Shown here piece by piece: positions 1 through 64,000 of a stretch of DNA of 64,000 nucleotides; position 1 is the stretch's first letter, and each line of letters begins with the position of its first letter. The position numbers and the translations under genes are program-made. The stretch is taken from assembly GCA_903970185.1 (NCBI GenBank), contig CAJCIC010000084.1, forward strand, positions 1 through 64,000, in the 5' to 3' direction. A model generated the notes under the pieces. That model did not search any database and was not told the origin of the DNA. It worked only from the letters and a program-made list of their open reading frames with translations. This DNA comes from Gammaproteobacteria bacterium. GTDB lineage: Bacteria; Pseudomonadota; Gammaproteobacteria; Burkholderiales; Burkholderiaceae_D.

Positions 1-636
1 GCCGGTCTCCGGGTCGCGCACGTCGGGGCCTTGCAGGCCGAACCCCGCCATGCTGATGAACAGCATCGCGCTGTCGCCGGTGTCGACGACCGCCATGTTG
101 CCCCACGGGCCGTTGATGGTCGGCCCCGTCCAGGTCGCCACCAGCTGACCTTTGGGATCGAGCACCAGCAGGCAGCCGTCGCCCTTGGTGCGGGTGGTGC
201 CGTCGGTGCTCGGTGTGCTGCCGACGATGATCCAGCCGGTCTTGAGCATGGTCATCGCGGTCGTCAGACCGACGCCGCCCGGGCATTGCGCGACCCGCTG
301 CGGCAGCTTTGCGAACAGGGTCGTCGCCTTGGTCGACGGCCGGTAGAGGATGATGGTGCCGCCGGTGCCCTGCAGGTTCGACACGTTGTTGAAATTGTCG
401 ACCAGCACGTCGTCCTTCTCGATCACGCCGGCGGATACCGGCGCGACGACGATGGCATAGGGGTTGAGATCGCCATTGTCCGCCACTGTCGAGGTCAGGG
501 TGACGTGTCGGTGAATCGTCTCCAGCAGGCCTTTCGGCTCGTCCGGCCACGCTGGCGTGACCGCGGCCGTGATGGCGAGGGCCGCGGCCAGGGCGGAAAG
601 ATGCGGCCACTGAAAACGCGAGAGCTTGGGCACCAT
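1..636 (-). CDS. Secreted protein of unknown function, possibly beta-propeller (3' end outside window)
   Basis: This reading frame is open from the window edge to an ATG at 636, the only start after an in-frame TAG, with AGAAGG about 9 bases upstream. The visible 212 residues begin with a hydrophobic export signal (about residues 10-30). The rest is rich in short beta-type segments ending in Gly/Thr/Asp, with stretches such as GGTIILYRPS and GDGCLLVLDPKGQL, which suggests a repeat-built propeller of NHL or YVTN type. It lies 26 bases behind the porin gene and shares its iron-type promoter. I do not recognise a precise family; the C-terminus lies beyond position 1. Confidence 0.7.
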   Translation of the reverse strand, partial: MVPKLSRFQWPHLSALAAALAITAAVTPAWPDEPKGLLETIHRHVTLTSTVADNGDLNPYAIVVAPVSAGVIEKDDVLVDNFNNVSNLQGTGGTIILYRPSTKATTLFAKLPQRVAQCPGGVGLTTAMTMLKTGWIIVGSTPSTDGTTRTKGDGCLLVLDPKGQLVATWTGPTINGPWGNMAVVDTGDSAMLFISMAGFGLQGPDVRDPETG

Positions 637-662
637 GAATTTCGCCTTCTAGGGATCCGGGC

Positions 663-2117
663 TCAGAACAGGATGTTGGTCCGCACGCCGATCACGAACT
701 CGTCGCCGACGCGCTGAGTGGGATTGTTGGGATTCAAGACGCCGCCGCCCGGGTTGAACACGTATTGGAGATCCGGCTGGATCTGCCACCAAGGGGTCGC
801 CTGATACTGGTAGGTCGCCTCGATGAAGAATTCACCACTTCGAACCGGCGTCGGAATGCCCGTTGCCACGATCGTGTCGCGATCGAGCGCGGCTGCGTCG
901 TGGCTGACGTGGGCGTAGCCGATGCCAACGCCGAAGGTGTCGTCGGTGCGATAGATGAACGGGCTGTGAAAGACCATGCCGGCATTCAAGCTGAAGTCGA
1001 TCAGGTTGCGATTGGCAAGCGGGGTGCCCATGGCGCGTGCGAACAGCGAGATGGTGCGATTCGGATCGGTCTCTGAGCGCCACACCAGCTGGTCGGCAAC
1101 CGCATACAGGGCATAGTCGCCGTGATGCTGCCGCGGCATGCCGTCGCTGGCCTGCGATGCCAGCGACAAGCCGTTGACATCAAAGCGCTGGTCGGAAAAC
1201 TGTTCGGTGTCGTACCAGGCGCCGATACGGTAAGTCCAGCCGAGCGGCGGACTCTCGCCTGGCTCGACCATGCTGCCGAGGGCGGGATAGGAAAATTGCG
1301 CCTCGATGATGGACAGGGTGCCGTTGCCGGTCGGAAACGTCGTGCCCGAAGCGTTTTGCACCTGGGGATCACCGCTGCTGTTGGCAACCGGACTGCCGCT
1401 GTAGACGCCTGCAAGAATCTGCACGCCATTGACCGGGCGCACGCTGATGCGGGCGCCAGGTGCCGAGAGCGGGTAGGCCGGGCCGCCCGCGGGCAGATCG
1501 GCAGACGGCAGCATCGGCCAGCCGAACATGGTATTGACGAAATACAGTGCGTCGCTGCTGACCATGTACTCCTGATCGAGGCTTTGCAGGCCGACTTTCA
1601 CATCGAGCCGGTCTTCCTCGAGAAATTTCTGGTCGTACCAGAGTTCCCAAAGGCGCGTCGCGCGATCGGCCTCGATGCCGCTTGCGGTCTGCAACGAGTC
1701 GAGGTTGCCGGCACTCAGATTGGTGCCGTGGATCTGCAGGCCGCTGACATTGAAAAGGCCGCCGTAATAGCCAAAGGCCCGTTGCGTATTGACTTGCAGC
1801 ACGGCCTGGGTCAGTCCGTCATAGTCAAAGCCGCGGCGCACACCGCCGCTGGTATTGCCGAGATATTCGCTCGTCTCCTGGATGGAAAGGGTCGCACCAT
1901 AGCGGCTAAGCCACGAGCGCAGCCCCCACATGTCGCCAAGAAACGTGCTGCTGCGATCCAGGTTGTCCAGAAATCCGAAAGGACCCTCATCGGTCTGGGT
2001 TTGTCCTGCCTCGCTTGCCGCCGGAATTGAGATCGGCGGCGGCGCGGCCGGTGCGTTCATGGCCAGCGAAGAAAACGCCATCAACAGCGCGGTGCGAACA
2101 ACTGCCTCTTTCCACAT
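663..2117 (-). CDS. OprB-family carbohydrate-selective porin
   Basis: Outer-membrane porin of 484 residues, the usual length for the OprB family. A signal peptide covers about residues 1-25 (ending NAPAAPPP). The mature part starts with the family-type block LGDMWGLRSWLSRYGATLSI, continues with alternating beta-strand segments, and ends in Phe (VIGVRTNILF), as outer-membrane barrels do for Bam recognition. OprB homologues let sugars or other small solutes through the outer membrane. The gene is the first of a two-gene unit and has a Fur-like palindrome about 45 bases upstream of its start, so here the porin may serve iron-limited growth; the substrate cannot be told from sequence. Confidence 0.88.
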   Translation of the reverse strand: MWKEAVVRTALLMAFSSLAMNAPAAPPPISIPAASEAGQTQTDEGPFGFLDNLDRSSTFLGDMWGLRSWLSRYGATLSIQETSEYLGNTSGGVRRGFDYDGLTQAVLQVNTQRAFGYYGGLFNVSGLQIHGTNLSAGNLDSLQTASGIEADRATRLWELWYDQKFLEEDRLDVKVGLQSLDQEYMVSSDALYFVNTMFGWPMLPSADLPAGGPAYPLSAPGARISVRPVNGVQILAGVYSGSPVANSSGDPQVQNASGTTFPTGNGTLSIIEAQFSYPALGSMVEPGESPPLGWTYRIGAWYDTEQFSDQRFDVNGLSLASQASDGMPRQHHGDYALYAVADQLVWRSETDPNRTISLFARAMGTPLANRNLIDFSLNAGMVFHSPFIYRTDDTFGVGIGYAHVSHDAAALDRDTIVATGIPTPVRSGEFFIEATYQYQATPWWQIQPDLQYVFNPGGGVLNPNNPTQRVGDEFVIGVRTNILF

Positions 2118-2161
2118 GTGCTCTAAGTTTTCAGTACCGGCGCGGCCTGATGGTTTTCCGT

Positions 2162-2180
2162 AATAAGAACAATTCTCATT
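2162..2180 (-). promoter_or_regulatory. Fur-box-like operator upstream of the porin
   Basis: The plus strand reads AATAAGAACAATTCTCATT, a 19-bp inverted repeat (AATAAGAA / TTCTCATT, 7 of 8 positions paired) of the GAGAAT...ATTCTC type typical of ferric uptake regulator boxes. It sits 45-63 bases upstream of the porin ATG at 2117, where it would overlap the promoter. It is local and AT-rich in GC-rich surroundings. The match is read by eye. Confidence 0.65.
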
Positions 2181-2664
2181 TAGTTTCGCATTAATGTCAA
2201 GGGCAGGATTCTCGGCCTCCCGGTCCGCCCCGAGCGAGGCGGCCCTGACTGCGCGATGGGCCAGAGGCGGCCATTCGCCATCAGAATTCCCGTCGCCTTT
2301 TCCTCATAGGGCGGCGCTCTGGCCCGGTTGGCGACGGGCCCAGGGCCGGTTTGGCGTGACGTTGGAGGCAGGCCGCTGGCACCCAAACACGATGTCCCCA
2401 GCGGGCGCTAAAGAGGTTTCGAATGGCGAACTTTCTTGTAAGATGGGTCGCAAGCGCTCGGGCGTTTCTCACCTCGTTCGCGCGAGGTCGATGCGACTTC
2501 ATTTGCGTATCCACCGATTTCCCAGGCTGGCTCACGTGCACCTTGCGCCTCTTCGCAACATGCGCTCTGGATTCATGCGTGGAAATGGCGCGCAGGGACC
2601 GGTCTTAAGCGGGCGTCGCAGGCGCTGCGAAAGCGTTCGACAGATTGTGTTTTAGGGCTGACCC
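2181..2664. other. Non-coding gap between porin and membrane protein genes
   Basis: No frame in these 484 bases has a convincing protein: the open frames are Arg/Pro-rich and lack recognisable domains or a good ribosome site. Apart from the adjacent Fur-like site I see no repeat, RNA gene or terminator. Confidence 0.5.
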
Positions 2665-3231
2665 ATGAAGGCACTTCAGAGATTATTCGAACGCATCCAG
2701 GCTTTCGTGGGCAACCGCGACCCGCTTGTCGAGGAGGCTAACTGGGTTGCTTTCACGGTCGGCACGCATTTGCCGCTATGGCCGCTTTATATCTGGTGGG
2801 CAGCAGGCCCCCAGGCGTGGCCGACGTCGATTTGGACCATCACCTCGACGCCCTTTTTCCTGGCGGTGCCGTTCATCTCGCGCCGCGACGGCTATTGGGG
2901 GCGGGTGGCGATGGTCGTGGTTGGCACGGGCAATACGGTCCTGACGCGGTGGGTCCTGGGTCCTGGCTGTGGCACCGAGCTTTTCTATGCGCCTTGTGCC
3001 GTGCTTGGCGCGATTCTTTTCAGGCGCAGCGAGCGCTGGTCGATGATCATCCTGTCGAGCCTGCCGCTCTTCGTCTTTACCGTCGCCTCGGGCTATTCGG
3101 GCTCGGGCCTGCACCATTACGACGAGAAAAGTGCGCATGGCATTTTCACGCTGAACCTGATCAGCGTGAGCGTCCTCGTTACCGCCTACGGCTGGCTCCA
3201 GGGGGTGTCCTACAAGCGCATGGAAACCTAG
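2665..3231 (+). CDS. Six-helix integral membrane protein of unknown function
   Basis: 188 residues with about six hydrophobic segments (near residues 38-50, 55-70, 80-98, 108-120, 128-142 and 160-176) and a short N-terminal amphipathic region. It has no catalytic or sensory domain attached. The shape resembles membrane sensor modules found ahead of kinases or cyclases, but no output domain follows. It ends 141 bases before cyoA on the same strand; the gap is large enough for cyoA to have its own promoter. Function unknown. Confidence 0.7.
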   Translation: MKALQRLFERIQAFVGNRDPLVEEANWVAFTVGTHLPLWPLYIWWAAGPQAWPTSIWTITSTPFFLAVPFISRRDGYWGRVAMVVVGTGNTVLTRWVLGPGCGTELFYAPCAVLGAILFRRSERWSMIILSSLPLFVFTVASGYSGSGLHHYDEKSAHGIFTLNLISVSVLVTAYGWLQGVSYKRMET

Positions 3232-3352
3232 CTTCGCGACCCGGTTTGCGGCAGTCTTGATCGACGCCTTGCGCGCGCGGCGCGAGCGGCAGCGGCTTGA
3301 TCCGGAAATTTTTTTCGTTTCGCTCGCGCGATTTCGCACGCTGGTGCAATAC

Positions 3353-3366
3353 CCGATTAAAATCGG
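3353..3366 (+). promoter_or_regulatory. Palindrome next to the cyoA ribosome site
   Basis: CCGATT-AA-AATCGG is a perfect 6-bp inverted repeat ending 6 bases before the first of two consecutive ATG codons of cyoA, and it overlaps the only ribosome-site-like bases (GGATAG). It could be an operator or a small mRNA hairpin that hides the start. No regulator is identified. Confidence 0.35.
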
Positions 3367-3372
3367 ATAGCG

Positions 3373-4266
3373 ATGATGAGCGCAGCCCAACGATACAGCC
3401 TCCTTCTGGTTCTCGCGTCGTGCCTTGCGGGATGCACCGGCGTGCTCGACCCCAAGGGCCCCGTTGGCGTCGCCGAGCGGCTCGTGCTGCTCGATTCGGT
3501 GTTCATCATGCTGGCCATCGTCATCCCGGTGATTCTGGCCACGCTCGGCTTTGCCTGGTGGTTTCGCGCAACCAATCCACGGGCGACCTATCGCCCGACA
3601 TGGGCGTTTTCCGGCCATCTCGAATTGATCGTGTGGGCCATCCCGACGCTCGTCATCACGTTCCTGGGTGGCATTGCCTGGTTCGGATCGCACCAGCTCG
3701 ATCCTTACAAGGCACTCTCCGATTCGGCCAAACCGCTCGAAGTCGAAGTCGTCTCGCTCGACTGGAAGTGGCTTTTCATCTATCCCGATGAAGGCATTGC
3801 CACGGTCAACCAGCTGGTTTTGCCGGTCGGCACACCGGTGCACTTTCGCCTGACGTCATCAGGTGTCATGAACAGTTTTTTTGTGCCGCAGCTGGGCAGC
3901 CAGATCTACACGATGGCGGGCATGACTTCGCAGGTCAGCCTGCAGGCCGATCAGGCGGGCACCTACGACGGCCTTTCCGCGCAGTTTAGCGGCGACGGCT
4001 TCGCTGACATGCGCTTTGCCGTGAATGCACTGGCTGCTGCTGACTATGCCAAATGGATCGCCAACGCCAAGGCCGGTAACTCGACGCTCGACGTTCCTGC
4101 CTACGTCGAACTCGCCCTGCCCAGCAAGAATGTCCCGGCCGTGACGTATAGCGCTGTGGCCAACAATCTGTTTGAGGCCGTCGTTGCACAAACCCTACCT
4201 GAGGCTCCGGCAGCGCCGGGCGATGCGGGCGGCCAGGACCAGCCACAGCCAAAAGAGAAAAGCTAA
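3373..4266 (+). CDS. cyoA: Cytochrome bo3 ubiquinol oxidase subunit II
   Basis: Subunit II of the proton-pumping quinol oxidase, 297 residues. The N-terminus is a lipoprotein signal with lipobox LAGC (Cys21), followed by two membrane helices (about 40-62 and 82-102) and a periplasmic cupredoxin-like domain. The block VMNSFFVPQLGSQIY is typical of CyoA. The Cys and His ligands of a CuA centre are absent, which excludes a cytochrome c oxidase subunit II. It directly abuts the next gene (TAA then ATG). The C-terminal tail is Pro/Gln/Ala-rich. Confidence 0.95.
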   Translation: MMSAAQRYSLLLVLASCLAGCTGVLDPKGPVGVAERLVLLDSVFIMLAIVIPVILATLGFAWWFRATNPRATYRPTWAFSGHLELIVWAIPTLVITFLGGIAWFGSHQLDPYKALSDSAKPLEVEVVSLDWKWLFIYPDEGIATVNQLVLPVGTPVHFRLTSSGVMNSFFVPQLGSQIYTMAGMTSQVSLQADQAGTYDGLSAQFSGDGFADMRFAVNALAAADYAKWIANAKAGNSTLDVPAYVELALPSKNVPAVTYSAVANNLFEAVVAQTLPEAPAAPGDAGGQDQPQPKEKS

Positions 4267-6918
4267 ATGCTCGGCAAACTGACCTGGTCGGCGATTCCGT
4301 TTAACCAGCCGATACCGCTTTTGACATCGATCCTCGTGATCCTCGCCATGCTGGCGATCCTCGCCTGGGTGACGGTGAAAGGCCATTGGCCGTACCTCTG
4401 GCGCGACTGGATCACGTCCGTCGATCACAAGCACATCGGCATCATGTATTGCCTGCTCGCGCTCGTCATGCTGATCCGCGGCTTTGCCGACGCGATCATG
4501 ATGCGCGGGCAACAGGCCGTCGCATTGCACGGGCAGGGATTCCTGCCGCCCGAGCATTTCGATCAGATCTTCTCCGCGCACGGCACGATCATGATCTTTT
4601 TCGTCGCCATGCCGTTCATGATCGGCCTCATGAATGTGATCGTGCCCCTGCAGCTTGGCGTGCGCGACGTCGCCTTCCCGACATTCAATTCGGTGAGCTT
4701 CTGGCTCACCGCCTCGGCCGTGCTGCTTGTCAACGCGTCGCTATTCATCGGCGAATTCGCCCAGACCGGCTGGCTTGTCTATCCGCCTTTGTCCGAGCTC
4801 AAGTTCTCGCCAGGCGTGGGTGTCGACTACTACCTCTGGGCGATCCAGATCTCAGGCATCGGCACGCTTTTGACCGGAATCAATTTCGTCACGACCATTC
4901 TCAAGGTGCGTGCGCCGGGCATGACCTACACGCGCATGCCGATCTTTTGCTGGACCGCGCTTGCCGCCAACCTGCTCATTGTCGCGGCATTTCCGATTCT
5001 CACCGCGAGCCTTGGCATGCTCCTGCTTGACCGCTATCTCGGCTTCCATTTCTTTACGACCGACCTGGGCGGCAATCCGATGATGTACATCAACCTCATC
5101 TGGGCCTGGGGTCATCCGGAAGTCTACATTCTCATCCTGCCTGCGTTCGGCGTTTTCTCCGAGGTGATCTCGACGTTCTCGGCCAAGCCGCTGTTTGGCT
5201 ACCGCTCGATGATCATCGCCACGATGGCGATCTGCATCTTGTCTTTCATGGTCTGGCTGCATCATTTCTTCACGATGGGTGCCGGGGCCGATGTCAACGG
5301 GTTCTTCGGCATCATGACCATGATCATCGCCGTGCCTACCGGCGTAAAAATCTTCAACTGGCTTTTCACCATGTGGGCCGGGCGGGTCCGCTTCGAAGTG
5401 CCGATGCTCTGGGCCATTGCCTTCATGGTGACCTTCGTTGTAGGCGGCATGACCGGCGTGCTGCTGGCCGTGCCCCCGGCCGATTTTGTCTTGCACAATT
5501 CGCTCTTTCTGGTTGCGCACTTTCACAATGTCGTGATCGGCGGCGTGCTGTTTGGCGCGTTCGCTGGCTACTCCTACTGGTTCCCCAAGGCATTTGGCTT
5601 CAAGCTTGACGAACGCTGGGGCAAGGCCGCGTTTGGCTTTTGGCTGGTCGGCTTTTACGTGGCCTTCATGCCGCTTTACGTGCTCGGCCTCGAGGGCATG
5701 ACGCGTCGCATGCAGCACTACGATGTTGACCGCTGGCAACCGTGGCTGCTGGTGGCAGCAGCAGGCGCCGTGCTGATTTTCGCGGGTATCGGCTGCCAGG
5801 CGATTCAGCTTGTCGTCTCGATCCGAAATCGCGAGGCCCTGCGTGACCACATCGGTGACCCGTGGGATGGACGCACGCTGGAATGGAGCACGAGCTCGCC
5901 GCCGCCGGAATTCAACTTCGCCGTCATGCCCGATGTCACGGGCGATGAAGCCTACTGGACGATGAAGCAAAGGGCCATCGAAGAACGTCGCCTGACCGAT
6001 CTGCCCAACTACAAGGCGATCGAGATGCCAAACAACAGTGCGACCGGCTTCGTTGTGTCATTTTTTGCCGTGGTGACCGGGTTCGCCCTGATCTGGCACA
6101 TCTGGTGGATGGTCATCGCAGGCCTTGCCGGTGCATTTGCGACCTTCGTGGTTTTCGCCTGGCGCGACCACTCCGAGCACGAGCTGCCTGCAAGCGAGCT
6201 GGCGCGCATCGACCTCTTAAGGCGCAACGCCCGCATTGACCTGGTCGAGGGGCGCGAGAAGCACATTACCCCTGTCAAGCTCGTCGCGGGGGGCGAAGGC
6301 GAGGATCCGCACAAGGTGCATGGCGGGCCACCTGATGGCGGCCACAAGGGGCCTGCGCCCAAGCGCATCCTCACCGGCTACGGATTCTGGATTTTCTTGC
6401 TGTCCGATTTCATCATTTTCGCTGGCTTCTACGCGGCCTACGCGGTGCTCTCGCACGCGACCGCCGGCGGCCCGACGCCAGTGCAGCTGTTCGATCTCAA
6501 GAACGTCGCGCTCGAGACGGCATTCCTTTTACTTTCGAGCTTTGCCTGCGGCATGGCCATGCTTGCCAGCAATGTGCGCAACATGCTCTGGACGCAGGTC
6601 GGCTACCTCGTCACGGGTGCCCTCGGCCTCGCCTTTCTGATCCTCGAAGTCACCGAGTTTGCGCACATGCTGGCGCAGGGCGCAGGCCCTGACCGAAGCG
6701 CATTCCTGTCGGCATTTTTTGCGCTGGTCGGCCTGCACGGCGTTCACGTGACGATCGGCCTGCTCTGGCTTGGCACCATGATGGCGCAGTATTGGGCGAA
6801 AGGATTCAGAGCCGACATCATGCGGCGCGGCATGTGCTTTGCGCTCTTTTGGCATGCGCTTGACATTATCTGGGTCGGAATTTTTACCAACGTCTATCTT
6901 TTGGGGACAGCTCCATGA
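4267..6918 (+). CDS. cyoB: Fused cytochrome bo3 oxidase subunits I and III (CyoB-CyoC)
   Basis: An 883-residue chain joining the catalytic subunit I (about 1-665) to subunit III (about 715-883) through a charged Gly/Pro-rich linker. In the CyoB part the haem b ligands His105 and His420, high-spin haem ligand His418 and CuB ligands His283, His332 and His333 are present, as are the cross-linked Tyr287, proton-channel Glu285 and Lys361, and quinol-site residues Arg71, Asp75, His97 and Gln100. The C-terminal part begins [20 protein letters not shown] and keeps the CyoC fold. E. coli and most relatives have separate genes. No cyoE (haem O synthase) follows in this operon. Confidence 0.95.
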
Positions 6919-7322
6919 CTATGCATGGTGACGATAATGGCGAGTTGGTCGAGGATTCAGCACCTGGCGATCAGGACGCGGGTGAGGCGGGAACTGCCGA
7001 CGGCATTCGCAACTACGCCATCGGTCTGGTCCTTGCAGCGGGTCTGACGGTCGCGTCGTTCTGGGTCGCAAGCGGCACCGATCTGATCTACTCCCCGGGC
7101 GTGGCGATGGCGCTGGCCGCGCTCGCGATCGGCCAGATGGGGGTGCATCTGGCGTTTTTCCTGCACATCACGACGGGTCCGGACAATATCAACAATGTGC
7201 TCGCCCTGGCGTTTGGCGTTCTCATCGTTGGCATCGTCATCGCAGGCTCGCTTTGGATCATGTATCACCTCAACGTCAACATGATGCCCGCCGGCATGAT
7301 GGACATGCATACGCAGCCGTAG
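6915..7322 (+). CDS. cyoD: Cytochrome bo3 ubiquinol oxidase subunit IV
   Basis: 135 residues with three membrane helices (about 33-52, 58-80 and 92-116) and the CyoD-type block [13 protein letters not shown]. The small subunit stabilises the oxidase during copper and haem assembly. The start overlaps the end of the fused subunit I/III gene by four bases (ATGA), so the two are translationally coupled; a second in-frame ATG lies at 6921. The acidic N-terminal extension and Met-rich C-terminus are slightly longer than in E. coli CyoD. Confidence 0.93.
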
Positions 7323-7385
7323 GCGTAAAAGGCGCTGCGCATCATCGCGTGATGGCCGAGCGTTTCGGTCTGTGCGCAAAGCAAC

Positions 7386-8129
7386 TCAATGACCTGGCTT
7401 TCTGCGCAGGGCGGCGAAGGTCTCGGGTTCCCATTCACGGATGGCAACAAGCACACCGGTGCCGCGTCGCTGGGCAATCGGCTGGCGCAGGCTCTCGTCG
7501 TGCAGCGTCGAGAAGTGCTGACGCAGGCGCTGCACGTGTGACTGCAATTCCTCGTTTGCCCCCGCCGTGAGCATGCCGTGCACGAAGGTGAAGGTCTCGT
7601 TTTGGGCGGTGAATGTCGACTTCAGGAAGTCCTCCTGCCCCTTGGCCCGGAAGTAGGCGCGGATCGGCCCTTCGGCAAGCCAGTCGAAGTCGCGAGCGAC
7701 GTTCAGACGGACGCGGTTGCCCGGAAGCAGGTCGATCAGCCGTAATTTGTCGAGCTTGAGCATGTGGCCGATGCATTCCGCCTCGGTCAATTGATACTGG
7801 CTGACAATGTCGGCAAGGCCCCAATGGCTAAGCACGCAGGCCGCGACGAGAAACAGCTTCTCGCTGGCCATGATCTCCTTTTCCTGCGCGTGCGTGAGCT
7901 GCCTGATTTTCGGTTCATGCTCTGCCGCGCGCGCGACCAGCTCGACCATCGACAGATCGAGCAGCGCGGCGATCGCGGCAAGCCGCTCGAGCGTGAAATT
8001 GGATTCGGAAAACAGGCGCTTCACGCTCGGCTCGGAAAGCGCAAGCGCGGTCGCGACATCCTTGTAGGTCATGCCGCGCGCGCGCAGCTCGCGTTTGATC
8101 GTGTGCAAGAGCCGTTCGATTTCTGTCAT
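7386..8129 (-). CDS. XRE-family transcriptional regulator
   Basis: 247 residues. An N-terminal Cro/CI-type helix-turn-helix (about 5-62) reads MTYKDVATALALSEPSVKRL, a clear second-helix/recognition-helix pair. The remaining 180 residues are soluble and probably sense a ligand or mediate oligomerisation. The gene is convergent with cyoD and divergent from the ceramidase-like gene at 8247. The 117-base divergent region has a direct repeat and a palindrome that could be its operator, so it may control itself and that neighbour. Confidence 0.85.
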   Translation of the reverse strand: MTEIERLLHTIKRELRARGMTYKDVATALALSEPSVKRLFSESNFTLERLAAIAALLDLSMVELVARAAEHEPKIRQLTHAQEKEIMASEKLFLVAACVLSHWGLADIVSQYQLTEAECIGHMLKLDKLRLIDLLPGNRVRLNVARDFDWLAEGPIRAYFRAKGQEDFLKSTFTAQNETFTFVHGMLTAGANEELQSHVQRLRQHFSTLHDESLRQPIAQRRGTGVLVAIREWEPETFAALRRKPGH

Positions 8130-8141
8130 GGCACCAGTATT

Positions 8142-8168
8142 GTTATCCGATACCTGGCAGGTTATCCG
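8142..8168. promoter_or_regulatory. Candidate operator for the XRE regulator
   Basis: An 8-bp direct repeat GTTATCCG occurs at 8142-8149 and 8161-8168, flanking the perfect inverted repeat ACCT-GGC-AGGT at 8152-8162. The arrangement lies 13 bases upstream of the regulator start and before the divergent gene, the usual place for an autoregulatory site. Confidence 0.4.
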
Positions 8169-8246
8169 GCGCGACAGAAAAGAACAAGGTTTCGGAATCC
8201 GCGAGCAGGCGCGATGCTAGGCACGTCCTGATCGCATGGAGTCGTG

Positions 8247-9080
8247 ATGAAGAGCCTGCTGCCTCGTGCAACCTTTCCGCTCGTTGTCGCCATCGTCTTG
8301 GCGCTCTTCGCATATGGACCGATCCACCAGCCCGAGCACTATCACGCGTTCGCCAGCCAGGGCGCATGGCTTGGCATTGCCAACGGCCAGAACGTGCTCT
8401 CGAACGCCGGTTTCGCAGGCGTTGGCATGTGGGGCCTGATTGCGCTTTGGCCGCATCGCCGCGACCCGCGACTGATGCAGGGCTGGTCGGGCTACCAGCT
8501 CTTCCTGATTTCCCTGATCCTGACCTCGCTGGGCTCGAGCTTTTACCACCTCGCGCCCGACAACGCGCGGCTCGTCTGGGATCGCCTGCCGATCGCGCTT
8601 GCCTCTGCGGGCCTGCTTGCCGCGGTGCACGCGGATACCAGCGTCGAGGGTGAATCGACCGGCTGGACCTTTTCGCTCGGCCTGTGTGCGATAGGTAGCG
8701 TCGCCTGGTGGTGGTCAAGCGGATTGCATGGCGAGGGTGACCTGCGTCCCTATCTTGTGATGCAAGTCAGCCCGCTCGTGTTCATTCCCCTTTGGCAACA
8801 CAACTTTGGCACCGAGCGCATCGAGCGCATCCTGTTTGGCTGTGCAATCCTTGTCTATGCGCTAGCCAAGCTCGCCGAAGTCGAGGATCAGGCCATCCTC
8901 GCATCTACCGGCTGGATCAGCGGCCATACCCTCAAGCACCTGCTTGCCAGCGGCGCCGCGGCACTCGTTGTCATGGCCCTGATCGATCGCGTGTCCGGCC
9001 AGGATCGAGAAAAGCCGATGCGCTTTGCGCAAGGCATGCGAGCCAAGGGTGCTGGCCAAACCGGCCCGACGATGCGATGA
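8247..9080 (+). CDS. Alkaline ceramidase-like integral membrane protein
   Basis: 277 residues with about seven membrane helices. The block SFYHLAPDNARLVWDRLPIA and the C-terminal SGHTLKHLLA give the His/Asp pattern of the alkaline ceramidase / CREST membrane hydrolase group, which use zinc held by His and Asp residues to cleave amide bonds. Bacterial members are often called phytoceramidase, but their substrate is unproven. A GTG at 8244 is also possible; ATG 8247 is chosen because GGAG at 8238-8241 is then 5 bases away. Confidence 0.75.
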   Translation: MKSLLPRATFPLVVAIVLALFAYGPIHQPEHYHAFASQGAWLGIANGQNVLSNAGFAGVGMWGLIALWPHRRDPRLMQGWSGYQLFLISLILTSLGSSFYHLAPDNARLVWDRLPIALASAGLLAAVHADTSVEGESTGWTFSLGLCAIGSVAWWWSSGLHGEGDLRPYLVMQVSPLVFIPLWQHNFGTERIERILFGCAILVYALAKLAEVEDQAILASTGWISGHTLKHLLASGAAALVVMALIDRVSGQDREKPMRFAQGMRAKGAGQTGPTMR

Positions 9081-9164
9081 CAGGTTGGTGCGGGGACGCT
9101 ATCATCGTTGCCATGCCGTCTCTTTGATGCGAAAGGGCGTTTGCAATCTGAATCGGGAGATTTC

Positions 9165-9452
9165 TTGAACAGACTTGAAGCGGACGAAATTGTCGAGGAA
9201 GAAGACGGCACCAGCGTGGCAACACTTGCCTATCGCGATATGACCATCAAGGTGGTCGTCGCAAGCGACGAGAAGACGGCCCGCTATCGCGCCACCGTCT
9301 CGCTGCTGTCGGCGGGTCGGGCGCCGACCAAGCTCAATTGGCCAGACGAGCTCTTCGATACGCGCGACGAAGCCTTGCAGCACGGACTGACTGTGGGCGT
9401 TGACACCCTCAACACGATTTCGGATTTCGGTGCATCAAGCGAATTCGAGTGA
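9165..9452 (+). CDS. Small conserved-looking hypothetical protein
   Basis: 95 residues, acidic, without signal or membrane segment. The start is taken as TTG 9165 because GGGAG at 9155-9159 lies 5 bases upstream; an upstream TTG at 9108 has no such site. Codon use is like its neighbours and alternating hydrophobic residues (TIKVVVASD, RYRATVSLL) suggest a small beta-sheet domain. Function unknown. Confidence 0.55.
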   Translation: MNRLEADEIVEEEDGTSVATLAYRDMTIKVVVASDEKTARYRATVSLLSAGRAPTKLNWPDELFDTRDEALQHGLTVGVDTLNTISDFGASSEFE

Positions 9453-9534
9453 TTGGCCAACGGCGCGTGACCCTGGGCGATCAACAAGGACTTTCTGACA
9501 AGGGCGAAGACAACGCCCGCAAGGAGGAGGGGAG

Positions 9535-10044
9535 ATGAAACGAGTCGTCGTGATGGGCGCAGGTATCTTCATGAGCTGTAGCGCACTGGCATTCGATGCG
9601 ATGAAAGCCGGTCTCTGGGAGACCACGATGACGATGGATCCACCCGCTGGCATGCCTCAGATGTCGCCAGAACAGATCGCCAGGATGAAACAGATGGGCA
9701 TCGACATGCCGTTTGGTCATCCGATCGTCAACCAGACGTGCATCACGCCGGAGATGGCGGAAAAACGCAAGAATTACCAGCCGCACATGCGACCCGAAGA
9801 CAAGTGCGAGCTCAAGGATTACAACGCGACGAGCAGCAGTGCCTCGGGCACCATCGTTTGCGACAGCAACAATATGCGTGGCGAGGGCCATTTCAGTGCC
9901 ACGTCGAATTCGGACAGCAGCTATTCGGGCACGTGGGATTTCAATGGCACGACAAGTCATGGTCCGATGAAGATGCACGCGACCTTTGGTGGCCGCTATC
10001 TGGCAGCGAGCTGCGGCGCGGTCGCGCCGGTCCCGGAAAAGTAG
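9535..10044 (+). CDS. DUF3617-family periplasmic protein
   Basis: 169 residues with a signal peptide (about 1-19, ending SALA). The mature protein begins FDAMKAGLWETTMTMD, the typical opening of DUF3617 proteins, and has four Cys that could form disulphides. Family members are exported proteins of unknown role. The ribosome site is very strong (AAGGAGGAGG just before the ATG). It is convergent with the TetR gene. Confidence 0.85.
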   Translation: MKRVVVMGAGIFMSCSALAFDAMKAGLWETTMTMDPPAGMPQMSPEQIARMKQMGIDMPFGHPIVNQTCITPEMAEKRKNYQPHMRPEDKCELKDYNATSSSASGTIVCDSNNMRGEGHFSATSNSDSSYSGTWDFNGTTSHGPMKMHATFGGRYLAASCGAVAPVPEK

Positions 10045-10083
10045 GCAAAGCGAGCGCACCACCGGGGCGCAACAACGGCCGCA

Positions 10084-10704
10084 TCAGGCGCGTTTGCGGA
10101 CTGCCTTGGGTTTGCAGCCGGGAGCGATTTCTTCGATCGAGATGACCGCATCGATCAAGGCCTCGTCTGCCGGAACCTGGCCGTCGAGCATCAGCATGGC
10201 AAGACCGTGGGCGAGCGACCACGCCTGCAGGGCAACCGCGCGAACCACTTCCTCGCTTGCCCCTGGCGGCGCGGCACTCGCGGCGTTGGCGCGCAGGAAC
10301 GACAGCGCCTCGGGCACACTGCGCAGATGCGGTCCGGGTCCGGAAAGCGACGCTGTCGAGGCAAAGATCAGGCGAAAAAGCGCGGGGTTTGACAGGGCGA
10401 AACGGACGTAGGCGCGCCCGGTTGCGGCAAAGCCTGCTGCACCGCCGCCGGCGGCATCGGCGGCACGGTGCTGGTCGAGCGCGAGTCGGTCAAGCCCGGC
10501 CTGGGCAAGCGCACCCTTGAGCGCATCCTTGTCCGGAAAGTGGTGGTAGACCGCCGTCGCACTGACACCGACGGCACGGGCGACTTCGCGCAGCGACAGC
10601 TGGTCGGCCGCGCGCACCTCGAGGATGGCCATGCCGGCATCGATCAAGGCCTGGCGCAGGTCGCCGTGGTGGTAGGCGCGCGATTTTATCTTGACAGTGT
10701 TAAT
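10084..10704 (-). CDS. TetR-family transcriptional repressor (probable unusual start codon)
   Basis: The DNA-binding domain is clear: KSRAYHHGDLRQAL (helix 1), then LSLREVARAVGVSATAVYHH (helix-turn-helix); the C-terminus is a helical ligand domain of the WHG type. No ATG, GTG or TTG lies between the in-frame TAG at 10713-10711 and a TTG at 10647, which would cut off the conserved helix 1. The coordinates use ATT at 10704, which has AGGA 9 bases upstream; if TTG 10647 is used the protein has 187 residues. It is divergent from the carotenoid oxygenase gene, its likely target. Confidence 0.82.
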   Translation of the reverse strand: MNTVKIKSRAYHHGDLRQALIDAGMAILEVRAADQLSLREVARAVGVSATAVYHHFPDKDALKGALAQAGLDRLALDQHRAADAAGGGAAGFAATGRAYVRFALSNPALFRLIFASTASLSGPGPHLRSVPEALSFLRANAASAAPPGASEEVVRAVALQAWSLAHGLAMLMLDGQVPADEALIDAVISIEEIAPGCKPKAVRKRA

Positions 10705-10728
10705 TTTGTGCTATCCTAACGCTGTAAA
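10691..10728 (+). promoter_or_regulatory. Paired TetR-type operators over the carotenoid oxygenase promoter
   Basis: Two imperfect palindromes, TTGACAGTGTTAA (10691-10703) and CTAACGCTGTAAA (10716-10728), match each other in opposite orientation at 10 of 13 positions. The first contains a perfect -35 TTGACA; a TCCTAA-type -10 follows 17 bases later and overlaps the second site. A repressor bound here would block the oxygenase gene and its own. Confidence 0.55.
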
Positions 10729-10742
10729 CATTGGGAGGATAC

Positions 10743-12194
10743 ATGCAATCCAAAGCCGAAGCTCTGATTCGCTCGACGGTCTTGAAAGGCGCACGCGCAG
10801 TGGCCACGTTCAACCGCAATCGCATGCCCACGCCAGATGTGCCGCATCCGTTTCTTTCCGGCATCCACGAGCCCCTGAAAGCCGAGGTGACGTTGACGGA
10901 TCTGGCCGTCACCGGCGTCCTTCCGCCAGCGCTTGATGGCCGCTACCTGAGAATCGGCCCGAACCCGGTTGCGCCCAACGCTGCAGCCTATCACTGGTTC
11001 ACCGGCGACGGCATGGTGCATGGCCTGCGCATCAAGGACGGCAAGGCGCTTTGGTATCGCAATCGCTGGATCCGCTCGAACGCGGTTGCCGATGCGCTTG
11101 ACGTCGCGCCTGCGCCGGGGTTGCGCCATCTCGGCTTTGACACGGTCAATACCAATGTCGTGGCCATTGGCAAGCGCACCTTCGCCCTTGTTGAAGCGGG
11201 TGCCTATCCCGTCGAGTTGTCAGAGACACTCGATGAGCAGGCGTTCAATCCCTTCGATATGACGCTTAAGGGTTCGTACACGGCTCATCCTCACCGTGAC
11301 CCGTTGACGGGGGAGACTCACGCGATCTGCTATGAGGCGCCCAATGCGGGCGAAATCCGCCACGTCGTCGTTGACGATGAGGGCAAGGTCGTGCGCGAAC
11401 AGACCATCGCGGTTGAGCATGGCCCGATGATTCACGACTGCGCGCTGACCGGGCGCTATGTCGTCATTCTTGATCTTCCGGTGACGTTTTCGATGAAGTC
11501 CCTGGTTGCCGGCCACGATTTTCCGTATCAGTGGAATGCCGGGCACAAGGCGCGCATCGGCCTCCTGCCGCGCCATGGCTCGCAAGACGACATCATCTGG
11601 TGCGACATCGAGCCCTCGTTCGCATTCCATGTGGCCAACTCCTATGACCTTGACGACGGTCAGGTGGTCATCGACGTGTGTGCCTACAAGACAATGTTTG
11701 CAGGCAGCCTGAAGGGGCCAGACGCGATCTCGCGCGGCCTCGAGCGCTGGACCGTCGATCCGGTGACAAGAACGGTCTCGATCACGACCCTGGATGCGAG
11801 TCCGCAGGAATTTCCACGGCCCGACGAGCGTCGCTTTGCCCAGCGCTACCGTTACGTCTACAGCCTTGCATTGCCTGCGGCCGATACCGACCGATTCCTT
11901 GGCAGCCACGTGATTTACAAGCATGACCTCGAACTGGGCACGCGCGAGGTGCATGACTTCGGAGCAAAGCGGTTCCCCGGTGAATTCGTCTTCGTTCCGG
12001 CGGCGCCTGACAGTGCGGAAGACGAGGGCTTCGTGATCGGCCTGGTGGTGGACATGGCCAACGACAGCACCGATCTCGTCATCCTCGACGCGCGCCGATT
12101 TTCGCAGGCACCGCTTGCATCGGTGCGCGTGCCGCACCGCATCCCGGCGGGATTTCACGGCAACTGGGCGCCTACTGCTGCGGCAAACGTTTAG
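10743..12194 (+). CDS. Carotenoid cleavage oxygenase (RPE65/CCD family)
   Basis: Non-haem iron dioxygenase that cleaves a C=C bond in a carotenoid, apocarotenoid or stilbene-like substrate; 483 residues, usual length. The four iron-binding His are visible: His182 (TAHPHRDP), His231 (MIHDCA), His296 (FHVANSY) and His472 (FHGNW). The seven-bladed propeller opens with DGRYLRIGPNP, a family hallmark. ATG 10743 is preferred over an upstream TTG because GGAGG lies four bases before it. It is single and divergent from the TetR gene. No carotenoid biosynthesis gene is nearby, so the substrate may be external. Confidence 0.92.
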   Translation: MQSKAEALIRSTVLKGARAVATFNRNRMPTPDVPHPFLSGIHEPLKAEVTLTDLAVTGVLPPALDGRYLRIGPNPVAPNAAAYHWFTGDGMVHGLRIKDGKALWYRNRWIRSNAVADALDVAPAPGLRHLGFDTVNTNVVAIGKRTFALVEAGAYPVELSETLDEQAFNPFDMTLKGSYTAHPHRDPLTGETHAICYEAPNAGEIRHVVVDDEGKVVREQTIAVEHGPMIHDCALTGRYVVILDLPVTFSMKSLVAGHDFPYQWNAGHKARIGLLPRHGSQDDIIWCDIEPSFAFHVANSYDLDDGQVVIDVCAYKTMFAGSLKGPDAISRGLERWTVDPVTRTVSITTLDASPQEFPRPDERRFAQRYRYVYSLALPAADTDRFLGSHVIYKHDLELGTREVHDFGAKRFPGEFVFVPAAPDSAEDEGFVIGLVVDMANDSTDLVILDARRFSQAPLASVRVPHRIPAGFHGNWAPTAAANV

Positions 12195-12260
12195 GTGGGG
12201 CCACGCTCGTCGCGGCCCGCGAGCGTTGGCACGGGGATCTCTATCGGCCAAGGCACGGGG

Positions 12261-12279
12261 GCGGGCGCGAAGCGCCCGC
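12261..12279. terminator. Hairpin between convergent genes
   Basis: GCGGGCGC-GAA-GCGCCCGC forms an 8-bp perfect GC stem with a three-base loop. It lies between the ends of the carotenoid oxygenase and the ArsB-like gene and could stop transcription from both sides, although no T-tract follows. Confidence 0.5.
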
Positions 12280-12281
12280 AG

Positions 12282-13547
12282 CTACCTTGCTGAGACGAGA
12301 ATTGCGCCAAGCGCGGGCACAAGTGCGGCGGGCATGATGAGCGCGCCGAGCTTGAGAAAGGCAAAGGCGCTGATCTCAAGGCCTTCGCGCTTGAGTGCCT
12401 GCAGCCAGAGGATCGTTGCCAGCGAGCCCGTCACCGAAAGATTTGGCCCGATGTCGATGCCAGCGACGACTGCGGCAATTGCCGACGGCGACAAATGGCT
12501 GCTGCCCGCAATGCGACCGGCAATGAGGCCCAAAGGCAGGTTGTTGAGCAGGTTGCAGGCGTAGGCGAGTGCGCCTCCCATGAGCCATACGACGCCAGTC
12601 GGATCATCGCTAAGATGCGTGCCCATGGCGTTGACAATCCTCTCGGCCCCGCCGGCGTCTTCGATCGACCTCACGAGCACAAACAGGCCCGCAACCAGGA
12701 TCAGGATGCTCCAGCTGATCCGCCTCATGAAGGTGAGCGGGGACGTCTGTCCGCGCACAGCGACCCACAGGTAGACGATGCCTGCCAGGAGCAGTGTCGA
12801 TGCGCCAAGCGCATGGCCGCTCGCGGAGGCCGCGAGCAGGACGATTGCCGTCGCGCCGATGCCAAGGCCAACGCGAAAGCCGGCAGGGGTGAGGCGGGCG
12901 AATTCGATTTCGCTCGCGACGGCCTGCTTCAGCGCGTGGCGCTGGGAGACGAAGAGCACGATGAAAGTGGCCGCGATCGAGGCCATCGATGCCAGGAAGT
13001 AAAGCGACAACCATTGCACCAGCGCGGGCATGTGTGCGCCGTAGATGACGAGGTTGGCGGGATTGGAGATCGGCAGCACGAAACTCGCCGCATTGGCGAT
13101 GAAGGCGCAGATATAAAGATAGGGCAGCGGCTCCTTGATCTTGGCTGCGCGAATCACCGCGGCAACGGCAGGGGTTAAAACCACCGCCGTTGCGTCGTTG
13201 GACAAGAACACGGTGACGAGCGATCCAAGTGCATAGATCAGGAAAAAAAGACGCGTTGCAGAGCCATGGGCAAGGCGCGTCGCATGGCTTGCGAGCCAGT
13301 CAAAGAAGCCTTCTGCCCGGCCGAGCTCGGCAAGTACCATCATGCCGACAAGAAAGCAGTAGACGTCCTGACCGGCGGCTAAGGCCTCAAGCGCATGTCC
13401 GGCAGGAAGCAAGCCGCAAACCACCAGCGCCAGCGCGCCCAGCGCTGGCCAAAGCCAGGACGGCGAGCCGAGCGGCTTGAAGAGCATCCCTGCGATCGAG
13501 GCAAGCGCGATGGCAAAGACCAGGTCGGCATGAGAAATCGTGACCAT
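12282..13547 (-). CDS. ArsB-like anion permease
   Basis: 421 residues with about 11 membrane helices in the ion-transporter superfamily that includes ArsB and citrate permeases. Signature segments are FLSNDATAVVLTPAV (helix 3-4 region), NPANLVIYG, and GIDIGPNLSVTGSLATILWL, which closely follows the GLDLGPNL..GSLAT block of ArsB. No arsR, arsC or arsA is beside it, so arsenite export is only one option; other oxyanions are possible. It is divergent from katG across 371 bases. Confidence 0.8.
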   Translation of the reverse strand: MVTISHADLVFAIALASIAGMLFKPLGSPSWLWPALGALALVVCGLLPAGHALEALAAGQDVYCFLVGMMVLAELGRAEGFFDWLASHATRLAHGSATRLFFLIYALGSLVTVFLSNDATAVVLTPAVAAVIRAAKIKEPLPYLYICAFIANAASFVLPISNPANLVIYGAHMPALVQWLSLYFLASMASIAATFIVLFVSQRHALKQAVASEIEFARLTPAGFRVGLGIGATAIVLLAASASGHALGASTLLLAGIVYLWVAVRGQTSPLTFMRRISWSILILVAGLFVLVRSIEDAGGAERIVNAMGTHLSDDPTGVVWLMGGALAYACNLLNNLPLGLIAGRIAGSSHLSPSAIAAVVAGIDIGPNLSVTGSLATILWLQALKREGLEISAFAFLKLGALIMPAALVPALGAILVSAR

Positions 13548-16177
<2,630 letters not shown>

Positions 16178-16187
16178 AGCTTGACGC

Positions 16188-16215
16188 TCCCGTCAGGATT
16201 TGCGTCCTGACGGGA
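16188..16215 (+). terminator. Strong stem-loop after katG
   Basis: T-CCCGTCAGGA, a six-base loop, then TCCTGACGGG-A gives an 11-bp perfect stem starting 11 bases after the katG stop codon. No clear T-tract follows, so it may act as a terminator or as a 3' mRNA-stabilising hairpin. Confidence 0.65.
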
Positions 16216-16312
16216 CATTCAGGCAAGAGGCGCCAAGTCCCCGGCGTGGCTCGCATAGAGTCACGTCTTTTTTTTGCGCGGCTGCGACGCTTGTCCTCAT
16301 CCCGCTTGGCGA

Positions 16313-16729
16313 TCAAGTGGCGTCCCCGTACGAGGCAATCTCGATGAGATTGCCGCTCGGATCACGGCAGTACACCGAATTCAAGAGTCCGATTGCTCCG
16401 CGCTTCTTGACGGGGCCAAGTTCGATTGCAATACCCAAGCCGTGCAGATGGGCAAGCACCTCGACTGGCGAGGCCTCGCACAAAAAGCACAGGTCGTCGC
16501 TGCCAACGGTGGCGTGCATCGCGGTGAACCAGTCCTCCTGGCTCGAAGTCACCGGCCGCAGATTGATCTTCTGGTCGCCAAAACGCAGGGACACGCGCAA
16601 CGCCTTGCCAGGACCGGGAATGAAGTCCTCACGTCGCATGCCGAGCACTTGCTGGTACCAGCGTGCCGAGGCTTCGACATCGTCAACGTTGAGCACAAGA
16701 TGGTCCAGCGCCTTGATGGTGAGGGTCAC
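16313..16729 (-). CDS. VOC-family (glyoxalase/dioxygenase-fold) protein
   Basis: 138 residues with the paired beta-alpha-beta-beta-beta units of the vicinal oxygen chelate fold. IKALDHLVLNVDDVEASARW opens the first unit and NSVYCRDPSGNLIEIASY closes the second, giving the usual metal ligands His (LDHLV) and Glu (NLIEIA). The start is the GTG at 16729 with AAAGGA upstream; the longer frame gives non-homologous sequence. It is the last gene of the sigma-factor cluster, 46 bases after the anti-sigma candidate. The substrate is unknown. Confidence 0.85.
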   Translation of the reverse strand: MTLTIKALDHLVLNVDDVEASARWYQQVLGMRREDFIPGPGKALRVSLRFGDQKINLRPVTSSQEDWFTAMHATVGSDDLCFLCEASPVEVLAHLHGLGIAIELGPVKKRGAIGLLNSVYCRDPSGNLIEIASYGDAT

Positions 16730-16775
16730 GACGGTGTCCTTTGGGGTCTTGGCGACGCGCTCGCGGGGCCGCTTG

Positions 16776-17195
16776 TCACGGTTTTTTCCGGTACCAGAAG
16801 TAGGCGATCCAAAGGGCCACGCCAAGGGCAAGACTGGTCCCGAAGACGCTGGGCATTTCCACCAGCATGAGATGCACATCGATGCCATGCACGTCATCGG
16901 ATCGGATTCTGAGGGCAAGTCCGACGAAGGTAAAGATCATCGCGAAGGCGTAGAGCTGGCGCTGCAGCGCCAGTTGCCAGCGCGTGCGCCGAAACGAGCG
17001 CATGGCGACGTCCTCGGGAGGCTTCAGGTTTGCCGTCGCAAACGTGTCGGTCGCGGTCAAGGCCGCGTATTCAGCCCTCAGACTCGCATCCTTTTCCAGT
17101 TCCGCCTCGAGAAACGCGCGGGTCTCTGCACTGACGTCCCCGGTGGCAAGCAGGGGCAGGAGATCCGATATCACGCTTTTTGGGATTGCACTCAT
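16776..17195 (-). CDS. Membrane anti-sigma factor candidate
   Basis: 139 residues starting five bases after the ECF sigma gene. The soluble N-terminal half (about 1-70) is helical and charged, like sigma-binding domains (SDLLPLLATGDVSAETRAFL), and two membrane segments follow (about 80-100 and 112-135). The His-Cys-Cys zinc motif common in anti-sigma factors is missing. The role is inferred from position and shape. Confidence 0.6.
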   Translation of the reverse strand: MSAIPKSVISDLLPLLATGDVSAETRAFLEAELEKDASLRAEYAALTATDTFATANLKPPEDVAMRSFRRTRWQLALQRQLYAFAMIFTFVGLALRIRSDDVHGIDVHLMLVEMPSVFGTSLALGVALWIAYFWYRKKP

Positions 17196-17200
17196 GGTGA

Positions 17201-17683
17201 CTACCTCAGTTGGGCGAGCTTTTGACGAGCTCGATGGACTTTGACCTTGATCGATGTGACGGGCAGGCCCAGCACCCGGGAGATTTCCTCGTAGGGCATG
17301 TCTTCAAGCGAACGCAGCAACAATGCCGAGCGGTCGGTCTCCGAGAGCTGCTGCAGGCCGCGAAGGACCCGTTGCAGTGATTCCTTCTGAAGCGAGTGGC
17401 CTTCGATATCGATCTCGGCAGCGATGTCGTGGCCGATTGCGTCGGGGTCGTAGGGCACATGGCGCTGGCGTTGCTGCAGGCTTTTCAGGTAGAGATTGCG
17501 CGCGATCGCAAAAAGGTAGCCCTTGACCGTTGACAGTTCGAGGACGCTGGCGCTGGTCCAGGCGCGAACGAATGTCTCGGCTGCGATATCCTCGGCCAGG
17601 GTGCGATCGCCACAGAGATAGACCGCGAAGCGATACACGTCAGCACTGTATTGGCGGTAAAGCGCTTCAAGGTCGGTATCCAC
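17201..17683 (-). CDS. ECF-type RNA polymerase sigma factor
   Basis: 160 residues. Region 2 reads LYRQYSADVYRFAVYL and AEDIAAETFVRAW, the promoter-melting helices; region 4 reads YEEISRVLGLPVTSIKVKVH, the -35 binding helix-turn-helix. There is no region 1 or 3, as usual for extracytoplasmic-function sigma factors. It is followed at once by a membrane protein likely to hold it inactive. The CPBP gene lies 29 bases upstream, so the group probably forms one transcript. Confidence 0.93.
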   Translation of the reverse strand: MDTDLEALYRQYSADVYRFAVYLCGDRTLAEDIAAETFVRAWTSASVLELSTVKGYLFAIARNLYLKSLQQRQRHVPYDPDAIGHDIAAEIDIEGHSLQKESLQRVLRGLQQLSETDRSALLLRSLEDMPYEEISRVLGLPVTSIKVKVHRARQKLAQLR

Positions 17684-17712
17684 GTCGGTCTCGCACCTGC
17701 CCCAGGTTCGTC

Positions 17713-18414
17713 TCAGGAGGCCATCATGCCGGCAACCACATCGGTCAGGGCGTGCGCGAGCATCAGGGGCCTCAGGTTACGGCAGCGCGTTGCGGCAATG
17801 CCGAACATCAAGCCGAAGACGACAATCCGTGCAACCGCCTCGAAGCCCTGGTAGGCATGGCCGACGGCAAAGACCAGAGCCTGGATCACGATGCTAAGCC
17901 ACAGGCTGCCTGTCACCGACTTGAGCTGGTTTTGCAGGTAGCCGCGAAATGCAAATTCCTCGCACACGCCGGCAAAGCCCGAAAGTACGATCCAGACACC
18001 GATCTCAAGCAGCGAATCCGGCGTTGCGAAGACCCGGGGCGCCGTCGCCGGGAAGATCCAGTCCAGGGCGGCCTGGATTGCAAGCGAGAGGACGGTCAAG
18101 AGCAGGCCGGTGCCGATATCACGCAGCAGCCCGCGGCGATCGGTCAGGCGCGTGCCGATGATTTCGGCGGCGCTGTGGCCGCCTGCCCGAAGACCGCCCA
18201 GGACGAATCGATAGAGGCCGTACTCCATGGCCAGAAGCGACAGGTAGACTTTCAGTTGCGCGCTTGTCGATTTCGCTTCAGGCGCAGCTCCCGGCAGGCC
18301 ATAATGCATGCCAAGGACGGCACAGCCCAGAAAAATCATGATGAAGATTCCGGTATGGCGTAGCGACGCCAGGCGGGGATTGAATCCGTTGATTGCGGCG
18401 GGCAGGGTGGCCAT
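17713..18414 (-). CDS. CPBP-family intramembrane metalloprotease
   Basis: 233 residues with about seven or eight helices. The three CPBP (Rce1/Abi-like) motifs are present: CEEFAFRGYLQ (two Glu and Arg), FAVGHAYQG (His) and LAHALTDV (His). These residues bind the zinc in this family. Being the first gene of the sigma/anti-sigma cluster, it may take part in cutting a membrane regulator such as the anti-sigma candidate, or act in peptide processing; neither is shown. Confidence 0.87.
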   Translation of the reverse strand: MATLPAAINGFNPRLASLRHTGIFIMIFLGCAVLGMHYGLPGAAPEAKSTSAQLKVYLSLLAMEYGLYRFVLGGLRAGGHSAAEIIGTRLTDRRGLLRDIGTGLLLTVLSLAIQAALDWIFPATAPRVFATPDSLLEIGVWIVLSGFAGVCEEFAFRGYLQNQLKSVTGSLWLSIVIQALVFAVGHAYQGFEAVARIVVFGLMFGIAATRCRNLRPLMLAHALTDVVAGMMAS

Positions 18415-18733
18415 GGCGTGTCCTTGTCTGAAGGTGACCCGAAGACGGTGTCAACGGGGGTCACCTTGAAGGTATCCACCTGGCGCCAAAAGGTTACAGC
18501 GACGCCGAATGATTTTTTTCGCTGCGGCAAGTCTGCCCTCGCCATCGCATCTTTTCGGGGCGGACAGGCAAGGCATTGGCATATGTGCAAGGGGGTCTTC
18601 GCCTTCTTCGCGACAGTTTGTTGCGCAATTCGGCAAACGATTTTTTTCCCAAGTTGCGGTGCTTTACATTGCGCATGCTCGACGGCAAGATAGTTCGTGT
18701 ACACAGCAGCAAGTCGATGCAAGGCATGACGAG
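18415..18733. other. Divergent intergenic region
   Basis: 319 bases between the CPBP gene and the diguanylate cyclase. It holds two oligo-T tracts (near 18508 and 18640) and a run of AT-rich sequence before the cyclase start, but no repeat or RNA gene that I can identify. An upstream in-frame extension of the cyclase frame to 18509 is not domain-like. Confidence 0.45.
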
Positions 18734-20716
18734 ATGAGCGAAGGCAAGCGCGGCACGTCGATTCCGGTCGGACTTTTGCATTCGGTGCACGGCACCATGG
18801 CCATTGGCGAGACCTCGATGCGCGACGTGCTGCTGATGGAAATCGAGCGCGTCAACGCGGCGGGCGGGCTCCTTGGGCGACAGATCGAGGCCATTTCGCT
18901 TGACCCCGCGTCCAATTGGATGGCGTATCGCGACCTCGCGGTGAAACTGATCGAGGAGCACGACGCGCAAGCCATCTTTGGTTGCTGGACCTCGAGTTCA
19001 CGCAAATCGGTGCTCCCGGTTGTCGAGGAATTCGACCGGCTGCTGTTCTATCCGGTGCAGTACGAAGGCGAGGAGCTATCGCGCAATATCTTCTACTTCG
19101 GCGCGACGCCGAACCAGCAGGCGATTCCTGCGCTTGAATACCTGCTCTCCTCGGAAGGTGGCGGCTTCACCCGCTTCTTTTTTCTCGGCACCGATTACGT
19201 CTATCCCCGGACCACCAACCGCGTGCTGAAGCTCTTCCTGGATGCCAAGGGCCTGAAAACCGAGGGCTTTCCGGAATGCTATGTGCCGTTTGGTCACGCC
19301 CAGTGGCATGATCAGATGGAGGAGATCCAGGCGTTCTACGAGGGGGGACGCGGCGCGGTGATCTCGACGCTCAATGGCGATACCAACCTGAGCTTTTACC
19401 GGGCCTTCAAGGCGCGCGGTTTTCCGGTTGAAGATCTGCCGGTCATGGCGTTTTCGGTGACCGAAGCGGAATTGCAGTTGATCGAGCCTGATGACGTCAT
19501 CGGCCAGATGGCGTGCACCAGCTATTTCATGTCCAACACGTCTCCCGAAAACGCCGCGTTCATCGCCAGCTGGCAAGAGCGCTGGCAAGCGCCACGGCCC
19601 GTCTACGATGCGATGGTCTCGACAATTCTGAGCTTTCGCATGTGGTGCAAGGCCGTGACAGCGGCAAAGAGCACGGCCACCAGCGCCGTGCGCCAGTATA
19701 TGTATGGCCAGACCGAAAGGTCGCTAAACGGCAACACCTGCACGATGGGAATCAACCATCACGGCGACCTGTCGACTTTCGTTGGTCGCGCCAACCGCCA
19801 GCGCAGTTTCGACATCGTCTGGGCATCGCCGCGAAAGGTCGCAGGCGACCCTTTTGCTGCCGCCACGATCATCGCCGACACGCGCGCGGCCAACGAAAAG
19901 CGGGCGCTGCTCGAGGCGCTGCCAACGCCGCTGTTCGTGGTTGATGGAGAAAGCAAGGTTCGCTACCGCACGCCAAGCACCCATCGCTACTTTGGCCAGA
20001 CCATTGCCAAAGGCCAGATCACCGATATTCGCAATGCCGCCAATGCCAATGCGGCCGACCTGCAGATCAGCGACCATAACGGACGCACCGTGCACATGAC
20101 CGCGTCTTCGCGTGAACTGATGTTCGAAGGCGAACCGTCGTATCTGGTGTCGCTTGCCGATGTCACCCACATCCGCGAGGTCGAGGAAAAGCTGCGCGCA
20201 ACCAACGGCGAATTGCGCCAGCTCGCGACCATTGATTCTCTCACCAATGTCAGCAACCGGCGCCATTTCATGGACACGGCGCTGGTTTCGCTTGACCGCA
20301 TGCGTGAGCTTGGCAGGCCGGCTGCGGTGTTCATGCTCGATGTCGATGCCTTCAAGCTTGTCAACGATCGCTATGGTCACGAGGTCGGCGACCGCGTGCT
20401 GGTGCTGATTGCCGATACGATGCGCCATTCGCTTCGCGAGTGGGATGTGTTCGGGCGCCTTGGCGGAGACGAATTTGCCGGGCTGCTGTTTGATACCAAC
20501 ACGGCCCATGCGTTTGCGGTGCTTGACCGCCTGCGCACGCAACTGGCCTCGATTCGCATCGAATCAGAAGGCGAGGTCGTGAGCTTCACTTCAAGTATCG
20601 GCATGACGCCGATCGCAGCCAACGATACTTTCGCCGAAGGCCTGAAGCGCGCAGACGATGCCCTCTATCGCGCCAAGCGCACGGGCCGCAACCGGGTTTT
20701 CATCGGATCGGGCTAA
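18734..20716 (+). CDS. UrtA-like receptor domain fused to PAS and GGDEF (diguanylate cyclase)
   Basis: 660 residues. Residues about 8-380 follow the urea-binding protein UrtA and the amide sensor AmiC closely: LLHSVHGTMAIGETSMRD, FGCWTSSSRKSVLPVVEEF, YPVQYEGEE and GTDYVYPRTTN. A short PAS domain (about 405-485) and a GGDEF domain follow, with GGDEF at 577-581 and an RxxD product-inhibition site (REWD) five residues before it. There is no signal peptide or membrane segment, so ligand sensing must be cytoplasmic. It would make cyclic di-GMP in response to urea or a short amide. The start is ATG 18734 because the earlier frame has no homology. Confidence 0.9.
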   Translation: MSEGKRGTSIPVGLLHSVHGTMAIGETSMRDVLLMEIERVNAAGGLLGRQIEAISLDPASNWMAYRDLAVKLIEEHDAQAIFGCWTSSSRKSVLPVVEEFDRLLFYPVQYEGEELSRNIFYFGATPNQQAIPALEYLLSSEGGGFTRFFFLGTDYVYPRTTNRVLKLFLDAKGLKTEGFPECYVPFGHAQWHDQMEEIQAFYEGGRGAVISTLNGDTNLSFYRAFKARGFPVEDLPVMAFSVTEAELQLIEPDDVIGQMACTSYFMSNTSPENAAFIASWQERWQAPRPVYDAMVSTILSFRMWCKAVTAAKSTATSAVRQYMYGQTERSLNGNTCTMGINHHGDLSTFVGRANRQRSFDIVWASPRKVAGDPFAAATIIADTRAANEKRALLEALPTPLFVVDGESKVRYRTPSTHRYFGQTIAKGQITDIRNAANANAADLQISDHNGRTVHMTASSRELMFEGEPSYLVSLADVTHIREVEEKLRATNGELRQLATIDSLTNVSNRRHFMDTALVSLDRMRELGRPAAVFMLDVDAFKLVNDRYGHEVGDRVLVLIADTMRHSLREWDVFGRLGGDEFAGLLFDTNTAHAFAVLDRLRTQLASIRIESEGEVVSFTSSIGMTPIAANDTFAEGLKRADDALYRAKRTGRNRVFIGSG

Positions 20717-20734
20717 GACAAGCCCTGAAGCCTT

Positions 20735-20760
20735 AATGCCGCCCGCGGCGTGGCGGCATT
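20735..20760. terminator. Bidirectional terminator hairpin
   Basis: AATGCCGCC, an eight-base loop, then GGCGGCATT gives a 9-bp perfect stem between the ends of the convergent cyclase and caspase genes. The AA/TT ends give short U-tracts in both directions. Confidence 0.65.
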
Positions 20761-20836
20761 CTTCGCGTTCGATGTTGCACCTTGCCATGGCCTTTTTCGC
20801 GCCATGACAAGGGCCCTTGCACTTGTCGCCTGGACT

Positions 20837-22561
20837 TCAGGACAGCCCGTCGCGCGCGATCGCGCCAGGGCGCCTCGCTGCGATGATCGGGCGATCGCGG
20901 TCCTCGACTCTTGCGGGGATCGGCGTCTTTTCGGAGAAGCGGGTCAATTCGACCCGTTCCTTGACCTTGAGTCCTTTTTTCGGTCCCCGCACATTGGTCA
21001 TGGTGACGATGGGACGCCGACACTGATCGGGCGCAACCCAGCTCACGGTCTTGTACCTTTGCCCGTTGACGGCGATAAAGCCGGTGCCGACGATCTTGAA
21101 CGCATAGAATTCGCCGGCTGGCACGGTGATTTTTTCTCGTCCGACAATCCTCACATTGAGTTCGACGCGGTCATCGTGTTCATCGAAATGCGGGCCTGCC
21201 GGAACATGGATGGCAAACGCCGTCACCCAGCGCTGGCCAACAAAGTATTCGGCAGGAAAGAGTTGCTCGGGCGAGATGATCTTCATCATGTCGATCGAGA
21301 AATTGCCGTCGTTGTTCAGAAGGTCCGTGACGCGTTGGCCGCCGTTATATTCGACGCGGGTGTCAGAGACGGCTGTGACGCTAAAGGACTGAAGCGCCGT
21401 TCTCACCTTGGTCAGGGTATCGAGCACCTGATATTCGTAAATGTCGCCGACCTCGAAATGCACATCGGGCAGTGAAGTGCCCTTGGAATACGGATTTGCC
21501 GGGTCCGACACCGGTAGCACCCGTTTCTCGCCTTGCTTGGCGAGCAGCAGATTGAGGGCAGCCTGGGCCGATTCGGAGTAGGGCCCGCTGGGATCGCGCC
21601 GCAAGAATCCTGCGACGACATCCGGATCGGTCGACACCCGCGTCACGTTCCATTCGGTCAGGTCCTGCTCGAATTTGACCTTGCGCTGCTCTTCGCTCAG
21701 TTTCGGCGGGGCGCCTGCCGGTAACAGATAGAAGTCACCTTCAAGCGAGGTGCTCTCCCATGGAATTTGCGAGCCCTTGGAGCGGCGCCTGACCGCGAGG
21801 CGCACGCGCTTGAAGACATCTTCGATCTTCAGTTTCGGATCGCGCATCTCGATGAGCAGATTGCCGGTGTACAAACCGTTGCTGCCGTCACCGTCGCTCG
21901 CCGTGCTGCCAGGTGCCGTGGCATAGGCGAGCAGCGTGCCAGGCGGTGCATCGAACTGGCTAAGTCCCTTTGCCTGCAAGCGCAAGCGGCTGCCAAACGG
22001 ATCATCGCGACAGGCGTCAAGAATCAGGATGTTCATGGGATTCTTGGCTTGCCGCAGCCCGTCGAGCAGGGTCCCGAGGTCGAGTGTCGCGGCTGCCAAT
22101 TGCTCAGGCTCGCTGATATTCGCGTCGACCGGAATCAGATAGTTGCGCCATGCTTGCTGCGCGCCGTGCCCGGCGTAGTAAAAGAGCCCGACGGCTTCGT
22201 GCTGCCTCAGTCGCGCGCAATAGTCCGCGATCGCGCCCAACATCTGGGCGCGGTCGGCGTCGACCAGAAGCACCGTCTCAAACCCCATCTGGCGCAACTG
22301 CTGCGCCATCGCCGTGGCGTCTCGGGACGGATTGGCCAGAGGCGCAGCCGGGTAATTGCCGTTGCCAATGACAAGCGCAAGGCGCGCCGCATTGCTGTAG
22401 TTTTCGGGGGCCTGGCTGCCCTCAGCCTCGGCATCGTCGTCCTCGGAAGCGGCGCGAAGATTGCCCCCCAACGCTGACGACAGAAGGAGCGCGCCGCTTC
22501 CGGCCAGCCAGCGCCGGCGTGTCAGGTTGCAAACGGCAGCGCCGCGTTCCTCATCAATCAT
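20837..22561 (-). CDS. Tat-exported caspase-like (peptidase C14) protein
   Basis: 574 residues. The N-terminus has a twin-arginine signal (TRRRWLAGSGALLLSSA). The caspase-like domain (about 58-280) contains the dyad His132 (YYAGHGAQ) and Cys184 (LDACRDDP) and opens with RLALVIGNGNY, as in bacterial metacaspase-type enzymes. The C-terminal 250 residues are beta-rich and probably bind a partner or the envelope. Target proteins are unknown. Confidence 0.88.
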   Translation of the reverse strand: MIDEERGAAVCNLTRRRWLAGSGALLLSSALGGNLRAASEDDDAEAEGSQAPENYSNAARLALVIGNGNYPAAPLANPSRDATAMAQQLRQMGFETVLLVDADRAQMLGAIADYCARLRQHEAVGLFYYAGHGAQQAWRNYLIPVDANISEPEQLAAATLDLGTLLDGLRQAKNPMNILILDACRDDPFGSRLRLQAKGLSQFDAPPGTLLAYATAPGSTASDGDGSNGLYTGNLLIEMRDPKLKIEDVFKRVRLAVRRRSKGSQIPWESTSLEGDFYLLPAGAPPKLSEEQRKVKFEQDLTEWNVTRVSTDPDVVAGFLRRDPSGPYSESAQAALNLLLAKQGEKRVLPVSDPANPYSKGTSLPDVHFEVGDIYEYQVLDTLTKVRTALQSFSVTAVSDTRVEYNGGQRVTDLLNNDGNFSIDMMKIISPEQLFPAEYFVGQRWVTAFAIHVPAGPHFDEHDDRVELNVRIVGREKITVPAGEFYAFKIVGTGFIAVNGQRYKTVSWVAPDQCRRPIVTMTNVRGPKKGLKVKERVELTRFSEKTPIPARVEDRDRPIIAARRPGAIARDGLS

Positions 22562-22629
22562 AAGGGCGTATGAGAAGCACCGGCGTAGGTCGCCGTCGAA
22601 TCGGGGTATTCAGTCAATCCGATTTTAGA

Positions 22630-22653
22630 CGCAACCGGGGTTTTCTGGTTGCG
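22630..22653 (-). terminator. Hairpin downstream of the hydroxylase gene remnant
   Basis: CGCAACC ... GGTTGCG forms a 7-bp stem; on the minus strand it is followed by TCTAAAATC. It lies after the end of the truncated molybdenum hydroxylase gene and was probably that gene's terminator. Confidence 0.4.
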
Positions 22654-22720
22654 CCCGCTTGCGCTCGCCCGGGCGCAGGCGGGGTCGCTGGCAATGACCC
22701 GCTTGCGCTAGCGAGGGCAG

Positions 22721-22902
22721 CTAGGCCATGAGCTTGTCCAGGGTGATGGGGAGGTCGCGCACGCGCCTGCCGCAGGCGTTATAGACTGCATTGGCAATCG
22801 CAGCACCCGTTTCGGTGATGCCGATTTCACCGACACCGTGTGAGCCCATCGGGGCATGGGGATCCGCTATGTTGGTCCAGATGACGCAAAGTGATGCTGC
22901 GT
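22721..22902 (-). pseudogene. 3' remnant of a xanthine-dehydrogenase-family molybdopterin subunit gene
   Basis: Only about 54 C-terminal codons remain, ending at a TAG at 22723-22721. They encode MGSHGVGEIGITETGAAIAN and then RRVRDLPITLDKLMA, a close match in kind to the C-terminus of the large subunits of aldehyde/xanthine dehydrogenases (PaoC/XdhA type: GELGITG..AAIANAVY..TGKRVRDLPIT). No start codon or upstream domains are present; the sequence meets the neighbouring small ORF at 22903. Confidence 0.75.
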
Positions 22903-23157
22903 CTAAGGCTGGTCCGGCTCGCCTTCCCAGGCAGCGAACGCGTCGTTATCGGTCACCCGAAACCAGGAGGTGCCGCAATGCGGGCAGTCAAAGTGTTGCC
23001 AGAGCCGGGTCTCGGGCATTTCCGACCCTTGCATTTCCTTGTGTTCCCGGCGCGGCTCGCCGCGCTGTCTCAGATGATCGCCTTCCGATTCGCTTTGCAA
23101 GCTTGCGCTTAACACCTGGCATGCCGGACATTTGCTTTCCATGGATTCCTTGTGCAT
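22903..23157 (-). CDS. Small double-CxxC (zinc-ribbon-like) protein
   Basis: 84 residues with two CxxC pairs, CPAC near residue 10 and CPHC near residue 58, spaced to form one zinc ribbon, joined by a charged Gln/Glu/Arg-rich segment. The C-terminal block HFDCPHCGTSWFRVTDND looks conserved. A second in-frame ATG occurs at codon 6. It sits directly upstream of the hydroxylase remnant, so it could itself be a relic; function unknown. Confidence 0.5.
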   Translation of the reverse strand: MHKESMESKCPACQVLSASLQSESEGDHLRQRGEPRREHKEMQGSEMPETRLWQHFDCPHCGTSWFRVTDNDAFAAWEGEPDQP

Positions 23158-23375
23158 GGTTGTTCGAGCAGGGTCAAGCCGCCTCGAGTTATCTCAAACG
23201 ACCAGCGGCCGACCGGGGAAGTGAGGACCCTTTGCGTGACCCGAGCAGGTAAGCGCAACCGCCGTGCCGCAATCACAGCGTTGTCTGATTTCTGCCGCGG
23301 ATAGGGCAATGCCCCATGCCGGGTGTATCCCCGTTGGGGTGGATTTGAGCTGGCGCGGGCAACCTTTTTTCGAAG

Positions 23376-25262
23376 CTAGACTTCGACGCGAGTGCCAAGC
23401 TCGACCATGCGGTTACGCGGAATGTGGAAAAACTCGGTTGCATCGGATTCGTTTCGATGCAACCACGTGAAAAGACCTCTGAAGAACGCATTGAGCCGAT
23501 TTTTCTGCGGTGCGCGCTCGATCGAGGCCCGCGAAACGAAGAACGTCGTGTTCATCAGGTCAAACGGTGCGTGCGCGGGCATGGCTTCGGCGAGCGCGAG
23601 CGGAATGTCGCGATGCTCCATGAAGCCATAGTGCAACTGGATGTTGTAGAACTCGTGGCCGAGATCGACGAAATGCACGCGTGATTCGGGCGGGACGCGC
23701 GGAATGTGTTCCGTGTCCACGGTGAGCAGGATGTTGCGCCAGTGCAGGACGTGATAGTGCTTGACGTTGTGCAGCAGCGCGATCGGCACATTGTTCAATT
23801 GTTGCGTGAGATAGACGGCAGTCCCCTGAACCCGGGCCTCGCCTTTCATCGAATTGATGAACGCTGACATCGGCGTCGTGTTGCGTTGCAATTCGCGGAT
23901 CAAGGCGATGCGCCCGCTCCTCCATGCATCCATGATCGTGAAGACGATTGCGGCTGCCACCAGCGGCACCCACCCGCCTTCTGTCACCTTGACCAGGTTG
24001 GCAGACGAAAAAGTGCAATCGACGAGGAGCAGCGGCCCGGCCACGGCGAGGGCTTTCATGAGACTCCACTGCCATTGTTCGCGCATCAGTTTGTACATCA
24101 GGATGGTCGTGAGCAACATCGTGAGCGAGACGGCAATCCCAAACGCAGCCGCCAGCTTGTCCGACGAGCCAAAGCCGATGGTCAACCCCAAAGTAAAGAC
24201 CATCAGGAGCCAATTGACCACCCCGACGTAGATCTGTCCATAACCTGTGGCAGATGTCTGGGTCACGGTCAGCCGCGGGCAAAGGCCGAGCTGGATGGCC
24301 TGACGCGTCATCGAAAAGACGCCGCTGATGATGGCCTGGCTGGCGATGATGGTGGCCGCCGTGGCCAAGACCACGAGGGGCAGCTGAAGCCAGTCGGGCG
24401 CGAGCAGGAAGAACGGGTTGGCACCCTCGCTTACGGGTCCTGTTGCAACCACCGCAGCCTGCCCTGCGTAGTTCAACAGCAGCATCGGCAAAACCAGGGC
24501 ATACCAGCCGATCCTTATCGGCTTTCGGCCGAAATGCCCCATGTCGGCATAGAGCGCTTCGGCTCCCGTCGCGCTGAGAAACACGGCGCCAAGCAGGGTG
24601 AATCCTGCAAAACCGTGGGTTGCAATATAGGTCACCCCGACCATCGGATTGAGCGCGAAAAGGACAGCAGGGTGAGTGATGATGCCGCGCACGCCCAAGA
24701 TGCCGATGCATGCGAACCAGACAATCATGACCGGCCCAAAAATCTTGCCGATGGTCGCAGTGCCGCGTTGCTGCAGCACAAACAGGGCGATGAGGATGAC
24801 TGTGGCAGCCGGCAGGATAAAGCGCGCAAGGCCGGGAAAGGGCTGTTTCAAGCCCTCGAGAGCGCTGAGCACCGAAATCGCCGGCGTGATCGCGCCGTCG
24901 CCATACAGGAGGGCCGCACCCAGAATGCCGATCACGACCAGGACGCGGCGTTCCTGCCCCTTCAGGGCAAGTTTGGCCGTGAGCGCCAGAATTCCGCCTT
25001 CGCCATCGTTATCGGCGCGCATGACAAGTGCGACATATTTGATCGACGTGGTGATGATCAGCGTCCATACGATCAGCGAAAACATTCCCGCTGCGGCATT
25101 GGCAGATGCGTCGCCTGCCCAGTCCAGCGCAGTCTTCAGTGTGTAGAGGGGACTCGTGCCGATGTCGCCATAGACGACGCCAAGTGCACCGAGGATGAGT
25201 CCGGCGATGGGTCCCCGAACTTCGGCGGCAGCGGCGGTCTTGGGTGCTTCGGGGTTTGTCAT
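23376..25262 (-). CDS. kup: Kup-family low-affinity potassium transporter
   Basis: 628 residues, usual Kup length. About 12 membrane helices (1-460) are followed by a cytoplasmic C-terminal domain. The opening ALGVVYGDIGTSPLYTLKTA is the Kup signature in helix 1, and DGAITPAISVLSALEG follows in helix 3. Kup imports K+ with protons and matters at low pH and osmotic stress. It is transcribed alone, away from the leu-like operon. Confidence 0.96.
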   Translation of the reverse strand: MTNPEAPKTAAAAEVRGPIAGLILGALGVVYGDIGTSPLYTLKTALDWAGDASANAAAGMFSLIVWTLIITTSIKYVALVMRADNDGEGGILALTAKLALKGQERRVLVVIGILGAALLYGDGAITPAISVLSALEGLKQPFPGLARFILPAATVILIALFVLQQRGTATIGKIFGPVMIVWFACIGILGVRGIITHPAVLFALNPMVGVTYIATHGFAGFTLLGAVFLSATGAEALYADMGHFGRKPIRIGWYALVLPMLLLNYAGQAAVVATGPVSEGANPFFLLAPDWLQLPLVVLATAATIIASQAIISGVFSMTRQAIQLGLCPRLTVTQTSATGYGQIYVGVVNWLLMVFTLGLTIGFGSSDKLAAAFGIAVSLTMLLTTILMYKLMREQWQWSLMKALAVAGPLLLVDCTFSSANLVKVTEGGWVPLVAAAIVFTIMDAWRSGRIALIRELQRNTTPMSAFINSMKGEARVQGTAVYLTQQLNNVPIALLHNVKHYHVLHWRNILLTVDTEHIPRVPPESRVHFVDLGHEFYNIQLHYGFMEHRDIPLALAEAMPAHAPFDLMNTTFFVSRASIERAPQKNRLNAFFRGLFTWLHRNESDATEFFHIPRNRMVELGTRVEV

Positions 25263-25769
25263 CGGTCGCCTTCGGTAGGAGTCGGTCGCGCCACGTCCAT
25301 GCCTTCTTGATCAATCGAAAGCGTGGTCTAGTCGCCGCAAAGTCGTCAAGTATCCGTCGAAACGCAACGTCTGGGCCCGATCCGAGTCCATGATGGGCTG
25401 ACACGGCCCTTGGCTGTGCCTTGCAAACGGGAATCCGATCCTTGGACTGCTGAACCTCGCTACTGCGCTTTGCCTCGCGCCCCTCGCCGATCGCCTGATG
25501 GTTGGCACGGGAAACCCGAGGGCTCCGGCTTTTCAGATACCCGCGCGCCTACGGGCCGCGGTCAAGCCACGGAGCATTCTCCGCCCTTGTCGCCGCCTGC
25601 AGGTGACGGCGCCACAGCGTGAAAGCGATGGGCTCGTCATGCCTGACCAGTTCATTTGCAGCCAAAACTACGTACAAGGCGACGTACAAGGACATGATCT
25701 AGCCGCGTGCGGGGAGCTTGTGCAGCGACCGCTTGCGCAACAAGTCCGCTCCTGTCTTGCCAAGGCGGC
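25263..25769. other. Intergenic region between kup and the leuB-like gene
   Basis: 507 bases. No frame gives a recognisable protein. It includes the kup promoter region and a short tandem near-repeat ACGTACAAGG-CG-ACGTACAAGG at about 25670-25691. No terminator or RNA gene is evident. Confidence 0.45.
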
Positions 25770-26855
25770 CTAAAGCTCGGCGAGAATGGCATCCCCCATT
25801 TGCGACGTCGAAACCGTCGCCCGTCCCGCTTGTGCGATGTCCAGCGTCCGAACGCCGCGGGCGATGACGCGATCGACGGCGTCTTCTAGATGCTTGGCTT
25901 CATCAGGCCGGTCCAGGCTGTAGCGCAGGCACAGGGCGAAACTCAGAATTGCACCGCATGGATTGGCAAGCGACTTGCCGGCAATGTCCGGTGCACTGCC
26001 GTGAATCGGTTCGTAGAGCGCCTTGCGCCGACCCTTTGCATCGACCGCGCCAAGCGATGCAGAGGGCAACATGCCAAGCGAGCCCGCGACCATCGCCGCG
26101 CAATCGGAAAGAATGTCACCAAACAGATTCTCGGTCACGATCACGTCGAATTGTCGCGGCGCGCGCACCAGTTGCATGGCGCAGTTATCGACATACATGT
26201 GCGTCAGTTCGATATCCGGATACTCGCGTGCGTGTAGCGCGACGATGGTGTCGCGCCACAGCATGAATACCTCGAGCACGTTGCTCTTGTCGACGTTGCA
26301 CACGCGCGACTTGCGGCTGCGTGCCAGGGCAAAAGCGGCGCGCCCGATGCGCTCGATCTCGCTTGTCGTGTAGACCAGGGAGTTGATGCCGCGTCTGCTG
26401 CCATCGGCGTTCTCGAAGATGCCGCGTGGACTGCCGAAGTAGAGTCCGCCGCACAGTTCGCGCACCAGGATCATGTCGGTGCCGCCGACGATCTCGGGCC
26501 GCAGCGTCGAGGCGTCCTCCATCCCCGGGGTGGTCCTGATGGGCCGCAAATTGGTGAAGAGGTCGAGCTCCCGGCGCATGCGCAACAGCCAGTCCTCGCG
26601 CTGATATTCCCTTGGAATCGCAGCGTATTCGGGAGAGCCCGTGGCACCAAACAGGATGGCATCCGCCGCGAGGATCTTGGCCCAGGTCTCGTCGCGCATG
26701 AGGGTCTTGTAGGCCTTCCACGAGGCGATGCCGTAGAGTTCTTCGTCAAGCGTGAAATCGACGCCGTGGCGCTGGAACCAGTGGGCGATCTTTTTGACTT
26801 CCGGCATGATTTCCGGGCCGATTCCGTCACCTGGCAAGACCAGCAGATTAAACAT
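25770..26855 (-). CDS. leuB: 3-isopropylmalate dehydrogenase-like enzyme
   Basis: 361-residue member of the beta-decarboxylating dehydrogenase family (Mg2+, NAD+), which oxidises and decarboxylates 3-substituted malates. LLVLPGDGIGPEIM starts the fold; NLRPIRT, the Tyr of GINSLVYTTSEIERI, the Lys of NVDKSNVLE and the Asp-rich NLFGDILSD follow. The substrate-arm ExxLL pattern (REDWLLRMRR) is that of isopropylmalate rather than isocitrate enzymes. The start overlaps leuD by eight bases; a longer frame is not homologous. It is the last gene of a catabolic-looking operon, so its natural substrate may be an alkylmalate relative. Confidence 0.88.
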   Translation of the reverse strand: MFNLLVLPGDGIGPEIMPEVKKIAHWFQRHGVDFTLDEELYGIASWKAYKTLMRDETWAKILAADAILFGATGSPEYAAIPREYQREDWLLRMRRELDLFTNLRPIRTTPGMEDASTLRPEIVGGTDMILVRELCGGLYFGSPRGIFENADGSRRGINSLVYTTSEIERIGRAAFALARSRKSRVCNVDKSNVLEVFMLWRDTIVALHAREYPDIELTHMYVDNCAMQLVRAPRQFDVIVTENLFGDILSDCAAMVAGSLGMLPSASLGAVDAKGRRKALYEPIHGSAPDIAGKSLANPCGAILSFALCLRYSLDRPDEAKHLEDAVDRVIARGVRTLDIAQAGRATVSTSQMGDAILAEL

Positions 26856-27480
26856 GTGCATCGTCCAATTTTTGGTAGGCCCAGCCCCGCGCAGCACGAT
26901 CCCGGCGTTCGAAGGCAGAAATTTCAGCGCTATATCGCTGCGTCGCACCGATCTCGTCTAAGCCCTCGAGGAGCGCTACACGCCGCTCGGCGTCAATGGC
27001 AAACGGCATGAGGCGCAGTGCAGGCGTCTCGATCAGGTTCTGCACAAGGTCGACCGTCATGCGTGGCACAGCTTCGGCCTCGATCTCGGCCATGAGCGCG
27101 GCCACGAGGCCTGGCTCGAGGGTGATGGCCAATAGCCCGTTCTGAAAGCAATTGGCCCTGAAAATGTCGCCAAAACTCGGCGCAATGATGCACCGAAAGC
27201 CCATGTCCGAAAGCGCCCACACGGCGTGCTCGCGCGAACTGCCGCAGCCGAAATTCTCGCCGGCGACCAGCACCTGGGCACCGGCGTACTTCGGCTGGTT
27301 CAAAACGAAGTCTGCGCGTGGCTGGTGCGCGCTGTCGTAGCGCCATGGCTCGAATGCGAACGCTCCGAGCTGGCCCCGTGGAAATGCCATCAAGCGTGCA
27401 ATCGGGATGATGACTTCGGTATCGACATTGGATTTGCAAAGGGGTGCTGCAATGCCCGTAAGGATCGTGAAGGCTGCCAT
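26848..27480 (-). CDS. leuD: 3-isopropylmalate dehydratase small subunit-like protein
   Basis: 210 residues, the swivel domain of the aconitase superfamily. GENFGCGSSREHAVWAL carries the Gly-Cys-Gly-Ser-Ser-Arg loop that contacts substrate carboxylates, and IIPIARLMAFPRGQLGAF is the N-terminal strand region. It works with the large subunit encoded just upstream, whose stop overlaps this start as TGATG. Confidence 0.9.
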   Translation of the reverse strand: MAAFTILTGIAAPLCKSNVDTEVIIPIARLMAFPRGQLGAFAFEPWRYDSAHQPRADFVLNQPKYAGAQVLVAGENFGCGSSREHAVWALSDMGFRCIIAPSFGDIFRANCFQNGLLAITLEPGLVAALMAEIEAEAVPRMTVDLVQNLIETPALRLMPFAIDAERRVALLEGLDEIGATQRYSAEISAFERRDRAARGWAYQKLDDAHV

Positions 27481-28904
27481 CAGCGCTGCAACTTTCTGAC
27501 GTCGGCGATGGTACCCGTGACCGCCGCCGCAGCGGCCATGGCGGGACTTGCGAGATGGGTGCGTGCTGCGGGTCCCTGGCGGCCGACGAAGTTCCGATTG
27601 GTCGTCGATACCGAGCGCCTACCCGGTGCGATCACTTCGCCATTGGCTGCAAGGCACAGCGAACAACCTGGCTCGCGCCACTCGAAACCCGCGTCGCGAA
27701 AGACTTGATCGAGTCCCTCGCGCTCGGCAGCACGCCTGACGTCTTCCGAGCCCGGGACCACCCACGCCGTCACCCCCGGGAAGACGCGTCGTCCGCGGGC
27801 AATGGCAGCGGCATCGCGCAGATCGGAGAGCCGGCCGTTGGTGCAAGAGCCAATGAAGACCCAGTCGATCGCGATGCCCTCGAGCGGCTGGCCGGGGGTC
27901 AATCCCATGTAGTCCAGGGCCGCCAGCATGCTGCGCTTTTTCTCGGTATCGCTTTCATCTGCGGGATCCGGAACGATGCTGTTCACCGGGACCACGTCCT
28001 GCGGGCTGGTGCCCCAGGTGACCTGCGGCGCAACGTCATTGGCGTCAATCGAGAGTTCATGGTCAAAGGCCGCATCGGCGTCGGTTGCAAGGCTGCGCCA
28101 GCTGGCGATGGCCTCTTCGAGCAAGGCACCCTCGGGCGCGAAGGGTCGAGCAGCCAGATAGTCGATGGTCGCGTCATCAGGCGCAATCATGCCGATCTTC
28201 GAGCCAAATTCGATCGACAGGTTACACAGCGTCAGTCGCGCCTCGACACTGAGACTGCGCACCGCGGCACCCGCGTATTCGACGGCGTAGCCGCGACCTT
28301 GGGCAGTACCGAAGCGGCCAATCGCATACAGAATCAGGTCCTTTGCCGTGACATACGGTGCCAGCTTGCCGGCGATTGAAAGGCGCAGCGTTTTCGGCCG
28401 CTTTTGCCTAATCGTCTGTGTCGCGAGCACATGCTCGACTTCGCTTGAGCCGATGCCAAACGCCAGCGCACCCAGACCGCCATGGGTACAGGTATGGCTG
28501 TCGCCGCAGACGATCAGAAGCCCGGGTAACGACAGACCGAGCTCGGGACCCACGACGTGGACGATGCCCTGACCCCTTGAGCCGAGCTCGAAGAAGCGGA
28601 TGCCTGCGGCGCTGGTTTTCCTGCGCATGGCGGCAAGTAGCGGTGCGCCAAGGACGGCCGGGTCGTGGTTGCGCCCTGCAAACGTCGGCAGCGCATGATC
28701 AGGGGTTGCGAAGGTCAGATCAGGCCGCGCCACTTTCAGGCCACGCTCTTGAAGGCGGGTCAGGCGCGGGCCGGCCTCGAGATCGTGAATCAGGTGGCGA
28801 TCGACATGGAGCAGGTCGACGCCTTCACCCAGGGCGCGGATCACCCGGCTGGTCCAGACCTTGTCAAGAAGGGTACGCGCACCGGGATCGGTCGTCATCG
28901 ACAT
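27480..28904 (-). CDS. leuC: 3-isopropylmalate dehydratase large subunit-like protein
   Basis: 474 residues, aconitase-type [4Fe-4S] hydro-lyase subunit. Cluster cysteines are in IGSCTNGRLSDL and in the CSLC pair of PGCSLCLAANG. CGDSHTCTHGGLGALAFGIG is the active-site His/Ser segment. Together with LeuD it would move a hydroxyl group between adjacent carbons of a 2-alkylmalate. ATG 28904 (or 28898) is chosen; the upstream frame is Arg/Pro-rich and not homologous. It starts 32 bases after the binding-protein gene. Confidence 0.9.
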   Translation of the reverse strand: MSMTTDPGARTLLDKVWTSRVIRALGEGVDLLHVDRHLIHDLEAGPRLTRLQERGLKVARPDLTFATPDHALPTFAGRNHDPAVLGAPLLAAMRRKTSAAGIRFFELGSRGQGIVHVVGPELGLSLPGLLIVCGDSHTCTHGGLGALAFGIGSSEVEHVLATQTIRQKRPKTLRLSIAGKLAPYVTAKDLILYAIGRFGTAQGRGYAVEYAGAAVRSLSVEARLTLCNLSIEFGSKIGMIAPDDATIDYLAARPFAPEGALLEEAIASWRSLATDADAAFDHELSIDANDVAPQVTWGTSPQDVVPVNSIVPDPADESDTEKKRSMLAALDYMGLTPGQPLEGIAIDWVFIGSCTNGRLSDLRDAAAIARGRRVFPGVTAWVVPGSEDVRRAAEREGLDQVFRDAGFEWREPGCSLCLAANGEVIAPGRRSVSTTNRNFVGRQGPAARTHLASPAMAAAAAVTGTIADVRKLQR

Positions 28905-28936
28905 GGGCTCACGCGTGCCTTGGCGAGGGGGCGCAT

Positions 28937-30097
28937 CTACTGCCCGGCTGCGTAGGTCCAGTCGCCGTTCTTGATCTCGACGATGACGCGGGCACGCTTG
29001 TCCATGCCGCCATGGTTGGACGGACTGGTATTGATGATGCCTTGGCACCCGGTCAGTTCATGAATGTTCTCAAGCGCATCGCGAAGCGCACTGCGAAATG
29101 CAGCGGTGCCGGGCTGAGCGGCCTTGAGCGCCACGGGAACCGCGGCTTCGAGCATGCGGCCAGCGTCCCACACGTGGCCACCAAACGTGCTCACCGTATT
29201 CGCCCCATACACGGCCTCGTAGGCGGTCTTGTAGCGCAGCGCCTCTGCCTTGATCGGATTGCTCTCGGGCAGCTGATCGGCAACCAGAATGGGACCGGCG
29301 GGCAGGAAAGCGCCTTCGCAGTCCTTGCCGCACACCCGCAGGAAGTCGCGGTTGGCCGAACCATGCGTCTGAAACGTCATGCCCTTGTAATTCATCTCGC
29401 GCAGCGTCTTTTGCGGCAGCGCCGAGGGCGTGCCGGCGCCAGCGATCAAGACCGCATCGGGATTCTTCGACAGGATGCGAAGGATCTGGCCGGTGACGCT
29501 TGAGTCAAGCCGGGCAAAGCTCTCCTTGGCGACGACCTGCAGGCCGTGTGTTTTGGCCTGCGCCGAAAAATCGTCATACCAGCTCTCGCCATAGGAATCG
29601 GCGAAGCCGATGACGGCGACCGTCTTGATGCCGTGGCTTTGCATATAGTCGGCCACGGCAGTGGCCATCACAATGTTGTCCTGAGGGGTCTTGAAGATCC
29701 ACTTCCGGTTGCCTTCGACTGGCGTGGTAATCGCCGAGGCGGCCGAAAGCGCAATCAGCGGGACACCGGCTTCAGCCGCGACATCGATCATCGCCAGGGC
29801 ATTTGGCGTCGTGGTGCCGCCAATCAGGACGTCGACGTGATCCTCGGTGAGCAGTTTGCGCTCGTTCAAAGCCGCGGTCGTCGAGTCGGTAGCCTCGTCA
29901 TAGAAGATGTACGTCACGCTCAGCCCGCCGATGGTCTTGGGCAGCAGCGCCACCGTATTCTTCTCGGGAATTCCCAGTGAGGCTGCCGGACCCGTCGCAG
30001 ACGCCTCGACGCCGACGCGCAGCTGCGCGCTGGCACTGGTGCTAAAGATCAGGACTGCGGCAAACAGGGCCGACTGCAGCGTGCTTCTGATTCTCAT
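28937..30097 (-). CDS. Periplasmic substrate-binding protein (branched-chain amino acid / LivK type)
   Basis: 386 residues with a signal peptide (about 1-24, ending SASAQ). It has the two-lobed type I periplasmic binding fold: SATGPAASLGIPEKN at the first ligand loop, VDVLIGGTTTPNALAM and VPLIALSAASA in lobe one, and VAVIGFADSYGESW at the hinge. Such proteins in catabolic clusters often bind dicarboxylates or aromatic acids rather than amino acids. No permease or ATPase genes are in the operon, so it must use a transporter encoded elsewhere. Confidence 0.9.
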   Translation of the reverse strand: MRIRSTLQSALFAAVLIFSTSASAQLRVGVEASATGPAASLGIPEKNTVALLPKTIGGLSVTYIFYDEATDSTTAALNERKLLTEDHVDVLIGGTTTPNALAMIDVAAEAGVPLIALSAASAITTPVEGNRKWIFKTPQDNIVMATAVADYMQSHGIKTVAVIGFADSYGESWYDDFSAQAKTHGLQVVAKESFARLDSSVTGQILRILSKNPDAVLIAGAGTPSALPQKTLREMNYKGMTFQTHGSANRDFLRVCGKDCEGAFLPAGPILVADQLPESNPIKAEALRYKTAYEAVYGANTVSTFGGHVWDAGRMLEAAVPVALKAAQPGTAAFRSALRDALENIHELTGCQGIINTSPSNHGGMDKRARVIVEIKNGDWTYAAGQ

Positions 30098-30153
30098 CTC
30101 GTGTCTCCTCTATGGTGTTTATTGTACGTGCGGCGCGCATGGCTTGGCGCTGG

Positions 30154-31569
30154 CTAACGGGTGTCATGGATGGCGGGCTCGCCCGCATTCGGCGCTTGCG
30201 CGTGCGCCAGCTCCAACTCGCCCACATCCGGGCAATGTTCGAGCTGGCAAAGTGCATCGAAAAGGCCACCGCGATCAGTCTCGCCCGCTGCAACGACGCA
30301 GTCGTCGAACTTGCGCCGCAGGTCATCAAAACTCATCGGGTTGAAGGCGTCACCGATTGCGTATTGCACTTCACCGCTGTCGAGCATGCGGCCATCATCG
30401 AGTTCGAGAAGCACGCGGTCGCTTTGCGCCAAAGAGGGCTGGTCCTCCCGGCAGCCCTCGCGCAGATGGATTCGCACTTTATCGAACTGGTTGCGAACGT
30501 CGGCCCGCCGAACGAAATCGTCTCGCACCTGGCAAAGACCGATGCCACCTGCGACGAGGGCAGCGGCGATGGCGAATTCAAGACTGAATTTGGCTTCAAC
30601 GCCGGTATCGGGGCGGTGGTTGCGCAGCATTGCCGCCTGCGCCGTGCCGAGGTGCACGTGGACGGTCTTGACGGTGCCTGCCTCGACGCGATATCTGCGC
30701 ACCAGCGCCACGGTCGCGTCAATCGCACGGTGCGTGGCAAAGCACATCGGATAGTTCTTGAATGTCAGGCGCAGTTCGCGCAAGCGCAGATCTCGTCCGA
30801 AGCCTGATGACGCGGGCGAGAGATCCACAGCTCCCTTGGGCGAGAGCGCGGCGAGAAGGCCGGCGGGATGCTCAAGCGCATCTGGCGACGGCTTGATGCC
30901 AAGCACCGAAAGATCGACAGCGTCGATGGCGTTGGCGGCGGCGTAGCCCGCATGAAAGGGTTTCGCCTCGCTGCCGAAATTGGCCACCACGCCGCCGCCC
31001 ATGCTGGCCGCCATGCCCAGAGCGCAGATACATTGCGACTGCGACAGGCGGCGCAAGGATGCGAGGGCGGCCGTGGCACTGACGATGCCAAGCATCCCGG
31101 TCGAATGCCAGCCCTTGTCGTGCAGCAAGTCGGGTTCGCGAAAAAACAGTTCGGCCCAGACTTCGTAGCCGACCACATAGGCCTTGATCAGATCGAAGCC
31201 GCTTGAGCCGAGGCGCTCGCCCTCTGCGAGCAGGCAGGGCACGAGCACGACGCTCGGATGGCCGCAAAACGCCACGTCATCATAGTCAAGCGCATGTCCC
31301 GCGGTGGCGTTGATCAGCGCGGCATCGCGCGAAGCGACGCGTTCAGTGCCAAACAGGATCCTGGCATCGGCCGGACGGGCACCGTGGCGAAAGACGAAGC
31401 GTCGCATGACATCGACCACGGGCTGGTTCTTGCCGGCAAGGATAACACCGGCCGTATCTGCGAAGGCCATCTTCACCAGCTCCTGCAGGTCGTCGTCAAG
31501 CGGCAGATCGCGGCCGGCACAGGCAAACGCTGCGATGCTTTCGGTCAGGCCTCGGGCGCGGAGTTGCAT
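30154..31569 (-). CDS. MmgE/PrpD-family dehydratase-like protein
   Basis: 471 residues. DTAGVILAGKNQPVVDVM and HALDYDDVAFCGHPSVVLVP are the conserved N-terminal segments of the MmgE/PrpD family, which includes 2-methylcitrate dehydratase and cis-aconitate decarboxylase; KNYPMCFATHRAIDA carries the conserved Lys-Tyr-Pro-x-Cys. The start at 31569 is five bases after the acyl-CoA dehydrogenase stop. It probably adds or removes water from a hydroxy di- or tricarboxylate; exact substrate unknown. Confidence 0.88.
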   Translation of the reverse strand: MQLRARGLTESIAAFACAGRDLPLDDDLQELVKMAFADTAGVILAGKNQPVVDVMRRFVFRHGARPADARILFGTERVASRDAALINATAGHALDYDDVAFCGHPSVVLVPCLLAEGERLGSSGFDLIKAYVVGYEVWAELFFREPDLLHDKGWHSTGMLGIVSATAALASLRRLSQSQCICALGMAASMGGGVVANFGSEAKPFHAGYAAANAIDAVDLSVLGIKPSPDALEHPAGLLAALSPKGAVDLSPASSGFGRDLRLRELRLTFKNYPMCFATHRAIDATVALVRRYRVEAGTVKTVHVHLGTAQAAMLRNHRPDTGVEAKFSLEFAIAAALVAGGIGLCQVRDDFVRRADVRNQFDKVRIHLREGCREDQPSLAQSDRVLLELDDGRMLDSGEVQYAIGDAFNPMSFDDLRRKFDDCVVAAGETDRGGLFDALCQLEHCPDVGELELAHAQAPNAGEPAIHDTR

Positions 31570-31574
31570 TTGCC

Positions 31575-32774
31575 TCAGTAAGACCTTGGCATGCCAAGCA
31601 CGTGCTCGGCGATATAGGCGAGCACGAGGTTGGTCGAGATCGGCGCAATCTGCTGCACGCGCGCTTCGCGCCAGCGCCGCTCGACATCGTATTCGCGGGC
31701 GTAACCGAAGCCGCCGTGGGTCTGCATGCAGGCTTCGGCGGCATGCCATGCCGCCTCGGATGCCAAAAGCTTTGCCACGTTCGCGTCTTCGCCACAGGGC
31801 AGACCCGCATCGAAGAGCGCCGCTGCCTTGCGCAGCATCATGTCGGCAGCCTGGGTTTCGGCATAGGCTCTGGCGATTGGAAACTGGACGCCCTGGTTCT
31901 TGCCGATCGGCCGCCCAAAGACGATGCGCTCGCTCGCGTACTTCGACGCTGTTGCAATGAACCAGCGCGCATCGCCAACCGATTCGTGGGAGACAAGGAT
32001 GCGTTCGGCGTTCATGCCATCGAGGATGCAGCGAAAGCCCTTGCCTTCGGGTCCGATGCGGTTCTTGACCGGCACACGCATTTCGTCAAAGAAGATCTCG
32101 GTCGTGTTGTGGTTGATCATCGCCGCGAGCTTTTTGATCTCCATGCCGTGACCGCGTGCTTCGCGCAGGTCGACCAGTAGCACAGACAAGCCGTCGCTGC
32201 GGCGTGCGACCTCGTCAGACGGCTGTGTGCGCACCAGGAGCAGCATCAGATCGGAGTATTCGGCGCGCGACGTCCAGACCTTCTGGCCGCTGACCACGTA
32301 GTCGTCGCCATCGCGCACGGCGCGCGTCTTGATCTGGGTGGTGTCCGTGCCGGTTGTCGGCTCGGTGACGCCAAACGCCTGCAGGCGCAGCTCACCGGCT
32401 GCGATTTGGGGCAGATATCTGGCTTTTTGCTCGGCACTGCCGTGGCGCAGCAGCGTGCCCATCGTGTACATCTGGGCGTGGCAGGCCGCAGCGTAGCAGC
32501 CGGCGTTGTGGCATTCCTGAAGAATCACGCCAGCGGCACGCAGGGGCAGGCCCGCGCCGCCGTATTCCTCGGGAATGAGGGCAGCGAGGAATCCGGTTTC
32601 CGTCATGGCATTGACGAATTCGGTGGGGTAGGCCTCGCGCTCGTCGAGATCGCGCCAGTAAGGTGCTGGAAACTGGCTGCAGATGCGGCGCACGCTGTCG
32701 CGAATGTCGACGTAGTCTTCGCCCAGCGTGACGTGGACGTCGTCGAGGCGAGGAGGGTCGATGGGCGCGTTCAT
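31575..32774 (-). CDS. Acyl-CoA dehydrogenase
   Basis: 399 residues, FAD-dependent alpha,beta-desaturase. LIPEEYGGAGLPLRAAGVIL, AFGVTEPTTGTDTTQIKTRA (flavin loop) and QTHGGFGYAREYDVERRWRE are typical. The MCAD-type catalytic Glu (EGT motif) is replaced: the equivalent stretch reads QQIAPISTNLVLAY. A Glu in NAERILVS lies where isovaleryl-CoA dehydrogenase has its base. That would suit a branched acyl-CoA. It is coupled to the lyase gene upstream (15-base gap). Confidence 0.9.
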   Translation of the reverse strand: MNAPIDPPRLDDVHVTLGEDYVDIRDSVRRICSQFPAPYWRDLDEREAYPTEFVNAMTETGFLAALIPEEYGGAGLPLRAAGVILQECHNAGCYAAACHAQMYTMGTLLRHGSAEQKARYLPQIAAGELRLQAFGVTEPTTGTDTTQIKTRAVRDGDDYVVSGQKVWTSRAEYSDLMLLLVRTQPSDEVARRSDGLSVLLVDLREARGHGMEIKKLAAMINHNTTEIFFDEMRVPVKNRIGPEGKGFRCILDGMNAERILVSHESVGDARWFIATASKYASERIVFGRPIGKNQGVQFPIARAYAETQAADMMLRKAAALFDAGLPCGEDANVAKLLASEAAWHAAEACMQTHGGFGYAREYDVERRWREARVQQIAPISTNLVLAYIAEHVLGMPRSY

Positions 32775-32789
32775 GTGAGCCTTCGTGGG

Positions 32790-33761
32790 TTAGCGCGCTG
32801 GCTCAAACGAGCCGGCCGGCGACACGTAGTGGGTGGGCAGGCCGGCCCTGGCGACGGCGCCAAAAAGGGGCGTATCGCGCAGGTTGCGGGCCACGATTTC
32901 GCGCACTGCAATCAGCTTCATCAGATCGACGCCGGTTTTAAGGCCCATCGAATCAAGCAGAAAGCACAAGTCGTCCATGACAATGTTGCCGGTTGCTGCC
33001 GGCACGAACTGGCAGCCGCCAAGGCCAGCCAGTGACGCATCGAAAAGACGCACGCCGCAATCCAGCGCCGCCACGACGTTGGCAAGTCCAAGCCCGCGCG
33101 TATCGTGAAAGTGGGCGCCAAGCGGCAGGGTACCGATCTCGCCCTGTACCGCATGGAACAGCCGCTTGACGCGCTTGGGATTGGCGTGACCGACGGTGTC
33201 AGCAATCAGAATTTCGTTGGCGCCAAGCGCTGCCAGCTCTCGCGCATACAAGCAGACATCGGCCTCGGCGATCTCGCCCTCGTAGGCGCACCCCATGGCG
33301 CTTGACAGCCCGCCAACCAGCGCGGGTCGGCGCGCGCTGGGTATCGTGCGCAGCAATTCGGCGATGGCCTTGAAGTCGGCAAGTGACTCCTCGCGTTCGC
33401 GCCGCACGTTCTTGAGGTTGTGGGTGCGGCTCACCGACATGACAAAGTTGATGCGATCGACGCCGAGCTCGACCGCGCGCTCGGCGCCGCGCAGATTGGG
33501 AACCAGTGCCATGACCTCAAGCCCCTCGATCTTTCGTGCACCCTCGATGACTTCGGCGGCGTCGACGAACTGCGGCGCAACTTTGGCGGGGACAAGCGAT
33601 GCGACCTCGATTTCGCGTACGCCCGCATCGGCTTCAGCGCGGATCCAGGCGAGTTTTTCCGCTGTCGGAAAAAACTGCGCGATCATCTGCAGGCCATCGC
33701 GCGGCCCGACTTCGCGGACTCGCACGTCGATGGTGTCGCGTCGGCTTGGCGTCGTCTCCAT
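32790..33761 (-). CDS. Hydroxymethylglutaryl-CoA lyase-like enzyme
   Basis: 323 residues, TIM-barrel metal-dependent lyase. REVGPRDGLQ (Arg21 catalytic, Asp22 metal ligand), AHFHDTRGLGLANV (metal His pair) and the signature GLGGCQFVPAATGN with its flap Cys are all present. The family cleaves 3-hydroxy-3-methyl acyl-CoAs such as HMG-CoA or citramalyl-CoA to acetyl-CoA plus a keto product. The operon context (CoA-transferase, dehydrogenase, hydratase) supports a dicarboxyl-CoA substrate. Six bases separate it from the hydratase gene. Confidence 0.92.
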   Translation of the reverse strand: METTPSRRDTIDVRVREVGPRDGLQMIAQFFPTAEKLAWIRAEADAGVREIEVASLVPAKVAPQFVDAAEVIEGARKIEGLEVMALVPNLRGAERAVELGVDRINFVMSVSRTHNLKNVRREREESLADFKAIAELLRTIPSARRPALVGGLSSAMGCAYEGEIAEADVCLYARELAALGANEILIADTVGHANPKRVKRLFHAVQGEIGTLPLGAHFHDTRGLGLANVVAALDCGVRLFDASLAGLGGCQFVPAATGNIVMDDLCFLLDSMGLKTGVDLMKLIAVREIVARNLRDTPLFGAVARAGLPTHYVSPAGSFEPAR

Positions 33762-33767
33762 CAGGTG

Positions 33768-34565
33768 TCAGTGCCCCTTGAAGTTGGCTTTGCGTTTTTC
33801 ATTGAATGCCCTCACCCCTTCGATGCGGTCCTCGCTGGTGACAAGGCGGCCATAGGCTTCGATTTCGAAGCGGTAGGCGCTTGCCAGGTCCATCTCCGCG
33901 CCATAGCGCACCGCCCTTTTTACCTGGCGGATCGACATGGGGGCGTTCTCGGCAATCGCCTGCGCCGTTGCCAGGGCGCGCGCCATCAGATCGGCGGGCG
34001 CGCACAGCTCGTTGACCATGCCCCAACGCTTTGCCTCTTCGGCCGAGAAAGGCCGGGCGGCATAGATCAGTTCCTTGGCACGCCGCACACCGACGGCGCG
34101 CGGCAGGGTTTGCGTGCCGCCTGCACCGGGCATGATGCCAAGGCGCACTTCGGTCAGCGCGAAGCGGGCATGGGTTGCGGCATAGATGAAATCGCACGAC
34201 AGGGCAGTCTCAAGGCCGCCTCCGAAGGCCGCGCCATTGACGGCGGCGATGACAGGAACCGGACAGTCCCACAAGGCCACTGCGCCGCGCTCGAATAATT
34301 CGTGCTGCAAGCGCCAGGCTTCGTTGCTCATGCCATTGCGTTCTTTCAAATCGCCGCCAGCGCAAAAGCCGCGATCGCCTGCGCCGGTCAGAACCACGCA
34401 GCGGACCGGGCCGGCATCGACCGTAAGCCAGGTCCAAAGCGCCAGCAGATCGTGACCCATCTGCGTGTTGATCGCGTTGAGCACCTCGGGCCGGTTAAGC
34501 CTTGCGATCAGGACATGCTCGCCATGAAGCTCGACTGCAATGGTCGCGTAGTTCGGAAGCGTCAT
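33768..34565 (-). CDS. Enoyl-CoA hydratase/isomerase family protein
   Basis: 265 residues, crotonase fold. The oxyanion-hole loop is CAGGDLKERN, and NGAAFGGGLETALSCD gives the second backbone contact. Both catalytic Glu positions are kept: TEVRLGIMPGAGGTQ and, twenty residues on, AKELIYAARP, so water addition is plausible. The start at 34565 overlaps the CoA-transferase stop by one base (TGATG). It would hydrate an unsaturated branched dicarboxyl-CoA in this pathway. Confidence 0.92.
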   Translation of the reverse strand: MTLPNYATIAVELHGEHVLIARLNRPEVLNAINTQMGHDLLALWTWLTVDAGPVRCVVLTGAGDRGFCAGGDLKERNGMSNEAWRLQHELFERGAVALWDCPVPVIAAVNGAAFGGGLETALSCDFIYAATHARFALTEVRLGIMPGAGGTQTLPRAVGVRRAKELIYAARPFSAEEAKRWGMVNELCAPADLMARALATAQAIAENAPMSIRQVKRAVRYGAEMDLASAYRFEIEAYGRLVTSEDRIEGVRAFNEKRKANFKGH

Positions 34566-35749
34566 CAGATATGCCCGCTGCGCTGCTTCTCGCAAGCGGC
34601 AAAGATCATCGCGTTATCGGCGCCAAGCGCGGGTGCTGCCGAGCGTGGCCGCGGCCGCTCGCCATCAAAGGAGATGGGCAGCCCCATGAGCTTCGATGTC
34701 GAGCCGGGTACGTCCTGGTAAATGCCAAGCGCTACGGTCTGTTCGTGCTCGAGCATCTGGGCAATGTTCTGTACCTGAGCGCAGGGCACGCCGAAGGCCT
34801 CGAACTGCGCCGACCAGTCCTTGCTGGTCTTTGTCAGCATCACCGGCTCGATCAGTCCATAAAGCGTCTCGGCATTCACGACCCGGGCGTGATTGCTCGC
34901 AAACTCGGCTTGATCGCTCCATCCGGGATGGCCAATTGCCGCGCAGAATTGTCGGAACGTGACGTCGTTTCCCGCGGCTACGACCAGTTCGCCGTCGAGC
35001 GTCTGGTAGGCCCGGTACGGCACGATGCCCACCTGGCCAGAACCCGCCTTTCTTGGCAACTCGCCGCCACCGCTGTACTGGGCCGCAGGCACGGTCATCC
35101 ATGCAGCGGCTGTCTCGAAGAGCGAAACGTCGACAACGCTGCCGACACCGGTCTCGCGCAAGCGATAAAGGGCCGACACGATGCCAAGTGCGGCCCACAT
35201 GGCGGTGCCTGAATCGATGATCGAGGGCCCAACGCGCACGGCCGGGCGGCCCGGCTCGCCAACCACGCTCATGATGCCGCCAAAGGCTTGCATCAGCGGA
35301 TCGTAGCCGGGGTGGCGCTTAAGCGGCCCCTTATCGCCGAAGGCACCCATGTTGCAGTAGATCAGCGTCGGTTTGCGCTTTCGCAATTCGCTCGCGCCAA
35401 GTCCGAGTTCATCGGCCTGCCCGGGGCGAAGGTTCTGCAGTACCACATCGGCGTGCGCGTCGATGTAGTCCATAAGTTTGCTCACCACCTGGGGTTCGCG
35501 AAGTCTGGCGACGACGCTGCGCTTGTTGCGATTGAGCGCCTGAAATGTGGCGCCGACGCCATCGAGGTAGGGCGGACCCCAGCGCCTCGCATCGTCGCCT
35601 CCGGGCTTTTCTATCTTCACGACTTCGGCGCCGAGATCACTGAGGATCTGCCCTGCATACGGGCCAGCCACGCTGTGGCCGAACTCGACCACGGTAATGC
35701 CCGCAAGCGGCAGGGCGTTTCCTGGCGCATTATTATTTTTCACTACCAT
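34565..35749 (-). CDS. CaiB/BaiF-type (class III) CoA-transferase
   Basis: 394 residues. LAGITVVEFGHSVAGPYAGQ opens the family; DLGAEVVKIEKPGGDDAR is the CoA-binding strand and loop; HPGYDPLMQAFGG holds the catalytic Asp that forms the acyl anhydride. It would activate an incoming dicarboxylic acid using a CoA donor such as succinyl-CoA. ATG 35749 is chosen, with AGGAG 11 bases upstream; a TTG at 35758 is too close to that site. It is the first gene of the nine-gene operon. Confidence 0.92.
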   Translation of the reverse strand: MVVKNNNAPGNALPLAGITVVEFGHSVAGPYAGQILSDLGAEVVKIEKPGGDDARRWGPPYLDGVGATFQALNRNKRSVVARLREPQVVSKLMDYIDAHADVVLQNLRPGQADELGLGASELRKRKPTLIYCNMGAFGDKGPLKRHPGYDPLMQAFGGIMSVVGEPGRPAVRVGPSIIDSGTAMWAALGIVSALYRLRETGVGSVVDVSLFETAAAWMTVPAAQYSGGGELPRKAGSGQVGIVPYRAYQTLDGELVVAAGNDVTFRQFCAAIGHPGWSDQAEFASNHARVVNAETLYGLIEPVMLTKTSKDWSAQFEAFGVPCAQVQNIAQMLEHEQTVALGIYQDVPGSTSKLMGLPISFDGERPRPRSAAPALGADNAMIFAACEKQRSGHI

Positions 35750-35765
35750 GAAAATCAATTCTCCT

Positions 35766-35776
35766 GTATGAAATAC
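35766..35776. promoter_or_regulatory. Candidate IclR-family operator
   Basis: GTAT-GAA-ATAC, a perfect 4-bp inverted repeat around a three-base spacer, lies 16 bases upstream of the CoA-transferase ATG in the 122-base divergent region shared with the IclR regulator. It touches the operon's AGGAG site on the minus strand. Confidence 0.4.
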
Positions 35777-35871
35777 TATGCGGGACGGCGGGGCGCGTCA
35801 AGCCGGCCGCAAGGCGCGCCGTCGCCGTCAACGTGGCCGCGATGCTGCGCAACTCACCCGGTGCATGATCG

Positions 35872-36609
35872 ATGTCAAAAATTGTTTTTCGCGTGCTGGA
35901 TTTCTTCGAGGCGTTTGCCGAGGAAAAGCGGCCCCTGTCGTTAACCGAGTTGTCGCGCATCCTGGGCATTCCACCTTCGAGCTGCCACGGCGTGCTGCGC
36001 GCCATGGAAGAGCGCGGCTTTTTGTACGAGTTGCGGGCGCGGGCCGGTTTTTATCCAACCGCACGCTTGCTGGAACTTGGCAGGATCATCGTTGAGCACG
36101 ATGCTGCGCTCGCCCGTATCGCGCCGGCATTGACGAAGTTGCGCGACCATCTCGATGAATCCGTATTCCTGGCCAAGGCCAATGGCCTGTCGATCGTCTA
36201 CCTCGCGGTCCTGCACGCGGAGAAGCGTTTGCGCCTGGCGCTAAAGCCTGGCGATCACGTGCGCAGTCTCTATGCTTCATCCGCGGGCAAGGCCGTGCTG
36301 TCGACGCTTGATCCTGATGCGCTCGCCGAGTTCTTCTCCCACACCAGGCTCGTGCCCCTGACACCGCGCACAGTCACCCGCAAGGCGGAACTTCAGCGTG
36401 AGCTCAAGGTGTCGGCGCAACGCGGCTGGTTTTTGAACAACGAGGAGACTGTCGAGGATTCGCTCACGGTCTCGGGGATTTTCACGCTGCACGGCTCGAT
36501 TTACGTCGTCACCATCGCCGGATCGCTCAAGCCGATGGAGCGCAAGCTCGAGCGGGTAACACATGGCCTGCTGCAGACGCTAGACGAACTGCGCACCCTT
36601 GCGCCGTGA
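35872..36609 (+). CDS. IclR-family transcriptional regulator
   Basis: 245 residues. The winged helix-turn-helix (about 1-65) reads LSLTELSRILGIPPSSCHGV; the C-terminal effector domain (about 75-245) has SVFLAKANGLSIVYLAV and LYASSAGKAVLSTL, characteristic of IclR proteins that bind small acids. It is divergent from the nine-gene operon and is its obvious regulator; whether it activates or represses cannot be told. Confidence 0.93.
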   Translation: MSKIVFRVLDFFEAFAEEKRPLSLTELSRILGIPPSSCHGVLRAMEERGFLYELRARAGFYPTARLLELGRIIVEHDAALARIAPALTKLRDHLDESVFLAKANGLSIVYLAVLHAEKRLRLALKPGDHVRSLYASSAGKAVLSTLDPDALAEFFSHTRLVPLTPRTVTRKAELQRELKVSAQRGWFLNNEETVEDSLTVSGIFTLHGSIYVVTIAGSLKPMERKLERVTHGLLQTLDELRTLAP

Positions 36610-36673
36610 TCAGCGACGTCGGCAACTCCTGGAATCTCGGCTGATTTCAGGGGGGCGAGCCTGGCGCAGGAAT

Positions 36674-37075
36674 CTAGCCCATCTGCAAACTCACGTAGCC
36701 ACCCGCAGCGCTCGCGAGAGCCGTCACCACGCCGCCCCAGATCATATCGGCTATGACCAGTGTCCATGTCCACTTCTCCAAGGTGGCCATGTTGGTCAAA
36801 TCATAAGTGCCGTAGGCGAATAGGCCGACCCATAGCCCTTCAATGGCGAGCGGACCCAAGTCTTTGCCGGCGTTGGGCAGCACCGCGAAATGCACTAGAC
36901 CAGCGCAGTACATGACATAAAACAGCAGCGCGGCCAAGGCGACGGGGCGTTCACGCAACACGCCGGGGCCAAGTTGCCGCTTGAAAAGCCTGATGCCGAT
37001 CGTACTCAAGTACGAAAGGTCGAGGATCGCCAGAGTCAGGAGCGTGGCGCCATAAGTCAGGGCAAGTGATTTCAT
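36674..37075 (-). CDS. DUF2177-family membrane protein
   Basis: 133 residues with four membrane helices. GLFAYGTYDLTNMATLEKW and a following helix with DMIWGGVVT are the conserved core of DUF2177, whose function is unknown. The start is the ATG at 37075; the longer frame adds a non-hydrophobic unrelated head. Confidence 0.85.
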   Translation of the reverse strand: MKSLALTYGATLLTLAILDLSYLSTIGIRLFKRQLGPGVLRERPVALAALLFYVMYCAGLVHFAVLPNAGKDLGPLAIEGLWVGLFAYGTYDLTNMATLEKWTWTLVIADMIWGGVVTALASAAGGYVSLQMG

Positions 37076-37383
37076 GTATGGACTCGAGTGCGCTATCTGT
37101 CGCTGCGGCGCCTCGGCGCTGCAAAAATACCCCGCGATGAACGCTTTTGTATTCGCCCTCACGAATTTGCAGGCGCCAGAATCTCAGCAAACAGTATTCC
37201 CGGTCGATCTCTCCAATCGGGCCCCACTGATGGGCCAGGTTCGTGCGCAGCACGCACTCTGTTCGGTCTTGAACTTTTGTAGTAGGCTCGAAAGCATTCA
37301 GTGCGCAATCAATGTAGAGGGCAGGTCTCTTTGCAGGCTGCCAACGACGCAGCGATCGATTCTTTTTCTAACAGGAAGACCGG
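37076..37383. other. Divergent region before the hybrid kinase gene
   Basis: 308 bases between DUF2177 and the kinase. AGGAAG at about 37374 is the kinase ribosome site. No repeat, RNA gene or further coding signal is visible. Confidence 0.45.
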
Positions 37384-39372
37384 ATGCGTCACATGATCTC
37401 GGTCGGTTCTCGACGCTGGCACCCCTATTTACTCGCCACGGGTGCGGGCCTCGCTGCAGCCACCTGCCAGTGGTTGATCGAGCCCCTGGTCGGAGGACGG
37501 GTTCCATTTCTCCTGGTTCCGGTTGTGCTTTTCGTCGGACTGCGCCTTGGCCGGCGCCCCGCGATGATTGTCATTGCAATTGGCGCCGTGAATTTGCTCC
37601 TCGTCATGTCGCAGTCCGAGCGATCGGTGTTGAGCCGGCCAGAAAACGTCACGGCGCTGTGCTTCTACCTTGCGCTGACGTTTGGCGCCGCCCTGCTGGG
37701 TGGCAGACTTCGCGTCGCCACCGCGCGCGCCGCAGATACAGAAAGGCGTCTGCTGCTGGCTCAGGAAAATACCGGCATGGGCGTGTTCGAGCTCGATTAT
37801 GCAGCCGGCACGGCCTATATTTCAGCAGGGCTTTCCAGGCTTTTGGGAAGGCCGGTGTTCGATGGCCCGATACCGCTTAAGGAGTGGCTGGAAAGTCTCG
37901 ACCAGGCACATCGTGAAGGCAGCGCCCGCTCGATCAAGGAGCGCCTCGCGCAGGGCGATTTGAGTTACGAGCGCGAGATGACCGTGTTGCTTCCAGACGG
38001 CAAGACGCGCTGGCTACTTTCCCGCATTACCCTGGAACGCGATGCCAAGGGTAGTCTTTCGAGAGCTTACGGGGCGACGGTCGATATCACGGAACGGAAG
38101 ATCCTCGATGAAAAGCTGGCGGCAGCGCAGGTGGAGCTCGAGGCACAAAGAAGGCTTGAGCAGGAGCGCTTGATCGCAGCCGACAAGCGCAAGGACGAGT
38201 TCCTGGCCACCCTGGCGCATGAGTTACGCAGTCCGCTCGCGCCGATCCGGCAGGCCGTGATGATCCTCGAGACCGCCGGCCTTGACGACATAAGGCGCCG
38301 CAAGAGTCTGCAAATCATGGAACGCCAGGTGCAGCGCATGGCGCTGTTGCTCGAGGACCTCCTTGACGTTTCTCGGGTATCGCGCGGCACCGTCCAGATA
38401 CGCCGTAGCGAGGCCTCGCTGCGCTCAGTCATCGATGCGGCGATCGAAACTTCGAAACCGTTGCGCGATGCGAAGCGCCAGGAAATCGTCATTGCGATGC
38501 CGGAGAAAGACCTTGGCGTTAACGTCGACAGTCTCAGAATCAGCCAGGTGGTTACCAATCTCCTGGCAAACGCCGCCAAGTATTCGGAGGAGCAGTCGAC
38601 AATTTTCCTGGATGTGACCGTCAGCGGTGCCGATGTGTCGATCAAGGTCAGGGACACCGGCATCGGCCTCGCTGCGGAACACATTGAAAGTATTTTCGAG
38701 ATGTTCGTGCAGGCGCCGGAGGGCTTGACAAGCTCGCAGGGCGGGCTTGGCATTGGCCTCTCACTCGCGCGCAGCATCGTCGAACTCCACGGGGGTCGAC
38801 TGACGGCGCGAAGTGAGGGTCTCGGGCGCGGCTGCGTCTTCGAAGCTTTCCTGCCCGAAGTGCTCTGCAGCCTGCCCCATCTGGAGTCCGCTGACAGTGA
38901 AGAGCGTGGCCCAAGGCAGACCGCCTTGGGCAGCGCGGCCCAGGTGCTGATCGCTGATGACAACTGTGATTCAGCCGAGACGCTTGCCGAATTGCTTCGG
39001 CTCGCAGGACATGACGTTCACGTTGCCTTTGATGGTCTTCAGGCACTTGAGATTTTCGGCCGCGCCAGGCCCGAACTTGTCTTGCTCGATGTCGGCATGC
39101 CACGCATGTCCGGGCTCGACGCAGCTCGCCATATCCGAGCGCTGCCGCATGGAGCTGGCGCGACGCTCATTGCGATTACCGGATGGGGGCAGGAACTCGA
39201 TCGCAAGAAAACCATTGCAGCCGGCTTCGATCTGCACATCACGAAACCGGTTGACCCCAAGACGTTGAATGCCATCATCCGCGCAGTACAAAATGGACAG
39301 TCGCTGCCATCGCCTCGCGAGGTGCGCGATGACGAAGCTGAAGCCGAAGTCCCGGGATTGCGCCTCGCCTGA
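37384..39372 (+). CDS. Hybrid sensor histidine kinase
   Basis: 662 residues: three or four membrane helices (about 15-110) in the style of KdpD-like DUF4118 sensors, a PAS domain (about 125-238), a coiled linker, HisKA with phospho-acceptor His279 (LATLAHELRSPL), an HATPase domain with NLLANAAKYSEE, DTGIGL and GGLGIGLSLARSI boxes, and a receiver domain with Asp569 (LLDVGMPRMSG). A phosphorelay through a separate Hpt protein, or a diffusible receiver partner, is implied. The next same-strand gene is a GGDEF-EAL protein. Confidence 0.93.
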   Translation: MRHMISVGSRRWHPYLLATGAGLAAATCQWLIEPLVGGRVPFLLVPVVLFVGLRLGRRPAMIVIAIGAVNLLLVMSQSERSVLSRPENVTALCFYLALTFGAALLGGRLRVATARAADTERRLLLAQENTGMGVFELDYAAGTAYISAGLSRLLGRPVFDGPIPLKEWLESLDQAHREGSARSIKERLAQGDLSYEREMTVLLPDGKTRWLLSRITLERDAKGSLSRAYGATVDITERKILDEKLAAAQVELEAQRRLEQERLIAADKRKDEFLATLAHELRSPLAPIRQAVMILETAGLDDIRRRKSLQIMERQVQRMALLLEDLLDVSRVSRGTVQIRRSEASLRSVIDAAIETSKPLRDAKRQEIVIAMPEKDLGVNVDSLRISQVVTNLLANAAKYSEEQSTIFLDVTVSGADVSIKVRDTGIGLAAEHIESIFEMFVQAPEGLTSSQGGLGIGLSLARSIVELHGGRLTARSEGLGRGCVFEAFLPEVLCSLPHLESADSEERGPRQTALGSAAQVLIADDNCDSAETLAELLRLAGHDVHVAFDGLQALEIFGRARPELVLLDVGMPRMSGLDAARHIRALPHGAGATLIAITGWGQELDRKKTIAAGFDLHITKPVDPKTLNAIIRAVQNGQSLPSPREVRDDEAEAEVPGLRLA

Positions 39373-39688
39373 TGCGCAAGGGCCGTCTTGCGAAGTCCAG
39401 GGAAACCCCTAAGCGGTAATCGCGAGTATCGGCAGGTGCATTCGATGCGGACGTGCCAGAGCCGCCTGGCCAGCGGCGATCGCTGCTGATTGCAGCGTCG
39501 TTCTCGCGCAGCATAGGGCAGAAGGGCCGCCTGCTCGTCTGGCGAATTGGCCGACACGAGGCTGCGACCTTTGAGACAATGGGGCGAGGAACAAGGTAAC
39601 GGGCTTATCCCGGCCCGCAGGCTCGGCGGATCAAATGGCCAGTTCGTTGGGCACCTAGACCGACCCGCTCTGCCAGGCAGCGAACACC
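39373..39688 (+). other. Gap before the PAS-GGDEF-EAL gene
   Basis: 316 bases. No domain-like frame is visible. A GC-rich stretch (39440-39560) can fold weakly. I looked for a GEMM-type cyclic di-GMP riboswitch and did not find its conserved core. Confidence 0.4.
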
Positions 39689-41797
39689 ATGACAGAAGAA
39701 AAAGCTCAGTTCGGGACCGTGCTCAACCGCCTGCGTGCGGGCATCGTCGTGCACGAACGGACATCGCGCATCCGCTACGCCAATGAAAGAGCTGCAGGAT
39801 TGCTCGGGTGGCCCCCCGACCAATTGCTAGGCGTACAAAATGATGATCCGCGCTGGGCATTCTGTCGAGAAGACGGCTCGCCCATGCCAGTCGATGAATA
39901 CCCGGCCACGCGGGCGCTTTTCGGTGGAGAAATCGTCGAAGACCTCATCGTCGGCCTGCGCAGGCAAAGCGATGGGCAGCTGATCTGGCTGATCTGCAAT
40001 GCCGAGCCGGTTCTCGATGACCAGGGCGAGGTCGTCGAAGCAGTCGTGAGTTTCACGGATATCACGCGACTCAAGTCCGTCGAGCGGGCCCTCTATGAAT
40101 CGGAGGAGCGACTTCGACTCGTGATCGAAGGCTCGAACGACGCGTCCTGGGATGTCGACTTGGTCACGGGCGTTCAGTATTTTTCGTCGCGCTGGTGGTC
40201 CATGCTTGGCCGCGACCCCGCGTCGACTCCAGCAAGCCTGGATAGCTGGAGGGACTACTTGCATCCCGAGGACAGGGCCCGCGCGATCGATGAGTACGAG
40301 CGCGCCCTGGAAGATGGCTCGTCGTCATTTGAGATCGAGTTCCGGCTCCTGCACGCCTATGGTCACTACGTGCCGATCCTGTCGCGCGGCTTGATCCTGC
40401 GTTCCGGGAACGGGCAGCCGCTGCGGGTGGCTGGAACCAACATGGACCTCACCGAGCGCAAGCTTCTCGAACAGCAGGCCTATCAGTTCGCATTTTTCGA
40501 CGGTTTGACGGGCCTGCCCAACCGCCAGCTCCTGGTTGAACAGATTCAAAAGGCGATTCGCGGGATATCGCGAAGCAGGCGATACGCGGCTTTGCTGTTG
40601 GTCAATCTTGATAGCTTCAAAATCTATAACGAGACGTTGGGGCATGACGCGGCGGATGCCTTGCTGAAAATGGTTGCGGAACGGCTCAGGGCGAATGTCA
40701 GGGATGCAGATAGCGTTGGCCGACTCGGGGGCGACGAATTTATCGTGCTGCTTGAGCACTTGCCGGTGTCCGTTCGAGATGCGGCGGTCGAAGCCGAGCA
40801 AATCGGTGAAATCATCCTCGATAGCTTAGGTCAGCCCTACGTCCTTGCCGGAAATAGCCACGTGCTTACGGCCAGTGTCGGTGTCACTCTGATCGATGGC
40901 TCCGACCCAAGCGCGGCGAGTGTTCTTCGCCAGGCCGACCTGGCCATGTATGAAGCCAAGTCGATGGGGGGCAGCACACTGCGCTTCTTCGACCTGAATA
41001 TGCAAACCACGGTGGACCAGCGCCTTGACCTCGAGAGGGAGCTTCGCAAGGCGGTTCAGGCGGAGCAGTTGCGCCTGTTCTACCAGCCCCAGGTCTCGGT
41101 GGAAGGCCGCGTGCTAGGCGCAGAGGTACTCTTGAGGTGGCAGCATCCGGAACGCGGCATGATCATGCCCGACGTATTCATTCCGGTCGCAGAGTCAAGT
41201 GCGCTGATCCTGCAGCTTGGAGGCTGGGCCTTGCGCACCGCCTGTACCCAACTCAAGCACTGGGCGAATCATCCGGTGTTTAGCCGACTCTCGTTGTCGG
41301 TGAATGTGAGTGTGCGCCAATTCAACGCGGTTGATTTTGTCAGCACCGTCCTTGCCGTGGTGAATGAGACCGGTGCGGATCCTCGCAAGCTCAAGCTTGA
41401 AGTCACCGAGAGCCTGGTCGCAAGAGACATAGAAGGCATGATCTCCAAAATGGCGATGCTCAAAGAGGTGGGCATCGGCTTCTCGCTTGATGATTTCGGC
41501 ACCGGCTATTCGTCGCTTTTCTATCTGCAAAGAATGCCGCTTAACGAACTGAAGATCGATCGCGTGTTTGTTCAGGAAATTTTGACGAATCCTCATCACC
41601 GCGATATCTCCCGCATCATCATCCTGCTCGCCGACACGCTCGGGCTGTCGGTCATCGCGGAGGGAGTGGAAAGTGAGGGTCAGCGCCAGTTCCTGCAGGA
41701 GAGCGGCTGCGATGCCTACCAGGGATATCTTTTCAGTCCGCCAACCCCAGTCGAGTTGTTCGAGAGCGAGACCCTCAGACGCAACCGCATGCACTGA
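39689..41797 (+). CDS. PAS-PAS-GGDEF-EAL cyclic di-GMP signalling protein
   Basis: 702 residues, soluble. Two PAS domains (about 10-128 and 138-256) precede a GGDEF domain with intact GGDEF at 347-351 and an RxxD inhibitory site (RDAD, 338-341), then an EAL domain. The EAL signature reads EVL (479-481), a common functional variant, and SLDDFGTGYSSL and IAEGVE carry the other catalytic acids. It could both make and break cyclic di-GMP, or one domain may regulate the other. Confidence 0.93.
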   Translation: MTEEKAQFGTVLNRLRAGIVVHERTSRIRYANERAAGLLGWPPDQLLGVQNDDPRWAFCREDGSPMPVDEYPATRALFGGEIVEDLIVGLRRQSDGQLIWLICNAEPVLDDQGEVVEAVVSFTDITRLKSVERALYESEERLRLVIEGSNDASWDVDLVTGVQYFSSRWWSMLGRDPASTPASLDSWRDYLHPEDRARAIDEYERALEDGSSSFEIEFRLLHAYGHYVPILSRGLILRSGNGQPLRVAGTNMDLTERKLLEQQAYQFAFFDGLTGLPNRQLLVEQIQKAIRGISRSRRYAALLLVNLDSFKIYNETLGHDAADALLKMVAERLRANVRDADSVGRLGGDEFIVLLEHLPVSVRDAAVEAEQIGEIILDSLGQPYVLAGNSHVLTASVGVTLIDGSDPSAASVLRQADLAMYEAKSMGGSTLRFFDLNMQTTVDQRLDLERELRKAVQAEQLRLFYQPQVSVEGRVLGAEVLLRWQHPERGMIMPDVFIPVAESSALILQLGGWALRTACTQLKHWANHPVFSRLSLSVNVSVRQFNAVDFVSTVLAVVNETGADPRKLKLEVTESLVARDIEGMISKMAMLKEVGIGFSLDDFGTGYSSLFYLQRMPLNELKIDRVFVQEILTNPHHRDISRIIILLADTLGLSVIAEGVESEGQRQFLQESGCDAYQGYLFSPPTPVELFESETLRRNRMH

Positions 41798-42172
41798 TTG
41801 GCAATATCGAGCGGCTGCCACGGCAGGCTGGCAAGCGCTGAACCAGCACTTCGCCGCCCAGGCACAAGCGTTTCATCGCAAGCGTACTTGCGGCTGATCC
41901 TGCTCTCGTTTGCATGCGATCGCCCGTAGAGTGTGGCCCCCGACCCCTCGCAGGCGCGGCGCCCAATCCGCGCCCGTCAAGGCGACGCAGCTGTCCCGGA
42001 TGCCCCTTTAGATTGGCCTGACCGGGTCAAATCCGCGCGCGTCATAACTCGCGCCTGAACGTCATCGAATAGTCATTGTTCCGTCAAATGCGACGGAAAC
42101 CCGTCGGCTAACCTGCACGTAACCAAGATCAAGCCCGACTTCTCGATCGTTGGCATTGCCGGAGAATTTCTT
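41798..42172 (+). other. Promoter region of the minor pilin operon
   Basis: 375 bases without a gene. It holds GTCATAACT at 42041 and the triple GTCA repeat at 42061-42087. GGAG lies eight bases before the fimT start. Confidence 0.55.
42061..42087 (+). promoter_or_regulatory. Triple 11-bp-phased GTCA repeat (PhoB/OmpR-type site)
   Basis: GTCAT at 42061, GTCAT at 42072 and GTCAA at 42083 are exactly 11 bases apart, one helical turn, the arrangement of boxes read by OmpR/PhoB-type winged-helix proteins. It ends 85 bases before fimT. A very similar site stands before the HD-GYP gene. Confidence 0.5.
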
Positions 42173-42727
42173 ATGCGAAAGTGCGCCGGAATCAGTTTAG
42201 TGGAAATGATGATCGCCATCACGATCATCGCAGTTTTGGCTAGCGTTGCCGTCCCTTCTTACCGGTCTGTCACGACCAGGAACCGGATCTCGAGCGAGAT
42301 CGGCGCGCTGATGGGCGACTTTCAGTACGCGCGCTCGGAATCCGTGCGGCAAGGACTGACAGTCGTGGTTTGCACGATTGCGGATCCAAATGCAAATCCG
42401 CCGACATGCGGAGCATCGTCCAGTTGGCAAAATGGCTGGATCGTATTTTCTGATGTCGGTGGCAGCGGAGCCTACGACCCGACCAAGGGTGATGTGCTTT
42501 TGCGCCAGCAGCAGCCCTTCGCTGGCGGCGCAGTCAGTGATACGGTCGTGGCCACCCCGAGCATCTCATCGGTGAGTTTCAATCGCGAAGGTTTTTCGGC
42601 GGTCGCAAACGCCGAAAGCTTTGCATTTCACGACTACCAGAACACGCCGAATTATTCGAGGTGCATCTCTCTTTCGGTCGTCGGCTTTCTGGCCCTGGCG
42701 ACGCCCGGGACGGCGGGGTGCGTCTGA
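42173..42727 (+). CDS. fimT: FimT/GspH-type minor pilin
   Basis: 184 residues. The prepilin signal is short; cleavage by PilD before ISLVEMMIAITIIAVLASVA leaves Glu at position 5 and a hydrophobic helix. The C-terminal beta domain has SFNREGFS and disulphide-capable Cys residues. This first gene of the operon has GGAG before its ATG. Unlike most pilins, the residue before the mature part is Gly followed by Ile instead of Phe. Confidence 0.88.
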   Translation: MRKCAGISLVEMMIAITIIAVLASVAVPSYRSVTTRNRISSEIGALMGDFQYARSESVRQGLTVVVCTIADPNANPPTCGASSSWQNGWIVFSDVGGSGAYDPTKGDVLLRQQQPFAGGAVSDTVVATPSISSVSFNREGFSAVANAESFAFHDYQNTPNYSRCISLSVVGFLALATPGTAGCV

Positions 42728-43362
42728 TGCGCACGTCGTCAGCACACGCTTCACGCGGCTTCTCGCTGATCGAAGTGATGATATCGATTCTCATCATCTC
42801 GACCGCATTGCTGGGCTTTGCCGGCGTTCAGGCGGTCTCCGTCAACAACACGACGGTTGCCAGGTACCACGCGCTCGCTGCCATCGAAGTCTCGAGTCTT
42901 GCCGCCGCAATGTCGGCCAATCATGCCTATTGGGGCGTTGCCGCCACGGCAAGCACGGTTTGCGTGGCAACGACTGCTGCCGGGCAGGTGTTCATCAATC
43001 AGGTGACGGCGCCGACGCCTTGTCCCGCCTTGGCGAGCAGCAGCTCGGGCGTTTTGAGTTCACCGAGCTCAAACTGTCTTGCCTCCGGTTCAGGCACCAG
43101 CGTGACGCCGTGTACACCCTTGGCGATGGCAGCCTATGACGTCAGTACCTGGGCCGCCGGCTTGACCAAATCCGGCGCGACTCAGTCTGGAGCCTTCGTT
43201 CAGCCGAGCGCTTCAATTGCCTGCGCAGTGCCTGGATCGGGCCCCGTGAACTGTCTCATCACGCTGACCTGGCAGGAAAAGAATGTGGCGATCAACAACA
43301 ACAGCGCACAGGCCAGCGCAGCGCCCATCACCCGTTCATATTCACAGGTGGTGCAACCGTGA
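42727..43362 (+). CDS. pilV: Type IV pilus minor pilin PilV
   Basis: 211 residues. The prepilin motif RGFSLIEVMISILIISTALL fits PilV. The rest is Ser/Thr/Ala-rich with Cys pairs. The start overlaps the fimT stop as TGATG. It primes pilus assembly together with PilW, PilX and PilE in the family model. Confidence 0.88.
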   Translation: MRTSSAHASRGFSLIEVMISILIISTALLGFAGVQAVSVNNTTVARYHALAAIEVSSLAAAMSANHAYWGVAATASTVCVATTAAGQVFINQVTAPTPCPALASSSSGVLSSPSSNCLASGSGTSVTPCTPLAMAAYDVSTWAAGLTKSGATQSGAFVQPSASIACAVPGSGPVNCLITLTWQEKNVAINNNSAQASAAPITRSYSQVVQP

Positions 43363-44105
43363 ACGCCATGCGCAGGCAGCAGCGCGGCTTCACGCTGATC
43401 GAGCTGCTGGTTGCCCTGGTGTTGGGATTGTTCCTGCTCGTGGCCGTGTACGTTGTCTTTGCCACAGTGCGCACGACGCTCGCGGCGCAGCAGGGATGGT
43501 CGCAGTTGCAAGATGACGAGCGCGTTGCGATGACGATCCTGTCGAATTCGATTCAGTCCGCGGGATTTTTTCCGTCGCCAACGAGCATGACCCAGTCTTC
43601 CGCCTTCCCGCCGAGTCCACCTTTCAGCGCGGCAGGGCAGGTGGTGTTTGGCACGCACACATCGTCTACGGCACCTGACACGATCACGATCCGGTTCGTA
43701 CCGGACACGGCGACACCTGCACGAACCATTGATTGCCTCGGGACCTCGGGCGCTGCAGGAGCCACAAATGGACTCGCAGTCGATCTGTTTGCGGTTGCGC
43801 AAAACCAACTCACCTGCCAGGTCTCGAACGGCCCGGCCCAGCCGCTCGTCGGGGGTGTCGGCACGCCGCTAGAGGGCGTGCAGAACATCCAGATTGCCTA
43901 CGGCATTGACACGAGCTCGACGGGCTCGGTCACGCAATACATGACAGCAGATGCCGTGACGTCGGCCAATTCGTGGAGCAAGGTCCTGTCGGTTCTTGTG
44001 ACGCTCACTTTCGTGAATCCCCAGGCCGGCAGCCCCGGCCAGCCGCCGACGTTCTCGTTGTCGCGGGTCATTGCCATCGAAAACCGGATCCAGGAGATCA
44101 CATGA
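43359..44105 (+). CDS. pilW: Type IV pilus minor pilin PilW
   Basis: 248 residues. Prepilin motif RGFTLIELLVALVLGLFLLV; the segment DDERVAMTILSNSIQSAGFF is typical of PilW. The GTG start at 43359 overlaps the pilV stop by four bases; an ATG at 43368 is an alternative. Confidence 0.9.
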   Translation: MNAMRRQQRGFTLIELLVALVLGLFLLVAVYVVFATVRTTLAAQQGWSQLQDDERVAMTILSNSIQSAGFFPSPTSMTQSSAFPPSPPFSAAGQVVFGTHTSSTAPDTITIRFVPDTATPARTIDCLGTSGAAGATNGLAVDLFAVAQNQLTCQVSNGPAQPLVGGVGTPLEGVQNIQIAYGIDTSSTGSVTQYMTADAVTSANSWSKVLSVLVTLTFVNPQAGSPGQPPTFSLSRVIAIENRIQEIT

Positions 44106-44686
44106 AGAGGTACGCCAGTTCACCTGGTCCTAAGCACGCACCACGAGGATTCATCCTTGTTCTGTCATTGTTGCTCACCGTACTTGTTGCCCTCATGGCC
44201 ATTGCCATGCTTCGCAACGTCGGACTTCTCGAGAAAAAGGCGGGCAACGCCGCTGACAAGCAGCGCGCCTTCCAGGCGGCGCAAAGCGCCCTTGCCTTTG
44301 GCGAGTGGTGGCTGTCCCAGGGCCATAGCACGCAAGCGCCTGTGGCGTGTTCAACGCTGTTGACGACCAACGCCTCGCAGGGCGCTGCTGCGCCCGTGCA
44401 GATATGCAAGGACCCGCTGCCGCTGCCGGTCACACCGCTCACCGCCGGCATGACCTACACGCCACCCAACCTGACGGTTGCCACCGGCGGGGGACTGGAT
44501 GCGAGTGGCAACACCAATTACGCCTTGTCGCCGCAGCTCTACATTCGCAGCGTTGGCTACGCTGCAGACGGACGAGCCCTGTTCGAGGTGACGGGTGTTG
44601 GCTATGGCGGCGCGCCGACGACGATGGCCGTTGTCCAATCCACCTTTGGCGTGACGACGGGAACGACCTCGCTGGGACGTCTGTGA
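44102..44686 (+). CDS. pilX: Type IV pilus assembly protein PilX
   Basis: 194 residues. The N-terminus PRGFILVLSLLLTVLVAL lacks the mature Glu5 found in other pilins, as is usual for PilX, and is followed by RAFQAAQSALAFGEWWL, the PilX core. The start overlaps pilW by four bases (ATGA). Confidence 0.88.
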   Translation: MKRYASSPGPKHAPRGFILVLSLLLTVLVALMAIAMLRNVGLLEKKAGNAADKQRAFQAAQSALAFGEWWLSQGHSTQAPVACSTLLTTNASQGAAAPVQICKDPLPLPVTPLTAGMTYTPPNLTVATGGGLDASGNTNYALSPQLYIRSVGYAADGRALFEVTGVGYGGAPTTMAVVQSTFGVTTGTTSLGRL

Positions 44687-47600
44687 TGAATCGCATTGTG
44701 AAATGGTTCGCGATCGGGTGTGCGCAGCTTCTTTTTGCCACACTCGCTCATGCCCAGGGTGTCATTGTGCAAGACGATTTCACCGGCAGCGCGTCGTCGC
44801 TTCCCTGGACGGTCTTCGGCGGAGCCTGTCTGACCGCCGGCAACAATGCCCCCGGATCGATTCCGGCGTGTGTCGGAAATCCGTACTACCAGAACAACAC
44901 GCTGGTTGGCGGGGCCACGGCGACGCTGCCCGATGTCGCGGGCAACGGCGCCTTGCGGCTGACCAACGGTACGTCGTCGTATGACCAGAATGGCGCGATC
45001 CTCTCGCCCAACCCTTTCCCGGCCGAGGCCGGACTCCAGGTGACGTTCACCTCGGTTACGTACGGCGGCGATAGCGGCGGCGGTACCGGTGCTGACGGCA
45101 TGAGTTTCATCCTGGCCGATGGCGCGCGCACGATCAAGGACATCGGGGGCACGGGCGGCACGCTCGGCTATACCTGTACGCATGGGGGCACGAACGACGC
45201 CGATGGCATCACCGCCGGGTACCTCGGACTCGGAATCGACGAATACGGCAATTTTCTGGCCAGCACCAACAGCGTCAATGGCTTGACCCCAGGCCCCCAG
45301 AGCAATCGAATCGGCCTGCGCGGTGCAGGCACGGTGTCCTGGGCGTGGCTGAATGCCAACTACCCGGCTTACTACCCCGCGACGCTGTCGAGTCAATCTC
45401 AGCTGCAAGCGGTCGAGTCGACCTGCGCCTCGGGCACGCTTTGGGATTACAGCGCGTCTTCGGCAAGGAATACAGGCATCCACGTTGCAGCGTATCCCGC
45501 AATTCCTGGCGGCTATGTCGTGCTGCCAAGTACCAAGCCCCTGGCTGACGAGGCGGCGACGACGCGCCTTGCGGCAACCCCGATCAGCTACAAATTGACC
45601 TTGACCCAAAACGGCCTTCTGAGTTTTTCCTATAGCTATAACGGCGGAACGTTCAGACCGATCCTCAACCAGGCGCCGATCGCGTCGCTTTCCCCGGATA
45701 ACGCGACTGTGCCGAAGTCCTTCATTTTCGGCTTCGCCGCGTCCGTAGGTGGATATAACAACGTCCACGAGATTACTTGTTTCAAGGCCACTCCGGCCGA
45801 TACCACGACGACATCGGCTGGGACCAACACGCAGCAAAGCGGCCAGGTCCAGGCCGGATCACAAGTCTATTTGGCGTTTGCGCACTCCGACAATGCGTGG
45901 GGCCAGCTGACGGCGGAAAACCTGGTCTATAACGCGTCGACGCAGCAACTCTCGATTGCGACCATCGCCAATTGGGATGCCAACTGCGTGCTTACCGGGG
46001 GAAACTGCGCCGCGACGAGCGGCACAAATAACGCAGAGGCCTCGAGTGCCCGCACGATCATCACCTGGAATCCGACGGCGCAGCTCGGCACGCCCCTGGA
46101 ATGGGCAAGCCTCGCGAAATCGCAACAGACCGCATTGAATGCTGCAGACGGTCTGGGCAAGACCCGGCTCGCCTACTTGCGGGGCGATCGGCAAGGGGAG
46201 ATCAGTCAGTCTGGACCCTTTCGCGATCGCACGGGCGTGTTAGGCGACATCGTCGACTCGAGCCCGACGTGGTCGGGCCCGCCCGCTGCCCCCTACGGGG
46301 ATGTCTGGTCCGACCAATTGCTGGGCTCAAAGGCGGTGACCCCGCCCGAAAACAGCGGGCCGAACACCTACTCGAGTTTTGCCAAAGGAGCGGCAAAGCG
46401 CCTCAATGTCGTGTTTGTCGGCGCGAACGACGGCATCCTGCACGGCTTTGAAGCGGGCGCCTACGATGGCACAGGATCAGGCGCGGGCAATTTTGGCAAT
46501 TTTGTCCCCACTCGCAACGACGGCAAGGAGGTCATCGCTTATGCGCCGAATGCGGTGCTCAAGACCATTCATGATCCGATGACACCCGCGCTTGATTTCT
46601 CGTCGCCGCTCTACGCCCACAATTTCTTTGTCGATGCGACGCCCTACGCCGGCGATCTTTATTACGCGAACGCCTGGCATACCTGGCTGGTCGGCGGCCT
46701 TGGCCCAGGTGGCAACGCCATCTTTGCGCTCGATGCGACCGATCCCACGCAATTCAGTGAAACCAACGCCTCATCGCTTGTGAAGGGCGAGTGGTCAAGC
46801 ACCACGCTGGCGTGCGTCAACGTCACCATCCAGTGCGGCAACAACCTGGGTCAGACCTATGGCACGCCGGCCATCCGTCGGCTGCACAACGGTTTGTGGG
46901 CGCTGTTGTTTGGCAATGGCGTGAACAGCGCAAGCGGCCACGCCGGCATGTTCGTGATGATCATCGGCAGCACAGGGACGGTGACTGGCACTTACTTCCT
47001 TGATACGGGGTCAGGATCGCCTGGCGCGAGCAACGGCATCGTCGGCATCACGCCGGTCGATCTCGATGGCGATCACATTGCCGACTACGTCTATGCCGGC
47101 GACCTGCAGGGCAATGTGTGGCGATTCGACCTCACCTCGGCCACTCCGGCGAACTGGGCAAACACTGCGCCGATATTGTTGTTCACGACACCTAAAGGCC
47201 AGCCCATTTCAACGCCCGTGCAGGTTGTCTCCTCGACCAACTCCAGTGGCGTGCCTCGCGTCATCGTTGAATTCGGGACCGGACTGAAGACGCCAGAGAC
47301 GCTCACCACGCCGACCTCGTATGCCAAGGGCACGCAAGCGCTCTACGGGATCTGGGACGCGAATTTCTCGGCCTGGGACGCGACTTCGGCCCAGCAGTAC
47401 GCAAAGCTTGCGACGTCCGGCGCTGTAACGTTCTCGCAACTGCAGCAGCAGACCGTCCTGACAACGGTCGGAGCGAATAGAACCCTCAGCACCAATAGCG
47501 TCTGCTGGCAAGGCTCACAATCGGGGTGCTCGCAACGCGGTTTCTATCTCAACCTGCCCGGCGCAAACGAGCAGGTGATCGCACCGCCGTTGCTGGTCAA

Positions 47601-47943
47601 TGGCGCCTTCCTTGTCAACACCATCGTTCCGGCCAGTAACAGCCCGCTCAACTGTCTGGCCGAGACGCCCACCGGTTGGACCATGGCGCTTGATGCCTCA
47701 TCCGGCGCCGCGTTGCCCACGCCCTTCTTTTCCGACGGCAACAACAATCCGCTAACGCTTGGCAATGGCGTTGTCGTAAGTGGAGTGCAGTTCAATGCCT
47801 CGGGCACAGGAACGATCGTCGTCAGTCCGGCCGGCGCCACAACGGTTGTCACACAAACGCTGAGCGGGTCGGGCACGGCCTATCGCGTTTTTCCACCCGG
47901 CGGCGGCAGCGGCAGCCGGATCACCTGGATACAACTGAGATGA
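44686..47943 (+). CDS. pilY1: PilY1-type pilus tip adhesin with N-terminal lectin-like region
   Basis: 1085 residues with a signal peptide (1-24, ending LAHAQ). Residues about 28-375 look like an L-type lectin or ConA-like sandwich (GGGTGADGMSFILADG, GYLGLGIDEYGNF). The C-terminal part (about 400-1085) is the PilC/PilY1 propeller: GDIVDSSPTWSGPP, VFVGANDGILHGFEAG and the calcium loop DLDGDHIADYVYAGDLQGN. No von Willebrand A domain is seen. It caps the pilus and promotes adhesion. The longer frame from 44347 is only pilX in another frame. Confidence 0.9.
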   Translation: MNRIVKWFAIGCAQLLFATLAHAQGVIVQDDFTGSASSLPWTVFGGACLTAGNNAPGSIPACVGNPYYQNNTLVGGATATLPDVAGNGALRLTNGTSSYDQNGAILSPNPFPAEAGLQVTFTSVTYGGDSGGGTGADGMSFILADGARTIKDIGGTGGTLGYTCTHGGTNDADGITAGYLGLGIDEYGNFLASTNSVNGLTPGPQSNRIGLRGAGTVSWAWLNANYPAYYPATLSSQSQLQAVESTCASGTLWDYSASSARNTGIHVAAYPAIPGGYVVLPSTKPLADEAATTRLAATPISYKLTLTQNGLLSFSYSYNGGTFRPILNQAPIASLSPDNATVPKSFIFGFAASVGGYNNVHEITCFKATPADTTTTSAGTNTQQSGQVQAGSQVYLAFAHSDNAWGQLTAENLVYNASTQQLSIATIANWDANCVLTGGNCAATSGTNNAEASSARTIITWNPTAQLGTPLEWASLAKSQQTALNAADGLGKTRLAYLRGDRQGEISQSGPFRDRTGVLGDIVDSSPTWSGPPAAPYGDVWSDQLLGSKAVTPPENSGPNTYSSFAKGAAKRLNVVFVGANDGILHGFEAGAYDGTGSGAGNFGNFVPTRNDGKEVIAYAPNAVLKTIHDPMTPALDFSSPLYAHNFFVDATPYAGDLYYANAWHTWLVGGLGPGGNAIFALDATDPTQFSETNASSLVKGEWSSTTLACVNVTIQCGNNLGQTYGTPAIRRLHNGLWALLFGNGVNSASGHAGMFVMIIGSTGTVTGTYFLDTGSGSPGASNGIVGITPVDLDGDHIADYVYAGDLQGNVWRFDLTSATPANWANTAPILLFTTPKGQPISTPVQVVSSTNSSGVPRVIVEFGTGLKTPETLTTPTSYAKGTQALYGIWDANFSAWDATSAQQYAKLATSGAVTFSQLQQQTVLTTVGANRTLSTNSVCWQGSQSGCSQRGFYLNLPGANEQVIAPPLLVNGAFLVNTIVPASNSPLNCLAETPTGWTMALDASSGAALPTPFFSDGNNNPLTLGNGVVVSGVQFNASGTGTIVVSPAGATTVVTQTLSGSGTAYRVFPPGGGSGSRITWIQLR

Positions 47944-48446
47944 GTGCCACTCAAATGCGCGTCCCGCAAATTCAACGGCATCGCCGATTCTCCCCAAGCG
48001 GTCGCCGCGCTGCACCTTGCGACGCCGTGCGTTCGCGTGGATTCACCCTTTTCGAAGTCATGATCGTCGTTATCATCGTCGCAATTCTTGCCGCAATTGC
48101 CTTCCCGGCATATCAAAGCTACATCCGCAAGGCCCATCGCACGCCAGCGAAGACGACGCTATTGGATCTGGCCGCACGCGAGGAACGCTTTTTCTCGGCG
48201 AACAACGTCTACAGTCCGGATCTGGTCACGAGCCTCGGCTACGGCATAACGCCAGTGCCGTTGCCCGATGCGAATTCGACGTACTACCTGTTGAGCGTTG
48301 CGGTGGCTCCAGATGGTTCCTCGTATGTCGCCACGGCAACCGCGCAAAACGACCAAGTCAACGACGCATGCGGCAACTTCGCAGTGGCAAGCAGCGGACT
48401 GAAGACCACCAGCAATCCGGCCGTAGCAAGCGACTGCTGGCGCTGA
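47940..48446 (+). CDS. pilE: PilE-type minor pilin
   Basis: 168 residues. The prepilin cleavage motif RGFTLFEVMIVVIIVAILAA lies 33 residues from the ATG, a longer leader than usual. AYQSYIRKAHRTPAKTTLLD is the conserved helix and CGNFAVASSG...CWR the C-terminal disulphide loop. It overlaps pilY1 by four bases and closes the operon. Confidence 0.9.
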   Translation: MSATQMRVPQIQRHRRFSPSGRRAAPCDAVRSRGFTLFEVMIVVIIVAILAAIAFPAYQSYIRKAHRTPAKTTLLDLAAREERFFSANNVYSPDLVTSLGYGITPVPLPDANSTYYLLSVAVAPDGSSYVATATAQNDQVNDACGNFAVASSGLKTTSNPAVASDCWR

Positions 48447-48821
48447 TTCAGGACGATTTCGCGCAACTGAATCGTCATCATCAGTGGCAGCGTTTGGCAC
48501 GGGTGGCAACATCGCGAATGCTCTCGCGAGGCTTAAGCGGTGACGCGGGTGAAAGGCGGGCAGGCCCACTGCCAAAGGGATGTGGCCCCTCTCGACGTGC
48601 TGCTTCGTGACGCGAAATCGCTTGTCAAACGCGCGCGGTATCGAGGGCGGTATCGAGCGCGCTTGCACCTTCGGCAGGTCGATCACCAGGACCCGCTCGA
48701 TGCAAACCGGCGGTGGGCGCGAAGCCCCTCTGCCAAGGGGCACAACGCCTTGGAAGCGTCGTACACTAACCAGCTACCTCAGCAAACAGCCGCAGCTTTC
48801 CCCCAATCTGAATCGCAACCT
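48447..48821 (+). other. Gap between the pilin operon and the regulator gene
   Basis: 375 bases. The open frame continuous with the regulator is basic and not domain-like. A small stem GCCCCT/AGGGGC lies at 48724-48741. No RNA gene or pilin is visible. Confidence 0.4.
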
Positions 48822-51119
48822 ATGCCTGAAAATCACCGCGAGGCCGAGGCATTTCGCTTTGGCCCGTACGAGCTGCGCGTGTCCACTCAGGAGCTGCTCT
48901 GCGAAGGCGTGGCGTGCGATTTGGAACCGAAGGCGTTTTCCGTGCTGCGGTACCTGATCGAACATCGCGACCGGGTCGTCACCAAAGACGAACTCCTGAT
49001 CAATGTGTGGAACACGCCGTACCTGACTGACGGTGTCATTGCCCGGGCGATCACGAAACTGCGTCGCGCCATCGGAGACGTCGAGTCCGAACCTCAATAT
49101 GTAAAAACCGCCCATCGGGTAGGTTACCGCTTCGTTGGCGCCCTCGTGCCAACGCCTCCTCAGAATCTTCAAGTCATTGGCGATTCGAGATCCACCGTCA
49201 AGCACGGCACGCCAGCACCTCGTCTGGCCTTGCTGCCCTTTGCCAATCGCACAGGAGCACGCGAGCACGACTGGGTCGAGCTCGGCTTGATGACCATGGT
49301 CTATCGCGCAATCGAGAACGCCAAAGCGTCGCTCGTCCCGATTGAGGAAGTCATTGCCACTGCCTCCGGATTCTCGGAAACGGCATTGACAGCCGAGCGC
49401 AGGTTCGACCTGGTCCGAAAACTGGGCACGGAATATCTTCTGACCGCGAACGTTCGGTCCAACGCAGAACGCTTCAGTCTGCGATGGTCACTCCATCTAC
49501 CAGAGGGCATGTCAGTCGGTGGCGAGATTGACGGGCCTGATTTGCTGCGCCTGGCGACAGATCTCGCGGAGCTGATTGTGCAGAAAGTGTCCGTGGGAGA
49601 CACTCGTGCGCAGCGCAGCGGATTCGCCGATCCATTCTTCGAAGAAGCCTATGCGATGGGCATGCAGGCCTATCACGAGGGGCGCTTTGGCGACGCGCAA
49701 GAATTGCTTGACGTGTGCGTCACGGCGCAACCGCACCCAATCAGCGCCGAAATCGACCATTTTGCAAGTCTTGCCGATGCCTTTGACGTACGCGCCGTGC
49801 GCATTGGCGAAGCGCTCTTGTCGGACCCGGACAAGTCGCTGGCGGTTGGCGACAAATCGCGCGTGCTCGAGAAGCTGGCGATCCTCTATGGCTACCTTGA
49901 CGAACTCGATCGCGCGCAAATGGCACTCAATCGCTGTCGCGATATTCTTGCGGATGTCGAAACCGTGGAGCAGGAAGTTCGGCTTCTGATCGTCATCGGC
50001 GGTATCGAATGGCGCAACAGGCGCTTTCGACGCGCCTCGGCCGCAATCGACGAGGCGCTGCGCTTGTGCAACGACGACGTCCCGGCCATTCTTGGAAACC
50101 GGGCGAGTGGCATCCTTGGCTGGATTGCGCTTGCCCGCGTCGACGCGGGTGCGGCAGCTCTGCACTTTGCCGCAGCCGCAGCGACAGCGGCTAGCAGGGG
50201 CTGGGTGGCCTGGCAAGGACTCTGGCTCTCCGGGCTGGCGGAAGCGCACCTGAGGGCGGGTGAGATTGATTTGGCCGGTGCAGCAATTCAAGAAGCGCTG
50301 CCGCTGATCGATCAAGCCGGCTCGCAGTTGGCGCGCGTTCGCATCGCCACCGCCCGATGGGCACGGGGCTACCTGTGCGGCGACGCCGCAGGCGCGGCGA
50401 GCGCTCTATCCGATCTCGAGCAGGCGGCGCGACGCGGCTCGGCTCGCGATCGTATCGGTTTGGCGCTGGCGCGTGCGGCGACGGCGTTGGCAGAGGGCGA
50501 CCTCGAAGGTGCGCGGACATTCACGACGCCGATCGAAACGACCGTCCTCAACAGTCCGCAATTGCTGCTGCAGGCGCCGCTTTTGCTCGCCGTCCATCTG
50601 CGTCTTGGCCGTTTCGATGACGCGCGCCAGCTGATCGAGAAGATCCGCGAACGTTGCGGCAAATTCGATGATCCGACCATTGAGAGTCTGCATGCCTCAT
50701 GCACAGCGCATCTGCAATACGCGATGGGTAGCTACGACAGTGCGCGCGCCACCTTGGACACCGTTGTGCAGCTGAATGCCGGCTATCGCAATTCGACAGC
50801 TCCAGGCGTGTGTGCTGCATTGCTCGACGTGATTTGGATGGCGGCCGAGGAGGGGCGAGTCACCGATGCAAAACGCCCGGTTCAGGAGAGCGCCGCATGG
50901 CTTGACCAGTGTTTGCGCGCACTCCCGGTACGGGCGCGCTGGCAGTTCGCAAATCACGAATTCGATGCCGCCCTCGAATCACACTTGCAGTACACAAGTG
51001 CATTTCCACACGATAGAAGCGAGTTCACGGTGGTGACGGAAAAGCGCTACCGTCAAGCCGTGCAAGAGCGGCGCCCGGTCGAGCTTGCGCGGGCACCGTT
51101 TCTGCCGTCCCTGCCCTGA
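48822..51119 (+). CDS. Winged-helix/TPR transcriptional regulator (first of a pair)
   Basis: 765 residues. An OmpR/PhoB-type winged helix (about 8-106) has LEPKAFSVLRYLIEHRDRVV and TAHRVGYRFVG. A TolB-like alpha/beta region follows (LALLPFANRTGAREHDWVEL, about 125-255), then a long helical array of TPR-like repeats (about 270-740). There is no membrane helix, so unlike CadC it acts in the cytoplasm. ATG 48822 is chosen as the start of homology. A second protein of 764 residues with the same plan starts at 52242. Confidence 0.88.
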   Translation: MPENHREAEAFRFGPYELRVSTQELLCEGVACDLEPKAFSVLRYLIEHRDRVVTKDELLINVWNTPYLTDGVIARAITKLRRAIGDVESEPQYVKTAHRVGYRFVGALVPTPPQNLQVIGDSRSTVKHGTPAPRLALLPFANRTGAREHDWVELGLMTMVYRAIENAKASLVPIEEVIATASGFSETALTAERRFDLVRKLGTEYLLTANVRSNAERFSLRWSLHLPEGMSVGGEIDGPDLLRLATDLAELIVQKVSVGDTRAQRSGFADPFFEEAYAMGMQAYHEGRFGDAQELLDVCVTAQPHPISAEIDHFASLADAFDVRAVRIGEALLSDPDKSLAVGDKSRVLEKLAILYGYLDELDRAQMALNRCRDILADVETVEQEVRLLIVIGGIEWRNRRFRRASAAIDEALRLCNDDVPAILGNRASGILGWIALARVDAGAAALHFAAAAATAASRGWVAWQGLWLSGLAEAHLRAGEIDLAGAAIQEALPLIDQAGSQLARVRIATARWARGYLCGDAAGAASALSDLEQAARRGSARDRIGLALARAATALAEGDLEGARTFTTPIETTVLNSPQLLLQAPLLLAVHLRLGRFDDARQLIEKIRERCGKFDDPTIESLHASCTAHLQYAMGSYDSARATLDTVVQLNAGYRNSTAPGVCAALLDVIWMAAEEGRVTDAKRPVQESAAWLDQCLRALPVRARWQFANHEFDAALESHLQYTSAFPHDRSEFTVVTEKRYRQAVQERRPVELARAPFLPSLP

Positions 51120-51144
51120 GGACGCACTGACACACAGTTTCGCA

Positions 51145-51675
51145 TCAGAAGCTCAGGTGAAGTCCGTGGGTTGCAAAGGCCTGGTGCGCTGAAATTTCAC
51201 TGCGCGATGAATGGCACTTTGCGGGTGGGACGCTTGCGAAGCCGGCGCTGCCGTCCACCTCGATGCGTCCATTCAAAGCGGCCTTGTTGGCGAGAAGATC
51301 GGCCAATCCCATGATCGAGACAGTGATCCCTTGCTCAAGTGTCAATACCCGTCGCTCGTAGCCTTCACGAAACTTGAAATCGTCGATCGACGTCATCAGC
51401 CGGGTCGCGTAACCACCCCTGATCTTGAGTTGTTGATGCGGGCTCGCCAGCCGTTCTACGAGCCGGTTCGAGCCATGTAGCCCGAGTGACTCGATCGCCG
51501 TGACGGTGCGCTTGGGGTTTCCCAGGGCGTTGCCTAACAGGATAGCCAGATCGTCGGTCGCGCACTTGCAACCATGGAACTGCTTTGCGTGGCTACCAAT
51601 GATGAGGTACTGGACGTGATGCTCGTGAAAACGCTCGAGTAACCCGAGCTGGACAGGATTCAATTCGAGTGCCAT
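51145..51675 (-). CDS. Degenerate nucleotidyltransferase-like protein
   Basis: 176 residues. HVQYLIIGSHAKQFHGCKCA resembles the Gly-Gly-His-Ala start of AbiEii/DUF-type nucleotidyltransferases, but the usual DxD metal pair is altered: the stretch reads TDDLAILLG, where T-x-DLDLL is expected. The central ESLGLHGSNR to LADLLANKAALNG region fits the family. The C-terminus from about residue 140 looks unrelated. It is opposite in strand to both flanking regulators. It may be inactive. Confidence 0.55.
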   Translation of the reverse strand: MALELNPVQLGLLERFHEHHVQYLIIGSHAKQFHGCKCATDDLAILLGNALGNPKRTVTAIESLGLHGSNRLVERLASPHQQLKIRGGYATRLMTSIDDFKFREGYERRVLTLEQGITVSIMGLADLLANKAALNGRIEVDGSAGFASVPPAKCHSSRSEISAHQAFATHGLHLSF

Positions 51676-51834
51676 ACGTTTCTTTGAAGCAAAACCCGTT
51701 TACGAAGCCAGGCCGGAACTCAGTCTGCCAGTTGAACCGGCTCGATCAGGTGCAGATTGCGCAGACCCCGGACACTGCGCAATTTGGTTCTGTGAACAGG
51801 TGCGTGGCAATCCTCTCCCTTCAGAGGATAGCGC

Positions 51835-51851
51835 GGACGCCAAGGGCGTCC
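51835..51851. repeat. Hairpin next to the transposase scrap
   Basis: GGACGCC-AAG-GGCGTCC is a perfect 7-bp stem with a three-base loop, placed ten bases past the C-terminal end of the transposase-like coding. IS200/IS605 elements carry subterminal hairpins, so this may be an end relic. Confidence 0.35.
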
Positions 51852-51860
51852 TTCGCAGGT

Positions 51861-51999
51861 GCTCGTCTGGCGTCTTCTGCTGTTCCATGTACTGACGCAC
51901 AACCGCGATTGGGGCACCGCCGCATGAACCTGCGCGATGAAGTGGTCGCCAGGCGAATCGATCCGACGATCAGGGCGTGCACTTCTTAATGCGTCGAGC
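51861..51999 (-). pseudogene. Remnant of an IS200/IS605-type TnpA transposase
   Basis: On the minus strand one frame reads HRAGSCGGAPIAVVRQYMEQ followed by QKTPDE, the C-terminal pattern of IS200-like TnpA proteins (CGGAP..I..QYIEQQ.TP). A piece with LDALRS.R..RRI lies upstream in another frame, separated by a frameshift and a stop. No catalytic His-Tyr region is left. Identification rests on memory of the family pattern. Confidence 0.45.
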
Positions 52000-52241
52000 A
52001 CGTGCGCGAAAGTACGCTGACCTCTACACTCAAGGGTTGTCGTTGTCCTCGCTCAACCCCGAATCAAATCTGCACGGCCGAAGCGACTTGAGGCGGATCT
52101 GGTTCCGGCTGAATCGATTCAGACGCCTCTGAAAGGGGAGGGGTGCAACGCCCTTTTGCCGTACCATGACTTGGCGCTTTCATCGTATCGAAGAGGTTGA
52201 TCTGCCGAGCGCTTTGCATAATTTTTTTCTCGTCGAGGGCC

Positions 52242-54536
52242 ATGAGTAGCTCTACCGCTGCCGCTTCTGCTGACACCCTGTTTGGGTCAAGCTTCGAGCT
52301 TCGCCTGCACACGCGTGAGGTCATCACCAATGGCGTGCTGCAGAAGTTCGAACGAAGGGCGTTTGACCTGCTCGTGTATCTGATCGAGAACCGTGATCGC
52401 GTGGTCTCGCGAGACGAGTTGCTGCAAAAGGTGTGGGGCACGACGCATCTCTCCGCAAGTGCGTTGCCGCAGGCGATTGTCAAAGTGCGGCGCATGCTGG
52501 GTGACGAGCGTGACGAGCCGCAGCTGATCAAGACGATTCACCGCGTCGGCTATCGCTTTATCGGACACGTGCGCACGGTGCCTGGGCCGATTCCGGACGA
52601 GCCGACCGCCCCGGCACGTGTCCTGCCGGAAAAAGGTCGGGTTGCGTTTTTGCCGGTTGAGCTACGCGACGCAGGTCCAGAGCTTCAGTGGGTTGAATTT
52701 GGCCTCGTCGCACTGGTGATCAATGCGATGGCCGACCGCGGACTTCAGTTGCTCTCGATGGGAGACACGATTGTTGCCTTGACGGCAACGGACCCGTCTC
52801 TACCGGCTGAGCAGAAGGCCGAGCTCTTGTGCCAGAAACTGGGCGCGGCTGCGGTATTGGCCATTACCGTTACGCGCGATGGCGAAGAGTTCCGGATGAA
52901 TTGGAGATTGCTCGGGAGCAGAATTTTTAACGGCGTCGAGGTGCTGGGTCGCAAATTGCCGCGCATGGCGGCGATCCTGGGCGAGCGGGCAGGGGTCTAT
53001 CTGGGAGCGCCAACGGCGGCGGGGGCGACGCACGGCGTGACCGGTGAGGCGTTTGCCGACGAAGCCTTTGCGCGCGCCTCAAGCGCCTGGGAACTGCAAG
53101 ACTTCGAGAACAGCTGGAAGCTGCTGCAGTTGTGCTACCAGTCGCGCACGCCGCCGCTTTATGTCGATGCCTTCCGTGTGCGGCTGATGGCCGTTCGGGG
53201 AGATGCAGACGTCCTGCAATACGGCAACCGCGTGCTTGAGAGAATCGTCTCCGGTCGCGACCGAATGGCCGAAGTGACGATCCTTGTGGCGTTGTCGCGC
53301 TACTGCAGCGAAGCAGGCAAGCTTGCCGAAGCAGATGGGTACGTCACGCGGGCTGAGCACGTGCTCGCAGACGTCGACGATCCAGTCCTTCGCGCACGGG
53401 TGCTCTTGCAAGCCATTTCGGTCGCCTATTATCGCGAGCATGTGGATGACCACGCCATCGCACAATGCGAACAGCTGCGCCAATTGTCCCCACGACTGCC
53501 GCTCACACTTCAGCTTACCGTGCTCATCGCTTCCGCCACCATGCTCGATGCCGCCGGTCGCAGCGAGGAGGCCATCCTCGAGCTGCGGGCTGCGGTGGAG
53601 TTCGCCCGTCAGATCAACGCCCGCTACAACTTGCGCATCGCCGTGATGAATCTTGCAGCAGCGCTCGAGGAGGCGGGCAAGTTGAGCGAGGCCCATGTCG
53701 AGGCGACTGAAGCCGTGCGCATGTTCCAGAGGCATGAGAAGCCCGCGCACCTGAGAACTACCGCGCTTTGGACCGTCTTTAAGACAAGCATTTTGCAGTC
53801 GCAGGTTGAAGCCGCGCTTGCGTGCCTTGAAACGTACGAGGATGAGTCCGGCGACGATGACGAGCTGCTCGGATCGCATGTCTGTTTTTTCCGGGCCTTT
53901 GCAGCCTGGCGCCTCGGGTGTTTCGCTGACGCAGCAGGGCACCTTAAGGGCGCAAATCTCGGATTGCTCGCTGAGTCGGCGGTCGGTGGCCAGACGGAAA
54001 TTCCGTTCTACATCGGCATCATCCTGGCTTCGGCCGGGGAGTGGAGCTTGTTTCAGGAGCTCATTGAGGGTGCGGCTTCGCGCCATCAGCTGTCCAATCG
54101 GACCGGAAAATACGCGCACGCGAGTGCACTTGTGGAAATTTCCCAGGCGATCGCGGAGCACGCGATGGGGGATGTCGTCGGGGCCGGGCGGCGTCTTGAA
54201 CAGGTCGCTCAGAAAATCCAGGAGGGCTCGATTCGCGCGCGAGCGCTGCTCCTTGCGACTTGGCTGTCGTTGGAGGAAGACGATGTTGCGCACAGCAGAG
54301 TGCTTGCGGCCGAAGCCGGCAACTGGCTCACGGGCAACCCGCTCGGGATGATCATCCATGGGCGGCTCGAACTCGCGGACGGCGCGTTCGACGCGGCCGC
54401 TGCAACGATCAGGGTGGCTTTGGCGGGACGGGCCGCGTGCGGTCCCGCAGATCAGTATTTCCAGCACGTCTTGGCGTGTGCCGCTTCCTCACGACGCACC
54501 GTGGACAAGCTTCCCAATCTCGCGTGGCTTCTCTAG
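52242..54536 (+). CDS. Winged-helix/TPR transcriptional regulator (second of a pair)
   Basis: 764 residues with the plan of the protein at 48822: OmpR/PhoB-type winged helix (about 10-105; ERRAFDLLVYLIENRDRVVS, TIHRVGYRFIG), TolB-like region (RVAFLPVELRDAGPELQWVE) and a long TPR-like helical array. No membrane segment. The sequence outside the winged helix is strongly diverged from its partner. GAGG lies five bases before ATG 52242. The HD-GYP gene follows after 151 bases. Confidence 0.88.
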   Translation: MSSSTAAASADTLFGSSFELRLHTREVITNGVLQKFERRAFDLLVYLIENRDRVVSRDELLQKVWGTTHLSASALPQAIVKVRRMLGDERDEPQLIKTIHRVGYRFIGHVRTVPGPIPDEPTAPARVLPEKGRVAFLPVELRDAGPELQWVEFGLVALVINAMADRGLQLLSMGDTIVALTATDPSLPAEQKAELLCQKLGAAAVLAITVTRDGEEFRMNWRLLGSRIFNGVEVLGRKLPRMAAILGERAGVYLGAPTAAGATHGVTGEAFADEAFARASSAWELQDFENSWKLLQLCYQSRTPPLYVDAFRVRLMAVRGDADVLQYGNRVLERIVSGRDRMAEVTILVALSRYCSEAGKLAEADGYVTRAEHVLADVDDPVLRARVLLQAISVAYYREHVDDHAIAQCEQLRQLSPRLPLTLQLTVLIASATMLDAAGRSEEAILELRAAVEFARQINARYNLRIAVMNLAAALEEAGKLSEAHVEATEAVRMFQRHEKPAHLRTTALWTVFKTSILQSQVEAALACLETYEDESGDDDELLGSHVCFFRAFAAWRLGCFADAAGHLKGANLGLLAESAVGGQTEIPFYIGIILASAGEWSLFQELIEGAASRHQLSNRTGKYAHASALVEISQAIAEHAMGDVVGAGRRLEQVAQKIQEGSIRARALLLATWLSLEEDDVAHSRVLAAEAGNWLTGNPLGMIIHGRLELADGAFDAAAATIRVALAGRAACGPADQYFQHVLACAASSRRTVDKLPNLAWLL

Positions 54537-54563
54537 CCAAGCATGGCAGGGCCCCTGCAAAAC

Positions 54564-54590
54564 GTCAACGAATTTTCATAGCTTGGTCAT
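54564..54590 (+). promoter_or_regulatory. Triple 11-bp-phased TCA repeat before the HD-GYP gene
   Basis: GTCAA at 54564, TTCAT at 54575 and GTCAT at 54586 are 11 bases apart. Aligned with the site before fimT, 20 of 28 positions agree, including the shared CGAAT between first and second boxes. It ends 97 bases before the start codon, close to the 85 bases seen at fimT. Confidence 0.5.
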
Positions 54591-54687
54591 AACTGCGCAT
54601 CGGTTGCCCCGTACATTGCTTTCATAGCTTCCCGTGGTGCACGTTTCGAAGTCGCCTCGAAGTGCACTGCTTCCCAAGGAGAACATC

Positions 54688-55503
54688 GTGAGAGCAGTCT
54701 ATCCAGGCAACGGGATCACTGGCTTCGTCGCACCTCTCGCGACGCATGATCCTGGCGCATCGAGTTCGCCGAGCGTCGCGCTGTTCGATCTGATCCTTGG
54801 GCACGGCAAGCGCGTCGCGCTCCTCGCGTATGCCATCGCGATTGAATTCGGACTTACGCGCGAACGCTCGGCGGCGATAGCCGAAGCCGCGTTCAATCAT
54901 GACATCGGCAAGCTCTTCGTCGATGACGATATCCTGCTGCAGTCGCGCACGCTCACCAAGGCTGAACATGCGGCGATGCGCCAGCACACGATCTTCGGAG
55001 CCCGGGTCGTTTGCCTGTTGGGCCGCGGCACCTGTTCCAACAGCGTCGTCACCACTGCCGTGTGTCGTTCACACCACGAAAGGTGGGACGGCAGCGGTTA
55101 TCCGGACGGCCTGTTCGGAGAGGCGATTCCTCTGGCTGCAAGAATCGTCGCCGTGGCCGATGCATACGATGCGTTGCTCGCAAAGCGCCCGTACAAGGAA
55201 GCATGGCCCCCGGAAGAGGCTTTCGACTACGTCGTTGTGCAGTCTGGGACGGCTTTCGATCCGCAGGTCATCAATGCCTTCGCGGCAGTCGTGCACTTGG
55301 TGACGCACTCCAAGCTGGTCGCTATTGAACTGAATCACGCCGAAATCATTGCACGGCGTCTTTGTGACGCAAGCGTCAAGTATGCCGAACTATCGTGCGA
55401 GTCTCTCAGTGGCAGCCCGAACGGGGGCTGGAGGCGCCTGCGCCCATTCATGGCGCCGTGGCATTCGATGCCCAGCGTCATTGCATCAAGCTCTGGTCGA
55501 TGA
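54688..55503 (+). CDS. HD-GYP domain protein (cyclic di-GMP phosphodiesterase candidate)
   Basis: 271 residues. The metal and signature residues of the HD-GYP family are visible: His39 (LGHGKRVA), His71-Asp72 (NHDIGKLF), His100, His129-His130 ([12 protein letters not shown]) with Gly137-Tyr138-Pro139, and [15 protein letters not shown]. No separate sensory domain is attached; the N-terminal 35 residues are short. The GTG at 54688 is chosen because AAGGAG lies six bases upstream; an earlier GTG at 54634 has no such site. It would degrade cyclic di-GMP. Confidence 0.88.
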
Positions 55504-56274
55504 CGCACTGCAGCCTCTTAAGGCATCGTGCCTCGATCAGGGGAAGCGATGCAAAGCCTGCGTTGCTTCGATCGGGTCTCGTCGTCGACGCACAACCCCT
55601 CTGACCGGATGCAGGCCAGAGCAAGGACCGAATGTTCGATCAGCGTAGCTGCGCTGCGCCACGGTGGTTCATCTGAACCCGGCGGTTGCGGTTTCGCCGG
55701 GCAGCGTTGATGCGCAGTCGAACGCCTCGGTGGCGCGGCTGGAAATTGGCCGATGGGCGAAAGCGCTGCAGTCCGACACGAATGTCGCGGGTCGCACGAT
55801 TCTCCTCTGGAATGAGCAGCGCTTGGAAGATGCGATGCAAATGGCTCGCTACGTCAAGGTGCTGAGAAAGGCGGGAGCCAACGTCGTTGTCCAGTCCATC
55901 ACGGATGGGTGCCAAACGGCGCTCTGACCCGCAATCGATGTGCGGTAACGTACATACGGCAGGCGCGAACAAGGCGACAGTGCCAAGAATGGGGCGTTTC
56001 CTGCGTAGCTGGCTGCGGATGCATCATCTGCCCTTCGGTGAGTCCTCCCGTGCAGATGTCAAATCGCAGCCGCAACCTGCGAAGAAAGTGCCGCGGGGCA
56101 TCCTCCTCGCACAGGGATGAGACTGCGGGTGGTACTCTCCAGCGGCAACCCGATCGCACGGGATCGTCTTAGAAAGCAGGCGCGGCGTGATCCTTCTTCT
56201 TGCCAAGCGTTCACCGGACTCGCCCATTGGCGTTGCTTTTCGGTGCGCATTTGCGCATTCGTCGTGAGTCGACC
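55504..56274 (+). other. Debris region before the phytochrome gene
   Basis: 771 bases. It contains a glycosyltransferase scrap (55664-55927) and otherwise no recognisable coding. Codon bias is irregular and stops are frequent in all frames. No terminator or RNA gene was seen. Confidence 0.45.
55664..55927 (+). pseudogene. Fragment of a TPR-linked glycosyltransferase gene
   Basis: 87 codons in which RWAKALQSDTNVAGRTILLW followed by NEQRLEDAMQMARYVKVL matches in pattern the linker between TPR repeats and the glycosyltransferase domain of SPINDLY-like bacterial proteins (W.G..L.GRTILLHAEQG.GD..QFARY). The preceding TPRs and the catalytic domain are missing, and several key Gly residues are changed, so it is a relic. 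Confidence 0.45.
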
Positions 56275-58755
56275 ATGAGCGACGATGTGGGCTCCGCAGC
56301 GCTCGATAAACTGGCCCTGTGCGAGATTGAACCGGTCCACATTCCCGGCGCGATCCAGCCCCATGGGGCAGTGCTCGCGGCACTGGCGGACGGGCTGGTT
56401 GTCACCCACGCCAGCGCCAACCTCGTGACGATTCTGGGCCGGCCCTTTGAAGCTGTGCTCGGGCTACCGCTTGCCAATGCGATTGGCGAGGCGGCCTGTC
56501 TCGCGCTCGTCAATGCGGGTCCGAGTGACGAAGTCAGGGCTGAGCCGGTCCATTCGCTCATCGGGCCAGATGGAGGCCTGCTTTTCTTGCGTGCGCACCG
56601 GACGGGGCGGCACCTGTGCGTCGACATCGAACGCATCAAGTTCGAGCCCCTGCACAGACGGCCGATCTTCCTTGCGCTCTCCGTGGCGGAGACGTTCACG
56701 CAGGCGGGGGCCGTCATCGAGCTTTGCGAACTCGCGGTGCGGGGCTTGAAAGCCATCAGTGGCTACGATCGGGTGATGGCCTACCGCTTTGACGAGGACG
56801 GCGACGGCGAAGTCGTCGCAGAGGCGCGCGAGGCCCACCTAAAACCTTATCTGGGACAGCACTATCCGGCATCCGACATTCCGGCTACGGCCCGGCGGCT
56901 GTACCTGCGGCAACGCGTCGGCGCGATTGCCGATTCCAGCTACACCCCGGTGCCGCTGTGCGTTGACCCAGCCTTAGATGATGGCGCACCGCTCGATTTG
57001 ACCCATAGTGCACTGCGCAGTGCCTCGCCCGTGCACCGCGAATACATGCGCAACATGAATACCGCGGCGAGCCTGACGATTGGACTCGTGCATGGACCAG
57101 ACCTCTGGGGCATGCTGGTGTGCCATCACGCCGTGCCGCGCATCGCCGGAGCAGAACTTCGGGTTGCGGCAGACATGATCGGGCGAGTCGTATCATTGGG
57201 CCTCGGCGGCCTGGGCGAGGCGGAAGTCCATGCCCAGCGCATCGCGCGGATGGCCATGCTGCGAGCGCTTATCGATCGCCTTGCCGCCCCCGTCGCGCTA
57301 CCCGAAGCATTTGTCAAGGCGGCGCCGGAATTGCTCCGTCTTGTCGATGCCGGGGGGGCTGTAGTGCGCGTTCTTGGCGAGCTTGTTTGTATCGGGCAGA
57401 CGCCGCCTGCCGCCGCCATCGAGCTTGCTCTTTCGGTCTTGCAGCCGCTTGCCGATGGCGAGGTGCTCGCGCTTGACAATCTCGGTGTGCGACACCCGGA
57501 ACTCATCGCCTGTACGAGTGAAGGTAGCGGCGTGCTGCTGCTGCCGCTTGCCTCCGGCAATGAGGACGTGATCCTCTGGTTCCGCCCAGAACGCGTACGC
57601 ACCATCACCTGGGGCGGTAATCCATCCGTACCCGCGACCTGGCATGCTGCGACCGGGCAGATTTCTCCACGCACCTCTTTCGCCGCATGGGAGGAATCGG
57701 TGCGAGGTCGTTCGATGCCCTGGACCAAGGCTGATCTGGCGCTTGCCCGTGAGTTGCGCGCGGCCGTCGAAGCCGAAATGGCCATGCGCACGAGAAGGGC
57801 CTTGCGGGAGAGTCAAGCCGAGCTCGGCCTGCTCGTCGAGCACTCCGGCGATGCCGTCATGTCGCTTGCGCCCGATGGCACTCGCCGCTACGTATCTCCT
57901 GCCATTGAGCGTCTCCTGGGATGGCGACCTGACGAGCTGGTCGGAAGCGCCCCCGTGCTCGGCAGTCGTCCGGCAGAGTTCGTCCACCCCGAAGACCTCC
58001 AGCTTGTGCTCGAGCTCAGTACGGCACTGCATGCGGGCAGCGTCAGCGAAATTGCCGTGTGTTTTCGGCATTTGTGCCGTGACGGCTCGTGGCGCTGGGT
58101 CGATGGTCGCTCGCGCCTGCGCATGGGCGCCAATGGCGCAGGACCAGACGGAATCGTGGTAACGCTACGCGATGCGACGGACCGCAAGGCCGTCGAGTTC
58201 AAACTGGTGGCCGCGCTGGAACGCATGGAGCGCATGGCCGCCACCGACGGCTTGACAGGTCTTTTCAACCGCCGCCATTTCGATGGCGTTGCCAAAACCG
58301 AATGGCGGCGCTGTGCCCGCGAGCAGCGACCCTTGTCTTTACTGCTCCTCGATGCCGACCACTTCAAGTCGTATAACGACCGTTACGGGCACCCCGCGGG
58401 CGACGATTGCCTGCGCGCGATTGCGACGCAACTCACAGTGGCCGCCCAGCGGCCGGCAGACTTTGTGGCACGCTATGGCGGCGAGGAGTTTCTGGTCTTG
58501 CTGCCGCACACTGATCGCGACGGTGCGGCGCATGTCGCCGAACGCCTGCGCAGGCTGGTTGCCGGCCTTGGCCTTGCGCATGAAGATAATCCGGCTGGTG
58601 CGGTCGTGACCGTCAGTGTTGGCGGTGCAACTGCATGGCCTGGACTTAAGGACAGTGGTCCGCGCAGCGTTGCCGAACTCCTGGCGGCAGCGGACGCTGC
58701 CCTGTACGAGGCAAAAAGCGGCGGACGCAACCGGGTTGTGCTCGCCAAAGAGTAG
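56275..58755 (+). CDS. bphP: Bacteriophytochrome diguanylate cyclase (PAS-GAF-PHY-PAS-GGDEF)
   Basis: 826 residues. Cys16 in LALCEIEPVHIPG is the biliverdin attachment site of bacterial phytochromes. The GAF domain keeps Tyr170, Asp201 in PASDIP, His254 (SPVHREYMRNM) and His284/285, which hold the chromophore; a PHY domain follows (to about 515), then a PAS domain and a GGEEF-type cyclase (735-739) with an RPAD inhibitory site. It would couple red/far-red light to cyclic di-GMP synthesis. No histidine kinase module is present. No heme oxygenase gene for biliverdin synthesis is in the window. Confidence 0.95.
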   Translation: MSDDVGSAALDKLALCEIEPVHIPGAIQPHGAVLAALADGLVVTHASANLVTILGRPFEAVLGLPLANAIGEAACLALVNAGPSDEVRAEPVHSLIGPDGGLLFLRAHRTGRHLCVDIERIKFEPLHRRPIFLALSVAETFTQAGAVIELCELAVRGLKAISGYDRVMAYRFDEDGDGEVVAEAREAHLKPYLGQHYPASDIPATARRLYLRQRVGAIADSSYTPVPLCVDPALDDGAPLDLTHSALRSASPVHREYMRNMNTAASLTIGLVHGPDLWGMLVCHHAVPRIAGAELRVAADMIGRVVSLGLGGLGEAEVHAQRIARMAMLRALIDRLAAPVALPEAFVKAAPELLRLVDAGGAVVRVLGELVCIGQTPPAAAIELALSVLQPLADGEVLALDNLGVRHPELIACTSEGSGVLLLPLASGNEDVILWFRPERVRTITWGGNPSVPATWHAATGQISPRTSFAAWEESVRGRSMPWTKADLALARELRAAVEAEMAMRTRRALRESQAELGLLVEHSGDAVMSLAPDGTRRYVSPAIERLLGWRPDELVGSAPVLGSRPAEFVHPEDLQLVLELSTALHAGSVSEIAVCFRHLCRDGSWRWVDGRSRLRMGANGAGPDGIVVTLRDATDRKAVEFKLVAALERMERMAATDGLTGLFNRRHFDGVAKTEWRRCAREQRPLSLLLLDADHFKSYNDRYGHPAGDDCLRAIATQLTVAAQRPADFVARYGGEEFLVLLPHTDRDGAAHVAERLRRLVAGLGLAHEDNPAGAVVTVSVGGATAWPGLKDSGPRSVAELLAAADAALYEAKSGGRNRVVLAKE

Positions 58756-58831
58756 ACCCAGCCTCAGCGTGATGTTCTCCTCGCCCTTCGGAGCCTGCTT
58801 GGAGGCAGCCGAATATTCTGCTCCAATAGGC

Positions 58832-61045
58832 ACGATGCGCGACTCTGCGACGAACGCAGCACTCTCACTGTCGGGCGGATCCGACTGGCCCTTGATGCGG
58901 CTGCGCTTTAGCCAGGGCGTTCTGGCGGCTGTGATCCTGGCTGCAAGCGCGCTCTTCTCCCAGGCGCTCAGTTTTTCCGGCTTGGCATTCTCCCTGTTCT
59001 GGCCGCCCGCAGGCATTGGCTACGCTCTGATCTGGAGATACGGGGGGCGGGCAGTGCCATGGGTCGCCCTTGGCATTGCACTACCGACCTTCCTCTTCTA
59101 TCCCGCCTGGGGCTCCGTCTGCGTTGTCCTTGGCGAGACCGGTGCGCCATGGCTCGGCGCAGCGGTTCTTCGACGTCTGACTCAGCGCAGCGCGCCTGCG
59201 CCTACAGCGTTGCGCTGGCAGCTGTCGTTTTACGTGAGCGGGCTGCTCGCCGCCTGCCCACTCGCGGCAGCCCTTGGCACCATGGGCGCCTTCGCCGAGC
59301 ATCGCTTCGCGCTGGCAAGCGTTCCGGCTGCCTTTTTGGCCTATATGATCGTCGAGTCGATTGGCGTGGTGCTGTTCGCACCACCTGCGATCGAATGGCT
59401 CAAGCGCGACCCACCTGCAGCCAGCGCAGCACCGCTTTCGGCGCCGCGGCATCGATGGATCCTGGCTGTACCCGTGGTCATCGAAACACTGCGCTGGCTG
59501 CTTTTCGCGACGGTGGGATCCGAGTACGCCGATCTCTTGATCTATGCCTACTTTCCGCTTGTGGCCTGGTGTGCGTTGACAGAACCGGTGCAGCGCACCA
59601 ACGGGCTCCTCGTCGTCGTCGCAGTCGCGGTTCTGAGTAGCCAGGCATGGCGCTTGAGCGGGATCAACTCGGTTACGTCCAGCTTTGATCTGTTTCGCCT
59701 CGCGCTGGTGATCTTGACGTTGAGCGTCATGGGACAGCTGTTGGCTGCCCTGGCAAGCGAGAGGCGCGACGCGGTCGCCGAGATTGCGCGACAGGCCGAA
59801 CTCGACCCGCTCACCGGGTTGCTCAACGAGCGCAGCTTTGCGCAGCTGCTCGATCAGATGCAGCCGCCCTTTGCGGTCGTCTTGCTCGCGCTGGAAAATT
59901 GGCCCGAGTTCGAGATTTTGGCAGGCATTGGCGCAAGCTACGACGTCCAGCGCGAATTAACGCAGATGTTCCGCGAGACGCCGACGCTGAGTCGGCCCGC
60001 GCGCCTGCAGGCCGGCATTTTCGCTTGTGTGATCAACGAGGGCTCACCCTGGCCTGGGTCGCTCGTGCCCCTGCTTGAGCGGCGCTGGGGGAGTCGCGGC
60101 ATTGAGATGCGCCTGATCGCCGCCGGCCTGGATGTCCCGCCCATGACGCTCAGGCAGGCGGGCGAACTGATGCTCGGTGCACGCACCTTGCTTAACGAGG
60201 CGTTGTTCTATCCCGATGAAGGTCCCAAACTCACCCCTTGGACCATCGAGCTGGGCGCCAAGCGCCGCAACTACGAGATTCTGGTGGATTCGATCCGCAA
60301 CGAAGTCCGCGGCGGACGTCTGATCCTGTTTGGCCAGCCGGTCATCTCCGCCGATCCGAAGCGACGACCGAGCATGGAGATTCTCGTGCGCTTGCAGGCG
60401 AGTAACGGCGAGTTCCTGCCCTCTGCCGAGGTGGCGCGCGTACTCGCCCAGAACATCATCTCGGTCGAATTGGATCGGCGTGTTATCCAAGCCACTTTCC
60501 AGTGGTTCGCATCGCGCCGCGGGCAACTGGCGCATGTTGAGCGCGTCGCCATCAATCTGGCTGGCTCCAGTCTGTCGTCGCCTTCATTGTTCGATTGGAT
60601 TGAACGCTGCCGCAGCGAAGCCGAACTCGATGCGCACGCCTTTTCCTTCGAGATCACGGAAAGCCAGGCGATCCTGAACATGGACGCAGCAGGCACCCTT
60701 GTGCAACGATTGCGCCAGGCCGGCTACAGCATTGCGCTTGACGACTTTGGCACCGGGCTTGCGACGTTTGACTACCTGAAGCGCTTTGCCGTCGACTATA
60801 TAAAGATTGATGGCAGCTTCATAAGAAATCTCGCGCACAGCGCCATTGATCTTGAAATCGTCACGGGCATCGTGCGGCTGGCACGGATCATGAGCATTGG
60901 CACCGTTGCCGAATACGTCGCCGACAATGAGATTGCGCAGGCGGCACTTGCCGCTGGCATCGATGAATTGCAGGGCTATGGCATCCAGGCCCCGATACCG
61001 ATCGACGCGGCCCTGGAATGGTGCCGTCACGCAAGGAAATCCTAG
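58832..61045 (+). CDS. MASE1-GGDEF-EAL membrane protein with degenerate GGDEF
   Basis: 737 residues from ATG 58832 (an ATG at 58772 is also in frame). About eight membrane helices form a MASE1-type sensor (FWPPAGIGYALIW), then a GGDEF-like domain without the catalytic motif, then an EAL domain. The EAL site reads MEILVRL, with NLAG, FEITES, LDDFGTG and YIKID present, but the AEGVE block is AEYVA. It therefore looks like a phosphodiesterase or a cyclic di-GMP receptor rather than a cyclase. It lies 76 bases after the phytochrome gene. Confidence 0.88.
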   Translation, partial: TMRDSATNAALSLSGGSDWPLMRLRFSQGVLAAVILAASALFSQALSFSGLAFSLFWPPAGIGYALIWRYGGRAVPWVALGIALPTFLFYPAWGSVCVVLGETGAPWLGAAVLRRLTQRSAPAPTALRWQLSFYVSGLLAACPLAAALGTMGAFAEHRFALASVPAAFLAYMIVESIGVVLFAPPAIEWLKRDPPAASAAPLSAPRHRWILAVPVVIETLRWLLFATVGSEYADLLIYAYFPLVAWCALTEPVQRTNGLLVVVAVAVLSSQAWRLSGINSVTSSFDLFRLALVILTLSVMGQLLAALASERRDAVAEIARQAELDPLTGLLNERSFAQLLDQMQPPFAVVLLALENWPEFEILAGIGASYDVQRELTQMFRETPTLSRPARLQAGIFACVINEGSPWPGSLVPLLERRWGSRGIEMRLIAAGLDVPPMTLRQAGELMLGARTLLNEALFYPDEGPKLTPWTIELGAKRRNYEILVDSIRNEVRGGRLILFGQPVISADPKRRPSMEILVRLQASNGEFLPSAEVARVLAQNIISVELDRRVIQATFQWFASRRGQLAHVERVAINLAGSSLSSPSLFDWIERCRSEAELDAHAFSFEITESQAILNMDAAGTLVQRLRQAGYSIALDDFGTGLATFDYLKRFAVDYIKIDGSFIRNLAHSAIDLEIVTGIVRLARIMSIGTVAEYVADNEIAQAALAAGIDELQGYGIQAPIPIDAALEWCRHARKS

Positions 61046-61100
61046 ACGGGCTTGCCTTGACGCGGATTCTGAGCCACCTTGAGGTGCCGGGTTGCCAACG

Positions 61101-61712
61101 TCACAGGGGCAACAGCGAAGCGACGATGCGCTCGGAAAGCCTGGCGAGCAGATCATTGACCGCGCCCGCGGTAGCAGCGCCGCCGCCTTCACCGATCGGC
61201 GCTTCAAGCACGGCCCTCGTTGTCTGCCAATCCGTATCGATACGATTCAGGTTGTCGCGACCGGCAGGCGGGAATTTCACCGACCAACTGGCCTCGAGCT
61301 GGGCGCTGTTGCCGACGACCCGGTAGGCGAGCAGATTCACCGACACCTGAATCGGATGGACTGGCGCTGGTGTCCCGGGGAATGCGACCGCTCCTGGCGG
61401 TAGCCGCGCCGCCAGGTCTTCGCTTAGCGTTTGCCGCGCCAGCTGCGCAAAAGGCGCGGCCCAGTGATCGAACTCCTCGATTTCGAACTGTCCCGGCGAT
61501 ACTTCCCTCATGATTTCGTCGCGGTCAAAAAGCGCAGGAACGTTAAAGCCGGTGATCTGGACTGTCCCGGCGGTAAAGGCGGGCGGCGCCTGTTGCCGGC
61601 TCGCCTCGGGCTGCAGACCGTAAAATCGTGTGGTCTGACTTGAGCCACACGCCGAGAGCAAAAGCGCGAGCGTGATGGCAAACAGGATGTCGAGTTTGCG
61701 AATCGATCTCAT
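61101..61712 (-). CDS. pqiC: PqiC-type outer-membrane lipoprotein
   Basis: 203 residues with a lipoprotein signal (lipobox LLSAC, Cys22). The body matches the ABC-transport auxiliary lipoprotein family (PqiC/YmbA): FYGLQPEASR near the start, VQITGFNVPALFDRDEIM, and a helix-rich end. In E. coli PqiC anchors the PqiB tunnel to the outer membrane. The start overlaps the pqiB stop (TAATG). Confidence 0.9.
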   Translation of the reverse strand: MRSIRKLDILFAITLALLLSACGSSQTTRFYGLQPEASRQQAPPAFTAGTVQITGFNVPALFDRDEIMREVSPGQFEIEEFDHWAAPFAQLARQTLSEDLAARLPPGAVAFPGTPAPVHPIQVSVNLLAYRVVGNSAQLEASWSVKFPPAGRDNLNRIDTDWQTTRAVLEAPIGEGGGAATAGAVNDLLARLSERIVASLLPL

Positions 61713-63394
61713 TACTTATCCTTTCCCTTGCCTTGGATCAATGCCTCGGGGTGCCTGTCCAGATAGTCGGCAAGCGCACGAACCGAGCGTGCCGCCTCTG
61801 TCAGCTGCTGGATCGCCGCGGGAACGCTGGCGTCGACATTGCCGCCCTGACCGTTCAATATCGCCTGCGCCGCCGCCGCAGTACCGGACACTTCATTTGC
61901 CACCTGATTCAGCTTTTGCACCAGCGGGCCGATCTGGGGCCGCACTTCGGTCATGACCTGATCGACCTGGGCGAGGCTGCTGTCAAGGTGCTGCAGACTG
62001 TCACTGAGTTCTGGCGAAGAAATCAGCCGATTCAAGTTGCCCGTGATGCTCTTGATGTCCTGGCCGATGGCTGTGATCGGCACGCTATCGACCTTGGCCA
62101 GGATCTGCGCGACGTGATCCGTGACGTCATCGATACTGCTGCCGCCATCAGTGCTTGGAATGATCGGCGGCGTGCCTGCGAGAAGTGTTGCGCTTGCTGC
62201 CGCCTTGACGGCGTCAAGGTTGATGACGAGGCCGCCGATCAAGGCCGGCCTTTGCGCCAATCGGGCGCGATAGCCACGCGCAATCAGGTGTCTGATCAAT
62301 TCATCCGTGGCAGTGCGCAACTCAGCCGTATTGCCCGCGGCTGCAAGGCCGAGTCGGCCCGGAAACAAATCTGCCAGAACCCTTGTTTTCGCAGCACCGG
62401 TGCGCGCGTCAACATCAAGCCGGACGCTTTCGACCTGGCCAACGCGAAAGCCGAGAAAGCGCACCGGTGCACCCCGATTGAGATCGCCTGCCACACCGTC
62501 AAAACTGAAGGCATAGCTGACACCCGGTCCGGATGGACCCGCTCTTGCCTCATTTTCGTCGGTGTAAAGCGGAAAGAGGCGGTTGTCTGGACTTTGCGCG
62601 CTGCTGGCGATTTCCTCTGCACGATCCATTTCGATCCCACCGGTAAGCAATGTACCGGCGTGATCAATGTTCGCGCTTAACGCTCCGCCCGAGACGCTGA
62701 CCTTGAACGGACTTGAGATCCAGAACAAGGAACTTGCGTCGACCAGTTTGTCGAAGGGGGCGAGGATGAAGATTGCAATGCGGAAGACGTTCTTGTCGTC
62801 GAGACGCACTTCGGTCACTTTGCCGATCTCCTCGCCGTGATAGAAAATCGACGAGCCGGACTTGACACTGCTTAGCCGCTCGGCGGTCAGCGCGTAAGGC
62901 GTTCCCTTGGTGCCTGGATAAATCACCGGTGGCGCATCCAGGCCCACGAAGTGCCGCGTCGGCGTGCCACCCACCCCTGGAGACACGCCGATCGACAAGC
63001 CCAGCAGCGCGGCCTTGACCGATGAAATGTCGGAGAGGTCCGGCTTTTCTCCGACCAGCCAAAATTTGGTATTGGTGTTCAGGCCCGGCTCGGCTTGCGG
63101 AACGACGCGCAATGTCACATCGACCCGATGGCCGTCGGGGTTGATCTGGATCTTCGTGACCTTGCCGCCGATCACGCCCTGGTAGATGAGTTTGGTATCG
63201 CCGACACTGACGCCTGTGGCATCGTTGAACGTCACGACGATCTCGATGCCGCGCTGACTGAGCGACTGGATACCGAGATAGAGAACGACGATGAAGGCCG
63301 CCAGGGGTGCCGCCCAGACCAGGCCGAACCAGCGGCTGCGCTTGGCTTGGGCCTCGGGCAAGTTGCTGTCATCCGGGCCAAGATCCCCGGTCAC
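61712..63394 (-). CDS. pqiB: PqiB-type MCE protein
   Basis: 560 residues: one N-terminal membrane helix (about 25-45) and three MCE domains (about 48-135, 160-235 and 290-390), with a C-terminal coiled-coil region that builds the needle-like tunnel across the periplasm. FNDATGVSVGDTKLIYQGV opens the first MCE domain and GAPVRFLGFRVGQVESV the third. It is thought to move lipids between membranes. The GTG start overlaps the pqiA stop by four bases. Confidence 0.93.
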   Translation of the reverse strand: MTGDLGPDDSNLPEAQAKRSRWFGLVWAAPLAAFIVVLYLGIQSLSQRGIEIVVTFNDATGVSVGDTKLIYQGVIGGKVTKIQINPDGHRVDVTLRVVPQAEPGLNTNTKFWLVGEKPDLSDISSVKAALLGLSIGVSPGVGGTPTRHFVGLDAPPVIYPGTKGTPYALTAERLSSVKSGSSIFYHGEEIGKVTEVRLDDKNVFRIAIFILAPFDKLVDASSLFWISSPFKVSVSGGALSANIDHAGTLLTGGIEMDRAEEIASSAQSPDNRLFPLYTDENEARAGPSGPGVSYAFSFDGVAGDLNRGAPVRFLGFRVGQVESVRLDVDARTGAAKTRVLADLFPGRLGLAAAGNTAELRTATDELIRHLIARGYRARLAQRPALIGGLVINLDAVKAAASATLLAGTPPIIPSTDGGSSIDDVTDHVAQILAKVDSVPITAIGQDIKSITGNLNRLISSPELSDSLQHLDSSLAQVDQVMTEVRPQIGPLVQKLNQVANEVSGTAAAAQAILNGQGGNVDASVPAAIQQLTEAARSVRALADYLDRHPEALIQGKGKDK

Positions 63395-64000
63395 GACGCT
63401 TTTCCCTTAACGTCCCACATCAGACGCGGATCAAAGCACTTGGTGGCGATGATGGTGAGGATGACCACGGCGGTGAACGCCGGCGCAGCCGGCTCGGCCC
63501 GGCCATAGATCAATGCGTTGTAGTGGGTCACGGGCACAAAGCACGAGATCACGAAAGGGTCGATCATGGACCATCGGCCAATCTCCTCGATGCCGCGAAA
63601 CACGCGCGTCTTGAGCGGCAGTCTCCAAACCGAGCGAGCTGCAACCGACACCAGACACCAGGCCAGCCCGACCAGTTTGAGCAATGGAATCGCAAAACTC
63701 GCCGTCAGTACCAGAAGCGCCAAGCCCCACAACCGGGCTTTGGCGAGGTCGATGACGCCTTCGATCACCGTGTATTTGACCGAAGAGAATCCGATCGGAA
63801 GGGTCGCAATCGGATAAACGTTGGCAGGGATGTAAAGCAGAATCCCGGCCGTCGTCAGGGCCACGGCGCGGGCAATCGAGTCGGGCTTGCGCCGGTGCAA
63901 GGTCTTGTCGCAGCGCGGGCAGTTGTGGCCTTCACTACTGGCTATGACGACCAGGTCGCACCCTAGACAAGTGATCGGACTATTGCCGTTGGCTAAAGGC
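63391..64000 (-). CDS. pqiA: PqiA-type integral membrane protein (5' end outside window)
   Basis: The frame is open to the right edge. The visible part has a zinc-ribbon pair of CxxC motifs (CLGC and CPRC, encoded near 63967 and 63922) followed by about four membrane helices, beginning AVALTTAGILLYIPANVYPI, typical of a PqiA domain. E. coli PqiA has two such domains; only one is inside the window, so single or double form cannot be decided. A TTG at 63900 is not a real start because homology continues upstream. Confidence 0.9.
   Translation of the reverse strand, partial: PLANGNSPITCLGCDLVVIASSEGHNCPRCDKTLHRRKPDSIARAVALTTAGILLYIPANVYPIATLPIGFSSVKYTVIEGVIDLAKARLWGLALLVLTASFAIPLLKLVGLAWCLVSVAARSVWRLPLKTRVFRGIEEIGRWSMIDPFVISCFVPVTHYNALIYGRAEPAAPAFTAVVILTIIATKCFDPRLMWDVKGKAS

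Follow-up and report, generated by a model that had tools for sequence, protein, structure and literature searches.

The window analyzed here is the whole stretch of 64,000 nucleotides, and on its plus strand, at positions 18734−20716, it encodes a soluble protein of 660 residues. A receptor domain of the UrtA type, a weakly PAS-like segment, a connecting helix and a GGDEF domain follow one another in this single chain. The features of the locus are listed below with the evidence behind each.

18470−18733, plus strand: in-frame upstream extension, judged a non-coding leader that provides no signal peptide (no leader-like stretch; GC3; no Rfam match)
18734−20716, plus strand: gene for the UrtA-PAS-GGDEF protein, stop codon included (open reading frame and Pfam; start backed by the GC3 shift and the ortholog)
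18761−19861, plus strand: UrtA-type receptor domain, Peripla_BP_5, residues 10−376 (Pfam E 2e-124; AlphaFold fold matches)
18986−19456, plus strand: codon span of the urea-pocket residues W85, S87, Y106, Q109, E111, Y155, Y157, N214 and S241 (mapping on 8HIC)
19862−20164, plus strand: linker and weak PAS-like domain, residues 377−477 (Pfam PAS 20.8 bits; AlphaFold; 53% identity to the ortholog)
20165−20224, plus strand: connecting (signal) helix, residues 478−497 (helix 478−499 in the AlphaFold model)
20225−20695, plus strand: GGDEF diguanylate cyclase domain, residues 498−654, with I-site R568−D571 and GGDEF at 577−581 (Pfam E 1e-37)

The reading frame remains open upstream to 18470 and offers possible starts at 18509 (ATG), 18533 (CTG) and 18659 (GTG), none of which yields a leader combining charged and hydrophobic residues. 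The transport UrtAs used for comparison do begin with recognizable leaders. GC at third codon positions (GC3) is 0.45 in the extension versus 0.75 in the gene, and this drop, together with the lack of a signal-like leader, makes it very probable that the extension is untranslated. The same start is supported by the only full-length relative found, which is 60% identical and comes from Betaproteobacteria bacterium RYN_558 (MAG; G154:C34; contig JAQGMJ010000086.1). Here, a GGAGGA ribosome site precedes a TTG start codon, and no room is left for a leader because an in-frame TGA lies two codons 5′ of that TTG. Furthermore, neither protein contains a transmembrane-like stretch; in the window protein, mean hydropathy over 19 residues peaks at 1.09. 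Together, these observations support a predicted cytoplasmic location without an export signal, as a sequence-only reading of this DNA had proposed. A signal peptide supplied by an upstream start, which that reading had named beforehand as evidence against itself, was examined at 18509, 18533 and 18659 and found no support; it was rejected on the leader scan, the GC3 of the extension and the TGA of the ortholog.

The upstream leader gave no Rfam match and folded no better than shuffled sequences. A riboswitch or other structured leader was rejected on these grounds, and no convincing sigma-54 promoter site was seen within 300 bases upstream. A terminator-like hairpin followed by a T run occupies 18616−18638 on the plus strand, about 100 bases 5′ of the start codon; it likewise has no Rfam match, and no plus-strand gene lies just 5′ of it.

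The N-terminal part belongs to the UrtA family as a domain, scoring 415.7 bits for PF13433 (Peripla_BP_5; cut-off 27) over residues 10−376. With the NCBIfam model for UrtA (TIGR03407), it reaches 411.8 bits, below the curated cut-off of 492.75, while the transport UrtA of the same genome scores 583.6 bits. The AlphaFold model of the full protein has a mean pLDDT of 87 and a pTM of 0.62, and pLDDT exceeds 90 over most of the receptor and cyclase domains. Its nearest solved structures are the UrtAs 8tg1, 8hic, 7s6f and 7s6e (VIA Z 52.6−53.8), followed by AmiC (VIA Z ~49) and then by other solute-binding proteins at 42 and lower; the AmiC-AmiR complex 1qo0 is also among the best fold matches. Both the Pfam assignment and these matches bear out the UrtA kinship first suspected for the initial ~370 residues. 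More specifically, the domain shares with the UrtA of the urea ABC transporter (8HIC, 7S6E, 7S6F, 8TG1) its fold, 46−50% identity (measured against transport UrtAs of proteobacteria) and the eight conserved urea-contacting residues. It differs from UrtA in having no export signal, in being joined to PAS-like and GGDEF domains, in lying away from UrtBCDE and in scoring below the TIGR03407 cut-off. By these sequence features, it is not a transport UrtA proper.

The structure of Prochlorococcus UrtA with urea (8HIC) provides a reference for the binding pocket. Its residues W120, S122, Y141, Q144, E146, Y190, N246 and S274 are invariant among UrtA proteins, mutating W120, S122, Q144, Y190 or N246 abolishes or strongly lowers binding, and urea is bound with a Kd of 141 nM (PMC10392092). 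Mapped onto this structure, the window protein carries W85, S87, Y106, Q109, E111, Y155, N214 and S241, identical at all eight positions. The ninth, variable position (F192 in 8HIC) is Y157, as it is in 75 of the 77 aligned sequences. In the alignment, AmiC replaces W by Y, Q by P, N by V and S by T; none of these substitutions occurs in the window protein. With a complete UrtA-type pocket and four positions at which AmiC differs, the predicted ligand is therefore urea rather than aliphatic amides. Of the earlier proposal of "urea or amide", urea thus stands as a prediction from the pocket residues, and aliphatic amides do not. AmiC, the amide sensor of the Pseudomonas amidase operon (1PEA, 1QNL, 1QO0), is nevertheless comparable in its fold and in being a cytoplasmic ligand sensor that works in signaling. 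Apart from the pocket, it differs in acting on AmiR as a protein of its own, whereas the output enzyme of the window protein lies in the same chain.

Behind the receptor, the assignment becomes less clear before it becomes firm again. No PAS match was found in the full-length protein at E 0.01 (Pfam), and the isolated segment scores 20.8 bits, just below the 22.6-bit cut-off. AlphaFold places its elements in a PAS-like order with a pLDDT of ~70 in context, and the segment folded alone without an alignment reaches a mean of 45. The PAS domain suggested at the outset is thus a tentative assignment, favored by the topology in the full model and disfavored by the sub-threshold score and the poor model of the segment alone. 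The cyclase domain, on the other hand, retains all consensus motifs intact (DxLTxxxNRR, DxDxFKxxND..GH..GD and GGDEF), namely 501-DSLTNVSNRR, 536-DVDAFKLVNDRYGHEVGD and GGDEF at 577, with the I-site RxxD present as R568EWD571, five residues upstream of GGDEF. Together with the Pfam E-value of 1e-37, this confirms the intact GGDEF domain with inhibitory site that had been read from the letters. On established knowledge of the GGDEF family, the domain is predicted to act as a cyclase that its product inhibits. Soluble cytoplasmic sensor-diguanylate cyclases are common, and the window protein resembles PAS-GGDEF and other sensor cyclases in its order of sensor, connecting helix and GGDEF with I-site. 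What sets it apart from them is the sensory module, a complete type I solute-binding protein for which a ligand is predicted.

The ortholog in RYN_558, from another family of the same order, has the same architecture and the same eight pocket residues. Identity between the two proteins is 65% in the receptor, 53% in the linker and PAS-like segment and 55% in GGDEF, and the receptor being the best-conserved part fits selection on ligand recognition. The search for this architecture in other genomes, which had been called for beforehand, returned these two full-length fusions among ~1,390 sampled genomes of the order, class, phylum and family. This rarity is approximate because genomes were sampled and the larger protein-search runs scored only a few best candidates per genome. 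All other protein-search matches end at residue 375−385 and are mostly transport UrtAs. A peptide-pattern scan of 84,980 species genomes, which depends on short exact matches and may overlook relatives, found none with a first pattern set and RYN_558 only with a second. Plasmids yielded transport UrtAs only, none at 80% coverage, and not the fusion. No paper on an UrtA-type diguanylate cyclase was found in the open-access literature. Both halves are known families, and it is their combination that is rare.

Cytosolic UrtA-type domains also occur with other outputs. Two proteins of the same order join such a domain to a histidine kinase (G093, L039:2931-5102; G137, L112) and keep 8/8 pocket residues. 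Judged by sequence, histidine kinases of this order use the cytosolic UrtA-type domain independently, and these two are candidate intracellular urea sensor kinases. Five further, apparently soluble proteins combine a chemotaxis signaling domain with a C-terminal UrtA-type domain (G958, L103:562-3027; G1459, G1521, G1564 and G1456; loci L103 and L106−L109). In all five, Y190 is changed to T and N246 to G, so that their ligand has probably changed. Both groups share with the window cyclase a signal-less UrtA-type domain wired to a signaling output, so the design recurs; they differ from it in the output domain, and the chemotaxis fusions also in the C-terminal position of the receptor and the two altered pocket residues. 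In the tree, the window domain pairs with the RYN_558 ortholog at 100/99 support, outside the UrtA cluster of its own family, a placement that does not support its recent origin by duplication from the UrtA of the same genome. A single origin for all cytosolic UrtA sensors was also rejected, since the tree requires two or more. Support for uniting the cyclases with the chemotaxis fusions is 96/95, but both are long branches, and their union may reflect a long-branch effect. We tentatively suggest, at somewhat less than even chances, that a cytosolic UrtA-type urea-sensing module was recruited at least twice in Pseudomonadota and would report intracellular urea, without import, to cyclic di-GMP, to a two-component phosphorelay and, where its pocket is altered, to chemotaxis.

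The same genome encodes, on contig C80, a leader-bearing UrtA and, after it, UrtB, C, D and E (all five above the NCBIfam cut-off), as well as a urease alpha subunit, which makes urea uptake and breakdown plausible. It also holds 35 GGDEF-domain matches. The window gene itself stands alone: its neighbors, which lie on the opposite strand, encode a CAAX-type protease and a caspase-like protein, no nitrogen genes lie beside it, and the ortholog is flanked by transhydrogenase genes and hybrid kinases, a neighborhood the two do not have in common. The link to nitrogen consequently rests on the pocket.

Other parts of the window hold several further genes. The convergent neighbor at 20837−22561 on the minus strand encodes a protein that has a caspase fold (Peptidase_C14) and probably a leader. 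At 56200−61045, a bacteriophytochrome (PAS_2-GAF-PHY-PAS) GGDEF protein has its end overlapped by a MASE1-EAL protein, likely forming a light-set cyclase/phosphodiesterase pair. At 39689−47943, minor type IV pilus genes (N_methyl, PilW, PilY1) come after the gene for a PAS-GGDEF-EAL protein, and one frame at 4267−6918 on the plus strand contains the domains of both cytochrome oxidase subunits I and III.

We consider it reasonably probable that the protein is a soluble cytoplasmic sensor-diguanylate cyclase in which cyclic di-GMP synthesis would be gated by intracellular urea; the broader description, a cytoplasmic cyclase gated by some ligand of its UrtA-type receptor, deserves greater confidence. 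Urea would come in by transport or arise from metabolism, and its binding would close the UrtA-type Venus-flytrap domain. This closure may be relayed via the PAS-like domain and connecting helix, altering the arrangement of PAS, helix and GGDEF. The pairing of two GGDEF domains would then change and, with it, cyclic di-GMP synthesis, the I-site limiting the product. The sequence is compatible with either a rise or a fall of cyclic di-GMP. The complete pocket, the ortholog, the urea genes of the genome and the histidine kinases with a like domain speak for this reading; the weak PAS-like segment, the sub-threshold TIGR03407 score and a gene neighborhood that lacks nitrogen genes and differs from that of the ortholog speak against it.

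The most serious competitor leaves the receptor in the cytosol and lets it drift to another small ligand, such as an amide, allophanate, a guanidine-type compound or another urea analogue, so that a relative of urea would gate the cyclase. Ligand or affinity may indeed have shifted, since the domain scores below the TIGR03407 cut-off and is only 46−50% identical to UrtA; it sits on a long stem in the tree, and the substitutions in all five chemotaxis fusions demonstrate that such pockets can shift. We regard this drift as unlikely, given that the eight conserved residues are unchanged in both the window protein and its ortholog.

A fully kept pocket would also be needless if the UrtA domain were a bare docking or dimerizing platform, with the signal given by the PAS-like domain or a partner. 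AmiC, another protein of this fold, exerts its function through a partner that it binds, and this precedent, the 1qo0 match and a pTM of 0.62, at which domain coupling is not visible from the model alone, favor such a platform; the poorly conserved, sub-threshold PAS speaks against it, and we rate it as rather improbable. Far less probable still is an exported receptor provided with a leader by a true upstream start. The open frame to 18470 and the ATG at 18509 would allow it, but no start yields a signal-like leader, the upstream composition is non-coding, the ortholog has no space for a leader, and there is no transmembrane segment to keep the GGDEF domain inside.

To our knowledge, the input signal of most diguanylate cyclases is unknown. 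Cyclic di-GMP is a biofilm messenger, and in the urea-gated cyclase favored here the part that catches urea for an importer is joined to the enzyme that makes it, providing a rare and directly testable candidate sensor for urea inside the cell. Because a solved urea complex is available against which each residue of its pocket can be matched, the ligand can be named ahead of experiment. If this reading is true, a transport receptor would have been re-used for signaling in the cytoplasm, and nitrogen status, in the form of urea in the cell, would be tied to the choice between motile and sessile life.
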